From assembly GCA_017453985.1 (NCBI GenBank), contig JAFTDT010000097.1, forward strand, positions 1 through 50,801: DNA of 50,801 nt, in the 5' to 3' direction. Every line of letters starts with the position of its first letter. Positions within the stretch are counted from its first letter, which is position 1. The notes under the pieces were generated by a model. It did not search any database, was not told where the DNA came from, and worked only from the letters and a program-made list of their open reading frames with translations. The position numbers were made by a program, and so were the translations under genes. Source of the DNA: Clostridia bacterium. Lineage in GTDB: Bacteria; Bacillota; Clostridia; Oscillospirales; Butyricicoccaceae. Positions 1 to 50,801 of this stretch are shown here, piece after piece.

Positions 1-1
1 G

Positions 2-349
2 ACGCTGTCCGGAGGCGAGGCGCAGAGAGTGAAGCTGGCGACAGAGCTTTCCCGCCGTCCCACCGGGAGGACGGTATACATTCTGGACGAGCCGACCACG
101 GGACTGCACAGCTATGACGTGCACAAGCTGATAGAGGTGCTGCAGCGGCTGGTGGACGCCGGCAACAGCGTTATAGTGATAGAACATAATCTTGATGTGA
201 TAAAGACCGCAGACTATATCATAGACCTTGGACCCGAGGGCGGAGACGCGGGCGGCGGCGTGGTCGCCTGCGGCACGCCGGAGGAGGTTGCGAAAAACCC
301 GGACTCCTATACGGGGCAGTATTTGAAAAATGCCTTGAGCAAGCAATGA
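2..349 (+). CDS. uvrA: UvrA excinuclease ABC subunit A, C-terminal fragment
   Basis: This is the last 115 codons of UvrA; the gene is cut by the left window edge. UvrA is the DNA-damage sensor ATPase of nucleotide excision repair and works in the cytoplasm as a dimer with UvrB. The fragment opens in the ABC signature ([12 protein letters not shown]). It continues through the second Walker B ([12 protein letters not shown]), where UvrA typically has the TGLH dipeptide variant, then the H-loop ([10 protein letters not shown]), and ends with the family's closing segment [11 protein letters not shown] and GTPEEVA. The frame is open from base 2. A GTG at 29 lies inside the signature motif and is not a start. 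About 170 bp of AT-rich DNA separates it from pyrH. The assignment is secure; nothing can be said about the missing N-terminal part. Confidence 0.97.
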
Positions 350-449
350 ATAAATGCCGCAGCACGACCGCAGCACGGCTTTGCAGATTTATTCGGAGCT
401 TACTTAAAACGTCAGGCTGTTAAATTTTATTAAAGTATGAAAAATTATC

Positions 450-478
450 TTTTCAAAACGGAAATATTATATTAAAAT
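450..478 (+). promoter_or_regulatory. Possible sigma-A promoter for the pyrH run
   Basis: TTTTCA at 450-455 and TAAAAT at 473-478 are separated by 17 bp, in the AT-rich gap between uvrA and pyrH and about 40 bp ahead of the pyrH start. The -35 box is weak, so this is a candidate only. Confidence 0.4.
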
Positions 479-520
479 ATATCCGTATGAGATAAAAAAC
501 AGAATGTCGGGAGGCAGTGT

Positions 521-1249
521 ATGGAGAGCCCCAAGTATAAGCGGATATTGCTGAAGATAAGCGGCGAGGCGCTCGCCGGAGAGAAGAAGAACGGACTGGA
601 CTTTACCGTGCTGAACGAGGTGGCGGCAGCAGTGAAGGACTGCGTCGCCGTCGGCGCGCAGATCGGCATCGTCGTGGGCGGCGGCAACTTCTGGCGCGGG
701 GTCAAGGACGGCGGAGGGAAGGTAGAGCGCACGCGCGCCGACCACATGGGCATGCTGGCGACGACGATAAACGCGCTGGCGCTGGCGGACGTGCTGGAGC
801 ATCACGAGGTGGACGTGCGGGTGCAGACCGCGATAGACATGACCAAGATAGCGGAGCCGTATATAAGGCTGAAGGCGATACGCCATCTGGAAAAAGGGCG
901 CGTGGTCATCTTCGCCTGCGGGACGGGAAACCCGTATTTTTCCACGGATACGGCGGCGGCGCTGCGCGCGGCGGAGATAGGCGCGGATGCGATACTGCTG
1001 GCGAAGAACGTGGACGGCGTGTACGACGCCGACCCGGCAAAGCAGCATGACGCGCACAAGATAGAGAAGATAACCTACGCGGAGGTGCTGCGGAGAGGTC
1101 TCGGCGTGATGGACACCACCGCAACGGCGCTGTCGATGGACAACGATATCCCGGTACTGGTATTTGCGCTGAAGGACCCCGGCAATATCAAGAGAGTGCT
1201 GATGGGCGAGCATATCGGCTCGTACGTCGGCCCCGAAATCACCGAATGA
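521..1249 (+). CDS. pyrH: UMP kinase
   Basis: PyrH phosphorylates UMP to UDP with ATP in pyrimidine nucleotide synthesis. It is a cytoplasmic hexamer of the amino-acid kinase fold. The 242-residue product has the expected length, with the phosphate-binding LLKISGEAL at about residues 10-18, [10 protein letters not shown] at 51-60 and the C-terminal uridine/ATP region around [11 protein letters not shown] good GGGAGG site precedes the ATG. It heads the classical order pyrH-frr-uppS-cdsA-dxr-rseP-ispG-polC, with frr beginning 18 bp downstream. The sequence looks intact, and ATA is the commonest isoleucine codon (11 of 18), typical of resident genes here. Confidence 0.97.
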
Positions 1250-1267
1250 ACAGAAGGAGGAAGAATT

Positions 1268-1822
1268 ATGGATCCAAAATGCAATGTCTACAATGAGAAA
1301 ATGCAGAAGTCGCTCGATTTGATGAAGCATGAGTTTGCCGCGATACGTGCCGGCAGAGCCAATCCTGCCGTGCTGGACAAGATATCGGTGGATTATTTCG
1401 GCTCGCCGATGCCGATAAACCAGCTTGCGTCCATCTCCTCGCCGGAGCCGCGCGTGCTGGCGATACAGCCGTGGGATGCCGGCGCGCTGAAGCTCATCGA
1501 GAAGGCGGTACAGTCGTCCGATTTGGGGATAAATCCGCAGAACGACGGCAAGATCATCAGGCTCATCTTCCCGCAGCTCACGGAGGAGCGCAGAAAAGAG
1601 CTTATCCGCGACGTGAAGAAGATGGCGGAGGACACCAAGGTGGCGGTGAGAAACATCCGCCGTGACGCGGTGGACAGCTTCAAGAAGGAACAGAAGGCGT
1701 CTGAGATAACCGAGGACGATCTCAAGAGTCTTGAGAAGGATATACAGCAGCTTACCGACAAGTTCTGCAAGGATATCGACGACGAATGCGCGAAGAAGGA
1801 GAAGGAGCTTATCTCCATCTGA
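1268..1822 (+). CDS. frr: Ribosome recycling factor
   Basis: RRF splits post-termination ribosomes together with EF-G. The product is 184 residues, the standard length. It begins with the three-helix bundle strand that carries IRAGRANPAVLDKI at about residues 26-39, and includes the LTEERRKELI and VAVRNIRRDA helices that are hallmarks of the family. A textbook AGAAGGAGG site lies 6 bp before the ATG. It follows pyrH by 18 bp, so the two are surely co-transcribed. A strong hairpin at 1850-1880 separates it from uppS, but that hairpin lacks a plus-strand T-tract, so read-through into uppS is expected. Confidence 0.97.
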   Translation: MDPKCNVYNEKMQKSLDLMKHEFAAIRAGRANPAVLDKISVDYFGSPMPINQLASISSPEPRVLAIQPWDAGALKLIEKAVQSSDLGINPQNDGKIIRLIFPQLTEERRKELIRDVKKMAEDTKVAVRNIRRDAVDSFKKEQKASEITEDDLKSLEKDIQQLTDKFCKDIDDECAKKEKELISI

Positions 1823-1843
1823 CGCTGACCGGCGCTGCCGGAT

Positions 1844-1880
1844 AAAAAGCCTCAGGGCGTGCGCTTTGCACGCCCTGAGG
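1844..1880 (-). terminator. Perfect 13-bp hairpin between frr and uppS, terminator-like only on the minus strand
   Basis: CCTCAGGGCGTGC at 1850-1862 pairs perfectly with 1868-1880 across a 5-nt loop. On the plus strand it is followed by TCAAAG, with no T-run. On the minus strand it is followed by CTTTTT (bases 1849-1844), so it has the form of an intrinsic terminator facing left. No minus-strand gene is visible to its right. Confidence 0.5.
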
Positions 1881-1901
1881 TCAAAGAAAGGGTAATGTGT
1901 C

Positions 1902-2645
1902 ATTTTTCGCAAAAAAACGCAGAAGACGGCGGAGATAGATAAGGACAATATCCCCGCGCATATAGCCATAATAATGGACGGCAACGGCCGCTGGGCGCAG
2001 CGGCGCGGCATGCCGCGCACGGCAGGGCATTCCGCCGGCAGCGAGAGCTTTCGCCGGGCGGCGTATTACCTCAAGGACTTGGGCGTAAAATATCTGACGG
2101 TCTATGCTTTTTCGACCGAGAACTGGAAGCGTCCGCCGGAGGAGGTTTCCGCGATAATGTCGCTGCTGCGGAAATACCTGCTGGAATCCATCGAGGAGAT
2201 GTGCCGCAAGAATATCCGTCTCAGGTTTCTCGGAGACCTTGCGCCGCTTGACGGCGAGCTGAAGCGTCTTATCGAGCGCACCGACGAGCTTTCGCGTCAA
2301 AACGACGGCATGCTCGTCAGCGTCTGCCTCAATTACGGCGGACGCGCGGAGATAATCCGTGCGGCGCAGGCGCTTGGACGCAGATGCGCGGACGGAGAGC
2401 TGCGTCCGGAGGACGTGACGGAGGAAGCGTTGGCTGCGGAGCTGTATTCGGCGGGCGCGCCCGATCCGGATCTGGTGATACGTCCCGGCGGGGAAAAGCG
2501 CATATCCAACTTTCTGCTCTGGCAGTCGTCTTACAGCGAGTTTTATTTCACAGACACACTGTGGCCGGACATGGATGAGCGGGAGCTGGATAAGGCGATA
2601 GCCGAGTATCAGAGGCGCAATCGCAGATTTGGAGGGGTAAAATGA
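1902..2645 (+). CDS. uppS: Undecaprenyl diphosphate synthase with apparent ATT start
   Basis: UppS adds cis-isoprene units to FPP, making the C55 carrier for peptidoglycan. The signature MDGNGRWAQRRG lies at residues 25-36, with Asp26 the metal/diphosphate residue, and RPGGEKRISNFLLWQ lies near residue 193. The ATG at 1974 sits inside the catalytic motif and is too far downstream. In frame, the 5' extension from the TAA at 1893 contains no ATG, GTG or TTG. ATT at 1902 stands 9 nt after AAAGAAAGGG (1883-1892) and gives the family-like N-terminus MFRKKTQKTAEIDKDNIPAH and a normal 247 residues. The alternative is ATG at 1895, which is out of frame and would need a one-base change in the A7 run 1911-1917. 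Function is certain; the start is inferred. It ends in an ATGA overlap with cdsA. Confidence 0.9.
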   Translation: MFRKKTQKTAEIDKDNIPAHIAIIMDGNGRWAQRRGMPRTAGHSAGSESFRRAAYYLKDLGVKYLTVYAFSTENWKRPPEEVSAIMSLLRKYLLESIEEMCRKNIRLRFLGDLAPLDGELKRLIERTDELSRQNDGMLVSVCLNYGGRAEIIRAAQALGRRCADGELRPEDVTEEALAAELYSAGAPDPDLVIRPGGEKRISNFLLWQSSYSEFYFTDTLWPDMDERELDKAIAEYQRRNRRFGGVK

Positions 2646-3466
2646 GGACGAGAGTTATAACCGCAGTAGTGGCGATAGGGTTGTTTATACCGCTGCTTTT
2701 CGTGTGGCCGCCTGTCGTGCTGACCGCAGTGATGGGCGTTTTTTGCGCCGTCGGCACGTGGGAGCTGCTTTATGCAGTAAAGGCGGTCGATAAGCATATA
2801 TTCTTATATATATCCTGCGCGGCGGCGTTCTGCGTGCCGTTCAGCCTGTGCAGCGAGAGCGCGGCGGCGTTCCCGTTTTTGGCAATAATGTTTGCGTACA
2901 TGGTGGCGGCGTTCGCCTGCGGAGTGTTTGACCACCGGCGGATAACCCATGCCGTCATGGCAAAGGGCTTTTTGGCGGCGATAATTTTTCCGGCGCTGTT
3001 CGCCTCCGTACTGCGCATACTGACCGTGCCGGACGGCGCCGGCAGGTCGATAGTGCTGATGCCTTGGGTCACGGTCTGGGTTTGCGACAGCGCGGCACTT
3101 TTCGTAGGGCGCGCGATCGGCAAGCGCAAGCTCGCCCCTTACGTCAGTCCGAAAAAGACCGTTGCCGGCGGCGTCGGCGGGCTTATCGGCGGCGTGGTCG
3201 CCATGATAGCTTACGTGCTGATAGGCAGGCATTTCTTCGAGCTGCAGTTTGATTTGCTGCCAGCGGCGATATACGGCCTTTTCGGCGCAGCGGTCGGTCA
3301 GCTCGGTGACCTCTCGCTCTCTGTGATAAAGCGCGAGGCGGGGATAAAGGACTATGGCAAGCTGTTTCCGGGGCACGGCGGCGTGTGGGATCGCTTTGAC
3401 AGCATACTGTTTGCCTCGCCGCTCTTCGAGCTTGTTTTCATCCAGCTTCCCAAGGTGATAAAATGA
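2642..3466 (+). CDS. cdsA: Phosphatidate cytidylyltransferase
   Basis: CdsA converts phosphatidic acid and CTP to CDP-diacylglycerol, the branch point of membrane phospholipid synthesis. The 274-residue protein is almost entirely hydrophobic helices. It ends with the family signature: IKREAGIKDYGKLFPGHGG followed at once by VWDRFDS, about residues 226-250, containing the metal-binding Asp residues. PKKTVAGGVGGLIGG precedes it. The start overlaps the uppS stop as ATGA with GGAGGGG upstream, and its own stop overlaps dxr in the same way, so translation is coupled along the run. Confidence 0.96.
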   Translation: MRTRVITAVVAIGLFIPLLFVWPPVVLTAVMGVFCAVGTWELLYAVKAVDKHIFLYISCAAAFCVPFSLCSESAAAFPFLAIMFAYMVAAFACGVFDHRRITHAVMAKGFLAAIIFPALFASVLRILTVPDGAGRSIVLMPWVTVWVCDSAALFVGRAIGKRKLAPYVSPKKTVAGGVGGLIGGVVAMIAYVLIGRHFFELQFDLLPAAIYGLFGAAVGQLGDLSLSVIKREAGIKDYGKLFPGHGGVWDRFDSILFASPLFELVFIQLPKVIK

Positions 3467-4611
3467 AAAGCGTTGCGGTGATAGGCAGTACCGGCTCTGT
3501 CGGCAGACAGGCGCTGGACGTGATAGAGTGCGGCGGCTTTCGCGTATCCGCGCTGGCGGCGGGTGAGAACGCAGAGCTGCTGGCGGAGCAGGCGCGGCGC
3601 TTTCGTCCGGATATCGCCGCGATAAAAAACGGGGCGAAGGCGGAAAGATTGCGCGAGGCGCTTGCCGGGACGGGGATATCCGTGCTGGCGGGTGAGGACG
3701 GCGTGAGCGCCGCCGCGGCGTATGCGCAGAGCGATATCGTGCTGAACTCTGTTGTGGGCATCGCCGGACTGCGTCCCACGCTGGCTGCGCTGGCGGCGGG
3801 CAAGACTCTGGCGCTGGCGAATAAAGAATCGCTCGTCTGCGCGGGCGAGCTTGTCATGGCAGCGGCGCGCAAAAACGGCTGCCGGATACTTCCGGTGGAT
3901 TCGGAGCATTCGGCGGTATTCCAATGCCTGAAAAGCGGAGAGCATGGAGAGATAGAACGGCTGATACTCACCGCCTCCGGCGGTCCTTTCTTCGGCAGGA
4001 GCCGGGAGGAGCTGCGGGGCGTGACGGTAAAGGACGCGCTGGCGCACCCGACCTGGAGCATGGGCGCCAAAATCAGCATAGACTCCGCCACCATGATGAA
4101 CAAGGGCTTTGAGATAATGGAGGCGGGATACCTGTTTTCTCTGACGGAGGAGCAGATAAGCGTGCTGGTGCACCGCGAGAGCATCGTGCATTCTATGGTA
4201 GAATATCGGGATGGCTCGGTGATAGCGCACATGTCGCAGCCGGATATGAGACTTCCGGTGCAGTACGCGCTTGAATATCCGCAGAGAGGCGCGAGAACAA
4301 TAGAACAATTAGATCTTGTAAAGGTGGGAAGCCTTACATTTAGGGAACCCGACGAAGAAACCTTTCCGGCGATGCGGCTTTGCCGTGAGGCGTACCGGCG
4401 CGGCGGGAATGCGGGCGCCGTGGTGAACGGAGCCAATGAAGCGGCGGTGCAGCTTTTTATCGAGGGCAGGATAGCGTTTGCGGAGATTTACGAGCTGGTG
4501 AGCTCGGCAGCGGAGACGGTGCCGCACGCTCAGGCAAAAGATATAGAGGATATTTTTGCAGCCGACAAAGCGGCGAGAGAACATGTTTTTGATAAGGCGG
4601 TAAGAAAATGA
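3463..4611 (+). CDS. dxr: 1-deoxy-D-xylulose 5-phosphate reductoisomerase
   Basis: Dxr rearranges and reduces DXP to MEP with NADPH, the committed step of the MEP isoprenoid pathway. The 382-residue product has the dinucleotide loop GSTGSVG at 8-14, the metal site VDSEHSAVFQC around residue 146, and the substrate loop HPTWSMGAKISIDSATMMN around residue 195. It lies between cdsA and rseP with ATGA overlaps on both sides. IspG follows one gene later and IspD/IspF lie at the right end of the window, so four MEP enzymes are seen, feeding the UppS encoded just upstream. Confidence 0.97.
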   Translation: MKSVAVIGSTGSVGRQALDVIECGGFRVSALAAGENAELLAEQARRFRPDIAAIKNGAKAERLREALAGTGISVLAGEDGVSAAAAYAQSDIVLNSVVGIAGLRPTLAALAAGKTLALANKESLVCAGELVMAAARKNGCRILPVDSEHSAVFQCLKSGEHGEIERLILTASGGPFFGRSREELRGVTVKDALAHPTWSMGAKISIDSATMMNKGFEIMEAGYLFSLTEEQISVLVHRESIVHSMVEYRDGSVIAHMSQPDMRLPVQYALEYPQRGARTIEQLDLVKVGSLTFREPDEETFPAMRLCREAYRRGGNAGAVVNGANEAAVQLFIEGRIAFAEIYELVSSAAETVPHAQAKDIEDIFAADKAAREHVFDKAVRK

Positions 4612-5681
4612 CGATAGTTATCACCATACTGGTATTCGGATTGATAATCCTTGTGCACGAGTTCGGACATTTTATCGTGGCAAAGCTGTCCGGCATAACC
4701 GTGCTGCAATTTACGATAGGCTTCGGTCCCGCCATCTTCAAGAAGAAGATAGGAGAGACGCTGTATGCGCTGCGTCTGCTGCCGATAGGCGGGGCGGTGA
4801 TGATGAAGGGTGAGAACGCCGGAGAGGAGGAGCTGCTGACCGGCGGCGCAGAGGGCGAAACGCTGCCCGACGCGAACGATACCCATGGCAGCTTTATGGA
4901 GGCGAGCAAGCTCAAGCGGTTTTTGGTTTCCGTGGCAGGCTCAGCGATGAACCTGCTGTGCGGAGTCGTGATAATCGCCATCATCATGGCGCCGGCAAAG
5001 ACGGTAAGCTCGACCAAGCTCGCGGGCTTTATGGACGGCGCCGCGATAGCGCAGGGACCGCTGCAGGCGGGAGACGAGATAGTAAAGATAGACGGCTTCC
5101 GCATGTATATTTACGGCGACCTGCTTACGGCGCTGGCGCTGGGCGGCGATGAGTATGATATCACGGTGCTGCGCGGCGGCGAGCGGATAAAGCTGGAGAA
5201 CGTGGAGCTGAAAACACAGACCTTTGAGATCGACGGCAAGAGCGAGCAGAAATACGGCTTCATTTTTTCGGCGCAGGAGCTGAGCTTCGGCGGGAAAATA
5301 AAGTATGCGCTGAACAATGCCGCAAGCTTTCTGCAGTCGGCGGTAAAGAGCCTGCAAATGCTCTTTACGGGACGGGCGAGCGCCAAGGATATGATGGGCA
5401 CCGTCGGCATCGCCACGGAGATATCCGACAGGGCAAAAACATCCATGCGCGAGATGTGGTATTTCGTGGCGTTTTTGTCGGTGAATATCGGATTTGTAAA
5501 CCTGCTGCCGATACCGGCGCTGGACGGCGGCAAAATACTGTTCATTCTGGTGGAGCTTATCCGCGGCAAAAAGCTCGACCCCAAATACGAGAGCTACATC
5601 TCCATGGCGGGCATGGTGCTGCTGCTGGGGCTGTTTGCGTATGTCACCTTCAACGATATCAGTCGGCTGGTGAGGCGATAA
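4608..5681 (+). CDS. rseP: RIP metalloprotease RseP (site-2 protease)
   Basis: RseP is an intramembrane zinc protease that cleaves transmembrane anchors such as anti-sigma factors and remnant signal peptides. The zinc motif HEFGH is at residues 17-21 within the first membrane helix. A PDZ-like region follows around residues 135-200. The second catalytic motif, NLLPIPALDGG, is near residues 298-308 in a later helix. The length (357) is in the usual range for Firmicutes RasP-type proteins, which have one PDZ domain. It overlaps dxr by four bases and is followed 1 bp later by ispG, the conserved order. The substrate cannot be told from sequence. Confidence 0.95.
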   Translation: MTIVITILVFGLIILVHEFGHFIVAKLSGITVLQFTIGFGPAIFKKKIGETLYALRLLPIGGAVMMKGENAGEEELLTGGAEGETLPDANDTHGSFMEASKLKRFLVSVAGSAMNLLCGVVIIAIIMAPAKTVSSTKLAGFMDGAAIAQGPLQAGDEIVKIDGFRMYIYGDLLTALALGGDEYDITVLRGGERIKLENVELKTQTFEIDGKSEQKYGFIFSAQELSFGGKIKYALNNAASFLQSAVKSLQMLFTGRASAKDMMGTVGIATEISDRAKTSMREMWYFVAFLSVNIGFVNLLPIPALDGGKILFILVELIRGKKLDPKYESYISMAGMVLLLGLFAYVTFNDISRLVRR

Positions 5682-5682
5682 A

Positions 5683-6756
5683 ATGCGAGGCAAAACAAGA
5701 CAGATCAACGTCGGAACGGTGAAGGTGGGCGGCGGCGCGCCGGTAAGCATACAGTCCATGTGCAATACAGACACGCGCGACGCCCGCGCCACGCTCAGGC
5801 AGATAGAGGCGCTGGCAGCGGCGGGATGCGATATCGTGCGCATCGCCGTGCCGGATATGGCGGCGGCGGAGGCGCTGCGGGAGATAAAGCCGCGTTCGCC
5901 GCTGCCGGTGGTTGCGGACATACATTTCGACTACCGTTTGGCGCTGGCTTCCGTGGACGCCGGCGCGGACAAGATAAGGATAAATCCGGGCAATATCGGC
6001 GCGGATAAGATAAAGCTGGTGGCGGACGCCTGCCGGGGAGCGGGCGTGCCCATTCGCGTGGGGGTGAACGGCGGCTCGCTGGAGCGAGATTTGCGTGAGA
6101 GCCTCGGCGTGACGCCGCAGGCGCTGTGTCAAAGCGCCCTGCGCAATATACGCATGCTGGAGGAGCATGACTTCCACGACATCTGCGTTTCCATAAAGCT
6201 GTCCAACGTCAACGGAACGGTGCAGGCTTACCGCATGCTGGCGGAGAACTGCCTGTATCCGCTGCATCTCGGAGTTACCGAAGCCGGCGGCGAGGAGATG
6301 GGCACGCTGAAGTCCGCCGCCGCCTTCGGCGCGCTGCTGTGCGACGGCATCGGCGACACGGTGCGTGTTTCGCTGACTGCCGACCCCGTGCGGGAGGTGT
6401 ATGCCGCCAAGAAGATACTGAAGGCGCTCGATATGGGCAGAACGGGGATCGATCTTGTCGCCTGCCCGACCTGCGGGCGCACCCAAATAGACCTGATAGG
6501 CATATACGGCGAGCTGGAGCGGCGGCTGGCGGCGGTAAAGACGCCGCTGAGGGTCGCCGTGATGGGCTGTGCCGTCAACGGCCCCGGAGAAGCGCGAGAA
6601 GCCGACGTCGGAGTGGCATGCGGCGTCGGCGAGGGGCTTATATTCAAAAAGGGCGAGATCGTGGGCAAGGTGCCCGGAGATGAGATCATCGAAATATTGC
6701 TGAGAGAAATAGAAAAGATGACAGGGGAAGAAATATGCAGGAAAGAGCAAAATTGA
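5683..6756 (+). CDS. ispG: 4-hydroxy-3-methylbut-2-enyl diphosphate synthase
   Basis: IspG (GcpE) carries out the reductive ring opening of MEcPP to HMBPP with a [4Fe-4S] cluster. At 357 residues it is the compact bacterial type: a TIM barrel followed by a C-terminal cluster domain. Cluster cysteines are visible in ACPTCGRTQID near residue 260 and GCAVNGPGEA near residue 295. The start after GTGAGGCGATAAA fits the rseP stop one base upstream. The 3' end overlaps polC by 22 bp. It is the second MEP enzyme in this run after dxr. Confidence 0.97.
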   Translation: MRGKTRQINVGTVKVGGGAPVSIQSMCNTDTRDARATLRQIEALAAAGCDIVRIAVPDMAAAEALREIKPRSPLPVVADIHFDYRLALASVDAGADKIRINPGNIGADKIKLVADACRGAGVPIRVGVNGGSLERDLRESLGVTPQALCQSALRNIRMLEEHDFHDICVSIKLSNVNGTVQAYRMLAENCLYPLHLGVTEAGGEEMGTLKSAAAFGALLCDGIGDTVRVSLTADPVREVYAAKKILKALDMGRTGIDLVACPTCGRTQIDLIGIYGELERRLAAVKTPLRVAVMGCAVNGPGEAREADVGVACGVGEGLIFKKGEIVGKVPGDEIIEILLREIEKMTGEEICRKEQN

Positions 6757-9700
6757 GAGATCTGTTCCCCGATGCGCCCGCCGGAGGGGAGCTTCTTTGG
6801 CAGAGCGTGATCGTCAGCATAGATCAGGGCGAGACAGAGGATTCGGTCGAGCTTGAGGTGGCGTGTGAAAGGATAATTCCGGAGGAAGAACTTCAGCTCG
6901 TCAGGGATGGCATATGCAAAGCATACGGGCTGAGGGATATCGGCATACATATCAGGTATGAGCTGACGGAGGCGGGCAGGGAAGCGGAGGAATATCTCCG
7001 CAGATTTTTTGCGCTCAGATATCCGTCGATCTCCGCACTGATAAACAGCGCCTCGCTCAGCCTTGACCGCGCGTTGTTCTGCATAGAGCTTGACGAGCCG
7101 TGGAAGCTGGTGCGCGTTGAGCAGCTCGGCGAAAACATGGCAAGGGATATAAGGGACGAGCTGGGGCTTCACGTCAGGGTGGAGGCGCGGCTGGAGTCCG
7201 GCGCGCACAGCGCGGAAAGCTATGAGGAAATGCGCGCCAAGGAGCTGAAAAAGATCAGGGAGGAAATAAAGAACTCTGCAAAAGCTGCGCCCGCTCCGGC
7301 AAAACTGCCGCAGCAGCGCACATATGTCAGAAAAAAGGACCCCGCAGCCAAGAAATTTACGGCGTCGGCAGATCAGCCTGTGCTGTTTGGAAAGCCGGTG
7401 ACCCGCGAGATAAGCAGGATCGGGGATGTTACAATGGACTCCGGCAAGGTTTGCGTCGAGGGCGAGGTATTCTTCAAGGATATCCGCAAGTTCAACACAG
7501 CGACAAAGGTCAGTTTTGACATCACTGACGGGACAGGCTCTATCCGCGTTGTAAAAATGCTGGACGAGCAGGAGGCAAAGGATCTGCACGGCGCCCTCAA
7601 GCCGGGGCTGAGGATAAGCGTGCAGGGCGTAGCCAACTATTCCAAGTACGATAAGGATATCAATCTCAACCCCTCCGCGATAGTAAAGCTTGCGCCGCTC
7701 AAAAAGACGGATATGGCAAAGCAGAAGCGCGTGGAGCTGCATTTTCATACGGTGATGTCCGCCATGGACGCTATATGCGACGTGGGCAAGGCTTTTCAGA
7801 TGGCGTCGGATATGGGGCATCGGGCGCTGGCGATAACCGACCACGGCGTGGCGCAGGCGTTTCCGGACGCGATGAAGGCGTCGGAAAATACCAAGAAAAC
7901 CGACAGTCCGGTAAAGGCTATATACGGCATAGAAGCATACTGCGTAAACGATTTAAACGACGCCGGCGCGGTAAAGGGCGGCACAGAGGCGGCGCTTGAT
8001 GATGAGATAGTGGTGTTCGATCTTGAAACCACCGGACTCAGGGCGGATAACTGCGAGATAATCGAGATAGCTGCGGTGAAGCTGCGTGGCTTGGAGCAGG
8101 TGGAAAAGTACCATTCGTTTGTAAAGCCGAAGAGCTTTATACCGGCTAAAATAACTGAGCTTACCGGCATTACTCAGGGCGATGTGGCAGATGCGAGACC
8201 GATAGAGGAGGTATTGCCGGAGTTTCTGAGCTTTTGCGGCGGGGCGCCGCTCTGCGCGCATAACGCAGATTTTGATATTTCTTTTCTGAGGGCGGCGTGC
8301 CGCAGACAGGGCGCGGAGCGCAGCTTCTGCTCCATCGATACCGTGGCTCTAGCCCGCGCGCTGATGCCAGAGCTGCCAAATCACAAGCTGAACACCATCG
8401 CCGCGGCGATGGGCTTCAAATTCAGGCATCACCGAGCGGATGACGACGCAGAGGTGCTGGCAAAGATATTCGTCGAGCTTATCGGGAGGCTCAGGGACAG
8501 GAGCGGCATAAAATATGTGAGTGAAATAAACGGCGCGGCGGCGGAGCTGAAAAGCGGCGGCAGCATTTCCGGCAGAAAGAGCTGGCACCTGATAATACTG
8601 GTGAAAAACAGAGCCGGACTGCTGGCGCTGTACAAGATGATATCCGACGCGCATCTGAAGTATTTTCGCCGCCATCCGATAATTCCCATGTCACAGCTCT
8701 GCGACAATAGGGAAAATCTCATACTCGGCTCCGCCTGCGAAGCGGGCGAGCTGTTTACCGCCGTGGTGGAGAAAAAGCCGCAGGAGGAGCTGGAGCGGAT
8801 AGCTTCCTTTTTCGATTTTTTAGAGATACAGCCCTTGGGCAACAACCGCTTTATGCTGGAAAAGGGACTGGCGAAGGACGACGGTGAGCTGATGGACTTC
8901 AACCGCAAGATAGTCGCGCTGGGGGAAAAGCTCGGCAAGCCGGTCTGCGCCACGGGCGACGTGCATTTTCTCTATCCGGAGGACGCTATATATCGTGAGA
9001 TATTGATGACCGGCATGGGCTTTGCTGACGCAGACAGGCAGGCTCCGCTTTATTTTCGCAGTACGGACGAGATGCTGCACGAGTTCGAGTACCTCGGCGC
9101 GGAAAAGGCGTTTGAGACAGTCGTTACGAATACGAACCTTATCGCGGATATGTGCGAGGAGATAGAGCCGGTGCTGAAGGGTACCTATCCGCCGAGCATA
9201 GAAAACTCGGCAAGAGACCTTGAGGAGATGGTTTATCGCAAGCTCAATGAGCTTTACAGCCATGAAGGAAAGGCGCCGGAGATTGTCTCAAAGCGGCTGG
9301 AGGCAGAGCTGGTGCCGATAATCAAGCACGGTTATGACGTTATGTATATGACGGCGCAGAAGCTGGTGGAAAAGTCCAATCAGGCGGGCTATATCGTCGG
9401 CTCCCGCGGCTCGGTCGGCTCCTCGCTGGTGGCGTTTCTTGCCGGGATAACGGAGGTAAACGGGCTGCCGCCGCACTACCGCTGCCCGCATTGCCGCTAT
9501 TCGGTCTTTGACGAGAGCGGCAAATATCAGACCGGCGTGGACATGCCGGACGAGCTTTGTCCCAAATGCGGGACTAAGATGGTAAAGGACGGCTTCAACA
9601 TACCTTTTGCCACTTTCCTTGGCTTTGACGCGGACAAAGCGCCGGATATCGACCTTAATTTTTCCGGCGAATACCAGCTCACCGCACACCGTGAGACGAT

Positions 9701-11096
9701 CAAGCTTTTCGGTGAAGGCAATGTCTTTAAGGCTGGTACGATAGGTACGGTCAAGGATCGTACAGCTTACGGCTTTGTGAAAAAATATCTGGAGGAAAAG
9801 GGCAGAATTGTGAGCAACGCGGAGGAAAACCGTCTTGTGCAGGGCTGCACGGGCGTCAAGCGCACTACGGGACAGCATCCGGGCGGGCTGATAGTCGTGC
9901 CCAAGGACAGGACGATATACGAGTTCTGCCCCGTGCAGCGTCCGGCGGACGACGTGCAGTCGGACATCATAACTACCCACTTCGACTACCATTCGATACA
10001 TGACAACCTGCTCAAACTGGATCTGCTCGGGCACGACGGACCGACGATAATCAGGCGTCTATATGACCTTTCCGGCATCGACCCGCTGACGGTGCCGCTC
10101 GACGACAGGGAAACCATGCGCATCTTCACCGATATCGGCGGACTGAAGGACGTGGACGGAAAAGAGATAGAGACGGACGACATACTGGAGCAGACCGGCG
10201 CCGCCGCCATACCGGAGTTCGGCACCAAGTTCGTGCGCGGTATGCTGGTGGATACGCAGCCGGACACCTTTGACGGGCTGGTGAGGATATCCGGGCTTTC
10301 CCACGGCACGGATGTCTGGATGAACAATGCGCAGGACATCGTGAGAAATCGCGTAGCGACGCTCAAGGACGTTATCTCCGTGCGCGATGACATCACCGTT
10401 TACCTCATTCAAATGGGCGTCGAGCCAAAGCAGGCGTTCACCATTTCCGAGAGCGTGCGCAAGGGAAAGGGGCTAAAGCCGGAGTGGGAGGAGCTGATGC
10501 TGGAGCATAAGGTGCCGCAGTGGTACATAGAGTCCTGCAACAAGATAAAGTACATGTTCCCGCGCGCGCATGCGGTGGCGTATGTCATGACCTCGTTTCG
10601 TATAGCGTGGTTCAAGGTGCACCGCCCGCTGGAGTTTTACAGCGCCTTTTTCAGTATCTCGGCAAACGGCTTTGACGCGGCGCTGATGACCGCCGGCGAC
10701 GATGCGGTCTGCCGCAAATACCGCGAGCTGAAGGCGATCCCAAGGCGCAGCGCGACTGAGGACGATATGATGATAACGCTGGAGATATGCCACGAGTTTT
10801 ACAAGCGCGGCTTTTCCTTCACAGGCGTAGATTTGTACCGTTCTGAGGTGAGCGCCTTTAAGATAGACGGCAACACGCTGATACCGCCCTTCACCGCCAT
10901 ACCCGGTCTGGGCGAGGCGGCGGCGCAGAGCATCGTCGAGGAACGAGAAAAAGGAGCGTTTATGTCCGCTGAGGACATAACGCTCCGGTGCGATAAGGTA
11001 TCAAAGGCTATTGCGGAAAAGCTGGGCGAGGCAGGCGCGCTGCGCGCGCTGCCCAAGTCCAACCAGCTCGATCTGTTCGAGATGCTTACGCTCTGA
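6735..11096 (+). CDS. polC: DNA polymerase III alpha subunit, PolC type
   Basis: PolC is the replicative polymerase of low-GC Gram-positives, with built-in 3'-5' proofreading. Its 1453 residues match the family. Domains in order are: an N-terminal region; an OB fold around 225-320; the first half of the PHP domain (VELHFHTVMS near 332, AITDHG); an inserted DnaQ exonuclease with DLETTG at about 428-433; the rest of PHP; a zinc motif CPHC/CPKC near 916 and 942; and the catalytic core PDIDLNFSGEYQ near 969 with TTGQHPGGLIV downstream. The ATG at 6735 overlaps ispG and follows AGGGGAAG. The last 11 bp overlap the convergent phosphofructokinase gene. PolC itself places the organism in the Firmicutes. 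Confidence 0.98.
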   Translation: MQERAKLRDLFPDAPAGGELLWQSVIVSIDQGETEDSVELEVACERIIPEEELQLVRDGICKAYGLRDIGIHIRYELTEAGREAEEYLRRFFALRYPSISALINSASLSLDRALFCIELDEPWKLVRVEQLGENMARDIRDELGLHVRVEARLESGAHSAESYEEMRAKELKKIREEIKNSAKAAPAPAKLPQQRTYVRKKDPAAKKFTASADQPVLFGKPVTREISRIGDVTMDSGKVCVEGEVFFKDIRKFNTATKVSFDITDGTGSIRVVKMLDEQEAKDLHGALKPGLRISVQGVANYSKYDKDINLNPSAIVKLAPLKKTDMAKQKRVELHFHTVMSAMDAICDVGKAFQMASDMGHRALAITDHGVAQAFPDAMKASENTKKTDSPVKAIYGIEAYCVNDLNDAGAVKGGTEAALDDEIVVFDLETTGLRADNCEIIEIAAVKLRGLEQVEKYHSFVKPKSFIPAKITELTGITQGDVADARPIEEVLPEFLSFCGGAPLCAHNADFDISFLRAACRRQGAERSFCSIDTVALARALMPELPNHKLNTIAAAMGFKFRHHRADDDAEVLAKIFVELIGRLRDRSGIKYVSEINGAAAELKSGGSISGRKSWHLIILVKNRAGLLALYKMISDAHLKYFRRHPIIPMSQLCDNRENLILGSACEAGELFTAVVEKKPQEELERIASFFDFLEIQPLGNNRFMLEKGLAKDDGELMDFNRKIVALGEKLGKPVCATGDVHFLYPEDAIYREILMTGMGFADADRQAPLYFRSTDEMLHEFEYLGAEKAFETVVTNTNLIADMCEEIEPVLKGTYPPSIENSARDLEEMVYRKLNELYSHEGKAPEIVSKRLEAELVPIIKHGYDVMYMTAQKLVEKSNQAGYIVGSRGSVGSSLVAFLAGITEVNGLPPHYRCPHCRYSVFDESGKYQTGVDMPDELCPKCGTKMVKDGFNIPFATFLGFDADKAPDIDLNFSGEYQLTAHRETIKLFGEGNVFKAGTIGTVKDRTAYGFVKKYLEEKGRIVSNAEENRLVQGCTGVKRTTGQHPGGLIVVPKDRTIYEFCPVQRPADDVQSDIITTHFDYHSIHDNLLKLDLLGHDGPTIIRRLYDLSGIDPLTVPLDDRETMRIFTDIGGLKDVDGKEIETDDILEQTGAAAIPEFGTKFVRGMLVDTQPDTFDGLVRISGLSHGTDVWMNNAQDIVRNRVATLKDVISVRDDITVYLIQMGVEPKQAFTISESVRKGKGLKPEWEELMLEHKVPQWYIESCNKIKYMFPRAHAVAYVMTSFRIAWFKVHRPLEFYSAFFSISANGFDAALMTAGDDAVCRKYRELKAIPRRSATEDDMMITLEICHEFYKRGFSFTGVDLYRSEVSAFKIDGNTLIPPFTAIPGLGEAAAQSIVEEREKGAFMSAEDITLRCDKVSKAIAEKLGEAGALRALPKSNQLDLFEMLTL

Positions 11097-12321
11097 CCTT
11101 CCTGAGTCTGGCAAAGCGCGGCAGCCCGTTTTCGAGCGTAACTTCCGGCTCGCCCTGTATCAGCGGCAGCGCGTAGGCAAAGAACTCCGGAGCTATGCCG
11201 GTACCACCGTCGGTTATCCACTCCGCGGGGAACTTGTTTTCCGTGTTGGCGGTAACGGTCAGCTCGACCAGCTCTGTGGAAACGCGGTAAGCCTTGCCGC
11301 TTTCCCGCCGTAGCGCCACCATCTTGTCGGTCGCGCCGCCGGTCGCCGCACGAACCGCCTCGCAGCCGAGCATAAAGGCTTCTTCTATATCGGTGCGGCT
11401 GGCGCAGTGCGCGGCGCAGCGCTGCAGGAGCGAAAATTCGATAGCGCGGGTCTTGGCGCCGAGCCGCTGCTTTATCTCCGCGGCAAGAAACGCGGCGGCG
11501 CCGCCCATCTGCTTGTGACCGAAGGCGTCTGCGGGCGCCCCCTGACCGGCGTATTCGGAAATGAATACGCCGTTTTCATCGTGAATGCCCTCGGATATGG
11601 CGATGAATACATTTTTATTTTTGCGGTACAGCGCCTCGGCGTCGGCGATGAACTTATCCACGGAAAACGGGGTCTCCGGCAGATAAATAAGGTCAGGGCC
11701 GCAGCCGCTGGGGGAGGCGAGCGCCGCCGCGGCGGTCAGCCAGCCCGCGTTGCGTCCCATGCATTCCGCCACGGTCCCGGTACCGGTGCTGTAAACGTGC
11801 GTATCCTGATATATCTCCATGCATGAGGTGGCAATATACTTTGCCGCGCTGCCGTAGCCGGGGCAGTGGTCGGTGCCGAAAAGGTCGTTGTCGATGGTCT
11901 TGGGTATGCCGATGACGCGGCAGGGATAGCCCTGCGCCAGCAGATATTTTGAGATCTTGTTGCAGGTGTCCATGGAGTCGTTGCCGCCGTTGTAGAAGAA
12001 ATAGCGCACGTCGTATTTTTTGAATATCTCCAGTATGCGGCGATAGTCCGTGTCGTCCGTGCCGGCGTCCTTCAGCTTATAGCGGCAGGAGCCGAGCGCG
12101 GAGGACGGCGTGTTCAAAAGCAGCGCAAGCTCCCGCGGGTCCTCGCGGGACATGTCGAAAAGCACGTCGTCCAGCACGCCCTGTATGCCGTGGCTCGCGC
12201 CCAGCACGCGGGTGATGTGCGGACTCTCCAGCGCGGTCTTTATCACGCCGTAGGCGCTGGCGTTTATTACAGAGGTCGGTCCGCCGGACTGACCGAAAAT
12301 ACAAGCTCCTTTAAGTTCCAT
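11086..12321 (-). CDS. pfp: 6-phosphofructokinase, predicted PPi-dependent
   Basis: The enzyme phosphorylates fructose 6-phosphate to fructose 1,6-bisphosphate. Family motifs are IFGQSGGPTSVINAS at the N-terminus, GGNDSMDT near residue 109, IPKTIDNDL near 137 and ECMGRNAGWL. Two positions decide the phosphoryl donor in this family. Asp stands in GGNDS where ATP enzymes have Gly, and Lys stands in PKTIDND where ATP enzymes have Gly. Both point to pyrophosphate as donor, which would make the step reversible. The 411 residues are longer than bacterial ATP-PFK (about 320) and fit the PPi/long clade. GGGAGG precedes the ATG. It is divergent from fba and converges on polC. Donor use is inferred from the two residues only. 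Confidence 0.9.
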   Translation of the reverse strand: MELKGACIFGQSGGPTSVINASAYGVIKTALESPHITRVLGASHGIQGVLDDVLFDMSREDPRELALLLNTPSSALGSCRYKLKDAGTDDTDYRRILEIFKKYDVRYFFYNGGNDSMDTCNKISKYLLAQGYPCRVIGIPKTIDNDLFGTDHCPGYGSAAKYIATSCMEIYQDTHVYSTGTGTVAECMGRNAGWLTAAAALASPSGCGPDLIYLPETPFSVDKFIADAEALYRKNKNVFIAISEGIHDENGVFISEYAGQGAPADAFGHKQMGGAAAFLAAEIKQRLGAKTRAIEFSLLQRCAAHCASRTDIEEAFMLGCEAVRAATGGATDKMVALRRESGKAYRVSTELVELTVTANTENKFPAEWITDGGTGIAPEFFAYALPLIQGEPEVTLENGLPRFARLRKVRA

Positions 12322-12348
12322 AATTTTACCTCCCGAAAAGATAAATCT

Positions 12349-12377
12349 ACTTTAACACAGGAAAACTCCAAAATCAA
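12349..12377 (-). promoter_or_regulatory. Sigma-A promoter for the phosphofructokinase gene
   Basis: Read on the minus strand, TTGATT (12377-12372) and TAAAGT (12354-12349) are 17 bp apart and lie 28 bp ahead of the start codon. It interleaves with the divergent fba promoter, so the two glycolytic genes share about 60 bp of control region. Confidence 0.6.
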
Positions 12378-12378
12378 G

Positions 12379-12407
12379 TTGCGCGGAGAGTAAAGAAATG
12401 ATAAAAT
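12379..12407 (+). promoter_or_regulatory. Sigma-A promoter for fba
   Basis: TTGCGC at 12379-12384 and TAAAAT at 12402-12407 have a 17-bp spacer. Transcription would begin near 12414, which puts the ATG at 12419 almost at the RNA end and favours the TTG at 12440 as the real fba start. Confidence 0.6.
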
Positions 12408-12439
12408 AATAACAAATAATGTTTTTGGAGGTGTTTGTC

Positions 12440-13375
12440 TTGCCGCTTGTAACAACGAAGGAAATGTTTGCCAAGGCATACGAGGGCGGATATGCAATAG
12501 GAGCATTCAACGTCAATAATATGGAGATAGTGCAGGGAATAACCGAGGCGGCGATGCTGGAGCGTTCTCCGGTGATACTGCAGGTGTCTGCCGGCGCGAG
12601 AAAATATGCGCGGCACAATTATATCATGAAGCTGGTCGAGGCGGCGGTGCTGGAGACCGGACTGCCGATAGCCCTGCATCTCGACCACGGAGACAGCTTT
12701 GAGATATGCAGGTCCTGCGTGGACGGCGGCTTTACCTCCGTCATGATAGACGGCTCTAAGTACGGCTTTGAGGAGAATATCGCACTGACGAAGCAGGTGG
12801 TGGAATACGCGCATGCCAGAGGCGTCACGGTCGAGGGCGAGCTTGGCAAGCTGGCGGGCATAGAGGACGACGTCAACGTCGCGGACGCTGACGCACAGTT
12901 CACCAACCCCGCCGAGGTGGAGGAGTTCGTCAGCCGCACGGGCGTGGATTCGCTGGCGATAGCCATCGGCACCAGCCACGGCGCGTATAAGTTCAAGCCG
13001 GGGCAGAAGCCGCAGCTCCGTTTTGACATTTTGGAGAAGATACAGCAGAGGCTGCCGGGCTTTCCGATAGTGCTGCACGGCTCATCTTCGGTACCGCAGG
13101 AGTATGTGGAGATGGTGAACAAATACGGCGGAAGCATGCCCGACGCCATCGGCATACCGGAGGAAATGCTGCGTCAGGCTTCGAAAATGGCGGTCTGCAA
13201 GATAAATATCGACTCAGACCTGCGCCTGTGCATGACGGCGGCGGTGAGAAAGCATCTGGCAGAGCATCCGGAGCACTTCGACCCGCGCCAGTATCTGGCG
13301 GACGGCAGAGAGGCAATATGCAGCATCGTAAGGCATAAGATACGCGACGTGCTCGGCTCGTCAAACGCGATTTAG
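12440..13375 (+). CDS. fba: Class II fructose-bisphosphate aldolase
   Basis: This zinc aldolase interconverts fructose 1,6-bisphosphate with DHAP and glyceraldehyde 3-phosphate. Visible are HLDHGD (zinc His and catalytic Asp), GFTSVMIDGS, the VEGELGKLAG loop, IGTSHGAYKF and VLHGSSSVP. The start chosen is TTG at 12440, six bases after GGAGGTG (12427-12433), giving MPLVTTKEMFAKAYEGG and 311 residues. The ATG at 12419 lies upstream of that ribosome binding site. It is paired divergently with the phosphofructokinase that makes its substrate. A terminator follows at 13392-13441. Confidence 0.96.
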   Translation: MPLVTTKEMFAKAYEGGYAIGAFNVNNMEIVQGITEAAMLERSPVILQVSAGARKYARHNYIMKLVEAAVLETGLPIALHLDHGDSFEICRSCVDGGFTSVMIDGSKYGFEENIALTKQVVEYAHARGVTVEGELGKLAGIEDDVNVADADAQFTNPAEVEEFVSRTGVDSLAIAIGTSHGAYKFKPGQKPQLRFDILEKIQQRLPGFPIVLHGSSSVPQEYVEMVNKYGGSMPDAIGIPEEMLRQASKMAVCKINIDSDLRLCMTAAVRKHLAEHPEHFDPRQYLADGREAICSIVRHKIRDVLGSSNAI

Positions 13376-13391
13376 TTAATTATCAGAAAAG

Positions 13392-13441
13392 CAGAGAGCT
13401 GATATGCCTGCGATTTTAAAGCAATCGGTTCTCTGTTTTTT
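13392..13441 (+). terminator. Intrinsic terminator after fba
   Basis: A 12-bp stem with two G-U pairs (13392-13403 with 13424-13435) is followed by six T residues, 16 bp after the fba stop. Confidence 0.8.
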
Positions 13442-13523
13442 GCAGCCGCTGTCTGTGCTTTCGGCTGCAATGGCAGGTAGATTATTTACAGCAAAAGCAA
13501 GTGCTTTTACTGTCGGTAAAAGC

Positions 13524-13552
13524 TTGAAAGCAAGTGCGAAATGTAGTATAAT
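13524..13552 (+). promoter_or_regulatory. Strong sigma-A-like promoter ahead of spoIID
   Basis: TTGAAA (13524-13529), a 17-bp spacer and a consensus TATAAT (13547-13552) lie 42 bp before the ATG. A small palindrome AAAAGCA-AG-TGCTTTT sits just upstream (about 13494-13509) and could bind a regulator. A vegetative promoter is unusual for a mother-cell engulfment gene, which suggests that this SpoIID-family protein, or the queA genes behind it, are expressed during growth. Confidence 0.7.
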
Positions 13553-13593
13553 TACATTGTTTATGTCTCATTTTGTCAAAACGGAGGTGCCTC

Positions 13594-15258
13594 ATGAGAC
13601 GCGCATTTGCTTTTTTGCTGCTTGCGGCGCTGCTGTTTGCGCCGTTCAAGATAACTTCCGCTGCGGCGGAATATGATCCCATAGTGAGGATAGGGCTTGC
13701 TTACGGCAATAACGCGCTTCCGGCAGCAAAGCTCATCAATGTTGCCGGACAGGCGGAGGGGTACGAGTTCGGCTTCTTTGACGCCGAAGGGCAGTTCACG
13801 CCGCTGCATTCCACAGACGAGCGGAGCCTCGCCGTGCTGAAGGACAAGCCGATGTGGGTGACGCAGGGCGAGGATTATTACGACGCGCAGCCTGCCTCAT
13901 ACGCATATTCCATCGGACCTTACCATTTACAGATAGACGGCGCGTATTTTCAGGGGCGCGACGATGCGGCGCTTGCCGCAGACGAGGCGGAGAGGCGCGG
14001 TTATCGGGCGTTTCCAGCTTATGTGAACGGGGAATATGTCGTGCGTATAGGCGAGTTTCTCAGCGAGGACCGCGCCCGGGAGCGGCAGCCGCAGGCGGAG
14101 CTTGATCTCGGCTACTCGCTGCGGATATGCGGGCAGAGCGCGACCTGCTGCACCGTGACGGTGCTGGGAAGCGACCGGATACTTTTTGAGCTGGACTCGG
14201 AGGGAAAGCATCTCGGCATAATGCCGCGATCGACGGCGACTTGGTTCAAGGGATATCAATACGCCGGCGGCTTTGAATACAGGCGCATAAGCGCCAACGA
14301 TATAACGGTGATAAACGTCATCTCCATGACGGATTATATCAAGGGCGTGCTGCCTGCCGAGGTGGGGACGAACTGGCCTATCGAGGCGCAGAAGGCGCAG
14401 GCGATATGCGCCAAGTGTTATACGCTGAACAGCCTCGGCAAGCATAAGTCGCAGGGCTTTGACCTCTGCAACACCACGGACTGTCAGGCGTACAGCGGGC
14501 TGAGCCGCGCCACGGAAATGTCCGACAGGGCGGTGGACGAGGTGTATGGCATATATGCCACCTACAACGGCGAAGTGGCGCAGACCTATTATCATTCCTC
14601 CAGCGGCGGATATACCGAGGATGCTTACAATATTTGGGGCAGCGAGGTTCCGTATCTCAAGGCAGTGGAGGATAAATATCTCAAGCATATGGTGCCGTAC
14701 TCCGTCACGGTGACGCTGGACGATCTGACCGAGATACTGCGCTCAAAGGGCTATACCGCGCGCAGGGTGAAGGATTATTACGTCAGCCGCTACAGTCCGG
14801 TGGGGAATGTGCTGGAGGTCAGTTTTCTGCTGGATAACGGAGAGGTTCTCCGCATGAGCGGCAACCGCGCCCGTACGGCGATAAACAGCAGCGCAAAGGG
14901 AGTGACCATCAGAAGCCACCGTTACACCATCAGCGGAGGCGCGGGCTTTTACGTCAACGGCAGCGCAGCGTCGCAGAGCATACAGAGCATGTACGCGATA
15001 GGCGCCGGCGGCGATGTGTCGCAGATAGGCGGAACTGGCAGAGATGTAAAGGTAATCACCGGTACAGGCGTCAAGGACGCGGATCTTAGCGGAGGCGCTG
15101 CGATATCGTCGTCGTATACCGTGAACGGAACCGGATCGGGGCACAACGTGGGAATGTCGCAGTGGGGAGCCTACGATATGGCGGTCGAGGGCTTTAAATA
15201 TGATGAAATAATCAAGTTTTATTTTACCGGAGTGGAAGTTGGATATTGGAGCAGATGA
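13594..15258 (+). CDS. spoIID: SpoIID/LytB domain protein
   Basis: SpoIID is a peptidoglycan lytic transglycosylase that drives engulfment with SpoIIM and SpoIIP. The 554-residue product begins with a signal peptide ([19 protein letters not shown], cleavage near SAAAE). A domain of about 60 residues resembling a SPOR repeat follows ([16 protein letters not shown] to EYVVRIGEF, about residues 108-158). The SpoIID domain carries [44 protein letters not shown] and the C-terminal [15 protein letters not shown]. The ATG follows GGAGGTG (13583-13589); a TTG at 13573 lies upstream of it. It is longer than B. subtilis SpoIID and closer to LytB-type architecture, so a general cell-wall role is possible. 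It overlaps queA as ATGA. Confidence 0.9.
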
Positions 15259-16280
15259 AGAAGTCAGATTTTAATTATGACCTGCCGGAGGAGCTGATAG
15301 CGCAGACGCCGCTGGCACAGCGCGATGCCTCAAGGCTGATGGTTCTTAGCAGGGCGGACGGCAGGACGGAGCACAGACATTTTTATGACATAAAGGAGTA
15401 TATAAAGCCCGGGGATTGCTTGGTAATAAACGATACCCGGGTCTTGCCTGCGCGTCTGTATGGAGAAAAGGAAGGCACCGGAGCCGCCGTCGAGGTGCTT
15501 CTGCTGAAAAATACCGAGGGCGACACGTGGGAATGCATCGTTTTTCCGGGCAAAAAGCTGCGTGCCGGGGCGCGGGTATCATTCGGCGGCGGAGAGCTGC
15601 GCGGCGAGGTGCAGAAGGTGCTTCCGGACGGAAACCGCCTGATACGCTTTGAATATGACGGTATATTCATGGAGCGGCTGGAGCGCCTTGGAACAATGCC
15701 GCTGCCGCATTATATCAAGGAGAGACTGAGCGACAGCGAACGGTATCAGACGGTTTATTGCCGAGAAAACGGCTCTGCCGCAGCGCCGACTGCCGGACTG
15801 CATTTCACGCGGGAGCTGCTGGCGGAGCTGGAGGCTGCTAAAGTGGATATAGTCCGGGTAACCTTGCATGTAGGACTTGGCACTTTCAGACCTGTAAAGG
15901 AGGATAACATTACAGACCACATCATGCATTCCGAGAGCTACACGGTCAGCGAGGATGCGGCGGCGCGGATAAATGCCGCCCGTGCGCGCGGCGGCAGAGT
16001 GTTTGCCGTAGGCACCACCTCATGCCGCACGCTGGAGTCGGTCACGGACGAGCGGCATATTACGCATGCCGGCAGCGGCAGCACGGACATTTTCATATAT
16101 CCCGGGTATAAATTCAAGGGAATAGACGCGCTGATAACCAATTTTCATCTGCCGGAGAGCACGCTCATCATGCTGGTGTCTGCGCTGGCAGGACGCGAGA
16201 ACGTGCTGTCGGCGTATGAAGAGGCGATATCTGCGCGCTACCGCTTTTTCAGCTTCGGAGATGCGATGCTGGTGATATAA
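15255..16280 (+). CDS. queA: S-adenosylmethionine:tRNA ribosyltransferase-isomerase
   Basis: QueA transfers the ribosyl group of SAM to preQ1 in tRNA to form epoxyqueuosine. Motifs include the N-terminal [63 protein letters not shown] and [20 protein letters not shown]. The start at 15255 gives the usual MKKSDF opening and makes an ATGA overlap with the upstream stop; a TTG at 15246 is the alternative. Length 341 is normal. It is the partner of tgt downstream, but the usual direct queA-tgt junction is broken here by a GNAT gene and rmuC. Confidence 0.97.
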
Positions 16281-16801
16281 TGGAGGAGCGCGGTTTGGAA
16301 GTAGCTATAAGAAAATGGGAACTCGGCGATGCGGCAGATATGGCAGCGATGCTGAACAACAGAAAAATACTGGATAATATTCGAGATGGGCTTCCGTATC
16401 CGTATAGCGAAGACGATGCAAAGGCTTATATCAACACCCTGCTTGCGGCAGAGACGAATGATGCCTTTGCGTTTGCGGTAGTTGCAGACAAAAGAGTAGT
16501 TGGCGGAGTGAGCGCCTTTCGCAGAAAGAATGTATATCGTCTTTCGGCGGAGCTTGGATACTATATTGCAGAGGAATATTGGAACAAAGGAGTTTGTACA
16601 GAGGCGGTAAGACAGCTCGCGGCGCATATCCTTGAAAGTTCCGATATAATACGCATTTTTGCCGAAGCCTACGAGGACAACATCGCTTCATGCAGAGTTT
16701 TGGAAAAGGCAGGCTTTTCGTTTGAGGGGCTTATGAGAAAAGCCGCGATAAAAAACGGTGTGGTAAAGGATATTAAATTATACGCTCTGCTGCGTGAATA
16801 G
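16280..16801 (+). CDS. GNAT family N-acetyltransferase (RimJ/RimL type)
   Basis: The protein is a small cytoplasmic acetyl-CoA-dependent acetyltransferase whose substrate cannot be predicted. The GNAT fold is visible: an N-terminal VAIRKWELGDAADMAAML, the strand AELGYYIAEEYWNKGVCTEAV that leads into the acetyl-CoA pyrophosphate loop, and the RimJ/RimL-type ending ASCRVLEKAGFSFEGLMRKA. ATG at 16280 overlaps the queA stop. A TTG at 16295, seven bases after GGAGGA (16282-16287), is better placed and may be the true start, giving 168 residues. The gene is richer in AT than its neighbours and interrupts the queA-tgt unit, so it may be a later arrival. Confidence 0.88.
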   Translation: MEERGLEVAIRKWELGDAADMAAMLNNRKILDNIRDGLPYPYSEDDAKAYINTLLAAETNDAFAFAVVADKRVVGGVSAFRRKNVYRLSAELGYYIAEEYWNKGVCTEAVRQLAAHILESSDIIRIFAEAYEDNIASCRVLEKAGFSFEGLMRKAAIKNGVVKDIKLYALLRE

Positions 16802-16816
16802 AGAAAGGGCGGGACG

Positions 16817-18016
16817 ATGGAGCATATAATCTATTACATATTATCGGGCATTCTGCTTGTCGCGGCGCTGGTGTTGCTGCTGATATTCGGCAGCCGTATG
16901 CGCGGGATAAGCGAGCGGCTGCGAGGCGTGGAGGAAGCGCGGCAGGAGCACGCCGCAATAACCGCGCGTCAGGATATGCTGATAGACCGGACGGAGACCT
17001 CGCTGCGCAACATCATGTCGGTGATGAACGATAACGAGATGCAGAGCGAGCAAAAGCTGGAAAATCTGCGGCGCACGCTGTCGGAGAGCATGCAGCAGAT
17101 AAAAGAAAACAACAATACTCAGCTTGAGAGCATCCGCAAAACAGTAGATGAAAAGCTTCAGGACACTCTCGATAAAAAGCTGAACGAATCCTTCAAGCTC
17201 GTGAGCGAGCGGCTTGAGCAGGTGTATAAGGGACTGGGAGAGATGCAGTCGCTGGCGTCGGGCGTGGGCGACCTGAAAAAAGTGTTGAGCAACGTCAAGA
17301 CGCGCGGCATACTCGGTGAGATACAGCTCGGCGCGATATTGGAGCAGATGCTTTCGCCGGAGCAGTACGCCGCGAATGTGATGACACGTCCGGGCAGCGG
17401 CGCTTATGTGGAATACGCCGTAAAGATGCCGGGCGGTACGGACGGCGAGATCTGGCTGCCGATAGACTCAAAGTTTCCCATAGACGCTTACGAGCAGCTT
17501 TTAGAGGCGTATGAGAGCGGCAGCGCGGAGTCTGTCGCATCCGCGCAGAAGGCGCTGCGAGTCAGAGTAAAAAGCTTTGCCAAGGACATACAAAGCAAAT
17601 ATATCGCGCCGCCGGATACCACGGACTTTGCCATCATGTTTCTGCCGACAGAGGGGCTTTATGCCGAGCTGGTGCGGATAGGCATGGTGGAGGAGCTGCA
17701 GCAGAGCCATAAGGTGAACATCGCAGGCCCCACGACGATGGGCGCGCTGCTCAACAGCCTGCAGATGGGCTTCCGGACGCTGGCGATACAGAAGCGGTCA
17801 AGCGAAGTCTGGCAGATACTCGGAGCGGTGAAGGCGGAGTTTGAAAACTTTTCCGCCGTGCTGGAAAACACGCAGAAGCGGATAACACAGGCAAACGAGG
17901 AGCTGGACAAGCTGATAGGCGTACGCACCCGAAAGATACAAAGCACGCTGAGGCGCGTGCAAAGTCTGCCGGCGGGCAGCGAATATCTTGATGCAGAGGA
18001 CGGCGAAAATGTTTAA
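16817..18016 (+). CDS. rmuC: DNA recombination protein RmuC
   Basis: RmuC is a putative nuclease-fold protein linked to suppression of inversions at short inverted repeats; its biochemistry is not settled. The 399-residue product has an N-terminal membrane anchor (about residues 4-22) and a long coiled coil through about residue 130. The RmuC domain has RGILGEIQLGAILEQML, YAVKMPGG, WLPIDSKFPIDAYEQL, DFAIMFLPTEGLYAE and GPTTMGALLNSLQMGFRTL. It starts 15 bp after the GNAT gene and overlaps tgt by 8 bp, so it travels in this operon although it is not part of queuosine synthesis. Confidence 0.95.
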   Translation: MEHIIYYILSGILLVAALVLLLIFGSRMRGISERLRGVEEARQEHAAITARQDMLIDRTETSLRNIMSVMNDNEMQSEQKLENLRRTLSESMQQIKENNNTQLESIRKTVDEKLQDTLDKKLNESFKLVSERLEQVYKGLGEMQSLASGVGDLKKVLSNVKTRGILGEIQLGAILEQMLSPEQYAANVMTRPGSGAYVEYAVKMPGGTDGEIWLPIDSKFPIDAYEQLLEAYESGSAESVASAQKALRVRVKSFAKDIQSKYIAPPDTTDFAIMFLPTEGLYAELVRIGMVEELQQSHKVNIAGPTTMGALLNSLQMGFRTLAIQKRSSEVWQILGAVKAEFENFSAVLENTQKRITQANEELDKLIGVRTRKIQSTLRRVQSLPAGSEYLDAEDGENV

Positions 18017-19139
18017 GCTTATTTCAAAATGCGGCAGCGCCAGGCGCGGCGAATACCGCACGGCTCACGGCACGGTGCAGACGCCGGTGTTTATGAACGT
18101 GGGTACGCAGGCGGCGATAAAGGGCGGACTCTCTGCCCATGACCTGAAAACGGTGGGCTGTCAGATAGAGCTTTCAAATACATATCATCTGCACGTCAGA
18201 CCGGGCGAGGAGATCGTCAAAAGGCTCGGCGGGCTGGGAGAGTTTATGAAATGGGACGGTCCCACGCTGACGGACAGCGGCGGATTTCAGGTCTTTTCGC
18301 TGGCAAAGCTGCGGAAGATAGACGAGGAGGGCGTCCGCTTCAACGCGCATACGGACGGACATGCCATTTTCATGCGCCCGGAGGACAGCATGCGTATACA
18401 GTGGGCGCTTGGCTCAGATATCGCCATGGCGTTTGACGAATGTGTGCAGAGCATGACGGAAAAGCCATATGTTCAAGCGTCATGCGCGCGCACCACGCGC
18501 TGGCTGGAGCGCTGCCGTGCCGCCATGGACGAGCTGCACCGGCGCGAGGACACGGTGAACCCCGGGCAGGTGCTGTGGGGCATAAATCAAGGCGCGGTAT
18601 ATAAGGATCTGCGCGTGGAGCATATGAAGCGCATCCGTGAGCTGGAGCTGCCGGGCTATGCGATAGGCGGACTGGCGGTCGGCGAGCCGACGGAGCAGAT
18701 GTATGAGATTATCGAGACAGTAGAGCCGTACATGCCGGAGGACAAGCCGCGCTATCTCATGGGCGTGGGCACGCCCTCGAATATATTGGAGAGCGTCGCC
18801 AGAGGCGTGGATTTCTTCGACTGCGTCATGCCGGCGAGAAACGCCAGACACGGGCATCTGTTTACCTCCGAGGGGATAATCAATCTCAACAACGCCAAAT
18901 ACCAGGACGATCCGCGCCCCGTGGACGCGGAGTGCGCATGCCCGGTGTGCCGCACGCATTCACGCGCATATCTTAGGCATATGCTGCGCAGCGGCGAGAT
19001 GCTGGGCATGCGGCTGGCGGTGATGCACAATCTGCATTTCTATAACACACTGATGGCGGATATAAGACGTGAGATAGAACAGGGCACTTTTGAAGATTTT
19101 CGCCGCAAAAAAACAGAGGTTTTGGCAAAAAGAATATAA
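18009..19139 (+). CDS. tgt: tRNA-guanine transglycosylase
   Basis: Tgt exchanges guanine 34 for preQ1 in GUN-anticodon tRNAs, the step before QueA. Seen are TPVFMNVGTQAAIKG, the general acid loop DSGGFQVFSL, the GYAIGGLAVGEP binding loop, the nucleophile region DCVMPARNARHGHLFT, and the zinc site CACPVC with a downstream His. ATG at 18009 follows GAGGA by 8 bp and gives MFKLISKCGSARRG and 376 residues; an ATG at 17988 lies within rmuC. YajC follows after about 65 bp, the standard order. Confidence 0.97.
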   Translation: MFKLISKCGSARRGEYRTAHGTVQTPVFMNVGTQAAIKGGLSAHDLKTVGCQIELSNTYHLHVRPGEEIVKRLGGLGEFMKWDGPTLTDSGGFQVFSLAKLRKIDEEGVRFNAHTDGHAIFMRPEDSMRIQWALGSDIAMAFDECVQSMTEKPYVQASCARTTRWLERCRAAMDELHRREDTVNPGQVLWGINQGAVYKDLRVEHMKRIRELELPGYAIGGLAVGEPTEQMYEIIETVEPYMPEDKPRYLMGVGTPSNILESVARGVDFFDCVMPARNARHGHLFTSEGIINLNNAKYQDDPRPVDAECACPVCRTHSRAYLRHMLRSGEMLGMRLAVMHNLHFYNTLMADIRREIEQGTFEDFRRKKTEVLAKRI

Positions 19140-19144
19140 AGTGC

Positions 19145-19173
19145 TTGTGTTTATGGAAAATATTTATTATAAT
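19145..19173 (+). promoter_or_regulatory. Sigma-A promoter for yajC
   Basis: TTGTGT (19145-19150) and TATAAT (19168-19173) are 17 bp apart, immediately after the tgt stop and 33 bp before the yajC start. It would give yajC and downstream genes expression independent of queA-tgt. Confidence 0.6.
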
Positions 19174-19205
19174 ATATTCAAATCGTTATTAAGGAAGGTA
19201 AGAAA

Positions 19206-19643
19206 ATGAAGAAAAGTGGATTGACAGCGGTTTTTTCTCTCGCTTTGACGGCAGTTATGGCGAGCCTCATGTCCGTTTTTGCGATGATGCCGGCGAACGG
19301 TGAAGAAAATCAGGGCGGAGGCTACGGGATATGGATATGGCTGATAGTCATGGCGCTTATGTTCTATTTCCTGCTCATCAGACCGCAGAAGAAGAAGGAA
19401 AAGGCAGACCGTATCCTGCGCAACAACCTCCAGCCGGGCGACGAGATAGTGACCATCGGCGGCTTCACCGGCAGGGTGCTGAGCGTGAAGGACGACGACA
19501 TCGTTTTCGAGACCGGCGCGGCAAAGACCAAGCTGACGGTGAAAAAGTGGGCGATCCAGAGCCGCACCTCGCCGGAGCAGGAGGTCAAGGAAGAGCCGGC
19601 GGCTGAGGAAAAGACAGAGGCTGAGGAAACCAAGGCGGAGTGA
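19206..19643 (+). CDS. yajC: Preprotein translocase subunit YajC
   Basis: YajC is a small inner-membrane accessory of the SecDF complex. The protein has one clear membrane helix (IWIWLIVMALMFYFLLI, about residues 42-58) followed by the conserved RPQKKKEK, LQPGDEIVTIGGFTGRV and a short beta domain. At 145 residues it is longer than usual (about 90-110). The extra length is an N-terminal hydrophobic stretch of about 30 residues that could act as a signal sequence or second helix, plus a Glu-rich tail. A GGAAGG site precedes the ATG. SecD/SecF do not follow here. Confidence 0.95.
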   Translation: MKKSGLTAVFSLALTAVMASLMSVFAMMPANGEENQGGGYGIWIWLIVMALMFYFLLIRPQKKKEKADRILRNNLQPGDEIVTIGGFTGRVLSVKDDDIVFETGAAKTKLTVKKWAIQSRTSPEQEVKEEPAAEEKTEAEETKAE

Positions 19644-19653
19644 TAAAATCTTG

Positions 19654-19698
19654 TCCTCCCGCATATCTATCGCATAGAAGATATTGCGGGGGGATTTT
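19654..19698 (+). promoter_or_regulatory. Hairpin between yajC and the next gene that contains its ribosome binding site
   Basis: TCCTCCCGCATATCT pairs imperfectly with AGATATTGCGGGGGGA, and is followed by ATTTTT and then the ATG at 19700. The 3' arm holds the GGGGGGA Shine-Dalgarno sequence. The structure can act as a terminator (short T-run) and as a block on translation of the downstream gene. Confidence 0.5.
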
Positions 19699-19699
19699 T

Positions 19700-20083
19700 A
19701 TGTCAAAACGATCCGGCTTAGGCACGGCGCTGCCCTATAGGCGCATAATCGTCAGCGCACTGGCGGGCTTTGCACTAGCGGCGCTTGCGATGTTTACAGT
19801 CGCGTGCCTCATCGATCTCGGCAAGCTTTCGGCAGGCAGCATGCCGATGTACGCATATCTGTGCGTTTTTGCGGGGGAATTCGCGGCGGCGATGATTGCT
19901 CCGGCAGAAGGGCGCAGGCTGCTCTGCTCGCTGCTGGCGGGAGGCGTCATGATCTTGCTGCTGGCTGCTGCGGGCATGCTGTTCTTTTTCGGCGGCTTTG
20001 ACATGCTGAGGGTGCTGATCACGGCAGTAGTATCTGCCGCCGTGTGTGTGCTCGGAAGTATAGTATCCAGTTATATCAGGTAG
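19700..20083 (+). CDS. TIGR04086-like membrane protein
   Basis: The product is a 127-residue, strongly hydrophobic protein with four predicted membrane helices and no soluble domain. Its size, its helix pattern (YRRIIVSALAGFALAALAMF at the start) and its place directly after yajC match the clostridial TIGR04086 (YrzE-like) family, which often sits beside yajC and secretion genes. The role is unknown. ATG 19700 is chosen because GGGGGGA stands 5-6 bp before it; an upstream start at 19640 would add a non-hydrophobic leader across the hairpin. The SCIFF peptide gene that often follows this family in clostridia is absent. Confidence 0.7.
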   Translation: MSKRSGLGTALPYRRIIVSALAGFALAALAMFTVACLIDLGKLSAGSMPMYAYLCVFAGEFAAAMIAPAEGRRLLCSLLAGGVMILLLAAAGMLFFFGGFDMLRVLITAVVSAAVCVLGSIVSSYIR

Positions 20084-20088
20084 CGCCT

Positions 20089-20808
20089 ATGCATATCATC
20101 AGGCTTAAACGGCTGCTGCTTTACTTTGCTTTGACTTTGGCGTGCATTGCGGTTATAATGGTCATAATATCAAAGCACAGCAGACCGCGGGAAGCGGCGG
20201 CAGTTATTCCCTTGAGGACGGAATATTCACTGATAATAGACGCGGGGCACGGCGGCTTTGACGGCGGCGCGGAGGCAAACGGCATTGCGGAAGCGCCTCT
20301 CAATCTGGCGATTTCGCTGAGGCTGCGTGATCTGCTGCGTTTTGCGGGGATAAGCGCGCTGATGACGCGGGAGGACGGAGGCTCGCTGGATTTTAATGCG
20401 GAGGCGGAGGTGCGGGAGAACAAGGTCGCAGATCTGAAGGCGCGGCTCAGGCTGGCGCAGGAAAATCCGGAGTGCGATTTTCTCAGCATACATCTCAATA
20501 AGTTCGAGCAGGAAAAATATTATGGGGCGCAGGTATTTTATTCGCCAAACAGGGAGGAGTCGCGCATCTTGGCGCTGGCGCTGCAGGACAGCATGATCGC
20601 GCTGCTCGACCCGCAAAACACGCGCCGCGCCAAGATGGCGCCGGATACGGTGTTTCTGATGAAGAAGATAACTTCACCGGCGGTCACGGTGGAGTGCGGT
20701 TTTTTGTCAAATGTGCGCGAGGCGGAGCTTTTGCAAAATGATGCGTATCAGAAGCGCATAGCGATGTCCGTGATGCAGGGATATATAAATTATTTAAAAG
20801 GACAGTAA
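20089..20808 (+). CDS. N-acetylmuramoyl-L-alanine amidase (CwlD-like)
   Basis: The protein is a zinc amidase of the Amidase_3 family that cuts the bond between MurNAc and the stem peptide. It has an N-terminal signal/anchor helix (LLLYFALTLACIAVIMVI, about residues 8-25). The catalytic domain has LIIDAGHGGFDGGAEANG (zinc His), the metal Glu in the following helix, SIHLNKFE (second His) and VECGFLSNVREAELL (catalytic Glu). At 239 residues it matches CwlD, the enzyme that prepares spore cortex muramic lactam, and the spore-former setting supports that. It is 5 bp from radA. The exact subfamily is inferred. Confidence 0.9.
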   Translation: MHIIRLKRLLLYFALTLACIAVIMVIISKHSRPREAAAVIPLRTEYSLIIDAGHGGFDGGAEANGIAEAPLNLAISLRLRDLLRFAGISALMTREDGGSLDFNAEAEVRENKVADLKARLRLAQENPECDFLSIHLNKFEQEKYYGAQVFYSPNREESRILALALQDSMIALLDPQNTRRAKMAPDTVFLMKKITSPAVTVECGFLSNVREAELLQNDAYQKRIAMSVMQGYINYLKGQ

Positions 20809-20812
20809 AAAT

Positions 20813-22177
20813 ATGGCAAATAAGAAGAAAACGGTATATGTCTGTACTGAATGCGGCTATGACTCGCCCAAATGGGCGGGCAAGTGTCCTGTCTGCGGGC
20901 AGTGGAACACCATGGCGGAGGAAACGGTATACGAAGGCGGCGGCGCGAAGAAGGCACAGCCTTCCGCCGCGAAAGCCGCTCCGACGCCGATAACCGAGAT
21001 ATCACGCGAGGAAGAACCGCGGCTCATGACAGGCATATCAGAGCTTGACCGGGTGCTTGGAGGCGGCATGGTAAAAGGCTCGCTGGCGCTTATTTCCGGC
21101 GAGCCGGGCATAGGAAAATCCACGCTTTTGCTTCAAGCGTGCGCATTGATAGCAAGGAAGGCGCCGGTGCTGTATGTAACGGGCGAGGAGTCGCTGGCGC
21201 AGATAAGCATGCGCGGCGAAAGGCTGGCGGCACAGACGGACAAGCTGTTCATCATGGCGGAGACCGAGCTGGGCAGCATACTTGACGCGATAACAAGGCA
21301 GGAGCCGGCGCTGGTGATAATAGATTCCATACAAACGGTATACGATCCGGAGCTGACGTCAGTGCCGGGCAGCGTGGCGCAGGTGCGCGACTGCACCATG
21401 GCGTTTATGCAATACGCAAAGAGCAGGAATATCAGCATCATGCTGGTGGGACATATCAACAAGGACGGCGCGATCGCCGGACCGAAAATATTGGAGCACA
21501 TGGTGGATACAGTGCTGAACTTCGAGGGCGACAGGCACGCATCCTACCGTATGCTGCGGGCGGTGAAGAACCGCTTCGGCTCCACGAACGAGATCGGCAT
21601 GTTCGAGATGACGGACAGCGGACTTTCGGAGGTGCCCAATCCCTCTGCGGTGCTGCTTGCCGGCAGACCGGAGAACAGCAGCGGGAGCTGTGTGGCGGCG
21701 GCGCTGGAGGGCACGCGGCCGATCCTTGCGGAAATACAGGGCTTGGTGGCAAAGTCAGCTTACGGATCGGCGCGCAGGACCTCGGCGGGGGTAGATTACA
21801 ACCGCGCGGTGCTGCTGCTGGCGATACTGGAAAAGCGCGGAGGGATAATGCTCGGCGCCTTTGACGCTTATATAAACGTGGTCGGCGGCATGAACTTTGA
21901 CGAACCGGCAATAGACCTCGGGGTGATCGTCGCCGTGGCGTCAAGCTATCTGGACAGACCGGTGCGGCGCGATTTGGCGCTTTTCGGTGAGGTTGGACTG
22001 TCCGGAGAGCTGCGGGCGGTGTCCGGCGCAAGGCAGCGGATCGCTGAGGTACAGCGGCTGGGCTTTAAAAAATGCGTTTTTCCGCAGGCATGCATGGGAA
22101 GCCTCAAGGGCGTCGGGGATATCGAGCTGCTCCCGGCAAGCAATATAACCGAGGCGATACGTCTGGCACTGGAATAA
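20813..22177 (+). CDS. radA: DNA repair protein RadA (Sms)
   Basis: RadA is a hexameric branch-migration helicase that processes recombination intermediates. The 454-residue protein shows the order: a zinc finger with CTEC and CPVC at about residues 10-30; a RecA core with Walker A GEPGIGKST, the family-specific KNRFGSTNE motif and VIIDSIQTV; and a C-terminal Lon-type domain with GGMNFDEPAIDLGVIVAVAS and a GEVGLSGELR motif. The start at 20813 gives the usual MANKKKTVYVCTECG. It lies 4 bp after the amidase gene and ends in a bidirectional terminator. Confidence 0.98.
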   Translation: MANKKKTVYVCTECGYDSPKWAGKCPVCGQWNTMAEETVYEGGGAKKAQPSAAKAAPTPITEISREEEPRLMTGISELDRVLGGGMVKGSLALISGEPGIGKSTLLLQACALIARKAPVLYVTGEESLAQISMRGERLAAQTDKLFIMAETELGSILDAITRQEPALVIIDSIQTVYDPELTSVPGSVAQVRDCTMAFMQYAKSRNISIMLVGHINKDGAIAGPKILEHMVDTVLNFEGDRHASYRMLRAVKNRFGSTNEIGMFEMTDSGLSEVPNPSAVLLAGRPENSSGSCVAAALEGTRPILAEIQGLVAKSAYGSARRTSAGVDYNRAVLLLAILEKRGGIMLGAFDAYINVVGGMNFDEPAIDLGVIVAVASSYLDRPVRRDLALFGEVGLSGELRAVSGARQRIAEVQRLGFKKCVFPQACMGSLKGVGDIELLPASNITEAIRLALE

Positions 22178-22189
22178 GGATATAATTGC

Positions 22190-22227
22190 AAAAGCAGCGG
22201 TGATAATAGCTTCACCGCTGCTTTTTT
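22190..22227. terminator. Bidirectional terminator after radA
   Basis: AAAAGCAGCGGTGA (22190-22203) pairs with TCACCGCTGCTTTT (22212-22225), followed on the plus strand by more T residues. The reverse orientation also ends in TTTT, and the minus-strand small gene 22212-22340 stops inside the stem, so one hairpin can serve both genes. Confidence 0.85.
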
Positions 22228-22340
22228 GTGTAATAAACGCATTCCGGATATCCTCCGCCGCCGGATGGCGCGGCATGGTCCAGCCTGCATTCACCGAGCT
22301 CATGGTATACACAGCTTTTTTGTCCGCAGATTATTTTCAA
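22212..22340 (-). CDS. Small cysteine-rich protein, 42 residues
   Basis: A short minus-strand frame begins with TTG at 22340, eight bases after GGAGG (22353-22349), and ends with TGA at 22212 in the arm of a terminator. The product opens MKIICGQKSCVYHELGECR and closes YPECVYYTKKQR. It has four cysteines in the pattern C-x4-C-x7-C-x15-C, like the tiny DUF1540-type or similar Cys-rich clostridial proteins that are thought to bind metal. Ribosome site, spacing, cysteine pattern and terminator support a real gene. I do not know its function, and the family match is from memory of the pattern only. Confidence 0.6.
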   Translation of the reverse strand: MKIICGQKSCVYHELGECRLDHAAPSGGGGYPECVYYTKKQR

Positions 22341-22436
22341 GAAAAACGCCTCCGTGATTTTATTTTTTGATGCTAATATTTTAAACAAAAGTCCTCAAAA
22401 TATCATGAGAGGGGAGGCGATATTATCAAGAAAATC

Positions 22437-23453
22437 ATGACGGTGCTGCTCAGCGCGGCGGTAATATTTGCCATGTACATGAACAGCCCTTACAAAGAGC
22501 GGACAGAGGCGGTGCAGATAAAATGCATACGTCCTGAGGTAAGCGATATTTACGATGTCTGCACCGTGAGGGGAACGATCGTGGAGCAGGGCAGGCAAAA
22601 TCTGTATGCAGACTCGGCGGCACTGGTAGAGGAGATATATGTCAGCCTTGGAGAATATGTGCGCGAGGGACAGCCGATCATGCGTATGCGACCGGCAGAT
22701 GATCGCAATGAGGCGAGCCGTGCGGCGTTTTCGGAGATGGAACGACGTATAGACGAACTGATGGAGAACTCCGCCGACGCGGAGGAGGCGGAGAGCCTGC
22801 GAGATGAGCTGCTGAGCGTGATGGCGGAGGTAGTAGATATGCAGGAAAATACAGTCGGAAAGAGCGCGGAGCCGTATACGCTGCACAGTCCTGCGGATGG
22901 CATAGTGATGAGCCTTGCGGAAGCGGGGAGCAGGGTGCTTTCGTTCATTCCGTGCGCCGCGATTTCGGATATGTCCAAGCTGGCGCTGCGGGCGGACGTC
23001 AGTGAAGAGGATGCCGCAAGCATATGCGAGGGTATGCGGTGTACGGTCAGCGTAAAGGCTTTTGACGCCAGCCTTGGCGGAGAAGTGAAAACCGTCATGC
23101 CATACGCAAGACAGAGCGGGCTTTTCACTGCCGCGCAGGAGGTCAAGACCCGCGTAGTGATAGATCTGATCGGCGCGGAAAGCGCCGGCATAAGACCGGG
23201 GTACAGCGCGCAGGCGCGGCTGACAGCCAACTACCGTCCGGCATGTCTTTTGCTGCCCTACGAGGCGCTGGGACAGGACGGGCGCGGAGAGTATGTGATG
23301 AAGATAAGCGGCGGCAGAGTGCAGAAGACATATGTCGAAACAGGCGCGGAGCTTGACGAGCAGGTGCAGATATGCTCCGGCATATCCGAGCGCGACCTGC
23401 TGGCGGCAAGTGTGGAAGACATAGAGGAAGGGCAGATGATATTGATAAAATGA
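22437..23453 (+). CDS. Efflux RND/ABC periplasmic-adaptor-like (membrane fusion) protein
   Basis: The protein is 338 residues with one N-terminal membrane anchor. It has a biotinyl-lipoyl-like half (VEEIYVSLGEYVREGQPIMRM), a short helical hairpin of about 60 residues rich in Glu (around 95-155), the second lipoyl half (YTLHSPADGIVMSLAEAGS), then beta-barrel strands. This is the HlyD/MacA-type adaptor layout that in Gram-positives works with an FtsX-type permease. It overlaps that permease as ATGA. The ribosome site GGGGAGG (22411-22417) is 19 bp from this ATG; the better-spaced in-frame codons are ATT 22422 and ATC 22425, which would give a KKIMTVLL opening. No ATP-binding gene is adjacent. 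Confidence 0.8.
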   Translation: MTVLLSAAVIFAMYMNSPYKERTEAVQIKCIRPEVSDIYDVCTVRGTIVEQGRQNLYADSAALVEEIYVSLGEYVREGQPIMRMRPADDRNEASRAAFSEMERRIDELMENSADAEEAESLRDELLSVMAEVVDMQENTVGKSAEPYTLHSPADGIVMSLAEAGSRVLSFIPCAAISDMSKLALRADVSEEDAASICEGMRCTVSVKAFDASLGGEVKTVMPYARQSGLFTAAQEVKTRVVIDLIGAESAGIRPGYSAQARLTANYRPACLLLPYEALGQDGRGEYVMKISGGRVQKTYVETGAELDEQVQICSGISERDLLAASVEDIEEGQMILIK

Positions 23454-24631
23454 AGCTTGGAGATGTGTTCCTGATGTCGGCAAGGAACGTGAGGAAGGGC
23501 GGCGTGAAAGCCGCGCTCTGCATATTGGCGATCTGCGTGGGAATGACCTCTGTCTGCACGATATCGGCGGCAGGCACGGCGGCAGCGGAGACTGTGAGCG
23601 CAGAGATAGACAGGATAGGGATAAAAGGGCTCGCCTTTTACAGCGAAAGCGATGCGTATACCGTGGATATGGAGTGCATGGCGGCGGTAAAGAATATCGG
23701 CGGCGTGAAGGCCGCGATGCCGCTTTCGCTGAACTATGCCTCGGCAAGACTGCGCAGCATGCAGTTTTCTGCGCTGGCCATCGGCTGCGGTCAGGAGCTG
23801 CCGGATATATTTAATATTGAGCTGCTGCATGGGGAGCACATAAGCGGGGAGGATATACGCACGCGCGCGAGGGTGGCGCTGATAGACGACGAAATGGCGA
23901 TGCTGGCATACAGCAGAGCGAACGTGACGGGAAAAAGCCTGAGCATCAGCTTCGGAGGCATTACGGAAAGCTTTGTGATAAAAGGGGTGATAAGCTCGCA
24001 GAAAAGCGGGCTGGATATGATCGCCGGAGGCGGGATACCGCATATGATATACCTTCCTTACAGCACGGTGGACGGCATAAGCACGGCGAGGACTTCGGAC
24101 AAAATAGCCGTGAGCTTAGAGCGGAACGACTCTGCCGAGACTGCGGCGGAAAAGGCGGTGCGGACGCTGGAAAACCTCACCGGAGCAGGGTTTTCCTATG
24201 AGAATCTGGACGGTTACGCGGACAAGCTTGTGAATATCACGGATACTGTTTCGCTGCTGATAAGCGCCGTAGCTTCGATAGCGGTCGTCGTCGGGGGCAT
24301 CGGCGTGATGAACTCAATGGTGTCGGCGGTGGAGGCGCGCACACGGGAGATCGGCATATATCTGGCGGTGGGTGCCCGACGCAGGGACATAGTAGGCTTG
24401 TTTCTGTCAGAAGCGTGCATGCTCTGCCTGATCGGCGGAGCCTGCGGCGCTGCGCTGAGCATGCTGATATTTGCCGCGGCAAGCCGCGTGTTTTCGCTGC
24501 ATATCGCTTTGAGCTCGTCGATGCTCCTCTACGGACTCGGCGTTCCGGTAATATGCGGGCTGCTGTTCGGGATACTTCCTGCCTGCCGCGCCGCCATGCT
24601 CACGCCGATAGAGGCGATACGGGAGGAATAA
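23450..24631 (+). CDS. ABC transporter permease, MacB/FtsX type
   Basis: The protein is a 393-residue membrane protein with the MacB topology. There is a first helix at about residues 22-42 (ALCILAICVGMTSVCTISAA), then an extracytoplasmic domain of about 200 residues. Three more helices form the FtsX domain, with GGIGVMNSMVSAVEARTREI, the coupling segment LAVGARRRDIVGLFLSEA and a final PACRAAMLTPIEAIRE. Such proteins transmit ATP hydrolysis across the membrane rather than forming a channel. It is coupled to the adaptor gene. The ATPase that should power it is not next to it and must be encoded elsewhere or be missing. The substrate is unknown. Confidence 0.85.
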   Translation: MKLGDVFLMSARNVRKGGVKAALCILAICVGMTSVCTISAAGTAAAETVSAEIDRIGIKGLAFYSESDAYTVDMECMAAVKNIGGVKAAMPLSLNYASARLRSMQFSALAIGCGQELPDIFNIELLHGEHISGEDIRTRARVALIDDEMAMLAYSRANVTGKSLSISFGGITESFVIKGVISSQKSGLDMIAGGGIPHMIYLPYSTVDGISTARTSDKIAVSLERNDSAETAAEKAVRTLENLTGAGFSYENLDGYADKLVNITDTVSLLISAVASIAVVVGGIGVMNSMVSAVEARTREIGIYLAVGARRRDIVGLFLSEACMLCLIGGACGAALSMLIFAAASRVFSLHIALSSSMLLYGLGVPVICGLLFGILPACRAAMLTPIEAIREE

Positions 24632-24639
24632 ATACAAAA

Positions 24640-24668
24640 TTGCCATTGCGCGTGAAATGTGGTATGAT
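24640..24668 (+). promoter_or_regulatory. Sigma-A promoter for the methyltransferase gene
   Basis: TTGCCA (24640-24645) and TATGAT (24663-24668) have a 17-bp spacer. Transcription would start near 24675, downstream of the ATG at 24657, so translation must begin at 24702. Confidence 0.65.
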
Positions 24669-24701
24669 TTACTCAGCGTTCAGAGGGCGGTGAGTAAAAC
24701 G

Positions 24702-25808
24702 ATGCGGCATGAAGAAGAAGGATATCTGTCCGAGCAGCTTATCACCTGCATCGGCAACAAGAGGGCGCTGCTCGGAGATATAGAAGAACGGGTGCTGGAG
24801 GTAAAGAAGGAGCTGGGGCGGGACAGACTCAGCTGTCTCGACCTGTTTTCCGGCAGCGGAGCGGTCGCAAGGCTGCTCAAGGGACACAGCGGCAGACTGA
24901 TCGCCAACGATTTGGAGCGGTATTCTTACGTTGTCAATTCCTGTCATTTGACAAATCGCGGCGAATACGATCCGGAGGCGTTCAGACATTATTTGCACAT
25001 GCTGAACGAGGCTTATGAAGAAAAGCGAATATCAGGCGTTATAACGGAAAACTATGCGCCGAAGGACGAGAATAATATCACAAAGGGAGAAAGAGTTTTT
25101 TACACGACGGAAAACGCCCGTATCATCGACACCTATCGGACAAATATAGATGCGTTGGTGCCGGAGGGGCTGCGCCGATTCTTTCTGGCGAGGCTTGTCA
25201 CGGAGGCTTCGGTGCATACGAATACGGCGGGCGTGTTCAAGGGATTTTACAAGGACAAAAACACCGGTGTGGGAAAATACGGCGGCTCTGGGGAAAATGC
25301 CCTCAGCCGCATACGCGGCAGAATAACGCTCACCGAGCCGGTTTTGAGCCGCTTTGAATGCGAAACGGAGGTATATCAAAAGGACGCAAACGAGCTGGCA
25401 AGGGAAATGCGGGGAATAGACCTGTGTTACATCGACCCGCCGTATGATCAGCACCCCTACGGCTCGAATTATTTCATGCTCAATCTGATACTGGAAAACC
25501 GGCTGCCGCAGGAGATAAGCGCGGTGTCCGGCATACCGCGAGGCTGGAACCGCTCGGCGTACAACAAAAGGAAAGAGGCGCTGGCGGCGCTGGAGGACGC
25601 GGTATCGGCGCTGGACGCAAAATATCTGCTGGTTTCCTACAATAACGAGGGCTTTATCGGGTACGGCGAGATGACGGAGATGCTCGGCAGATACGGCAGC
25701 CTGTCCGTAAGAGAGATACGCTACAACGCCTTTCGCGGCTCGAGAAATCTCGGCGGCAGGGAGAGGTATACGAACGAATATTTATTTTTGCTGAAAAAGG
25801 AGGCGTAA
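24702..25808 (+). CDS. DNA adenine methyltransferase, D12 class
   Basis: This is a 368-residue SAM-dependent N6-adenine methyltransferase. The SAM motif is DLFSGSGAVARLLK near residue 47, and the catalytic motif is CYIDPPYDQHPYGSNYF near residue 245 (DPPY, the D12/alpha-type adenine signature). Between them lies an insert with EASVHTNTAGVFKGFYK, seen in this family. The start at 24702 is set by the promoter; an in-frame ATG at 24657 lies upstream of the predicted RNA start. No restriction endonuclease or specificity gene is adjacent, so it looks like a solitary methylase with regulatory or protective roles. The recognition sequence cannot be read. The next gene begins 2 bp downstream. Confidence 0.88.
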   Translation: MRHEEEGYLSEQLITCIGNKRALLGDIEERVLEVKKELGRDRLSCLDLFSGSGAVARLLKGHSGRLIANDLERYSYVVNSCHLTNRGEYDPEAFRHYLHMLNEAYEEKRISGVITENYAPKDENNITKGERVFYTTENARIIDTYRTNIDALVPEGLRRFFLARLVTEASVHTNTAGVFKGFYKDKNTGVGKYGGSGENALSRIRGRITLTEPVLSRFECETEVYQKDANELAREMRGIDLCYIDPPYDQHPYGSNYFMLNLILENRLPQEISAVSGIPRGWNRSAYNKRKEALAALEDAVSALDAKYLLVSYNNEGFIGYGEMTEMLGRYGSLSVREIRYNAFRGSRNLGGRERYTNEYLFLLKKEA

Positions 25809-25810
25809 AA

Positions 25811-26491
25811 ATGACGAAAAGCAAAAAGCAGCCATTGCCCCGCTATGAAAGCTCGCTGAGGCACAACATACTCAAGATGCCGGAGGCGATATACGAGGCG
25901 AGCGGCATAGTTATAAACGGCAGACGCATAAAATCACTGGTATTCACCACCGATCTTGCGATAATCCGCAACTGCGACGCCGACGCGGTTTTTGCGGTCT
26001 ATCCCTTCACGCCGCAGCAGGCGATAAGCGAGGCGATAATCAAGGCGGCGTATATTCCCGTGTTCTGTGGCGTCGGCGGCGGGACGACGAGAGGCGTGCG
26101 CACGATTGGGTTGGCAAAGGATGTTGAGAGTCAGGGCGGCATGGGCGTCATCTTAAACGCGCCGATAACAAATCTCAATCTGAAGGCGGTTGCGGCGGCG
26201 GTGGACATTCCCGTGGTAATAACCGTCACGAGCGCGAGGACAGACGTCAGGGCGCGGCTTAGCTCCGGCGCGGCGATACTGAACGTGGCTGCCGCGGCGG
26301 ACACTCCGCGGCTCGTTGCTATGATAAGGGAAAAGCTGCCGCCGGAGGTGCCGATCATAGCATCCGGCGGCAATACGAATGAGAATATCCGCGAGACAAT
26401 AAGAGCGGGAGCCAACGCCATAACCTACACGCCGCCGAGCACCGGCGAGCTTTTCAAAACCATGATGGCAAAATATCGGGATAACGAATGA
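25811..26491 (+). CDS. Predicted TIM-barrel protein of unknown function (often labelled hydrolase)
   Basis: The 226-residue protein belongs to a clostridial family that is usually named hydrolase without evidence. The pattern of short strands followed by helices looks like a small beta/alpha barrel: SLVFTTDLAII, AVFAVYPFTPQQAI, PVFCGVGGGTTRG, GVILNAPITNLNL, VVITVTSARTD and a phosphate-loop-like end IIASGGNTNENI then AGANAITYTPP. The last two segments resemble the C-terminal phosphate-binding strands of ribulose-phosphate-type barrels, so a phosphorylated ligand is possible. It is tightly coupled to the methyltransferase gene (2 bp gap, GGAGG before the ATG). I cannot assign a reaction. Confidence 0.75.
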   Translation: MTKSKKQPLPRYESSLRHNILKMPEAIYEASGIVINGRRIKSLVFTTDLAIIRNCDADAVFAVYPFTPQQAISEAIIKAAYIPVFCGVGGGTTRGVRTIGLAKDVESQGGMGVILNAPITNLNLKAVAAAVDIPVVITVTSARTDVRARLSSGAAILNVAAAADTPRLVAMIREKLPPEVPIIASGGNTNENIRETIRAGANAITYTPPSTGELFKTMMAKYRDNE

Positions 26492-26497
26492 TACATA

Positions 26498-26530
26498 CAA
26501 TACCGCCGGCTGTACCGGCGGTATTGCTTT
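26498..26530 (+). terminator. Hairpin after the TIM-barrel gene
   Basis: CAATACCGCCGG (26498-26509) pairs perfectly with CCGGCGGTATTG (26515-26526) across a 5-nt loop, followed by only CTTT. It lies between two convergent genes and probably terminates, though the T-run is poor. Confidence 0.6.
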
Positions 26531-26558
26531 AAAGCGCTTCGGTGAGCGGCGGCGTTTC

Positions 26559-27056
26559 CTACCGCACGCCCGCGATATGTAAAAAGCGTATTTTGGCGAG
26601 GTTGTAGCTGGAGAGCGGGCGCAAATCTGAGTCGTTGGAATGCGCGGCGATATAGATGCTGTCGAGAGTCGGCGTGCCGTCGATGGACACGATGACGGGC
26701 GTGTGGTGGTAGCTTTCCTTGCCGACGAAGGCGAGCTGCACGAGGTCGCCCGGCTCCATCATGTCCATCGTTGTATCTGAGGCAAAGGGACCGGCGCCCG
26801 TGTTGGATACGAGAAAATTGTACAGATATTTCACTCCGGTCCACGACGCGGTGCGGTCACTCGCGCCGCGGTAAAACCAGCCGTACACGGGCGTGAAGTT
26901 CATCACGCCGGAGCCGGCGTACAGGCATTGACTGGCAAAATTGGTGCAGTCGCCGCCAAGTTTGCTGAAATCGAAATAGGCGGGGTTGCGGCGGTATGCC
27001 CATCTGTGCGCGTAGGCTACGGCGGCGTTGCGCCCGTAGGGATATATTTCAAGCAT
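26559..27056 (-). CDS. Amidase-domain (Amidase_6-like, NlpC/P60-fold) protein
   Basis: The product is a 165-residue protein with the papain-like amidase layout. The putative nucleophile is in LGGDCTNFASQCLYAG near residue 35, and the catalytic His is in YHHTPVIVSIDG about residue 118, after a PGDLVQLAF strand. An AYAHRWAYRRNPAYFDF start is typical of Amidase_6 domains found on clostridial cell-wall proteins. There is no signal peptide, so if it acts on peptidoglycan fragments it does so inside the cell or leaves by another route. ATG 27056 is chosen because GGAGG (27070-27066) lies 9 bp before it; that site forms one arm of a 13-bp hairpin. Two ATGs in the loop of the same hairpin (27083, 27080) are in-frame alternatives. 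Confidence 0.82.
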   Translation of the reverse strand: MLEIYPYGRNAAVAYAHRWAYRRNPAYFDFSKLGGDCTNFASQCLYAGSGVMNFTPVYGWFYRGASDRTASWTGVKYLYNFLVSNTGAGPFASDTTMDMMEPGDLVQLAFVGKESYHHTPVIVSIDGTPTLDSIYIAAHSNDSDLRPLSSYNLAKIRFLHIAGVR

Positions 27057-27060
27057 ATAA

Positions 27061-27103
27061 CAAAACCTCCTCGCGGTCATCATATGCCGCCGAGGAGGTT
27101 TTG
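27061..27103. repeat. 43-bp palindromic repeat, copy 1
   Basis: The 43 bases are identical to 29154-29196. Arms of 13 bp (27061-27073 with 27091-27103) are perfectly complementary, with a further short inner pairing. Both orientations end in GGTTTTGTT, so it can terminate in either direction. On the minus strand its 3' arm supplies the ribosome binding site of the amidase gene. It marks the left edge of the 2-kb atypical segment. Confidence 0.9.
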
Positions 27104-27469
27104 TTGCACTGAGATGTAATTGCAGAACATCGCAAAGATTTTGTATAACAATTCATGGTGGTGTGTATTGACTGGAAATAAAAGCGCATGATAAAATAAT
27201 CATAAATGATGGGTGAACTGTAAAAATGGCACTTTAGAGGCTATGGTAGAAACGGTGGTCATAATGATGCGGTTCTTACGAATGAATGGGATTAGGAAGG
27301 GCATAGCCCGTTTGAAGCGATGTAATCTCAGCTCCGTTGGATGTGCGCTACTTTAAAGGTAAAAGAGGTACGCTTATGAGCAACATCAAATAATTTATAC
27401 ATCGTGTATGAGGGGTATTATTCTGAGGTGAATAAGTAAAAAACTATCATGAAAGTTGGAGGCATATAG
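27104..27469 (+). other. Non-coding gap of 366 bp ahead of the SLH gene, with a promoter and a possible gene remnant
   Basis: No convincing gene lies here. A promoter is visible at 27168-27197. From about 27234 to 27390 one frame reads YGRNGGHNDAVLTNEWD, then a stop, then EGHSPFEAM, then another stop, which looks like decayed coding sequence. Another frame has a 37-residue basic peptide (27243-27356) with a poor ribosome site. A short GGGC-ATA-GCCC hairpin lies around 27300. I recognise no riboswitch. Confidence 0.4.
27168..27197 (+). promoter_or_regulatory. Sigma-A-like promoter inside the atypical segment
   Basis: TTGACT (27168-27173) and TAAAAT (27192-27197) are 18 bp apart. It would transcribe a leader of about 265 nt before the SLH-domain gene. 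Confidence 0.5.
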
Positions 27470-28699
27470 ATGAAAGCAAAGAAGTATTTGATCTGCGTTA
27501 TTTGTCTGTTGGCTGCAGTGCTGCTGCTTGCATCAACGGTGATGGCTACAGAGACAGAGGACGAGACTCTGTGGGAGGTGCAGGATGCTGCATTTTTGCA
27601 GACACTTGGCATTTTGCGCGGCACCGGAAGAGACTTGGAGTTAGATCAAGTACTGACACGCGCCCAGGCGGTAACCCTTTGCGTACGGTTGCTTGGCGGT
27701 GAGGCGGACGCCTTGGAAAATCCGCGGTCATCGCCTTTTGCAGATGTGCCTTCCTGGGCTAAGCCTTATGTGGGCTGGCTCTATGAGAGGGAGACCACCA
27801 ATGGCACCAGCGACACGGTCTTCATGCCAAGCCGCCCGGTGACACATCGGGAGTTCTGTTTTTTCCTGACGCGCGCCTTGGGCGGAGGTCTGTACGACGA
27901 GCCACGCCGTGAGTTGAAAAACTACGGCATCGAGACGGAGGAGCAGAAGCAATCCCCCATCACTCGCGGGCTGGCGTCACGACTGTGCGTACAGGCGCTT
28001 CGACTGGGGTGTTTCAGCGACCGCATCGAGACCCTTGCACAGAATCTGCTACGCCGAGGTGTCATTTCGGAAGAGGCAATGATCGAGGTCGCCACTGGGA
28101 TGACAGGCGGAACAGAATTCACACTCTACAGTATCTCTTACGGCATGTTACGCGACAGTGAGTATGTGTTTAATAATGTGAAGCATTGGAACGCTCCGGA
28201 CGGCGGCGCCTACAGTGTTTGCGATGAGGGCGCTTGGCGTGATGACGGGGAGAGCATTGTCTGGCTGTCCCATGAGCGCTGCGCGGATCTGGGAATGCCG
28301 CTGTGCGCTGCTCCAGACGGTGTGGCATATCTGACTTACGATGGGAAGGTGCTGCTTCTGACTTCGGAGGGTGAGGCAATGGAGCTTCTGCCCTACCGCT
28401 TGTCCACTCGCTTCACCTTGGAGCGGACGACACTGGAGAACTTCGACGGCGCTGTGCTCCGTTTGACTCGCATGACTACCGGCAAATATCCCCCGACACC
28501 GGTTTACAGCTATGAAGCTGACGCGGACGGCGTAAGCTGTACGGAATGTACCTATCCGGACGAGGCCAATGTCGTCTGGCTCGCCGGAGCCGCCGAGGCC
28601 GCTGGCGTGGACGTGGAAATGTATCTGGTTGGGCAGGTGGCCGCGGAGCAGGTTCTGCTGGATGCAGAACTACAGACATATGTAGAAAGCGGAAAATAA
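27470..28699 (+). CDS. Secreted S-layer-homology (SLH) domain protein
   Basis: The 409-residue protein has a signal peptide (YLICVICLLAAVLLLASTVMA, about residues 6-26). Two SLH-like repeats follow: LGILRGTGRDLELDQVLTRA with AVTLCVRLLGG, then FADVPSWAKPYVGWLYERE to RPVTHREFCFFLTRAL. A third, weaker copy runs to about residue 190. SLH repeats bind pyruvylated secondary wall polymer and anchor proteins to the cell surface. The remaining 210 residues resemble nothing I know. Isoleucine is never written ATA (0 of 10; 6 ATC, 4 ATT), unlike resident genes, so the gene looks acquired. TTGGAGG stands 8 bp before the ATG. Confidence 0.85.
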   Translation: MKAKKYLICVICLLAAVLLLASTVMATETEDETLWEVQDAAFLQTLGILRGTGRDLELDQVLTRAQAVTLCVRLLGGEADALENPRSSPFADVPSWAKPYVGWLYERETTNGTSDTVFMPSRPVTHREFCFFLTRALGGGLYDEPRRELKNYGIETEEQKQSPITRGLASRLCVQALRLGCFSDRIETLAQNLLRRGVISEEAMIEVATGMTGGTEFTLYSISYGMLRDSEYVFNNVKHWNAPDGGAYSVCDEGAWRDDGESIVWLSHERCADLGMPLCAAPDGVAYLTYDGKVLLLTSEGEAMELLPYRLSTRFTLERTTLENFDGAVLRLTRMTTGKYPPTPVYSYEADADGVSCTECTYPDEANVVWLAGAAEAAGVDVEMYLVGQVAAEQVLLDAELQTYVESGK

Positions 28700-28713
28700 A
28701 AAATAATAGTTAA

Positions 28714-29142
28714 ATGAGAAAATATAGTATTAAACAAGCAATTATTTCGTTGGCAATAATTGCTGCGTTGGGCATCTTTCTGAGCGTGTGGTTCTTAGCT
28801 AAAGCTGAAATATATTTGAAGCCTATGCAGCGGGAATATCCCGTTGGAACAATAACCGTAGATGCAGCTTTTAAAAACATCTGGCAGGCGGAAAAGTATT
28901 TTGCCGGCAGCAAATATGTTCTCGAAAAGCTTGAAAATGGACAGTGGATAAGGATTTTAAAAGATGCAAAAGGAGCTTTTTTTACAGATGAGCGGTTTTC
29001 CCCTGTTCACGGAACACAAATAACCTTTGATTTGACAAGATATTGCGACGGCCTTTCTGAAGGCGAATATAGGATAAGTGTGACATTGACGGATAAAAAA
29101 GGTGCAAAAAAAGACGTGTACTGTCATTTCACGGTACACTGA
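28714..29142 (+). CDS. Membrane-anchored Ig-like domain protein
   Basis: The 142-residue protein has one N-terminal membrane helix (IISLAIIAALGIFLSVWFLA, about residues 9-28) and an extracytoplasmic domain of about 100 residues. YVLEKLENGQWIRI, THGTQITFDL-like strands and LSEGEYRISVTLTD recall the Big_14-type immunoglobulin-like domains of Firmicutes, whose role is unknown. It lies 14 bp after the SLH gene with little Shine-Dalgarno sequence, so it may depend on coupling. It is AT-rich and differs in composition both from the SLH gene and from the host. It ends 11 bp before the second 43-bp palindrome. Confidence 0.7.
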   Translation: MRKYSIKQAIISLAIIAALGIFLSVWFLAKAEIYLKPMQREYPVGTITVDAAFKNIWQAEKYFAGSKYVLEKLENGQWIRILKDAKGAFFTDERFSPVHGTQITFDLTRYCDGLSEGEYRISVTLTDKKGAKKDVYCHFTVH

Positions 29143-29153
29143 TGATTGAGAAG

Positions 29154-29196
29154 CAAAACCTCCTCGCGGTCATCATATGCCGCCGAGGAGGTTTTG
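29154..29196. repeat. 43-bp palindromic repeat, copy 2
   Basis: Identical over 43 bases to 27061-27103; the match continues as TGC after one T/C difference. It lies between the convergent Ig-like gene and MATE gene and is a good bidirectional terminator for both. Together with copy 1 it brackets 2,050 bp of compositionally distinct DNA. Confidence 0.9.
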
Positions 29197-29203
29197 CTGC
29201 GTT

Positions 29204-30580
29204 TTACTGAGCCTTGCCGAGTGAGGTGTTTATCCTTTTCTTCTTCCACTTGCCGGACAGGAAATATCCAAAGCAGAGCAGGGCGGAGGCGGCGGAGGCT
29301 ATCGGCGCGCCGAGTCCGACGCCGCGCAGTCCCATATTAAAAGCTATTCCGAACAGATAGCACGCAGGAATGCGGACGAGCAGCGAGGACATCAGTCCAT
29401 TGATAAGCGTGAAATTGGTGTGCCCCGCGCCCATGAACAGTCCGTTGAAGCCCGCGAATATCGCCACGCACAGATAATCGTAGCGGAAGCTGCTGAGATA
29501 TTCGCGTCCCGCCGAGGCAAGCGCCGGGTCGTCCGCGAAAACAAGCATTATCTGTTCGGGGAACAGCACGGTTATAAGAAAGACTATTGAACTCATGATG
29601 AGTGCGAAAAGCGTGCCGAGCTTCATGGTCTGCACGGCGCGTTTTTCTTCACCGGCGCCGAGGTTCTGCGCGCTCATGGCGGATATCGCGGCGCTCATGG
29701 CAAAGGCTGGCAGCACGCCGAAGGCGTTGAACTTGCCCACGGCGCCGACAGCCGCCGACGCCACGGCGGTGGGGTCGAGTATGTTCACCATCGCGGTGAG
29801 GAAGAGGAAGGACAGACTGGTGCAGGTGTTCTGGACGGACATCGGCAGCCCTATCCGCAGAATGGAGCGCAGATGCTCCTTGTGTATGACGAAGGATTTG
29901 CGGTTGAAGTCGAAAACAAAATCGTTCTTCTTCAGATACAGTATGCACAGTATCATGCTTATTGCCTGGGAAATGATGGTGGCAAGTCCTGCACCGAAGG
30001 CGCCGAGCTGGAAATACGCGACCATCAGAAAATCCAGCGCTACGTTGACGAGGCAGGCGATGGTGACGAATATCAGCGGGCTGCGGCTGTCGCCCATGCC
30101 GCGCATGACGGCGCTGAGCGCGTTGTAGCCGAAAATGAATATCGTCCCCAGTGAGGTCACGAGCAGATAGCTCTTGGCGTCATTGAAGGAGGGCGGGGGA
30201 GTCTGTATGGCGTTGAGTATCGGTGTGCGCAGTGCCAGCATAAGTCCGGTAAGTATTGCCGCCGCGATGAGCAGCACGGAAAAGAGGGTGCCGGTGCAGT
30301 CCTTCAGCGCCTTGCGGTTGCCCGCGCCCATATATTGCCCGATCATGATGGTCGCGCCGGAGGTTATGCCGAAGACGATGTTGGTTATCAGCATCGTGAC
30401 CTGTCCGCCGATGTTCACACCGGACATACTGACTGTGCCGGCAAACTGCCCGACGATTATCATGTCTGCGACGCTGTACAGCGCCTGCACGAGATTGGAG
30501 ATTATAAACGGTATGGCAAACAGCAAAAGCTGCTTGCCGACATGACCTTTTGAGAGGTCTTTTTCTATCTTTCTCGCCAA
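29204..30580 (-). CDS. MATE family efflux transporter
   Basis: The product is a 458-residue integral membrane protein with the twelve-helix MATE pattern in two halves. The opening MARKIEKDLSKGHVGKQLLL leads into FAIPFIISNLVQALYSVADM and IIVGQFAG, the first-half MATE signature. MATE proteins export cationic drugs or metabolites against Na+ or H+. The start is a TTG, five or six bases after AAGGTG. It follows the ParC-like gene by 20 bp on the same strand, so it is probably co-transcribed with that pair. The substrate is not predictable. Confidence 0.93.
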   Translation of the reverse strand: MARKIEKDLSKGHVGKQLLLFAIPFIISNLVQALYSVADMIIVGQFAGTVSMSGVNIGGQVTMLITNIVFGITSGATIMIGQYMGAGNRKALKDCTGTLFSVLLIAAAILTGLMLALRTPILNAIQTPPPSFNDAKSYLLVTSLGTIFIFGYNALSAVMRGMGDSRSPLIFVTIACLVNVALDFLMVAYFQLGAFGAGLATIISQAISMILCILYLKKNDFVFDFNRKSFVIHKEHLRSILRIGLPMSVQNTCTSLSFLFLTAMVNILDPTAVASAAVGAVGKFNAFGVLPAFAMSAAISAMSAQNLGAGEEKRAVQTMKLGTLFALIMSSIVFLITVLFPEQIMLVFADDPALASAGREYLSSFRYDYLCVAIFAGFNGLFMGAGHTNFTLINGLMSSLLVRIPACYLFGIAFNMGLRGVGLGAPIASAASALLCFGYFLSGKWKKKRINTSLGKAQ

Positions 30581-30600
30581 TGTATCACCTTCAATTTAAT

Positions 30601-32772
30601 TTAATCAAGAGAAATTTGCTTTTCCGGCAGGTCCTCGTCGCGCAGCACCGCGCCGGATGAGGGGAGTTGTCTGGCGCGGTAACGCGCCGGGTCTGCGACC
30701 TCAGCCAGAGCAAGCAGACAGGCGGAGGAAACGGTATGGTTTTTCTTCACATTCATCGTGTTTACGCCCTGCGTGCCGCGTGTCGTCTTGGGAGTGAGCA
30801 GCGCGGTGTTGAAAATAAGCAGACGGTTGCCGGAATACAGCGCCAGCTCGGCATCCGGCGTGGTATGGAATACGGCGACGAGCTTATACTTATCGCAGTA
30901 AGCGCCGGTGAGCTTTTTGCGGTTGGACTTGGTCTCATAGGCGGAGAGCGCCACCTTCGCCGTCTTTCCGTTTTCAAAAATAAATATCAGATTGCCGCTG
31001 TAGTCTCCGGGCAGCAGCATGTATATCGGAGCCTCGCCCTCATCCATGCCCAGCTTCTGCGGCAGATAGTCGCCCAGTACGCTCGCCTTGCCGTCCTCAA
31101 ACTCGTGCAGACGGCATTTGTAAGCCTGATGCATATTGGTGATGAAGATTATCTCGTCCTTGTTCGACGCATCGAGAGCGACGCGCATGGCGTCGCCGTC
31201 CTTGAGCTTGTGCTCGCCGCCCATGCGCAGCGAGAGGGGAGTTATCTTCTTGAAATATCCATCTCTGGTGAGGAAGATGTTCACGGCATAGTCCTCGACA
31301 TGCTCCTCCGGCTGATAGTCATCTATTTCCGTCTTGTAGACTATCTCCGTATGCCTCGTAGTGGGGAAGCGGCTTATCACGCTCTCAAGCTCAGAGATGA
31401 TGATACTTTGCACCTTGCGCCGGTCGGCGAGCGTGTCCTCCAGCCTGCCTATTTCCTCCTCCAGCTCCTGCGTTTCGGCAAGGCGCTTCATGATATGCTC
31501 CTTGTTGATGTTGCGGAGCTTGATTTCCGCGATGAACTCCGCCTGCGTCTTGTCGATGCCGAAGTTTATCATCAGATTGGGGATTACCTCGCTGTCTTCC
31601 TCCGTGCTGCGGATGATGGCGATCGCCTTGTCGATATCGAGCAGTATCTTTTTCAGTCCGCGCAGCAGATGCAGCCGAGCCTTTTTCTTCTGCAAATCGA
31701 AATGTATGCGGCGGCGCACGCATTCGGTTCGCCAGGCAGTCCACTCGTCGAATATTGCCCGCACGCCCAGCACATTGGGCGTGCCGCCGATGAGGATGTT
31801 GAAGTTGCAGGAAAAGCTGTCTGTGAGGGGGGTGAGACGCATCAGCTTCTGCATCAGTTTTTCCGGGTCGGCGCCGCGCTTGAGGTCGATGGTCAGCTTC
31901 AGTCCGGAAAGACCGCTTTCGTCGCGCATGTCGGAAATTTCCCTGACTTTTCCAGCCTTGACAAGCTCTGTGACTTTACCGATGATCGCTTCGATAGTGG
32001 TGGTATACGGTATCTCGGTTATCTCGATAAGATTATCCTTTTTGACATATTCCCACTTGGCACGCACCTGGAAGGAGCCTCTGCCGCTCTCGTATATGGC
32101 GCGAAGCTGCTCTTTGTCATATATCAGCTCGCCGCCGGTGGGAAAGTCCGGCGCGATGAGCGTGGACATGATGTCGTGCTCCGGGTCGCGTATCAGCTCT
32201 ATCGCGGTGCGGCAGACCTCGCCCAGGTCAAAGCCGCAGATGGAGCATGCCATGCCGACGGCTATGCCGAGGTTGGAGCTGACCAATATATTGGGGAAGG
32301 TGGTCGGCAGCAGCACCGGCTCCTTCATGGTGCCGTCGTAATTGTCCACAAAATCCACCGCGTCGCAGTCGATATCACCGAATACCTCGCTGCATATCTC
32401 GCTCAGCTTTGCCTCCGTGTAACGGGCGGCGGCATACGCCATATCGCGTGAATACACCTTGCCGAAGTTGCCCTTGGAGTCCACAAAGGGTACCAGCAGG
32501 GATTCGTTGCCGCGGGCAAGACGCACCATGGTCTCATAGATGGCGGCGTCGCCGTGCGGATTGAGCTTCATCGTCTGACCGACGATGTTGGCGGACTTGG
32601 TGCGCGCGCCGTTGAGCAGCCCCATCTTGTACATGGTATACAGCAGCTTGCGGTGAGCGGGCTTAAAGCCGTCTATCTCCGGCAGCGCGCGGGAGACTAT
32701 GACGCTCATCGCGTAGGGCATATAATTCTTTTCCAGCGCCTCGGTGATAGGCACTTCCGTGTATTTCTTCAT
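30601..32772 (-). CDS. parC: Type IIA DNA topoisomerase subunit A (ParC-like, divergent)
   Basis: This is the DNA-cleaving subunit of an ATP-dependent type II topoisomerase. The winged-helix region reads ALPEIDGFKPAHRKLLYTMY, the catalytic Tyr is in AAARYTEAKLSEI near residue 120, and a coiled-coil gate follows, then a C-terminal beta-propeller with repeats such as VNIFLTRDGYFKKITPLSL. The GyrA box QRRGGKG is absent, which favours topoisomerase IV-like decatenation over supercoiling. It differs from typical GyrA/ParC in having LNPHGDAAIYETMVRLARG instead of the HPHGD-type motif. It lies 12 bp after the ParE-like gene. It is probably a second topoisomerase besides gyrase encoded elsewhere; the symbol is by analogy. 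Confidence 0.88.
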   Translation of the reverse strand: MKKYTEVPITEALEKNYMPYAMSVIVSRALPEIDGFKPAHRKLLYTMYKMGLLNGARTKSANIVGQTMKLNPHGDAAIYETMVRLARGNESLLVPFVDSKGNFGKVYSRDMAYAAARYTEAKLSEICSEVFGDIDCDAVDFVDNYDGTMKEPVLLPTTFPNILVSSNLGIAVGMACSICGFDLGEVCRTAIELIRDPEHDIMSTLIAPDFPTGGELIYDKEQLRAIYESGRGSFQVRAKWEYVKKDNLIEITEIPYTTTIEAIIGKVTELVKAGKVREISDMRDESGLSGLKLTIDLKRGADPEKLMQKLMRLTPLTDSFSCNFNILIGGTPNVLGVRAIFDEWTAWRTECVRRRIHFDLQKKKARLHLLRGLKKILLDIDKAIAIIRSTEEDSEVIPNLMINFGIDKTQAEFIAEIKLRNINKEHIMKRLAETQELEEEIGRLEDTLADRRKVQSIIISELESVISRFPTTRHTEIVYKTEIDDYQPEEHVEDYAVNIFLTRDGYFKKITPLSLRMGGEHKLKDGDAMRVALDASNKDEIIFITNMHQAYKCRLHEFEDGKASVLGDYLPQKLGMDEGEAPIYMLLPGDYSGNLIFIFENGKTAKVALSAYETKSNRKKLTGAYCDKYKLVAVFHTTPDAELALYSGNRLLIFNTALLTPKTTRGTQGVNTMNVKKNHTVSSACLLALAEVADPARYRARQLPSSGAVLRDEDLPEKQISLD

Positions 32773-32784
32773 CGTGACGCCCCC

Positions 32785-34782
32785 TTAGCTGATGTCGGCA
32801 AGCTCGAGATAGCGGCTGCCGCTTTCGGCGATGAAATCCTTTCTGCCGCTCAGGTTGTCTCCCAGCAGCAGGTCAAACATTATCTGCGTTGCCGTCTCGT
32901 CCTCCGGCATGACCTTTATCAGCCGGCGGGTATCCGGATTCATCGTGGTCTCCCACATCATCTCCGGCTCGTTTTCGCCCAGTCCCTTGGAGCGCATGAT
33001 GGTGTATTTCTTGCCATCCAGCTTCTTCAGTATCTCATCCTTTTCTTTTTCGGAAAAGGCAAAATAGGAGTCGTTTTTCACCGTTATCTCATACAGCGGG
33101 CTTTCTGCGATATACACATAGCCTTCGGTTATAAGTTTGGGCATGAGGCGGTATATCATCGTCAAAATCAGCGTGCGTATCTGAAAGCCGTCGAAGTCGG
33201 CGTCGGTGCAGATTATTACCTTATTCCAGCGCAGCGCCGAGAGGTCAAACGCCGTGACGTCGCGGCTTTTCGTTTTGACGTCCACGCCGCAGCCCAGCAC
33301 CTTTACCAAATCGGTGATTATCTCGGACTTAAAAATCTTGTCGTATTCAGCCTTGAGGCAGTTGAGGATCTTGCCGCGCACGGGCATTATCGCCTGAAAG
33401 TCCGGGTCGCGCCCCTGCTTGCAGGAGCCGAGTGCCGAGTCGCCTTCCACGATATACAGCTCGCGCCGGTCGATATCCTTTGTGCGGCAGTCCACGAATT
33501 TCTGCACGCGGTTGGCGATATCTACAGAGCCGGCGAGCTTCTTTTTCAGATTTATGCGGGTCTTTTCCGCCTGCTCGCGCGAGCGTTTGTTGACGAGCAC
33601 CTGTTCGGCGATGCGCTCCGCCTCCTGTCGGTTTTCGATGAAATAGACCTCAAGATTGGAGCGGAGGAACTCCGTCATCATCTCCTGAATAAAGCGGTTG
33701 TTTATCGCCTTCTTGGTTTGGTTTTCGTAAGAGGTGTAGGTGGAAAAGCCGTTGGTTATCAGAATGAGGCTGTCGGAGATATCACCGAAGGTTATCTTGC
33801 TCTCGTTTTTCTGATATTTACCGTTTTGCTTGAGATAGGCGTCCAGCGCGGAGACAAAGGCGCTCTTTGCCGCCTTGTCCGGCGCGCCGCCGTGCTCAAG
33901 CCAGGAGGAATTATGATAATACTCGATAAAGGGGTTTACCGCCGAGAAGCAGAACACAGCCTCGACCTTCACTTTGTAAGAGGGCTTGTCCTCACGGTCG
34001 CGTCCCGTTTTTTCGGTCTGGATGAGATACGGTTCGGTGATGGCAGTATCTCCGGCAAGCTCCTTGGCGTAGTCCAGTATGCCGTTGGGATAGATGAACT
34101 CGTAAGTGTCAAACTTGCCCGGTTCGATTTCGTATTTGAACACGAATTTCAGCCCAGAATTGACGACTGCCTGCTTTTTCAGCGTATCAAGAAAAAACTG
34201 CAGCGGTATATTGATATCGGTAAAGACGGCGATATCGGGCTTGAAGCGATGCACCGTGCCGCGGCGCTTGCCGCCGTAAGGCTCCTTCTGCATGCCGCTG
34301 GGGGCGTCGGTGCGATTTTCGCCGTGCTCAAAGTGCAGTCCGTATTTATACCCGTCGCGGTAGGATACCACGTCCATATATTCCGAGGCGTACTGGGTCG
34401 CGCAGGCGCCGAGTCCGTTCAGCCCGAGGGAAAACTCATAGTTTTCGCCGTCGGTGTTCTTGTACTTGCCGCCGGCATACAGCTCGCAATAGATAAGCTC
34501 CCAGTTATAGCGTTTTTCCTTTTCATTGTAGTCCAGCGGTACGCCTCTGCCGAAATCCTCCACCTCGATGGAGTCGTCGGCAAAGCGGGTCACATTGATG
34601 ACAGTGCCGTGCCCCTCGCGCGCCTCGTCTATGGAATTGGAAAGTATCTCAAAAAAAGCATGCTCGCAGCCCTCGATCCCATCGGAACCGAAGATGACGC
34701 CCGGACGCTTGCGCACACGGTCTGCGCCCTTGAGGGCGGATATGCTTTCATTGCCGTAATCTTGTTTTTGTTTCGTACTCAT
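32785..34782 (-). CDS. parE: Type IIA DNA topoisomerase subunit B (ParE-like, divergent)
   Basis: This is the ATPase subunit of the pair. The GHKL motifs are ILSNSIDEAREG (ATP Mg2+ Asn) and EVEDFGRGVPLD, with a GLNGLGACATQYAS lid. The transducer follows. The TOPRIM domain has LYIVEGDSALGSCKQGRDP, MPVRGKILN and CTDADFDGFQIRTLILT. The C-terminus has the usual GLGENEPEMMWETTMNP. Several motifs deviate from standard GyrB (SALGS for SAGGS, DADFDGFQ for DADVDGAH), so this is a distinct paralogue. ATG 34782 is chosen from the GGAGGGG five bases upstream. It has 665 residues. A consensus promoter lies at 34842-34814 on the minus strand. Confidence 0.88.
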   Translation of the reverse strand: MSTKQKQDYGNESISALKGADRVRKRPGVIFGSDGIEGCEHAFFEILSNSIDEAREGHGTVINVTRFADDSIEVEDFGRGVPLDYNEKEKRYNWELIYCELYAGGKYKNTDGENYEFSLGLNGLGACATQYASEYMDVVSYRDGYKYGLHFEHGENRTDAPSGMQKEPYGGKRRGTVHRFKPDIAVFTDINIPLQFFLDTLKKQAVVNSGLKFVFKYEIEPGKFDTYEFIYPNGILDYAKELAGDTAITEPYLIQTEKTGRDREDKPSYKVKVEAVFCFSAVNPFIEYYHNSSWLEHGGAPDKAAKSAFVSALDAYLKQNGKYQKNESKITFGDISDSLILITNGFSTYTSYENQTKKAINNRFIQEMMTEFLRSNLEVYFIENRQEAERIAEQVLVNKRSREQAEKTRINLKKKLAGSVDIANRVQKFVDCRTKDIDRRELYIVEGDSALGSCKQGRDPDFQAIMPVRGKILNCLKAEYDKIFKSEIITDLVKVLGCGVDVKTKSRDVTAFDLSALRWNKVIICTDADFDGFQIRTLILTMIYRLMPKLITEGYVYIAESPLYEITVKNDSYFAFSEKEKDEILKKLDGKKYTIMRSKGLGENEPEMMWETTMNPDTRRLIKVMPEDETATQIMFDLLLGDNLSGRKDFIAESGSRYLELADIS

Positions 34783-34813
34783 ATGCCCCTCCGCAAGAAA
34801 ACTCATACATTTC

Positions 34814-34842
34814 ATTTTAATAAATTTTGCTCATTATGTCAA
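34814..34842 (-). promoter_or_regulatory. Sigma-A promoter for the topoisomerase operon
   Basis: On the minus strand, a consensus TTGACA (34842-34837), a 17-bp spacer and TAAAAT (34819-34814) lie about 30 bp ahead of the start codon. Confidence 0.75.
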
Positions 34843-34860
34843 ACGAAAGGCGTATATGTT

Positions 34861-34888
34861 TTGGCATATAAGGTAAAAATTGTACTAT
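34861..34888 (+). promoter_or_regulatory. Promoter for the DUF2508-bofA pair
   Basis: TTGGCA (34861-34866) and TACTAT (34883-34888) are 16 bp apart, 24 bp before the start codon. It is divergent from the topoisomerase promoter. Confidence 0.45.
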
Positions 34889-34912
34889 AAATAATAATGG
34901 AGGTGGCGGTTT

Positions 34913-35167
34913 ATGACTCTTGCCGAAAAGGACAAGACGGACAGGAGGAGAAAGATTATGCATACGGAGGAGCAGAAGCGTCTCCTTGACGAGTATTATA
35001 ATACGCTCGCAGATCTCAGATATGCCCGAGCAGCGTTTGAAAACGCCGTCGATCCCGATGTGATAAGCGCGTGCGTATATGAGATAAACGCGGCGCAGAA
35101 AAGGTATTCGTATCTTTTGGCGCGGATAAAGGAAGAAAAAATAACCGCTCTTAAAATACTGAGATGA
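34913..35167 (+). CDS. DUF2508 family protein
   Basis: The product is a small, highly charged helical protein of 84 residues. Its core LLDEYYNTLADLRYARAAFE and YEINAAQKRYSYLLARIKEE match the DUF2508 (YaaL) pattern. In clostridia and bacilli this family sits directly upstream of bofA, as it does here with 9 bp between the genes. The function is unknown; the setting suggests sporulation. GGAGGTGG precedes the ATG; a second ATG 12 codons further in (34958) also follows a good AGGAGG and may be used. Confidence 0.78.
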   Translation: MTLAEKDKTDRRRKIMHTEEQKRLLDEYYNTLADLRYARAAFENAVDPDVISACVYEINAAQKRYSYLLARIKEEKITALKILR

Positions 35168-35176
35168 GGTGGACAG

Positions 35177-35434
35177 GTGGAAAAATATATCCTGTACGGG
35201 GCGGCGGCAGCGGTCATATTTGTCACGCTCAAGCTGTTCTCCGCCCCCATCAGATGGGGGATAAAGCTGCTGCTGAACACGCTTTTGGGGCTGGCGCTGC
35301 TGGTGCTGTTCAATTTCTTCGGCTCGTACATAGGCGTGACTCTCGGACTTAATCTTGTAAACGCGCTTGCCGTGGGGATATTCGGTCCCGCCGGTCTGGT
35401 GCTTTTGCTGATAATACGATGGCTGCTTTTATAA
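35177..35434 (+). CDS. bofA: BofA family pro-sigma-K processing inhibitor
   Basis: BofA is an integral membrane protein that holds the SpoIVFB protease inactive in the outer forespore membrane until SpoIVB signals. The 85-residue product has two or three hydrophobic segments and the family pattern: PIRWGIKLLLNTLLGLALL, then NFFGSYIGVTLGLNLVNALA and a final FGPAGLVLLLIIRWLL. It starts at a GTG after GAGGTGGACAG. SpoIVB, whose signal relieves BofA in B. subtilis, is encoded in this window at 45887. A terminator follows immediately. Confidence 0.85.
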   Translation: MEKYILYGAAAAVIFVTLKLFSAPIRWGIKLLLNTLLGLALLVLFNFFGSYIGVTLGLNLVNALAVGIFGPAGLVLLLIIRWLLL

Positions 35435-35441
35435 AGCTTCG

Positions 35442-35472
35442 ACTCCCGCGGCATAAGCTGCGGGAGTTTTTT
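35442..35472 (+). terminator. Intrinsic terminator after bofA
   Basis: ACTCCCGCGGC (35442-35452) pairs with GCTGCGGGAGT (35457-35467), one G-U pair, across a 4-nt loop, followed by a run of T residues. Confidence 0.85.
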
Positions 35473-35620
35473 ATAACAAGCAGAAACGCTAAAGATGATG
35501 AATAAATATTGATGACTTTGCAGCGGCAAAAAAGAAGATGAACCTAATTTGTGCGCGTTTTTATGCATATTCACCAGTTTGAAAGGCTGTTTTTTATCTA
35601 AAGTTCTGCATAATTATTTA

Positions 35621-35648
35621 TTGCAATTTATAATTATTCTGATATAAT
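35621..35648 (+). promoter_or_regulatory. Promoter for the amino-acid ABC transporter operon
   Basis: TTGCAA (35621-35626), a 16-bp spacer and TATAAT (35643-35648) preceded by TGA give an extended -10 element. RNA should start near 35655, so the gene must begin at ATG 35695. I see nothing else in the rest of the 260-bp gap between bofA and this operon. Confidence 0.7.
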
Positions 35649-35694
35649 GATATTCATACAAAACAAACAACAACTTTACGGGAGGAAGAAAAAA

Positions 35695-36552
35695 ATGAAA
35701 AAAATTATTGCTTTGACGCTGATTGCCGTTATCTGTGCCGCGATATTTGCGGGCTGCGGCGGCGGAGATGGCAACAAGATGCTCAGCCAGATCATGAAAG
35801 AGAAGAAGCTGGTGGTGGCGCTTAGCCCCGACTTCGCTCCGATGGAGTTTGTGGACACCAGCAAGACGGGACAGGAGCAGTACGTGGGCTTTGACGTGAG
35901 TCTTGCCAAGTACATAGCTCAGGAGCTGGGCGTGGAGCTGGTGATAGAGGCGATGGACTTCACATCCTGTCAGGCGGCGGTGCAGCTCGGCAGCGTAAAT
36001 ATGTCTATCTCCGGTTATTCCGCAACAGACGAGCGTAAGGAAAACTTTGCCATATCCGATTATTACTACGCAGGCGATAACGAATCCCGCCAGTGCATAA
36101 TGGTACTGAAGGACAGGCAGGCGGAGTTGAGCACGGCGGAGGCGTTTGCCGGCAAGAATGTAGCGGCGCAGAACGCATCGCTGCAAATGAATTTGCTCAC
36201 CTCGCAGCTTCCCGATGCAAATCCGGTGGCGATAGTCGACCTCGGCACGGCAGTGCTGGAGCTGATAAGCGGCAAGGTGGACGCGCTGTGCGTGGCAAAG
36301 GGCAACGGCGAGGCTTTTATTGCCAATTATCCGGAGCTGGCGCTCAGCGACTGGGAGTTCACCGTCGAGGACGAGGGCAATGTCATTCTTATCCCCAAGG
36401 GCGAGACTGCGCTGCTGGAAAAGGTGAACGAGATACTTCAGAAGGCGTATGACGCGGGCTATTACGGACCGTGGTACGACGAGGCGAAGGAACTGTCCGG
36501 CTCCGCGACAGCGCAGGAGCTGAGCATCCCGGAGGAGGGCAGCGCGGAATAA
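35695..36552 (+). CDS. Amino-acid ABC transporter substrate-binding lipoprotein
   Basis: This is an extracellular solute-binding protein of family 3, anchored as a lipoprotein. The signal sequence MKKIIALTLIAVICAAIFAG ends at a lipobox with the lipidated Cys at residue 21, followed by a Gly-rich linker. The two lobes are covered by VVALSPDFAPMEFVD, YVGFDVSLAKYIAQELG and ISGYSATDERKENFAIS (the usual ligand-loop region with an Asp and Arg). The latter implies an amino acid ligand. GGGAGGA lies 8 bp before the ATG. The permease and ATPase follow in order, then an M20 amidohydrolase. The ligand is unknown, but the linked hydrolase suggests an N-acyl amino acid or dipeptide-like compound. Confidence 0.9.
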   Translation: MKKIIALTLIAVICAAIFAGCGGGDGNKMLSQIMKEKKLVVALSPDFAPMEFVDTSKTGQEQYVGFDVSLAKYIAQELGVELVIEAMDFTSCQAAVQLGSVNMSISGYSATDERKENFAISDYYYAGDNESRQCIMVLKDRQAELSTAEAFAGKNVAAQNASLQMNLLTSQLPDANPVAIVDLGTAVLELISGKVDALCVAKGNGEAFIANYPELALSDWEFTVEDEGNVILIPKGETALLEKVNEILQKAYDAGYYGPWYDEAKELSGSATAQELSIPEEGSAE

Positions 36553-36596
36553 GAGCCGAAAAACCCGCAGGATAAAAAGGAAATGGGGAGATACCT

Positions 36597-37268
36597 TTGT
36601 TTGAAAATCTGATAGACAAGGTCATAGTGCGCTATTGGGACGTCTTTCTGCTGGAAGGGCTGAAATATACTCTTGCGCTCTCAGCGATAGCGGTGTGCGG
36701 CGGCTTTATCTTCGGATCGCTGCTGGCGCTGATGAAGATGTCAAAGCTGGCGCCGCTGCGCTGGATAGCGGCGGTGTATATCGAGGTGATACGCGGCACG
36801 CCGATACTGCTGCAGCTCTACCTGTTCTATTTCATGCTGCCGCAGTGGCTGCCGATGCTGGAGCTGTCAAAGTTCACATGCGTGTCAGTCGCGCTTATCG
36901 TGAACAGCGCGGCATATGTTTCGGAGATAATACGCTCCGGCATACAGGCGGTGGATCCCGGACAGATGGAGGCCGCCCGCAGCCTCGGACTCAGCAAGAC
37001 GCAGGCGATGGTAAGGATAATAATCCCGCAGGCGATAAAGAACATACTTCCCGCCATGGGCAACGAGTTCATCATGATGGTAAAGGAGACCTCGCTGGCG
37101 TCCACGTTTTTCATCGGCGACATAATGACGGCGTATCGCACGGTGCAGGGCGCCACATATCTGGTCATCGAGCCGCTGATATTCACCGGCATAATATACT
37201 TTGTCCTGACGTTCCTTTTGAGCAAGGTCGTCGGCGTGTTTGAAAGGAGGATGCAGGCAAGTGATTGA
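36597..37268 (+). CDS. Polar amino-acid ABC transporter permease (HisM/GlnP type)
   Basis: The 223-residue membrane subunit has five predicted helices. The HEAAMG-type signature is [17 protein letters not shown]. The EAA loop, [20 protein letters not shown], contacts the ATPase. It starts with TTG six bases after GGGGAG and has no better ATG. It overlaps the ATPase gene by 8 bp. Membership of the polar amino acid family is clear; the specificity comes from the binding protein and cannot be stated. Confidence 0.93.
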
Positions 37269-37989
37269 GGTACGCGGACTGCATAAGAGCTTCGGCGCGC
37301 TCCATGTGCTGAAGGGCATAGACGAGCATATATACAAGGGCGAGGCGGTATCCATCATCGGTCCCTCCGGCAGCGGCAAAAGCACCTTTCTGCGCTGTAT
37401 CAATCTGCTTGAAACGCCGGAGCAGGGACAGGTGATATTCGAGGGCAGCGATATCACGGCAAAGGGTGCGAAAATCGACCGCTATCGCCAGAAGATGGGC
37501 ATGGTGTTCCAGCAGTTCAACGTTTTTCCCCACATGACCGTGGAGGAAAATATCACGCTGGCGCCGGTCATGCTGAAAAAGATGAGCAAGGCGGACGCCC
37601 AAAGCAAGGCAAGGGAGCTGCTGGAGCGCGTGGGGCTGCTCGACAAGCTGAACGAGTATCCGCGCCGCCTTTCCGGCGGGCAAAAGCAGCGGCTCGCCAT
37701 CGTGCGGGCGCTGGCGATGGAGCCGGACGTGATGCTGTTTGACGAGCCGACGTCCGCGCTTGACCCGGAGATGGTCGGCGAGGTGCTGAACGTCATAAAG
37801 GACTTTGTAGAGAGCGGCATGACCAGCATCATCGTCACCCATGAGATGGCGTTTGCCCGTGAGGTGTCGAACAGAGTGCTGTTCATGGACGAGGGCGTGA
37901 TAATGGAGCAGGGAAGCCCGGATGAGATATTCAATTATCCGAAAAATCAGAGGACGCAGGACTTCCTCCGGCGCGTTCTTCAGCATTGA
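37261..37989 (+). CDS. Polar amino-acid ABC transporter ATP-binding protein (GlnQ type)
   Basis: This is the ATPase of the importer, 242 residues. Walker A is [10 protein letters not shown], the Q-loop [13 protein letters not shown], the ABC signature [12 protein letters not shown], Walker [19 protein letters not shown] and the switch His is in [10 protein letters not shown], all typical of GlnQ. The start is GTG 37261, ten bases after AAGGAGG (37244-37250), inside the end of the permease gene. The next gene begins 10 bp downstream. Confidence 0.94.
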
Positions 37990-37999
37990 GGTGAAAAAG

Positions 38000-39445
38000 A
38001 TGGAAAAGAGCAAGGTTTTTGAGATAATAGAGGCAAAGCAGGACGTTTTCAACGACGTGAACGACAAGATATGGGAGTTTGCAGAGCTGTCTTTGATGGA
38101 ATACAAGTCCATGGAGCTTTACGTCAAGGTGCTGAAGGAGCAGGGCTTTGCGGTGGAAACGAATATCGCCGGCGTGCCGACGGCTTTCACCGGCACTTAC
38201 GGCAGCGGCAAGCCGGTGATAGGCATACTGGCGGAATATGACGCGCTGAGCGGGCTTTCGCAGGAGGCGGGAGTCGCCGAGAGAAAGGAGCTTGTACCCG
38301 GAGGCAGCGGGCACGGCTGCGGTCATAATGCGCTCGGCGCAGGCTCGCTCGCCGCCGCGATAGGCATAAAGGCTTATCTGGAGGCAAGGGGAGAGGGCAG
38401 CGGCACGGTGATATTTTACGGCTGCCCTGGCGAAGAGGGCGGCGCGGGCAAGGCGTTCATGGCGCGCGAGGGCGTGTTTTACGCGCTGGACGCCGCGCTG
38501 ACGTGGCACCCCGGCGACGCTAATATCGTCAGCAGCGGCACCTGCAATTCGAGCATACAGGTGGAGTATAAGTTCACCGGCGTCGCCTCTCATGCGGCGG
38601 GCAGCCCGGAGCACGGGCGCTCTGCGCTGGACGCGGTAGAGCTGATGAATATCGGCGTGCAGTTTTTGCGTGAGCATATGCCGGACTCCGCGCGTGTGCA
38701 TTACGCCATAACCGATGCGGGCGGCAATTCGCCCAATGTGGTGCAGCCGACGGCTCAAGTGCTTTACATGGTGCGTTCAAAGAAGGTCAAGGAGGCGCTG
38801 GCGCTGCTGCAGAGGGTGGATAATATCTCCAAGGGCGCGGCGCTGATGACGGACACACAGATAACGCGGCGCTTTATAGACGGTACGGCAAATACCGTCC
38901 CCAACAAGACGCTGGAGGAGCTGCTGCAGAAAAATCTGGAGCAGGCGGAGCTGCCGGTATATACCGCCGAGGAAAAAGCCTTTGCCGACAAGCTGAAGAC
39001 TACCTATGAGACACATCATCTGCCCGGACACGCCGAGGAAAAAACGCCGGAAATAATGGAGTATGTAAAGGCGCAGAGCAATAACGGCGCAAAATCCCTG
39101 AATGATTTTGTCATACCGTATATGTATTCGGAAAAGCAGGGCATGGGCTCCACCGACGTGGGCGACGTGAGCTGGCAGACGCCGACGGCGCAGCTCGGCA
39201 CCGTGGTCTTTGCATCCGGCACGCCCGGGCATTCCTGGCAGAACGTCGCCATAGGCAAGACGAGCATCGCGCACAAGGGAATATTGCTGGCAGGCAAGGT
39301 GCTTGCCGCGGCAGCGATAGACCTGTATGAAAATCCGGAGATAATCAAAGCCGCCAAGGCGGAACACGCCAAGGCGACGGAGGAGGGCTATACCTGCCCG
39401 ATAGAAAAGGACGCCGTGCCGACAGCCGTCGGCGGCAAGATGTGA
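38000..39445 (+). CDS. M20 family amidohydrolase (AbgB-like)
   Basis: The product is a 481-residue metal-dependent amidohydrolase. The metal site appears in GSGHGCGHNALGAGSLAAA, CPGEEGGAGKAFM and AALTWHPGD, with the dimerization lid from about 185 to 300 (VEYKFTGVASHAAGSPEHG) and the AbgB-type ending MGSTDVGDVSWQTPTAQ with GTPGHSWQN. AbgB cleaves p-aminobenzoyl-glutamate; relatives cleave N-acyl amino acids and dipeptides. Here it is linked to an amino-acid importer, so it likely releases an amino acid from the imported compound. ATG 38000 follows GAGGTG. There is no signal peptide. A terminator separates it from the convergent gene. Confidence 0.9.
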   Translation: MEKSKVFEIIEAKQDVFNDVNDKIWEFAELSLMEYKSMELYVKVLKEQGFAVETNIAGVPTAFTGTYGSGKPVIGILAEYDALSGLSQEAGVAERKELVPGGSGHGCGHNALGAGSLAAAIGIKAYLEARGEGSGTVIFYGCPGEEGGAGKAFMAREGVFYALDAALTWHPGDANIVSSGTCNSSIQVEYKFTGVASHAAGSPEHGRSALDAVELMNIGVQFLREHMPDSARVHYAITDAGGNSPNVVQPTAQVLYMVRSKKVKEALALLQRVDNISKGAALMTDTQITRRFIDGTANTVPNKTLEELLQKNLEQAELPVYTAEEKAFADKLKTTYETHHLPGHAEEKTPEIMEYVKAQSNNGAKSLNDFVIPYMYSEKQGMGSTDVGDVSWQTPTAQLGTVVFASGTPGHSWQNVAIGKTSIAHKGILLAGKVLAAAAIDLYENPEIIKAAKAEHAKATEEGYTCPIEKDAVPTAVGGKM

Positions 39446-39530
39446 ATAATACATTTTCAAAAAGCTGCGACCTGTGGTGAAAATTGATTTTACCTTTGAG
39501 CGCGATAATCGTATTCCGTGACAGGAAGGC

Positions 39531-39562
39531 AAAAGCTGAGCAGAATTGTCTGCTCAGCTTTT
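39531..39562. terminator. Bidirectional terminator
   Basis: AAAAGCTGAGCAGA (39531-39544) pairs perfectly with TCTGCTCAGCTTTT (39549-39562) across a 4-nt loop, with A/T runs on both sides. It lies between the convergent amidohydrolase and flavodoxin-ferredoxin genes. Confidence 0.9.
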
Positions 39563-39581
39563 ATGCAGGTGTATATTTTTG

Positions 39582-40331
39582 TTATTTTACCGCGGGGCAG
39601 CGGTAGCGCGGCTTGCCGACGGAGGCGCGTCCGTATTCTATCGCCGCGGCGGGACAGCCGCAGATGCACGCCATGCAGTGCGTGCAATTGCCGTTCCATA
39701 CGGGTCTGCCGCTTTTCATTTCTATGTTTTTCAGCGGGCAGACGTCCGCGCATTTTCCGCAGGAGAAGCAGGCGGCGGATACCGTAAATTTCCTGTCCTT
39801 TACAAAAAAGTGAAAGAAAAAGCGATTGACGGCGGAGTACAGCACTCCGCCGAGAGCGCCGCAGTGACCCGGTTTCGGCTCTTCGCGCCTTATCCGCTCC
39901 GCCAGCGAAAGAATGTCCGGCTCCGCTTTTGCCACGATGCGCCGCGCCTCGGCTTCCTCCGGTACGGGGAACATGGCAACGTAGTTTTCGGGCATGATTA
40001 TCTGCGCACAGCCCATATACTGCATGCCCATCTCCTCGCACAGCCGCTTTGCATGTCTGCCGGCACTGCCAATGCTGTTGCCGCAAGTGAGTGTAAAGTA
40101 AAACTGCTTGCTGCCGGTAAGCTTTGCACGCCGCAGCCAGTCGCGCACGATGCGTGGGAGCTGCCAGGCGTAGGTGGGCGCAGCGACGACCCACGGGCGC
40201 TCGGAATTCAGCTCGGAAAAATCTTCGTTTCGTATAAGCGTAAAAATATCCGTCGCCTCGTCCGCAAGCTCTGCGGCAAGCCTTTCCGCAACGTATTTGC
40301 TGTTGCCGGTGGCGGAAAAATACAGTATCAT
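39582..40331 (-). CDS. EFR1 family flavodoxin-ferredoxin protein
   Basis: The 249-residue protein fuses a flavodoxin-like domain (LYFSATGNSKYVAERLA, with the FMN phosphate loop, then VVAAPTYAWQLPRIV) to two ferredoxin motifs, CFSCGKCADVC with CPL following, and CTHCMACICGCPA near residues 195-230. It can therefore carry FMN and two [4Fe-4S] clusters and shuttle electrons in the cytoplasm. Proteins of this EFR1 type are common in anaerobic clostridia and their partners are mostly unknown. It is on the minus strand after the XRE-cupin gene, 18 bp away, so the two may be co-transcribed; a role in the regulated pathway is possible but unproven. Confidence 0.9.
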   Translation of the reverse strand: MILYFSATGNSKYVAERLAAELADEATDIFTLIRNEDFSELNSERPWVVAAPTYAWQLPRIVRDWLRRAKLTGSKQFYFTLTCGNSIGSAGRHAKRLCEEMGMQYMGCAQIIMPENYVAMFPVPEEAEARRIVAKAEPDILSLAERIRREEPKPGHCGALGGVLYSAVNRFFFHFFVKDRKFTVSAACFSCGKCADVCPLKNIEMKSGRPVWNGNCTHCMACICGCPAAAIEYGRASVGKPRYRCPAVK

Positions 40332-40349
40332 ATACGCTCCTCCTCAAGC

Positions 40350-40931
40350 TTATTTTTCCGCAAAGGGATTGGGATAATTGGCAATGAGAAAGGTTACGTT
40401 TTTCGTGGTGCGATTAGTCCAGATATGAGTCGCCTCGGAGGAAAAATGCGCGGTATCTCCCGGATAAAGCTCAAAATGCTTTTGGTTGATAAAAAGCGTG
40501 AGTATACCCTCCAAAACATAAATGAACTCCTCGCCCTGATGCTTGTATGATGCGGGAGCGGCAGTCTCCGGATAGGGAGGCAGCGTAATCTGACGGAACA
40601 TCATCTGTTTGTCCGCGGGAAAGGCGGAAAGGTCTGTATGTATCTGATGCTCATCGGAAAGCTGCGTGTTCCTGCGCTGATAGCTGCGAAGTATCAGCTT
40701 GTCCTCGGGGAGAGAGGGCGCGACGTTCTCCAGTATCTCATATATGTCGCAGTCCATGGCAGCGGCGATGTCCAGCAGAGAATCCACGGCGATCGTGCTT
40801 ATGCCGCGCTCAAACTGGGACAAAAATCCGGTGGAAAGCCCGGTGCGGTCGCCCAGCTCCTTCAGAGTGAGCCCCTTTTGCTGGCGTATAGCCTTTACCT
40901 TTTGACCTATCATTTTTGACAAGTTCATCAC
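40350..40931 (-). CDS. XRE-cupin transcriptional regulator
   Basis: The 193-residue protein has an XRE helix-turn-helix at about residues 9-64 (KAIRQQKGLTLKELGDRTG, LSTGFLSQFERGIST) and a C-terminal cupin at about 110-185 with YKHQGEEFIYVLEGILTLF and LYPGDTAHFSSEATHIW, a small-ligand sensor. Such regulators often control amino acid or polyamine use and are encoded beside their targets. It is divergent from the 3-hydroxyproline-type operon at 41076 across 144 bp with two good promoters, so it most likely regulates that operon and itself. The ligand is unknown; hydroxyproline or a pyrroline is a reasonable guess. Confidence 0.9.
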   Translation of the reverse strand: MMNLSKMIGQKVKAIRQQKGLTLKELGDRTGLSTGFLSQFERGISTIAVDSLLDIAAAMDCDIYEILENVAPSLPEDKLILRSYQRRNTQLSDEHQIHTDLSAFPADKQMMFRQITLPPYPETAAPASYKHQGEEFIYVLEGILTLFINQKHFELYPGDTAHFSSEATHIWTNRTTKNVTFLIANYPNPFAEK

Positions 40932-40940
40932 CTCATATTA

Positions 40941-40969
40941 AATATACAATATTTTTGCATAAAGGTCAA
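40941..40969 (-). promoter_or_regulatory. Promoter for the XRE-cupin gene
   Basis: On the minus strand, TTGACC (40969-40964), a 17-bp spacer and TATATT (40946-40941) lie just before the start codon. The predicted RNA leader is very short. Confidence 0.6.
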
Positions 40970-40998
40970 TAATTTCATAAAATCGCAATAAACAAATA

Positions 40999-41050
40999 GT
41001 CAAATTTATATATGTGAATATTGACAAACATAATTTTGATATTATATAAT
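40999..41050 (+). promoter_or_regulatory. Strong promoter for the reductase/dehydratase operon with overlapping inverted repeat
   Basis: Consensus TTGACA (41021-41026), an 18-bp spacer and consensus TATAAT (41045-41050). GTCAA at 40999-41003 and TTGAC at 41021-41025 form an inverted repeat over the -35 box. GTCAATA at the divergent promoter (40965-40971) mirrors TATTGAC here (41019-41025). These are candidate operator half-sites for the adjacent XRE-cupin protein. Confidence 0.6.
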
Positions 41051-41075
41051 TTAGTAAAAATCGGAGGTGGAAAAG

Positions 41076-41984
41076 ATGCTTGTTCTCGACGGGAAGACAA
41101 TAGAGGGCATGGTTGACCCCAAAAAAATGGTAAATATGGCGGAGGCAGCGTTCAGGATATTCAAACGCGGCAGCTTTACCATGCCGGAGAGGTACGGCGT
41201 GGAAAAAGATGGCAGGACGCTGCTTTACATGCCGTGCTTTACCGAGGAGTTTTTCGGCACCAAGATACTCACACTCATACCGGAGAACCGGCAGCGAGGG
41301 CTGCCGAGCATAGACGGCATGGTGATACTTAACGATAAGGACACGGGAGAGCAGCTTGCCGTGATGGACGGCAAGAGCGTCACAGCGTGGCGCACCGCCG
41401 CCGTTGGCGCTTTTGGCGCAAGTCGGCTGGCGCCTGTCGGGGCAGAGTGCGTGGGTATCGTCGGCTGCGGAGTGCAGGGCATGCATCAGGCGGTCTGTAT
41501 ATGTGCGGTGCGCGGCATCAAAAGAGTAGCACTGTACGATAAATACAAGGATCTGTCGCTCGTGGAGTCAGAGCTGACAAAGCTTTTGCCGGCGGGGACG
41601 GAATGCGTGAAATGCGCCTCGGCGGAGGAGCTGCTGCGATGCAGCGATATCGTAGTAACCACGACCTTTTCCAATGAGCCGGTGCTGCCGGACGACGCGG
41701 AGCTGCTGAAGGGAAAGTGCTATATAGCTGTCGGCTCGTACAAGCCGTATATGCACGAGCTGCCGACCGGACTGTTTTCGCTGGCGGACAGGGTGTACGT
41801 AGATCTCATGCACGCCTGTGAGGAGAGCGGAGACATCATCACGCCGCTGGAGCGCGGGCTTTTGCACAAGGACGATATCCATCTTATACACGAGCTGCTG
41901 GAGGGAGGCTCCGCGCAGCAGCCGTGCGCGACGGCGTTGTTCAACACCGTCGGCATGGCGCTGATGGATATATTCACGGCGTGA
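41076..41984 (+). CDS. Ornithine cyclodeaminase/mu-crystallin family reductase, with in-frame TGA before the conserved tail
   Basis: The family includes ornithine cyclodeaminase, alanine dehydrogenase and delta1-pyrroline-2-carboxylate reductase. Motifs are TLLYMPCFTEEFFGTKI, GEQLAVMDGKSVTAWRTAA (substrate site) and the NAD(P) loop VGIVGCGVQGMHQA. Because it is followed by a predicted T3LHyp dehydratase, the likely job is NAD(P)H-dependent reduction of pyrroline-2-carboxylate to L-proline. The frame stops at TGA 41982-41984 after 302 codons. The same frame then continues for 17 codons, FFYKKALELGIGRRAEL, to TAA at 42036-42038. That tail matches the usual C-terminus of the family and ends just before the next ribosome site. 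The gene is therefore either truncated by a nonsense change or read through. ATG 41076 follows GGAGGTGG. Confidence 0.85.
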   Translation: MLVLDGKTIEGMVDPKKMVNMAEAAFRIFKRGSFTMPERYGVEKDGRTLLYMPCFTEEFFGTKILTLIPENRQRGLPSIDGMVILNDKDTGEQLAVMDGKSVTAWRTAAVGAFGASRLAPVGAECVGIVGCGVQGMHQAVCICAVRGIKRVALYDKYKDLSLVESELTKLLPAGTECVKCASAEELLRCSDIVVTTTFSNEPVLPDDAELLKGKCYIAVGSYKPYMHELPTGLFSLADRVYVDLMHACEESGDIITPLERGLLHKDDIHLIHELLEGGSAQQPCATALFNTVGMALMDIFTA

Positions 41985-42038
41985 TTTTTCTACAAAAAGG
42001 CGCTGGAGCTTGGCATCGGACGGCGGGCGGAGCTTTAA
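41982..42038 (+). other. In-frame TGA and preserved C-terminal tail of the reductase
   Basis: TGA at 41982 is followed in frame by 17 sense codons and TAA. The tail has the Y-x-KALE-x-GIG pattern that closes ornithine cyclodeaminase family proteins, and the host-like codon choice is kept. No convincing SECIS-like hairpin is seen directly after the TGA. Confidence 0.75.
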
Positions 42039-42052
42039 CGGAGGGTGTTTGC

Positions 42053-43072
42053 ATGGAATTGAGCCGTGAGATAGAATATCTCGATTTGCATGTAGCAGGT
42101 GAGCCGCTCAGGGTCGCAACAAAGATTTTTGAAGATATTCCGGGGAAAACCATGATGGAAAAGCGGGAATATGCCATGCGTGAGCTGGACGGACTGAGAA
42201 GACTGCTGCTGCTCGAGCCGCGCGGACATGCGGATATGTACGGCGCGCTGCTGACTCCGCCGGTCGAGGCAGGCAGCGACTTCGGCGTGCTGTTCATGCA
42301 CGGCGGCGGAATGAGTACAATGTGCGGACACGGTACAATCGCGCTTGCCCGTGCGGCGGAGCATCTGGGCTTGGTAAAATGCCGCGAGGGAAAAAACACG
42401 GTGACGATAGACGCGCCCTCGGCAACGGTGCGGGCGACGGTGCATGTGAGGGACGGCAAGGCTGAAGATATAAGCTTTCGCAACGCGCCCTCCTTTGCCT
42501 ATGCGCTGGATGCGCCCGTGCGGACGAAGCGGTTCGGTACGGTGCATATGGATATAGGCTACGGCGCGGCGTTCATGGTATTTGTGCGCGGCGAGGAGCT
42601 TGGCATGGATATAAATACTGCCGCCGTGCCGGAAATGATATCCGCCGGCATGGTGCTGACCGAGGCGGTGATATCGCAGGTGGATATGACGCATCCGCTG
42701 GATGAGCGGCTGAATGCGCGGGACAACGGCATCTGCCTGATGATATCGCAGCCTCCGGAGGTGCGCGGCAAAGAGGTGCTGCATAAAAACTTCACGGTAT
42801 ACGGCGAGGGGCAGTTCGACCGTTCGCCGACCGGTACGGGCAGCTCGGCGCTGGCGGCGATACTGAGGGCAAAGGGGATATTGGAGCCGGATATGAGGCT
42901 TATAAACCGGGGAATAACAGATATCCCGTTCATCGTCGGCATAGAGGATGCGCAGCCTGTGGGCGGACATGCTGCGGTGCAGCCGACCGTCTCGGCGATG
43001 GCGTATATTTCCGGCAGGGGCGCCGTCGTGCTGGAGCCGGACGACCCGCTGAAGGATGGATTTGCATTTTAG
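42053..43072 (+). CDS. Proline racemase-fold protein, predicted trans-3-hydroxy-L-proline dehydratase
   Basis: The 339-residue protein has the proline racemase fold with a mirrored pair of active-site motifs. The first, MSTMCGHGTIALA, keeps the catalytic Cys (Cys91). The second, FDRSPTGTGSSALAA, has Thr260 where proline racemases and 4-hydroxyproline epimerases have Cys. A Cys/Thr pair is the known hallmark of trans-3-hydroxy-L-proline dehydratases, which eliminate water to give delta1-pyrroline-2-carboxylate. The preceding gene encodes a reductase of the family that turns this product into L-proline. GGAGGG lies 7 bp before the ATG. Function is inferred from one residue plus context; a racemase or epimerase is unlikely without the second Cys. 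Confidence 0.85.
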   Translation: MELSREIEYLDLHVAGEPLRVATKIFEDIPGKTMMEKREYAMRELDGLRRLLLLEPRGHADMYGALLTPPVEAGSDFGVLFMHGGGMSTMCGHGTIALARAAEHLGLVKCREGKNTVTIDAPSATVRATVHVRDGKAEDISFRNAPSFAYALDAPVRTKRFGTVHMDIGYGAAFMVFVRGEELGMDINTAAVPEMISAGMVLTEAVISQVDMTHPLDERLNARDNGICLMISQPPEVRGKEVLHKNFTVYGEGQFDRSPTGTGSSALAAILRAKGILEPDMRLINRGITDIPFIVGIEDAQPVGGHAAVQPTVSAMAYISGRGAVVLEPDDPLKDGFAF

Positions 43073-43100
43073 GAGTAAATCAAAAATAAGGAGGATATAT

Positions 43101-44357
43101 ATGCATAGCGAACTCAAATCGCGCCGCGAGGCGGCAGCGAAGCTGCTGGGAAAAAGCTCGGCGCTCATCCTGTTTTCCGGCGTGGAAAAGAAGCGCACGG
43201 CAGACCTTGTCTATCCCTTCGATGCCGACCGGGATTTTTATTATCTGACCGGGATAGAGGAGCACAGCGTGATCCTTGTTATCTACAAAAGCGAGGAGGA
43301 CGCCGTCTCGGAGATGCTGTTTGTGCCGCGCTTTTCGCCGCTGGACGAGCTGCTTTTCGGCAAGACGAAAACTGAGGAATATTATCGGGAGATATCCGGC
43401 ATACAGAACGTGCAATTTGCCGAAAATCTCATGCAGGGCATTTATCGGCTGAAGCGCACGGGGCTGGAAACGGTCTGCTTCTGCGGTGAGGGACCGATAC
43501 ACTCGAATGAGATACCGCCGGAGACTGCGCTGCTGCGTGAGCTGCGGCAGTCATGGCCTGCGCTGAAGGCGGAAAGCGTGACCGAGGCGATACACAATAT
43601 GCGGCGGATAAAGTCGCCGTCGGAGGTGGAGCGCGTCAAAAAGGCGGTGGAGCTTACCGGCAAGGGAATAAACGCGGTGCTGCGCGCTCTCGCGCCGGGT
43701 AAGTATGAATATCAGATGCAGGCGGAGTTTGAATATGCCATGAAAATGGGCGGCGCTCGGCAGCACGGCTTTGACCCCATATTCGCCGGCGGCAAGAACA
43801 GCTTTGCCCTGCATTACACGCAGAATCGGGATGAGCTCAAGGACGGCGACCTCATGCTCATCGACCTCGGCGCGGATTACGAGCATTATTCGGCGGATAT
43901 CAGCCGCACCTTTCCCGTGAACGGAAGGTTTACCGAGAAGCAGGCGTACTGGTATAACGTCTGCCTCAAAGCGCAGGAGCTGGTAATGGCGGAGATGGGG
44001 CCCGGGAAAAACATCAACGCCAGCGGAAAGCGGGCGGTGGAATATGTGACGGAGGAGCTGATACGGGCGGGATATATCGCGGACGCCTCGCAGCTCAGGA
44101 ACTATTCCGCCAACAATTACGCCACCGTCGGGCGTGCCGACCATTATGTGGGGCTGGATACGCACGACGTCGGCTCATACGCCGGCGAGTTCATGCCGGG
44201 CATGATATTTGCCGTCGAGCCGGGCATATACATCAAGGATGAAAATATCGGCATACGCATAGAGGATGACGTGCTGATTACCGAAACCGGCATAGAGATA
44301 CTTTCAAGAAATATACCGAATACTATAGAAGAAATAGAAGCGGCGATGAAAGGATAG
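43101..44357 (+). CDS. Xaa-Pro aminopeptidase family (M24B) protein
   Basis: This is a 418-residue pita-bread metallopeptidase that removes N-terminal residues in front of proline. The N-terminal creatinase-like domain has YPFDADRDFYYLTGIEEHS. In the catalytic domain the metal ligands are seen in LMLIDLGADYEHYSADISR (two Asp), VGLDTHDVGSYAG (His), FAVEPGIYI (Glu) and GIRIEDDVLITE (Glu). It has no signal peptide, so it works on imported peptides. It lies 28 bp after the dehydratase gene with its own AAGGAGG. Prolyl and hydroxyprolyl peptides such as those from collagen would be natural substrates, which fits the preceding two genes. The symbol is left blank because several paralogues exist in clostridia. 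Confidence 0.92.
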   Translation: MHSELKSRREAAAKLLGKSSALILFSGVEKKRTADLVYPFDADRDFYYLTGIEEHSVILVIYKSEEDAVSEMLFVPRFSPLDELLFGKTKTEEYYREISGIQNVQFAENLMQGIYRLKRTGLETVCFCGEGPIHSNEIPPETALLRELRQSWPALKAESVTEAIHNMRRIKSPSEVERVKKAVELTGKGINAVLRALAPGKYEYQMQAEFEYAMKMGGARQHGFDPIFAGGKNSFALHYTQNRDELKDGDLMLIDLGADYEHYSADISRTFPVNGRFTEKQAYWYNVCLKAQELVMAEMGPGKNINASGKRAVEYVTEELIRAGYIADASQLRNYSANNYATVGRADHYVGLDTHDVGSYAGEFMPGMIFAVEPGIYIKDENIGIRIEDDVLITETGIEILSRNIPNTIEEIEAAMKG

Positions 44358-44364
44358 GTGTGGT

Positions 44365-45747
44365 ATGGAGATGGAATACAGCCGTAAAAACGTGTGGGAA
44401 AATGCGTCCGAGGACAAGAAAAAGCAGATATTTGACACGGCGGAGGACTTTAAAAAATTCAATGACGCTTCCAAAACCGAGCGTCTTGCAGTGCGGGAGA
44501 TTGTTCGCCGCGCAAAGCGCGAAGGCTTTAAGGACATAGAAAAATGCAAGAGCCTCAAAAAAGGCGACAGGGTGTATTATATCGACAAAGGAAAGCTGCT
44601 GTATTTGGCAGTCGTCGGCATGAAACCGCTGACAGAGGGTGCGAATATCATCGTTTCTCATACGGACTGCACCAGACTGGATCTGAAGATAATGCCGATG
44701 TATGAGCGGGATGGCTTTGCCTACTTCAAGACCTGCGTATACAGCGCGACCAAGCTGGACAAGTGGACCAGCACGCCGCTGGCTATGTACGGCACGGTGA
44801 TAAGGCGCGACGGCAGTACAGTGGATATCGCCGAGGGCGACGGTGCAGACGACGCGGCGCTGTTCATCACAGACCTCTCGCTGCATTATTCGCAGGAGCA
44901 GCTTAAAAAGCCCATGGGAGAGGCATACGACCCCGAGCGCATGAATGTATATCTCGGCTCGACGGCGGCGGAGGGCGCGCCAAAGGATCCCGTGAAGGCG
45001 CATATTTTGAATATCCTTAACGATAAGTACGGCATCACGGAGGAGGATTTCGTCAGCGCGGAGATAGAAATAGTACCGGCGGGAAAGACGCGCGATATCG
45101 GGCTGGACCGCAGCGCGCTCTGCGGCTACGGATTTGACGACCGCGCCGCAGTATACGCGCAGATGCGGGGCGCCTTTGCATGCAAGGCGCCGCAGCGCAC
45201 GGCGGTCTCGATATTTGTGGACAAGGAGGAGGTCGGCTTCGGCGGACGCTCCGGCTCGCATTCACGCGTGATGGATTATTTTTTCCGGCTGCTTGCCGAA
45301 AAGACGGGCTGCGACGGCAGCGGCATCACGCTTAACCGCGTGCAGCTCGGCAGCAAGGTGCTGTCGCTGGAGGCGGTATGCGGGCATGACCCGACTTATC
45401 CGGAGATACGCGATCAGTACAGCGGCTCGCTGCTGGGTCATGGACTCCAGCTCATAAAGTACGCCAACCGTCCCGGCAAGGTAAATACCAGCGAGGCAAG
45501 CGCGGAATTTATCGGAGAAGTGCGTAAGCTGTTTAACGACAACGGGATAATCTGGCAGCCCTTTACCGGCAGGGAAAAGGTGGGTGGCTTCGGCACCGTG
45601 GCGGTTGATTTTTCCAATATGGGCATGGAGGTGCTGGATGCCGCCATCTGCGTGCTGGGCGCGCATTCGCCATATGAGTTCATGCTCAAAAGCGACCTTT
45701 ACGAGGCGTGCAGGGCTTGCGAAATATATTTCAATAAATTGAAATAA
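44365..45747 (+). CDS. M18 family aminopeptidase
   Basis: This is a 460-residue zinc aminopeptidase of the aspartyl aminopeptidase/aminopeptidase I family. Motifs include VSHTDCTRLDLKIMP (metal His-x-Asp), SATKLDKWTSTPLAMYG, GFDDRAAVYAQM, VDKEEVGFGGRSGSHSR (catalytic and metal Glu) and AVCGHDPTYPEIRDQYS. The C-terminal half holds the last metal His region. It starts 7 bp after the M24 gene and is probably the last gene of the four-gene unit, completing degradation of peptides trimmed by the Xaa-Pro enzyme. It is cytoplasmic with no signal peptide. A terminator follows. Confidence 0.92.
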   Translation: MEMEYSRKNVWENASEDKKKQIFDTAEDFKKFNDASKTERLAVREIVRRAKREGFKDIEKCKSLKKGDRVYYIDKGKLLYLAVVGMKPLTEGANIIVSHTDCTRLDLKIMPMYERDGFAYFKTCVYSATKLDKWTSTPLAMYGTVIRRDGSTVDIAEGDGADDAALFITDLSLHYSQEQLKKPMGEAYDPERMNVYLGSTAAEGAPKDPVKAHILNILNDKYGITEEDFVSAEIEIVPAGKTRDIGLDRSALCGYGFDDRAAVYAQMRGAFACKAPQRTAVSIFVDKEEVGFGGRSGSHSRVMDYFFRLLAEKTGCDGSGITLNRVQLGSKVLSLEAVCGHDPTYPEIRDQYSGSLLGHGLQLIKYANRPGKVNTSEASAEFIGEVRKLFNDNGIIWQPFTGREKVGGFGTVAVDFSNMGMEVLDAAICVLGAHSPYEFMLKSDLYEACRACEIYFNKLK

Positions 45748-45764
45748 AAGATAGATTTACCGGG

Positions 45765-45800
45765 ATCGGCGCGGCATAAACGGGCAGCGCCGGTCTTTTT
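45765..45800 (+). terminator. Intrinsic terminator after the M18 gene
   Basis: ATCGGCGC (45765-45772) pairs with GCGCCGGT (45787-45794), one G-U pair, then C and five T residues with a second T-run soon after. Confidence 0.7.
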
Positions 45801-45886
45801 CTATTTTTTAAGCGGGCTGCCATATTAAATAAAAACTATTCTTCTCGGCGCGGGGAACAATAAAATATGGCGAAAGGAGGAATGTA

Positions 45887-47002
45887 ATGACGAGAAAAAA
45901 AGTATTTTTTTGGAAAAGCGGATTTAAGCTTGCCGCGGCGCTGAGTTTTCTTTTTGCGCTTATGCTGGTATTGTCCCCGACGAGCGAGGAAAATATCAGC
46001 GCAGCGGCAAACGCGGAAATAAATGCCGAAAGACCTGAAGAGGCGGCAACGGCAGTCTCGATAGGCGAGCGGCTGATTGCAGCGGGACAAACCACGGGAA
46101 TCAAGCTGTTTTCGGAGGGGACGATGGTGGTAGGCTTTGCGGGAGTGGAGCCGGACGGAGCTTCACCGGCAAAAAAGGCAGGAATAGAGCTCGGCGATAT
46201 AATAATCGGACTCAACGGAAGCGATATATCCTCAAATGAAGATCTTGTAAGCGAGATGGCTGGTATTTCCGAGCCGGAGATAAGCCTCAGAGTAAAGCGC
46301 GGCGAAGAAGAAAAGGAAATGAAAATCGAAGCCGTATACGATGAGGCGGCAAAATGCTATAAAATGGGCGCATGGGTCAGAGACAGTATCGCCGGCATCG
46401 GCACGATAACCTTCATTGATCCGAAAACAGGCGCCTTCGGCGCGCTTGGGCATGGAATATGCGATGCGGATACCGGCGTGCTTATGCCGATAGAGAGCGG
46501 CAGAGTGATGCATTCGAGCGTTGCTGCGGTCAAAAAAAGCCTTGACGGAGAGCCGGGCGAGCTTGTAGGGAAATTTGAATTGGAAAGCGACAGCGGCGTG
46601 CTGTATGCTAATACCGAGCGAGGGATATTCGGCAGACTGGACGATCCGTCGGAGTATGAGAGCGGCAGACTGTATCCTGCGGCAAAACGATCGGAGATAC
46701 AGGAAGGCAAGGCGAGCATCATCTGCAATATTGAGGGAACTGAAAAGGCGCAGTATGATATTGAGATCATAAAGATATACAATAGCGCGGCGGACGATCC
46801 CAAGGATATGATGATAAGAATAACGGACAAGGAGCTTTTGGGGCTTACCGGCGGGATCGTGCAGGGCATGAGCGGCAGTCCGATACTTCAAAACGGCAAG
46901 CTGGTCGGCGCTGTCACGCACGTTCTGGTAAACGATACAAAGCGCGGATATGCGATAAGTATAGAGAAGATGATAGAGCAGGCGGAAAGCCTTTCTGCGT
47001 GA
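45887..47002 (+). CDS. spoIVB: SpoIVB signalling serine peptidase
   Basis: SpoIVB is made in the forespore, crosses into the intermembrane space and cleaves SpoIVFA/BofA to trigger sigma-K maturation. The 371-residue protein has an N-terminal membrane segment (LAAALSFLFALMLVLSP, about residues 15-31). A PDZ domain at about 95-165 includes GASPAKKAGIELGDIIIGLN. The S55 peptidase domain shows GALGHGICDADTG (catalytic His), VQGMSGSPILQNGKLVGAV (catalytic Ser) and a nearby Asp in VLVNDTKRGY. AAAGGAGG precedes the ATG. It is followed by spo0A, the conserved clostridial and bacillar order. No strong sigma-A promoter is visible upstream, in line with forespore control. Confidence 0.95.
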   Translation: MTRKKVFFWKSGFKLAAALSFLFALMLVLSPTSEENISAAANAEINAERPEEAATAVSIGERLIAAGQTTGIKLFSEGTMVVGFAGVEPDGASPAKKAGIELGDIIIGLNGSDISSNEDLVSEMAGISEPEISLRVKRGEEEKEMKIEAVYDEAAKCYKMGAWVRDSIAGIGTITFIDPKTGAFGALGHGICDADTGVLMPIESGRVMHSSVAAVKKSLDGEPGELVGKFELESDSGVLYANTERGIFGRLDDPSEYESGRLYPAAKRSEIQEGKASIICNIEGTEKAQYDIEIIKIYNSAADDPKDMMIRITDKELLGLTGGIVQGMSGSPILQNGKLVGAVTHVLVNDTKRGYAISIEKMIEQAESLSA

Positions 47003-47124
47003 AATGTAAAATAATGTCTAAAAGATTTCCATTATTTTCTATTTTGCTATTGTAATCGCCAAATAAATATGTTATTTTATAATTGCGGATGGCAAAAAAC
47101 AATAAAAAACGATTGGATAGGACG

Positions 47125-47904
47125 ATGGAAATGAATGAGTTTACTACCGTAATAATCGCAGATGAAAGCAGGGATTCTTGTCAGCTCCTGAAGGACAGTC
47201 TTGAAAAGAGGCAGAACCTCAAGGTGGTGGCAGCCGTAAGGGACGGGTTGGAGCTGACGGCAAAGGTGCGGGAGCTGAAGCCCGATGTGATAGTTACCGA
47301 GCTTATGCTTCCCGGCAAGGACGGTCTGACCGCTGTACGCGATATCAACGGCATGGAAATGGAGAAAAAGCCGTCGATATTCGTTCTTTCATCGTTTATC
47401 AGCGACAGTGTGGCTGCCGAGGCGTCGAAGCTGGGAGTGGCATATCTTATGCTCAAGCCGTGTGATTTCGGCGCGCTGGCGGAGCGCATAGCGGGGCATA
47501 ATATCTCCGAGTCCGCGCGGCTTACCGGGGGAAAGGCGGACGATCCTGATCTTGAGATCGAGATAATGGCGACCAATGCGATGCACGAGATAGGCGTGCC
47601 CGCGCATATCAAGGGATATCAGTATGTGCGAGAGGGCATAGTTATGGTGGTAAAGGATATGGAGGCCATCAATGCGATAACCAAGATACTGTATCCGACC
47701 GTGGCGAAGAAGTTCAATACGACCAGTTCAAGGGTAGAACGTGCCATAAGACACGCCATAGAGGTCGCATGGGATCGCGGAGATGTGGAGGTGCTGAACC
47801 GCTTCTTCGGATATACGATATCCAATTCCAAGGGTAAGCCGACCAACAGCGAGTTTATATCCATGATAGCGGACAAGATAAGGATACAGCGCAGAATAGG
47901 ATGA
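47125..47904 (+). CDS. spo0A: Sporulation master regulator Spo0A with Glu at the phosphoacceptor position
   Basis: Spo0A is the response regulator that starts sporulation. The 259-residue protein has a receiver domain (1-125) and the highly conserved DNA-binding domain with [40 protein letters not shown] and [17 protein letters not shown]. In the receiver, Asp13-Glu14 form the acidic pocket, KPCD keeps the Lys, and Ser in VLSSF holds the switch position. The residue that aligns with B. subtilis Asp56 is Glu59 in [12 protein letters not shown] (codon GAG, 47299-47301), so normal aspartyl phosphorylation is not possible at that site. ATG 47125 follows GGATAGGA; TTG 47083 and ATG 47089 upstream are alternatives. 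A TATAAT at 47078-47083 could be its -10 box, which favours the later start. Confidence 0.95.
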
Positions 47905-47908
47905 GCGG

Positions 47909-47955
47909 AGGCGGTATCGCTGATTTTTTGACAGTGATACCGCCTTTTTCTTTTT
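47909..47955 (+). terminator. Intrinsic terminator after spo0A
   Basis: AGGCGGTATCGCTG pairs with CAGTGATACCGCCT, one G-U pair, across a T-rich loop, followed by two T-runs. Confidence 0.88.
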
Positions 47956-47961
47956 AAATGC

Positions 47962-47990
47962 TTGTTTTCTGTCTCGTTTTGTTATATAAT
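47962..47990 (+). promoter_or_regulatory. Sigma-A promoter for carD-ispD-ispF
   Basis: TTGTTT (47962-47967), a 17-bp spacer and a consensus TATAAT (47985-47990), 39 bp before the carD start. Confidence 0.65.
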
Positions 47991-48029
47991 TTATTATATA
48001 TAAAAATAAGACCACGGACAGGGGATAAA

Positions 48030-48521
48030 ATGTACAGTATTGGCGACAAAATTTCACATCCGATGCACGGCGCCGGGATAATCGAGGATATCGTCAGCGA
48101 ACGTGTAGGTGGTGAAGTGCGCCAATATTATGTTTTGCGGCTTACATACGGCTCAATGACGGTGATGATACCGGCCGCTTCCTTCGGCAGCATAGGCGTG
48201 CGCAGGATAATTTCTGCGGAGGAAGCGGACAAGCTGGTGACGGGCTTTTCGGCAATACAGATAGAGGACAATCAGAATTGGAACAAAAGATACCGCGAAA
48301 ACATGCTGAAGATAAAAAGCGGCGATTTGTATCAGGTTGCGCAGGTGGTAAAGAGCCTTGTGGTGCGCGATATGGAGCGGGGGCTTTCCACCGGAGAGAG
48401 AAAGCTGCTTTCCTCCTCCAGGCAGATTTTAATATCGGAGCTGATGCTGGCGAAGGAAGTTTCGTCCGAGGAGATCGAGCATATTATCAACCGCTCGCTA
48501 ATAGGAATGGATAGTGAATAG
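48030..48521 (+). CDS. CarD family transcriptional regulator
   Basis: CarD-type proteins bind the RNA polymerase beta subunit and steady the open promoter complex. The 163-residue product has the N-terminal RNAP-interacting fold (MYSIGDKISHPMHGAGIIED, then RQYYVLRLTYGSMTVMIPA) and a helical DNA-contacting half with WNKRYRENMLKIKSGDLYQ, VAQVVKSLVVRDMERGLST and GERKLLSSSRQILISEL. ATG 48030 follows CAGGGGAT; an upstream in-frame ATG at 47958 precedes the promoter -10 box and is excluded. The order carD-ispD-ispF is widespread in Gram-positives. An 8-bp terminator hairpin follows, so ispD may rely partly on read-through. Confidence 0.92.
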   Translation: MYSIGDKISHPMHGAGIIEDIVSERVGGEVRQYYVLRLTYGSMTVMIPAASFGSIGVRRIISAEEADKLVTGFSAIQIEDNQNWNKRYRENMLKIKSGDLYQVAQVVKSLVVRDMERGLSTGERKLLSSSRQILISELMLAKEVSSEEIEHIINRSLIGMDSE

Positions 48522-48526
48522 TGCTC

Positions 48527-48547
48527 AAAAGCCCTGCGGGGCTTTTT
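48527..48547 (+). terminator. Intrinsic terminator between carD and ispD
   Basis: AAAAGCCC (48527-48534) pairs perfectly with GGGCTTTT (48539-48546) across a 4-nt loop, ending in five T residues. Being only 17 bp before ispD, it may act as an attenuator. Confidence 0.75.
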
Positions 48548-48563
48548 GTATAGGGAGTGCATC

Positions 48564-49310
48564 ATGTTTAACTTTTTAAGGAGAAAAAATAAAAAGACCT
48601 TTCCTGCCGTTTCCGCGGTCATTGCCGCCGCCGGCAATTCCAGCCGGATGAGAGGTGAAAACAAGCTTCTGATGGAGCTTTGCGGCATGCCCGTTCTTGT
48701 TCAGACGCTGATGGCGTTTGAACAATGCCCGCTCATAACTAATATCGTGCTGGCAGCCGGAGAGGACAGCATGATCGAATATGCCGATCTGGCGTCCGTG
48801 TGGGGCATCAGCAAGCTGAAAAAGGCAGTAAAGGGCGGAAGCACCCGTGCGGAGAGCGTTTACAAGGCGATCTGCGAGACGGACAAGGAAGCGGAGTTCA
48901 TTGCCGTTCACGACGCTGCGCGTCCGCTGATAACGGCGGAGGATATCGAAAAGGTTTGCCTGCGCGCGTTTGAAACCTCGTGTGCGATAGCGGCGTCCCC
49001 TATGAGGGACACGGTCAAAAGAGTCTCCGACGAAAGAGTGGAGGGCACGGTAAACCGTGACGAGATATATTTTGCCGAGACGCCGCAGGTCGCGGACAGG
49101 GCGCTGATCTTTGCGGCGCTGAAGGCGGCGCTCGATGAAAATCTGCCGATAACCGACGAAAGCATGGCGCTGGAAAGACTTGGGGCAAAGCCGGCGATAG
49201 TCGATCTGGGGCACTCGAACATGAAGATAACATATCCTGAGGATATTTATATGGCAAGCGTTTTGATGGAGGCAAGAGCGGAGTATTATGAGAATAGGAT
49301 TCGGATATGA
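48564..49310 (+). CDS. ispD: 2-C-methyl-D-erythritol 4-phosphate cytidylyltransferase
   Basis: IspD makes CDP-ME from MEP and CTP, the third MEP-pathway step. The 248-residue protein has the nucleotidyltransferase loop [19 protein letters not shown] near residues 20-38, then [19 protein letters not shown] and the C-terminal [16 protein letters not shown] 48564 follows GGGAG by 6 bp. The N-terminus has about ten extra basic residues. It overlaps ispF by 23 bp. Dxr and IspG are encoded at the other end of the window; Dxs, IspE and IspH are not here. Confidence 0.96.
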
Positions 49311-49755
49311 TGTGCATCGTCTCAAGGAAGGGCGAAGGCTCATCATCGGCGGCGTGGACATACCGTATGAAAAAGGGCTTGACGGACACAGCGATGCGGA
49401 CGTGCTGGCGCATGCAATAATGGACAGTCTGCTGGGAGCCGCGGCCATGGGAGATATCGGCGTGCTTTTTCCGGACAGCGACGAGCGTTATTCGGGAGCG
49501 GACAGCATGGAGCTTATGCGGGAAGTTGCGGTCAGGCTGCGGGTGCGCGGCTTCAGGATCGGAAATGTGGATTCCACGGTCACGGCGCAGGAGCCTAAGC
49601 TCATGCCGCATATACCGGAGATGCGCCGCAGGATAGCGGAGGCGCTGGGCGTGGATACGGCGCAGATATCGGTCAAGGCGACGACAGAGGAAGGGCTGGG
49701 CTTTACCGGCGAGGGGCGGGGCATATCCGCTTATGCGGTGTCTTTGCTGGACTGA
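49288..49755 (+). CDS. ispF: 2-C-methyl-D-erythritol 2,4-cyclodiphosphate synthase
   Basis: IspF cyclizes CDP-ME 2-phosphate to MEcPP, the substrate of IspG. At 155 residues it is a standard small trimeric zinc enzyme. Visible are GYDVHRL (Asp8 and His10, metal ligands), [19 protein letters not shown] (metal His and the substrate loop), [19 protein letters not shown] and [17 protein letters not shown]. The ATG lies inside the end of ispD, so the two are translationally coupled. Confidence 0.97.
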
Positions 49756-49812
49756 GACAGAACATTTTTAAGGGCAGTGCATAGAATGGTACGGAAGGAG
49801 AGTGCCATATCT

Positions 49813-50064
49813 ATGAACTGCCTTATTATTTTCAGGTCTGTGACTCATGCGCAGACGATAATTTCATATTTGAGCAAAAATTCCGTCATGGCAGACCTCG
49901 TGCGACCGCCGCTCATTTTGGGTACCGGCTCATGCAGCTATGGAGTGCGGCTGCGGTGCGATAAGCTGCATGCGGCGATAAGTCTCATAAATAAAACCAG
50001 AATAAGACCTGTAAAGGCGTATAAGCTGCTTCCGAACGAGGGTTATCGTGAGGTGAGCATATGA
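49813..50064 (+). CDS. DUF3343 domain protein (putative Se/S carrier)
   Basis: The product is a small 83-residue protein. LIIFRSVTHAQTIISYL, a variable middle, then GTGSCSYGVRLRCDKLH match the DUF3343 pattern, where a conserved Cys near the Gly-rich loop is proposed to carry selenium or sulfur. It overlaps the downstream cysteine desulfurase-like gene as ATGA. In other Firmicutes this pair often neighbours selD and selenium-dependent molybdenum hydroxylase genes. ATG 49813 gives the normal length; AAGGAGAG upstream is about 10 bp away. An earlier frame start at 49777 would add 12 residues. Carrier function is a family hypothesis, not shown. Confidence 0.78.
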   Translation: MNCLIIFRSVTHAQTIISYLSKNSVMADLVRPPLILGTGSCSYGVRLRCDKLHAAISLINKTRIRPVKAYKLLPNEGYREVSI

Positions 50065-50801
50065 TATATCTTGACAACGCTGCTACCACGCTGCACAAGC
50101 CGGGCGCCGTGTACAAAGCCGTAAATAGAGCCATGCGTACTTGCGCCAATCCTGGGCGAGGCGGGCACAGAGCGTCTCTGGCAGCGGCGCAGACGGTGTT
50201 TCAATGCCGCGAGGCTGCGGCGGAGCTTTTTGGGCTGACGGAGCCGGAGAGGATCGTATTTACCCGCAATGCGACCGAGGCGCTGAATTTGGCAATAAAA
50301 AACACCCTGCACGGCGGGGGACATGCGGTCATTTCCGGTTATGAGCACAATTCCGTCGTGCGTCCGCTGGAGGCGATGCGAGCGGATGGCGTAACATATA
50401 CCGCGGCATACAGCCCGCTGTTCGATCAAAGCAAGGCATACGAGGCAGTACGCGACGCCATAAGATGGGATACGAAATGCGTCATCATAAATCACGTGTC
50501 AAATGTGTTCGGCTTTATATTGCCGGTAAAACGGATAGATGAGCTATGCAAAAGCAGAAATATTCCGCTGATACTGGACGCATCCCAGTCGGCGGGGATA
50601 TTGGATATAAACGCCGCCGAATACGATAGCCTGAGCTTCATTTGCTGTCCGGGGCATAAAGGGCTGTATGGACCGCAGGGAACGGGCATATTGGCGTGCT
50701 GTAAAGAATATGAGCCTTACAGCATAATACAAGGAGGCACCGGCAGCAATTCGATGGAAACGGAGCAGCCGGACTTTCTTCCTGACATTTTTGAGAGCGG
50801 C
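50061..50801 (+). CDS. Cysteine desulfurase-like aminotransferase class V protein, N-terminal part
   Basis: The frame is open to the right edge of the window (247 codons, no stop). The protein is a PLP enzyme of the NifS/CsdA type: IYLDNAATTLHKPGAV at the N-terminus, FTRNATEALNLAIKN (cofactor phosphate loop), a His in YEHNSVVRPLEAM, LILDASQSAGILDIN (PLP Asp) and the cofactor Lys200 in CCPGHKGLYGPQGTG. The short N-terminus and the DUF3343 partner fit the distinct cysteine desulfurase family related to E. faecalis EF2568 (TIGR01977), associated with selenium metabolism. The catalytic Cys loop lies in the missing part, so activity cannot be judged. Confidence 0.9.
   Translation, partial: MIYLDNAATTLHKPGAVYKAVNRAMRTCANPGRGGHRASLAAAQTVFQCREAAAELFGLTEPERIVFTRNATEALNLAIKNTLHGGGHAVISGYEHNSVVRPLEAMRADGVTYTAAYSPLFDQSKAYEAVRDAIRWDTKCVIINHVSNVFGFILPVKRIDELCKSRNIPLILDASQSAGILDINAAEYDSLSFICCPGHKGLYGPQGTGILACCKEYEPYSIIQGGTGSNSMETEQPDFLPDIFESG

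Follow-up and report, generated by a model that had tools for sequence, protein, structure and literature searches.

Genes and features at the locus

The locus lies in a contig of a Clostridia bacterium of the family Butyricicoccaceae, within a window of 50,801 nt (the whole stretch of DNA that was analysed). Two identical hairpins stand there on either side of a two-gene segment, with an amidase gene beyond one of them and a MATE gene beyond the other. The features are as follows.

26559-27056, minus strand: Amidase_6-domain gene for a putative cell-wall amidase, 165 codons, ATG at 27056-27054 (PF12671, E 4e-37)
27061-27103, minus strand: copy 1, the amidase leader hairpin, with a predicted promoter in its loop and the Shine-Dalgarno sequence in its 3' arm (-31.5 kcal/mol, z -6.8)
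27066-27071, minus strand: Shine-Dalgarno sequence AGGAGG, 9 nt ahead of the amidase ATG and paired in the hairpin (from sequence and fold)
27078-27086, minus strand: -10 element CATATGATG of the kind read by mother-cell sporulation sigma factors, located in the loop and 30 nt ahead of the ATG (from the leaders of relatives)
27103-27104, minus strand: -35 element AC, 16 nt upstream of CATA (from sequence and the spacing in relatives)
27104-29153, plus strand: atypical segment of 2,050 bp, a probable insertion (from composition; no DNA relative)
27168-27197, plus strand: sigma-A-like promoter TTGACT-18-TAAAAT upstream of the SLH gene (consensus match only)
27470-28699, plus strand: SLH-domain gene, 409 aa, without an ATA codon (PF00395, E 1.5e-7)
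28714-29142, plus strand: gene for a Big_14 Ig-like membrane-anchored protein, 142 aa (PF20251, E 8e-8)
29154-29196, no strand assigned: copy 2, a probable duplicate of the leader and possible bidirectional terminator (from sequence and fold)
29204-30580, minus strand: MATE efflux-type gene with resident codon use (PF01554)

The initial annotation of this DNA had pointed to 27061-27103 and 29154-29196 as identical hairpins with a 13-bp stem. The 43-nt identity is exact, and the expected number of such pairs by chance is negligible (log10 of about -16.6). The stem of 13 bp is what lies inside the 43-mer; with the flanking pairs counted it reaches 15 bp in each copy, since the next bases are A...T in copy 1 and G...C in copy 2 (overall, A-T and A-T pairs flank copy 1, and G-C and A-T pairs flank copy 2). 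Each copy folds at -31 to -33 kcal/mol, with z from -6.8 to -8.0. Exact identity stops at both edges of the palindrome, and the repeat extends to 47 nt with one mismatch (98%), GC coming next on the right side in both copies and one more base matching on the left. Throughout the 2.06-Mb genome (121 contigs) only these two copies were found, even with up to 3 mismatches allowed. No further 43-mer was found in 84,980 species genomes or in viral contigs, in scans that may omit records very close to the host genome, and no Rfam family matched.

The SLH-domain and Ig-like genes proposed between the hairpins were both recovered as domain matches, and the unusual codon use ascribed to the SLH gene was also borne out: 0 of its 10 isoleucine codons are ATA, against 515 of 961 in the crudely called resident ORFs (P about 5e-4). 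The gene remnant said to accompany them was not, as 27104-27469 holds no convincing ORF. The GC content is 57% for the SLH gene, 39% for the Ig-like gene and 38% for 27104-27469, with flanks of 55-56%. Because the two cargo genes differ so much (57% vs 39%), they do not look like the DNA of one donor. The best protein relative of the SLH gene is 34% identical (in genome G027), and those of the Ig-like protein are 31-34% identical. At the DNA level, no relative of the 2-kb segment was found in 86 relatives beyond an 80%-identical SLH patch of 53-60 nt, and the pair of genes was not seen together elsewhere. Near the closest SLH relative (L039, G027:C17) there is a recombinase-like gene, with ArsR- and permease-like genes beside it. 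A 24-nt similarity between 12398-12421 and 27188-27211 does not extend and was taken as an AT-rich, promoter-like chance match.

A sporulation-type promoter in the amidase leader

A point missed in the earlier description is that copy 1 overlaps the promoter and the ribosome-binding site of the amidase gene, and on the minus strand it stops 4 nt ahead of the amidase ATG. We read the two 43-mers as copies of the region in which this putative cell-wall amidase gene starts, and not as the ends of a mobile element. Promoters of sigma-E and sigma-K in Clostridioides difficile have a -10 element common to both, with a -35 AC for sigma-K (PMC3789822); the P2 promoter of sigK, for example, has CATATAAT with AC (PMC3789822). 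The amidase leader resembles the sigma-K promoters in having both the -35 AC and the same type of -10 element, and AC-N16-CATATGATG shows the AC, the spacing of 16-17 nt and the CATANNNTA-like -10 that are taken as sigma-K-type. The last base of CATATGATG is G and not A, as it also is in 49 of 72 relatives, and the spacing of 16 stands beside a modal spacing of 17 in relatives. Unlike the C. difficile promoters (PMC3789822), this one is built into a palindrome together with the Shine-Dalgarno sequence. Judging from these elements, the amidase promoter would be read by a sigma-K-type polymerase. A search of the genome for the sigma-K gene gave a best match of 286 bits (curated cut-off 299). The host is likely a spore former, because SpoIID, SpoIVB and Spo0A are all encoded in the window.

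A further sporulation-type promoter adjoins Spo0A and SpoIVB. There, at 49780-50064 on the plus strand, AC-N16-CATAGAATG is followed by a Shine-Dalgarno sequence and an 83-aa ORF that is DUF3343-like by eye. Another locus (L275) has a perfect promoter-in-loop hairpin, and its encoded protein resembles this 83-aa ORF.

Relatives show how far the leader is conserved. Amidase orthologues, which are 50-71% identical in the host family, were taken from 86 family relatives and from GTDB genomes, giving 99 distinct leaders. The motif CATAnnnT(G/A) lies at -60 to -22 in 72 of the 99; shuffled leaders give 1.75 on average and at most 3. In 37 of these 72 the AC is placed exactly 17 nt upstream, every other spacing being found in 1 to 8. 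An arm upstream of the -10 element that sequesters the Shine-Dalgarno sequence (p<=0.05) was found in 12 of the 72 leaders, compared with 2 of the 72 for a control arm. From these two results it is evident that the amidase promoter is nearly universal among relatives and that the hairpin belongs to a subset only. The same sequestering design, in a different sequence, is present in leaders L017, L019, L027 and L029. It lies between gyrA and the amidase gene in L017 (which reads AAAACCTCCTGCGCAGCATAGACTGCCGCAGGAGGTTTT) and L019, and the hairpins of L027, L028 and L029 are shorter versions. In five loci (L105, L114, L124, L125 and L145), several of them on contigs with names that start with 'Lapin', CATAGAATG or CATAAAATG stands just 13 nt ahead of the amidase start codon, which suggests that the amidase transcripts are nearly leaderless there.

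A predicted switch against read-through and a probable insertion

The position of the promoter within the loop would have consequences for the RNA. In folding predictions, read-through RNA over copy 1 reaches -31.5 kcal/mol with the Shine-Dalgarno sequence paired, while RNA that begins at the predicted start, just ahead of the Shine-Dalgarno sequence, has neither 5' arm nor loop and reaches -2.5 kcal/mol. A polymerase arriving from gyrA or MATE would transcribe the entire hairpin, which would hide the Shine-Dalgarno sequence and could allow termination. During sporulation, a sigma-K-type polymerase would instead initiate within the loop; since the resulting RNA would lack the 5' arm, the hairpin could not form and the RNA would be translated. 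We therefore infer from the predicted folds that copy 1 may act as a built-in off-switch against read-through into the amidase gene.

Two systems offer precedents for such an arrangement. In the leader of sigG (spoIIIG) of Bacillus subtilis, a hairpin of 20 or more pairs was put forward as a block to the translation of RNA that reads through from the preceding operon; RNA started at the sporulation promoter of sigG itself cannot fold into it (PMC5942855). The amidase leader is predicted to be alike in that the Shine-Dalgarno sequence is hidden in read-through RNA and the RNA from its own promoter escapes. The two differ in that sigG is a regulatory gene with a forespore sigma-F/G promoter, while the amidase leader carries a sigma-K-type promoter within a compact loop, ahead of a gene for a cell-wall enzyme, and in that a second copy of the leader flanks an insert here. 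In the leaders of gene e (lysozyme) and I-TevI of phage T4, early read-through RNA hides the start site; late-promoter RNA of gene e starts at the hairpin without its 5' part and is translated (PMC3014915). Gene e thus likewise encodes a cell-wall enzyme whose start is hidden in read-through RNA, as is predicted for the amidase, although it relies on a phage late promoter in a phage, and homology to the amidase leader is not claimed.

It then remains to account for the second copy. Exact direct repeats around a segment are familiar as the target-site duplications of transposons and as the att repeats of integrative elements, and the exact direct repeats around this atypical segment have the same appearance. 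The initial annotation had raised the possibility of a non-autonomous mobile element moved in trans, in which case the 43-mers would be its attachment or target sites. An atypical two-gene segment that lacks a recombinase of its own and is flanked by exact direct repeats would suit such an element. The initial annotation had noted the absence of a transposase or integrase; indeed, no recombinase was found among the proteins scanned, and a test for an integrative element found no integrase among the scanned neighbours of the repeats. What sets the locus apart from transposons and integrative elements is that it has neither a recombinase nor terminal inverted repeats and that its repeat is a resident regulatory leader, not element DNA. 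Moreover, the host genome holds the cargo only once and the 43-mer only twice, no relatives of the cargo were found in viral contigs or plasmids, and a transposase would not usually leave a target duplication of 43 nt. With no transposase, terminal inverted repeat or third copy to be found, we consider a trans-mobilised element improbable.

The surroundings of copy 2 invite a different explanation. This copy begins 7 nt after the stop codon of MATE, in the space where the Ig-like and MATE genes converge, and because of this location it may serve as a two-way terminator. The pair could accordingly be ordinary terminators homogenised by gene conversion, with the SLH and Ig-like genes acquired separately. 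In favour of this, copy 2 occupies a place where one expects a two-way terminator, pairing is kept although the flanking bases differ (A-T in copy 1 vs G-C in copy 2), and the cargo genes are unlike in GC (57% vs 39%). However, terminators have no need of an identical asymmetric loop with a sporulation -10 element. The T run of the hairpin is TTTTG within a strong stem, a scan for the terminator consensus called neither copy, and the MATE orthologues of relatives end in unrelated terminators. Homogenised terminators are on balance quite unlikely as the source of the pair. On the promoter side, bases 29196-29197 of copy 2 are GC where copy 1 has the -35 AC, and the minus strand behind copy 2 offers only Ig-like antisense and no gene.

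Comparison of gene order points to an older arrangement. The amidase gene directly follows gyrB-gyrA in L010, L012 and L017-L019, and other genes come between them in L068, L069, L070, L014 and L021. A MATE gene directly follows gyrA in L155-L159 (genomes G083, G084 and G065-G067; MATE 63-67% identical). With both the gyrA-amidase and the gyrA-MATE adjacencies native in relatives, an ancestral order of gyrA, MATE, leader and amidase is plausible. The stretch behind gyrA is variable in the host family and includes psuK/psuG-like, YitT-like and MATE genes. Two genes upstream of the amidase locus, at 24657-25808, the window encodes a D12-class DNA adenine methylase, for which no restriction partner is obvious in the vicinity.

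These native adjacencies, the atypical composition and the absence of a DNA relative in 86 genomes make it probable that the 2,050-bp segment entered between MATE and amidase and doubled the leader. The ancestor would have had gyrB-gyrA-MATE-leader-amidase, and the 2.05 kb that hold the SLH and Ig-like genes would have entered at the leader and duplicated it; copy 1 would have retained the promoter and its gene, with copy 2 left behind MATE without the -35 AC. The history given in the initial annotation, in which foreign genes entered at a single hairpin and duplicated it, stands as the simplest one, although the hairpin was taken there for a mere terminator and is instead a conserved amidase leader. 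An exact empty site was not found among the relatives compared, the host genus being represented by one genome in the collection. An anti-read-through leader, followed by a 2.05-kb insertion at this leader that duplicated it, is in our view the best combined explanation, with a probability of roughly 0.6.

As to how the segment entered, the duplicated stretch and the palindrome are nearly equal in length, and cruciform nicking or recombination with circular DNA is therefore possible. The duplication could have arisen if an extruded cruciform was nicked in a staggered way at its base and the gaps were then filled in; within the insertion history this route is a guess that we hold as rather doubtful. 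In the other case, a DNA circle with the two cargo genes next to the same leader would have recombined with the resident leader by a single crossover. This would yield exactly two direct copies around the insert, and homology does run slightly past the palindrome (47 nt with one mismatch, plus one base on the left). Nevertheless, a donor with this exact leader is required and none was found in the genomes scanned, and 43-49 nt is short for homologous recombination, which makes the crossover unlikely. The join might, finally, be an artefact in which a fragment was placed in the contig via a short repeat. In its favour, the assembly is split into 121 contigs, and a repeat of 43 nt is close to the k-mer lengths that assemblers use; against it, the two copies are immediately flanked by different bases, and such a fragment would have had to end in the 43-mer on both sides. 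We regard such an artefact as very improbable.

Recurrence of the hairpin design

The same design was sought beyond the amidase gene. The pattern CCTCC-(2-16)-CATANNNT-(2-16)-GGAGG occurs 107 times in 87 family genomes versus 42 for the reversed pattern, and a stricter GCATANNNTG form, counted by eye, occurs about 100 times versus about 27 reversed in 394 genomes of the order; in this control, a promoter with a following Shine-Dalgarno sequence alone could also raise the counts. An ORF starts 5-13 nt after GGAGG in 41 of 69 fetched family hits, which were picked with a preference for plausible ones. The products of family hits include dipicolinate synthase A (dpaA; three genomes), YabP, YtaF (two), YlmC/YmxH (two) and SafA-like LysM, SodC-like and SpoIIQ-like M23 proteins, and those of 20 further loci of the order include SpoVB, CwlD-like, YabP, LysM and aspartokinase, most of these product matches being to partial sequences and below curated cut-offs. 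Distinct family hits have 1.40 inner pairs beyond the required letters, compared with 0.58 for swapped arms (0 of 5000). Pairing extends equally in hits without the strict -10 (GCATAnnnTG), so ordinary hairpins are mixed in. An earlier swapped-arm test on the fetched loci used a hand-picked subset and was not relied on. There is good evidence that the promoter-in-loop hairpin recurs, and weak evidence as to how common it is.

Two other groups of hairpins were seen along the way. An identical perfect palindrome, CCTCCGCGGCATAGATTGTCGCGGAGG, is present in four genomes of one genus (L278, L279, G089:C27 and G148:C131), and no clear start codon follows it. The CCTCCTGCTYTGCATAGAATGGTGCAAAGCAGGAGG hairpins of L276 and L277, from two genomes of a single genus, are terminator-like, with a sporulation -10 in the loop, a T run after the hairpin and no nearby start codon.

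Taken more broadly, the compact hairpin that holds a mother-cell sporulation promoter in its loop and hides the Shine-Dalgarno sequence might be a recurrent insulator of sporulation genes against read-through across the order, its cruciform serving as a site where foreign DNA inserts and duplicates the whole element. We put this forward tentatively, as a reading that falls short of an even chance. If it is true, one element of 43 bp would serve at once as read-through insulator, sporulation promoter and start site, and it would precede many spore genes of mostly uncultured gut Clostridia. It would help to explain how late spore genes remain silent where a housekeeping gene such as gyrA lies immediately upstream, and it would mean that identical hairpins bracketing foreign genes need not be the ends of a mobile element.
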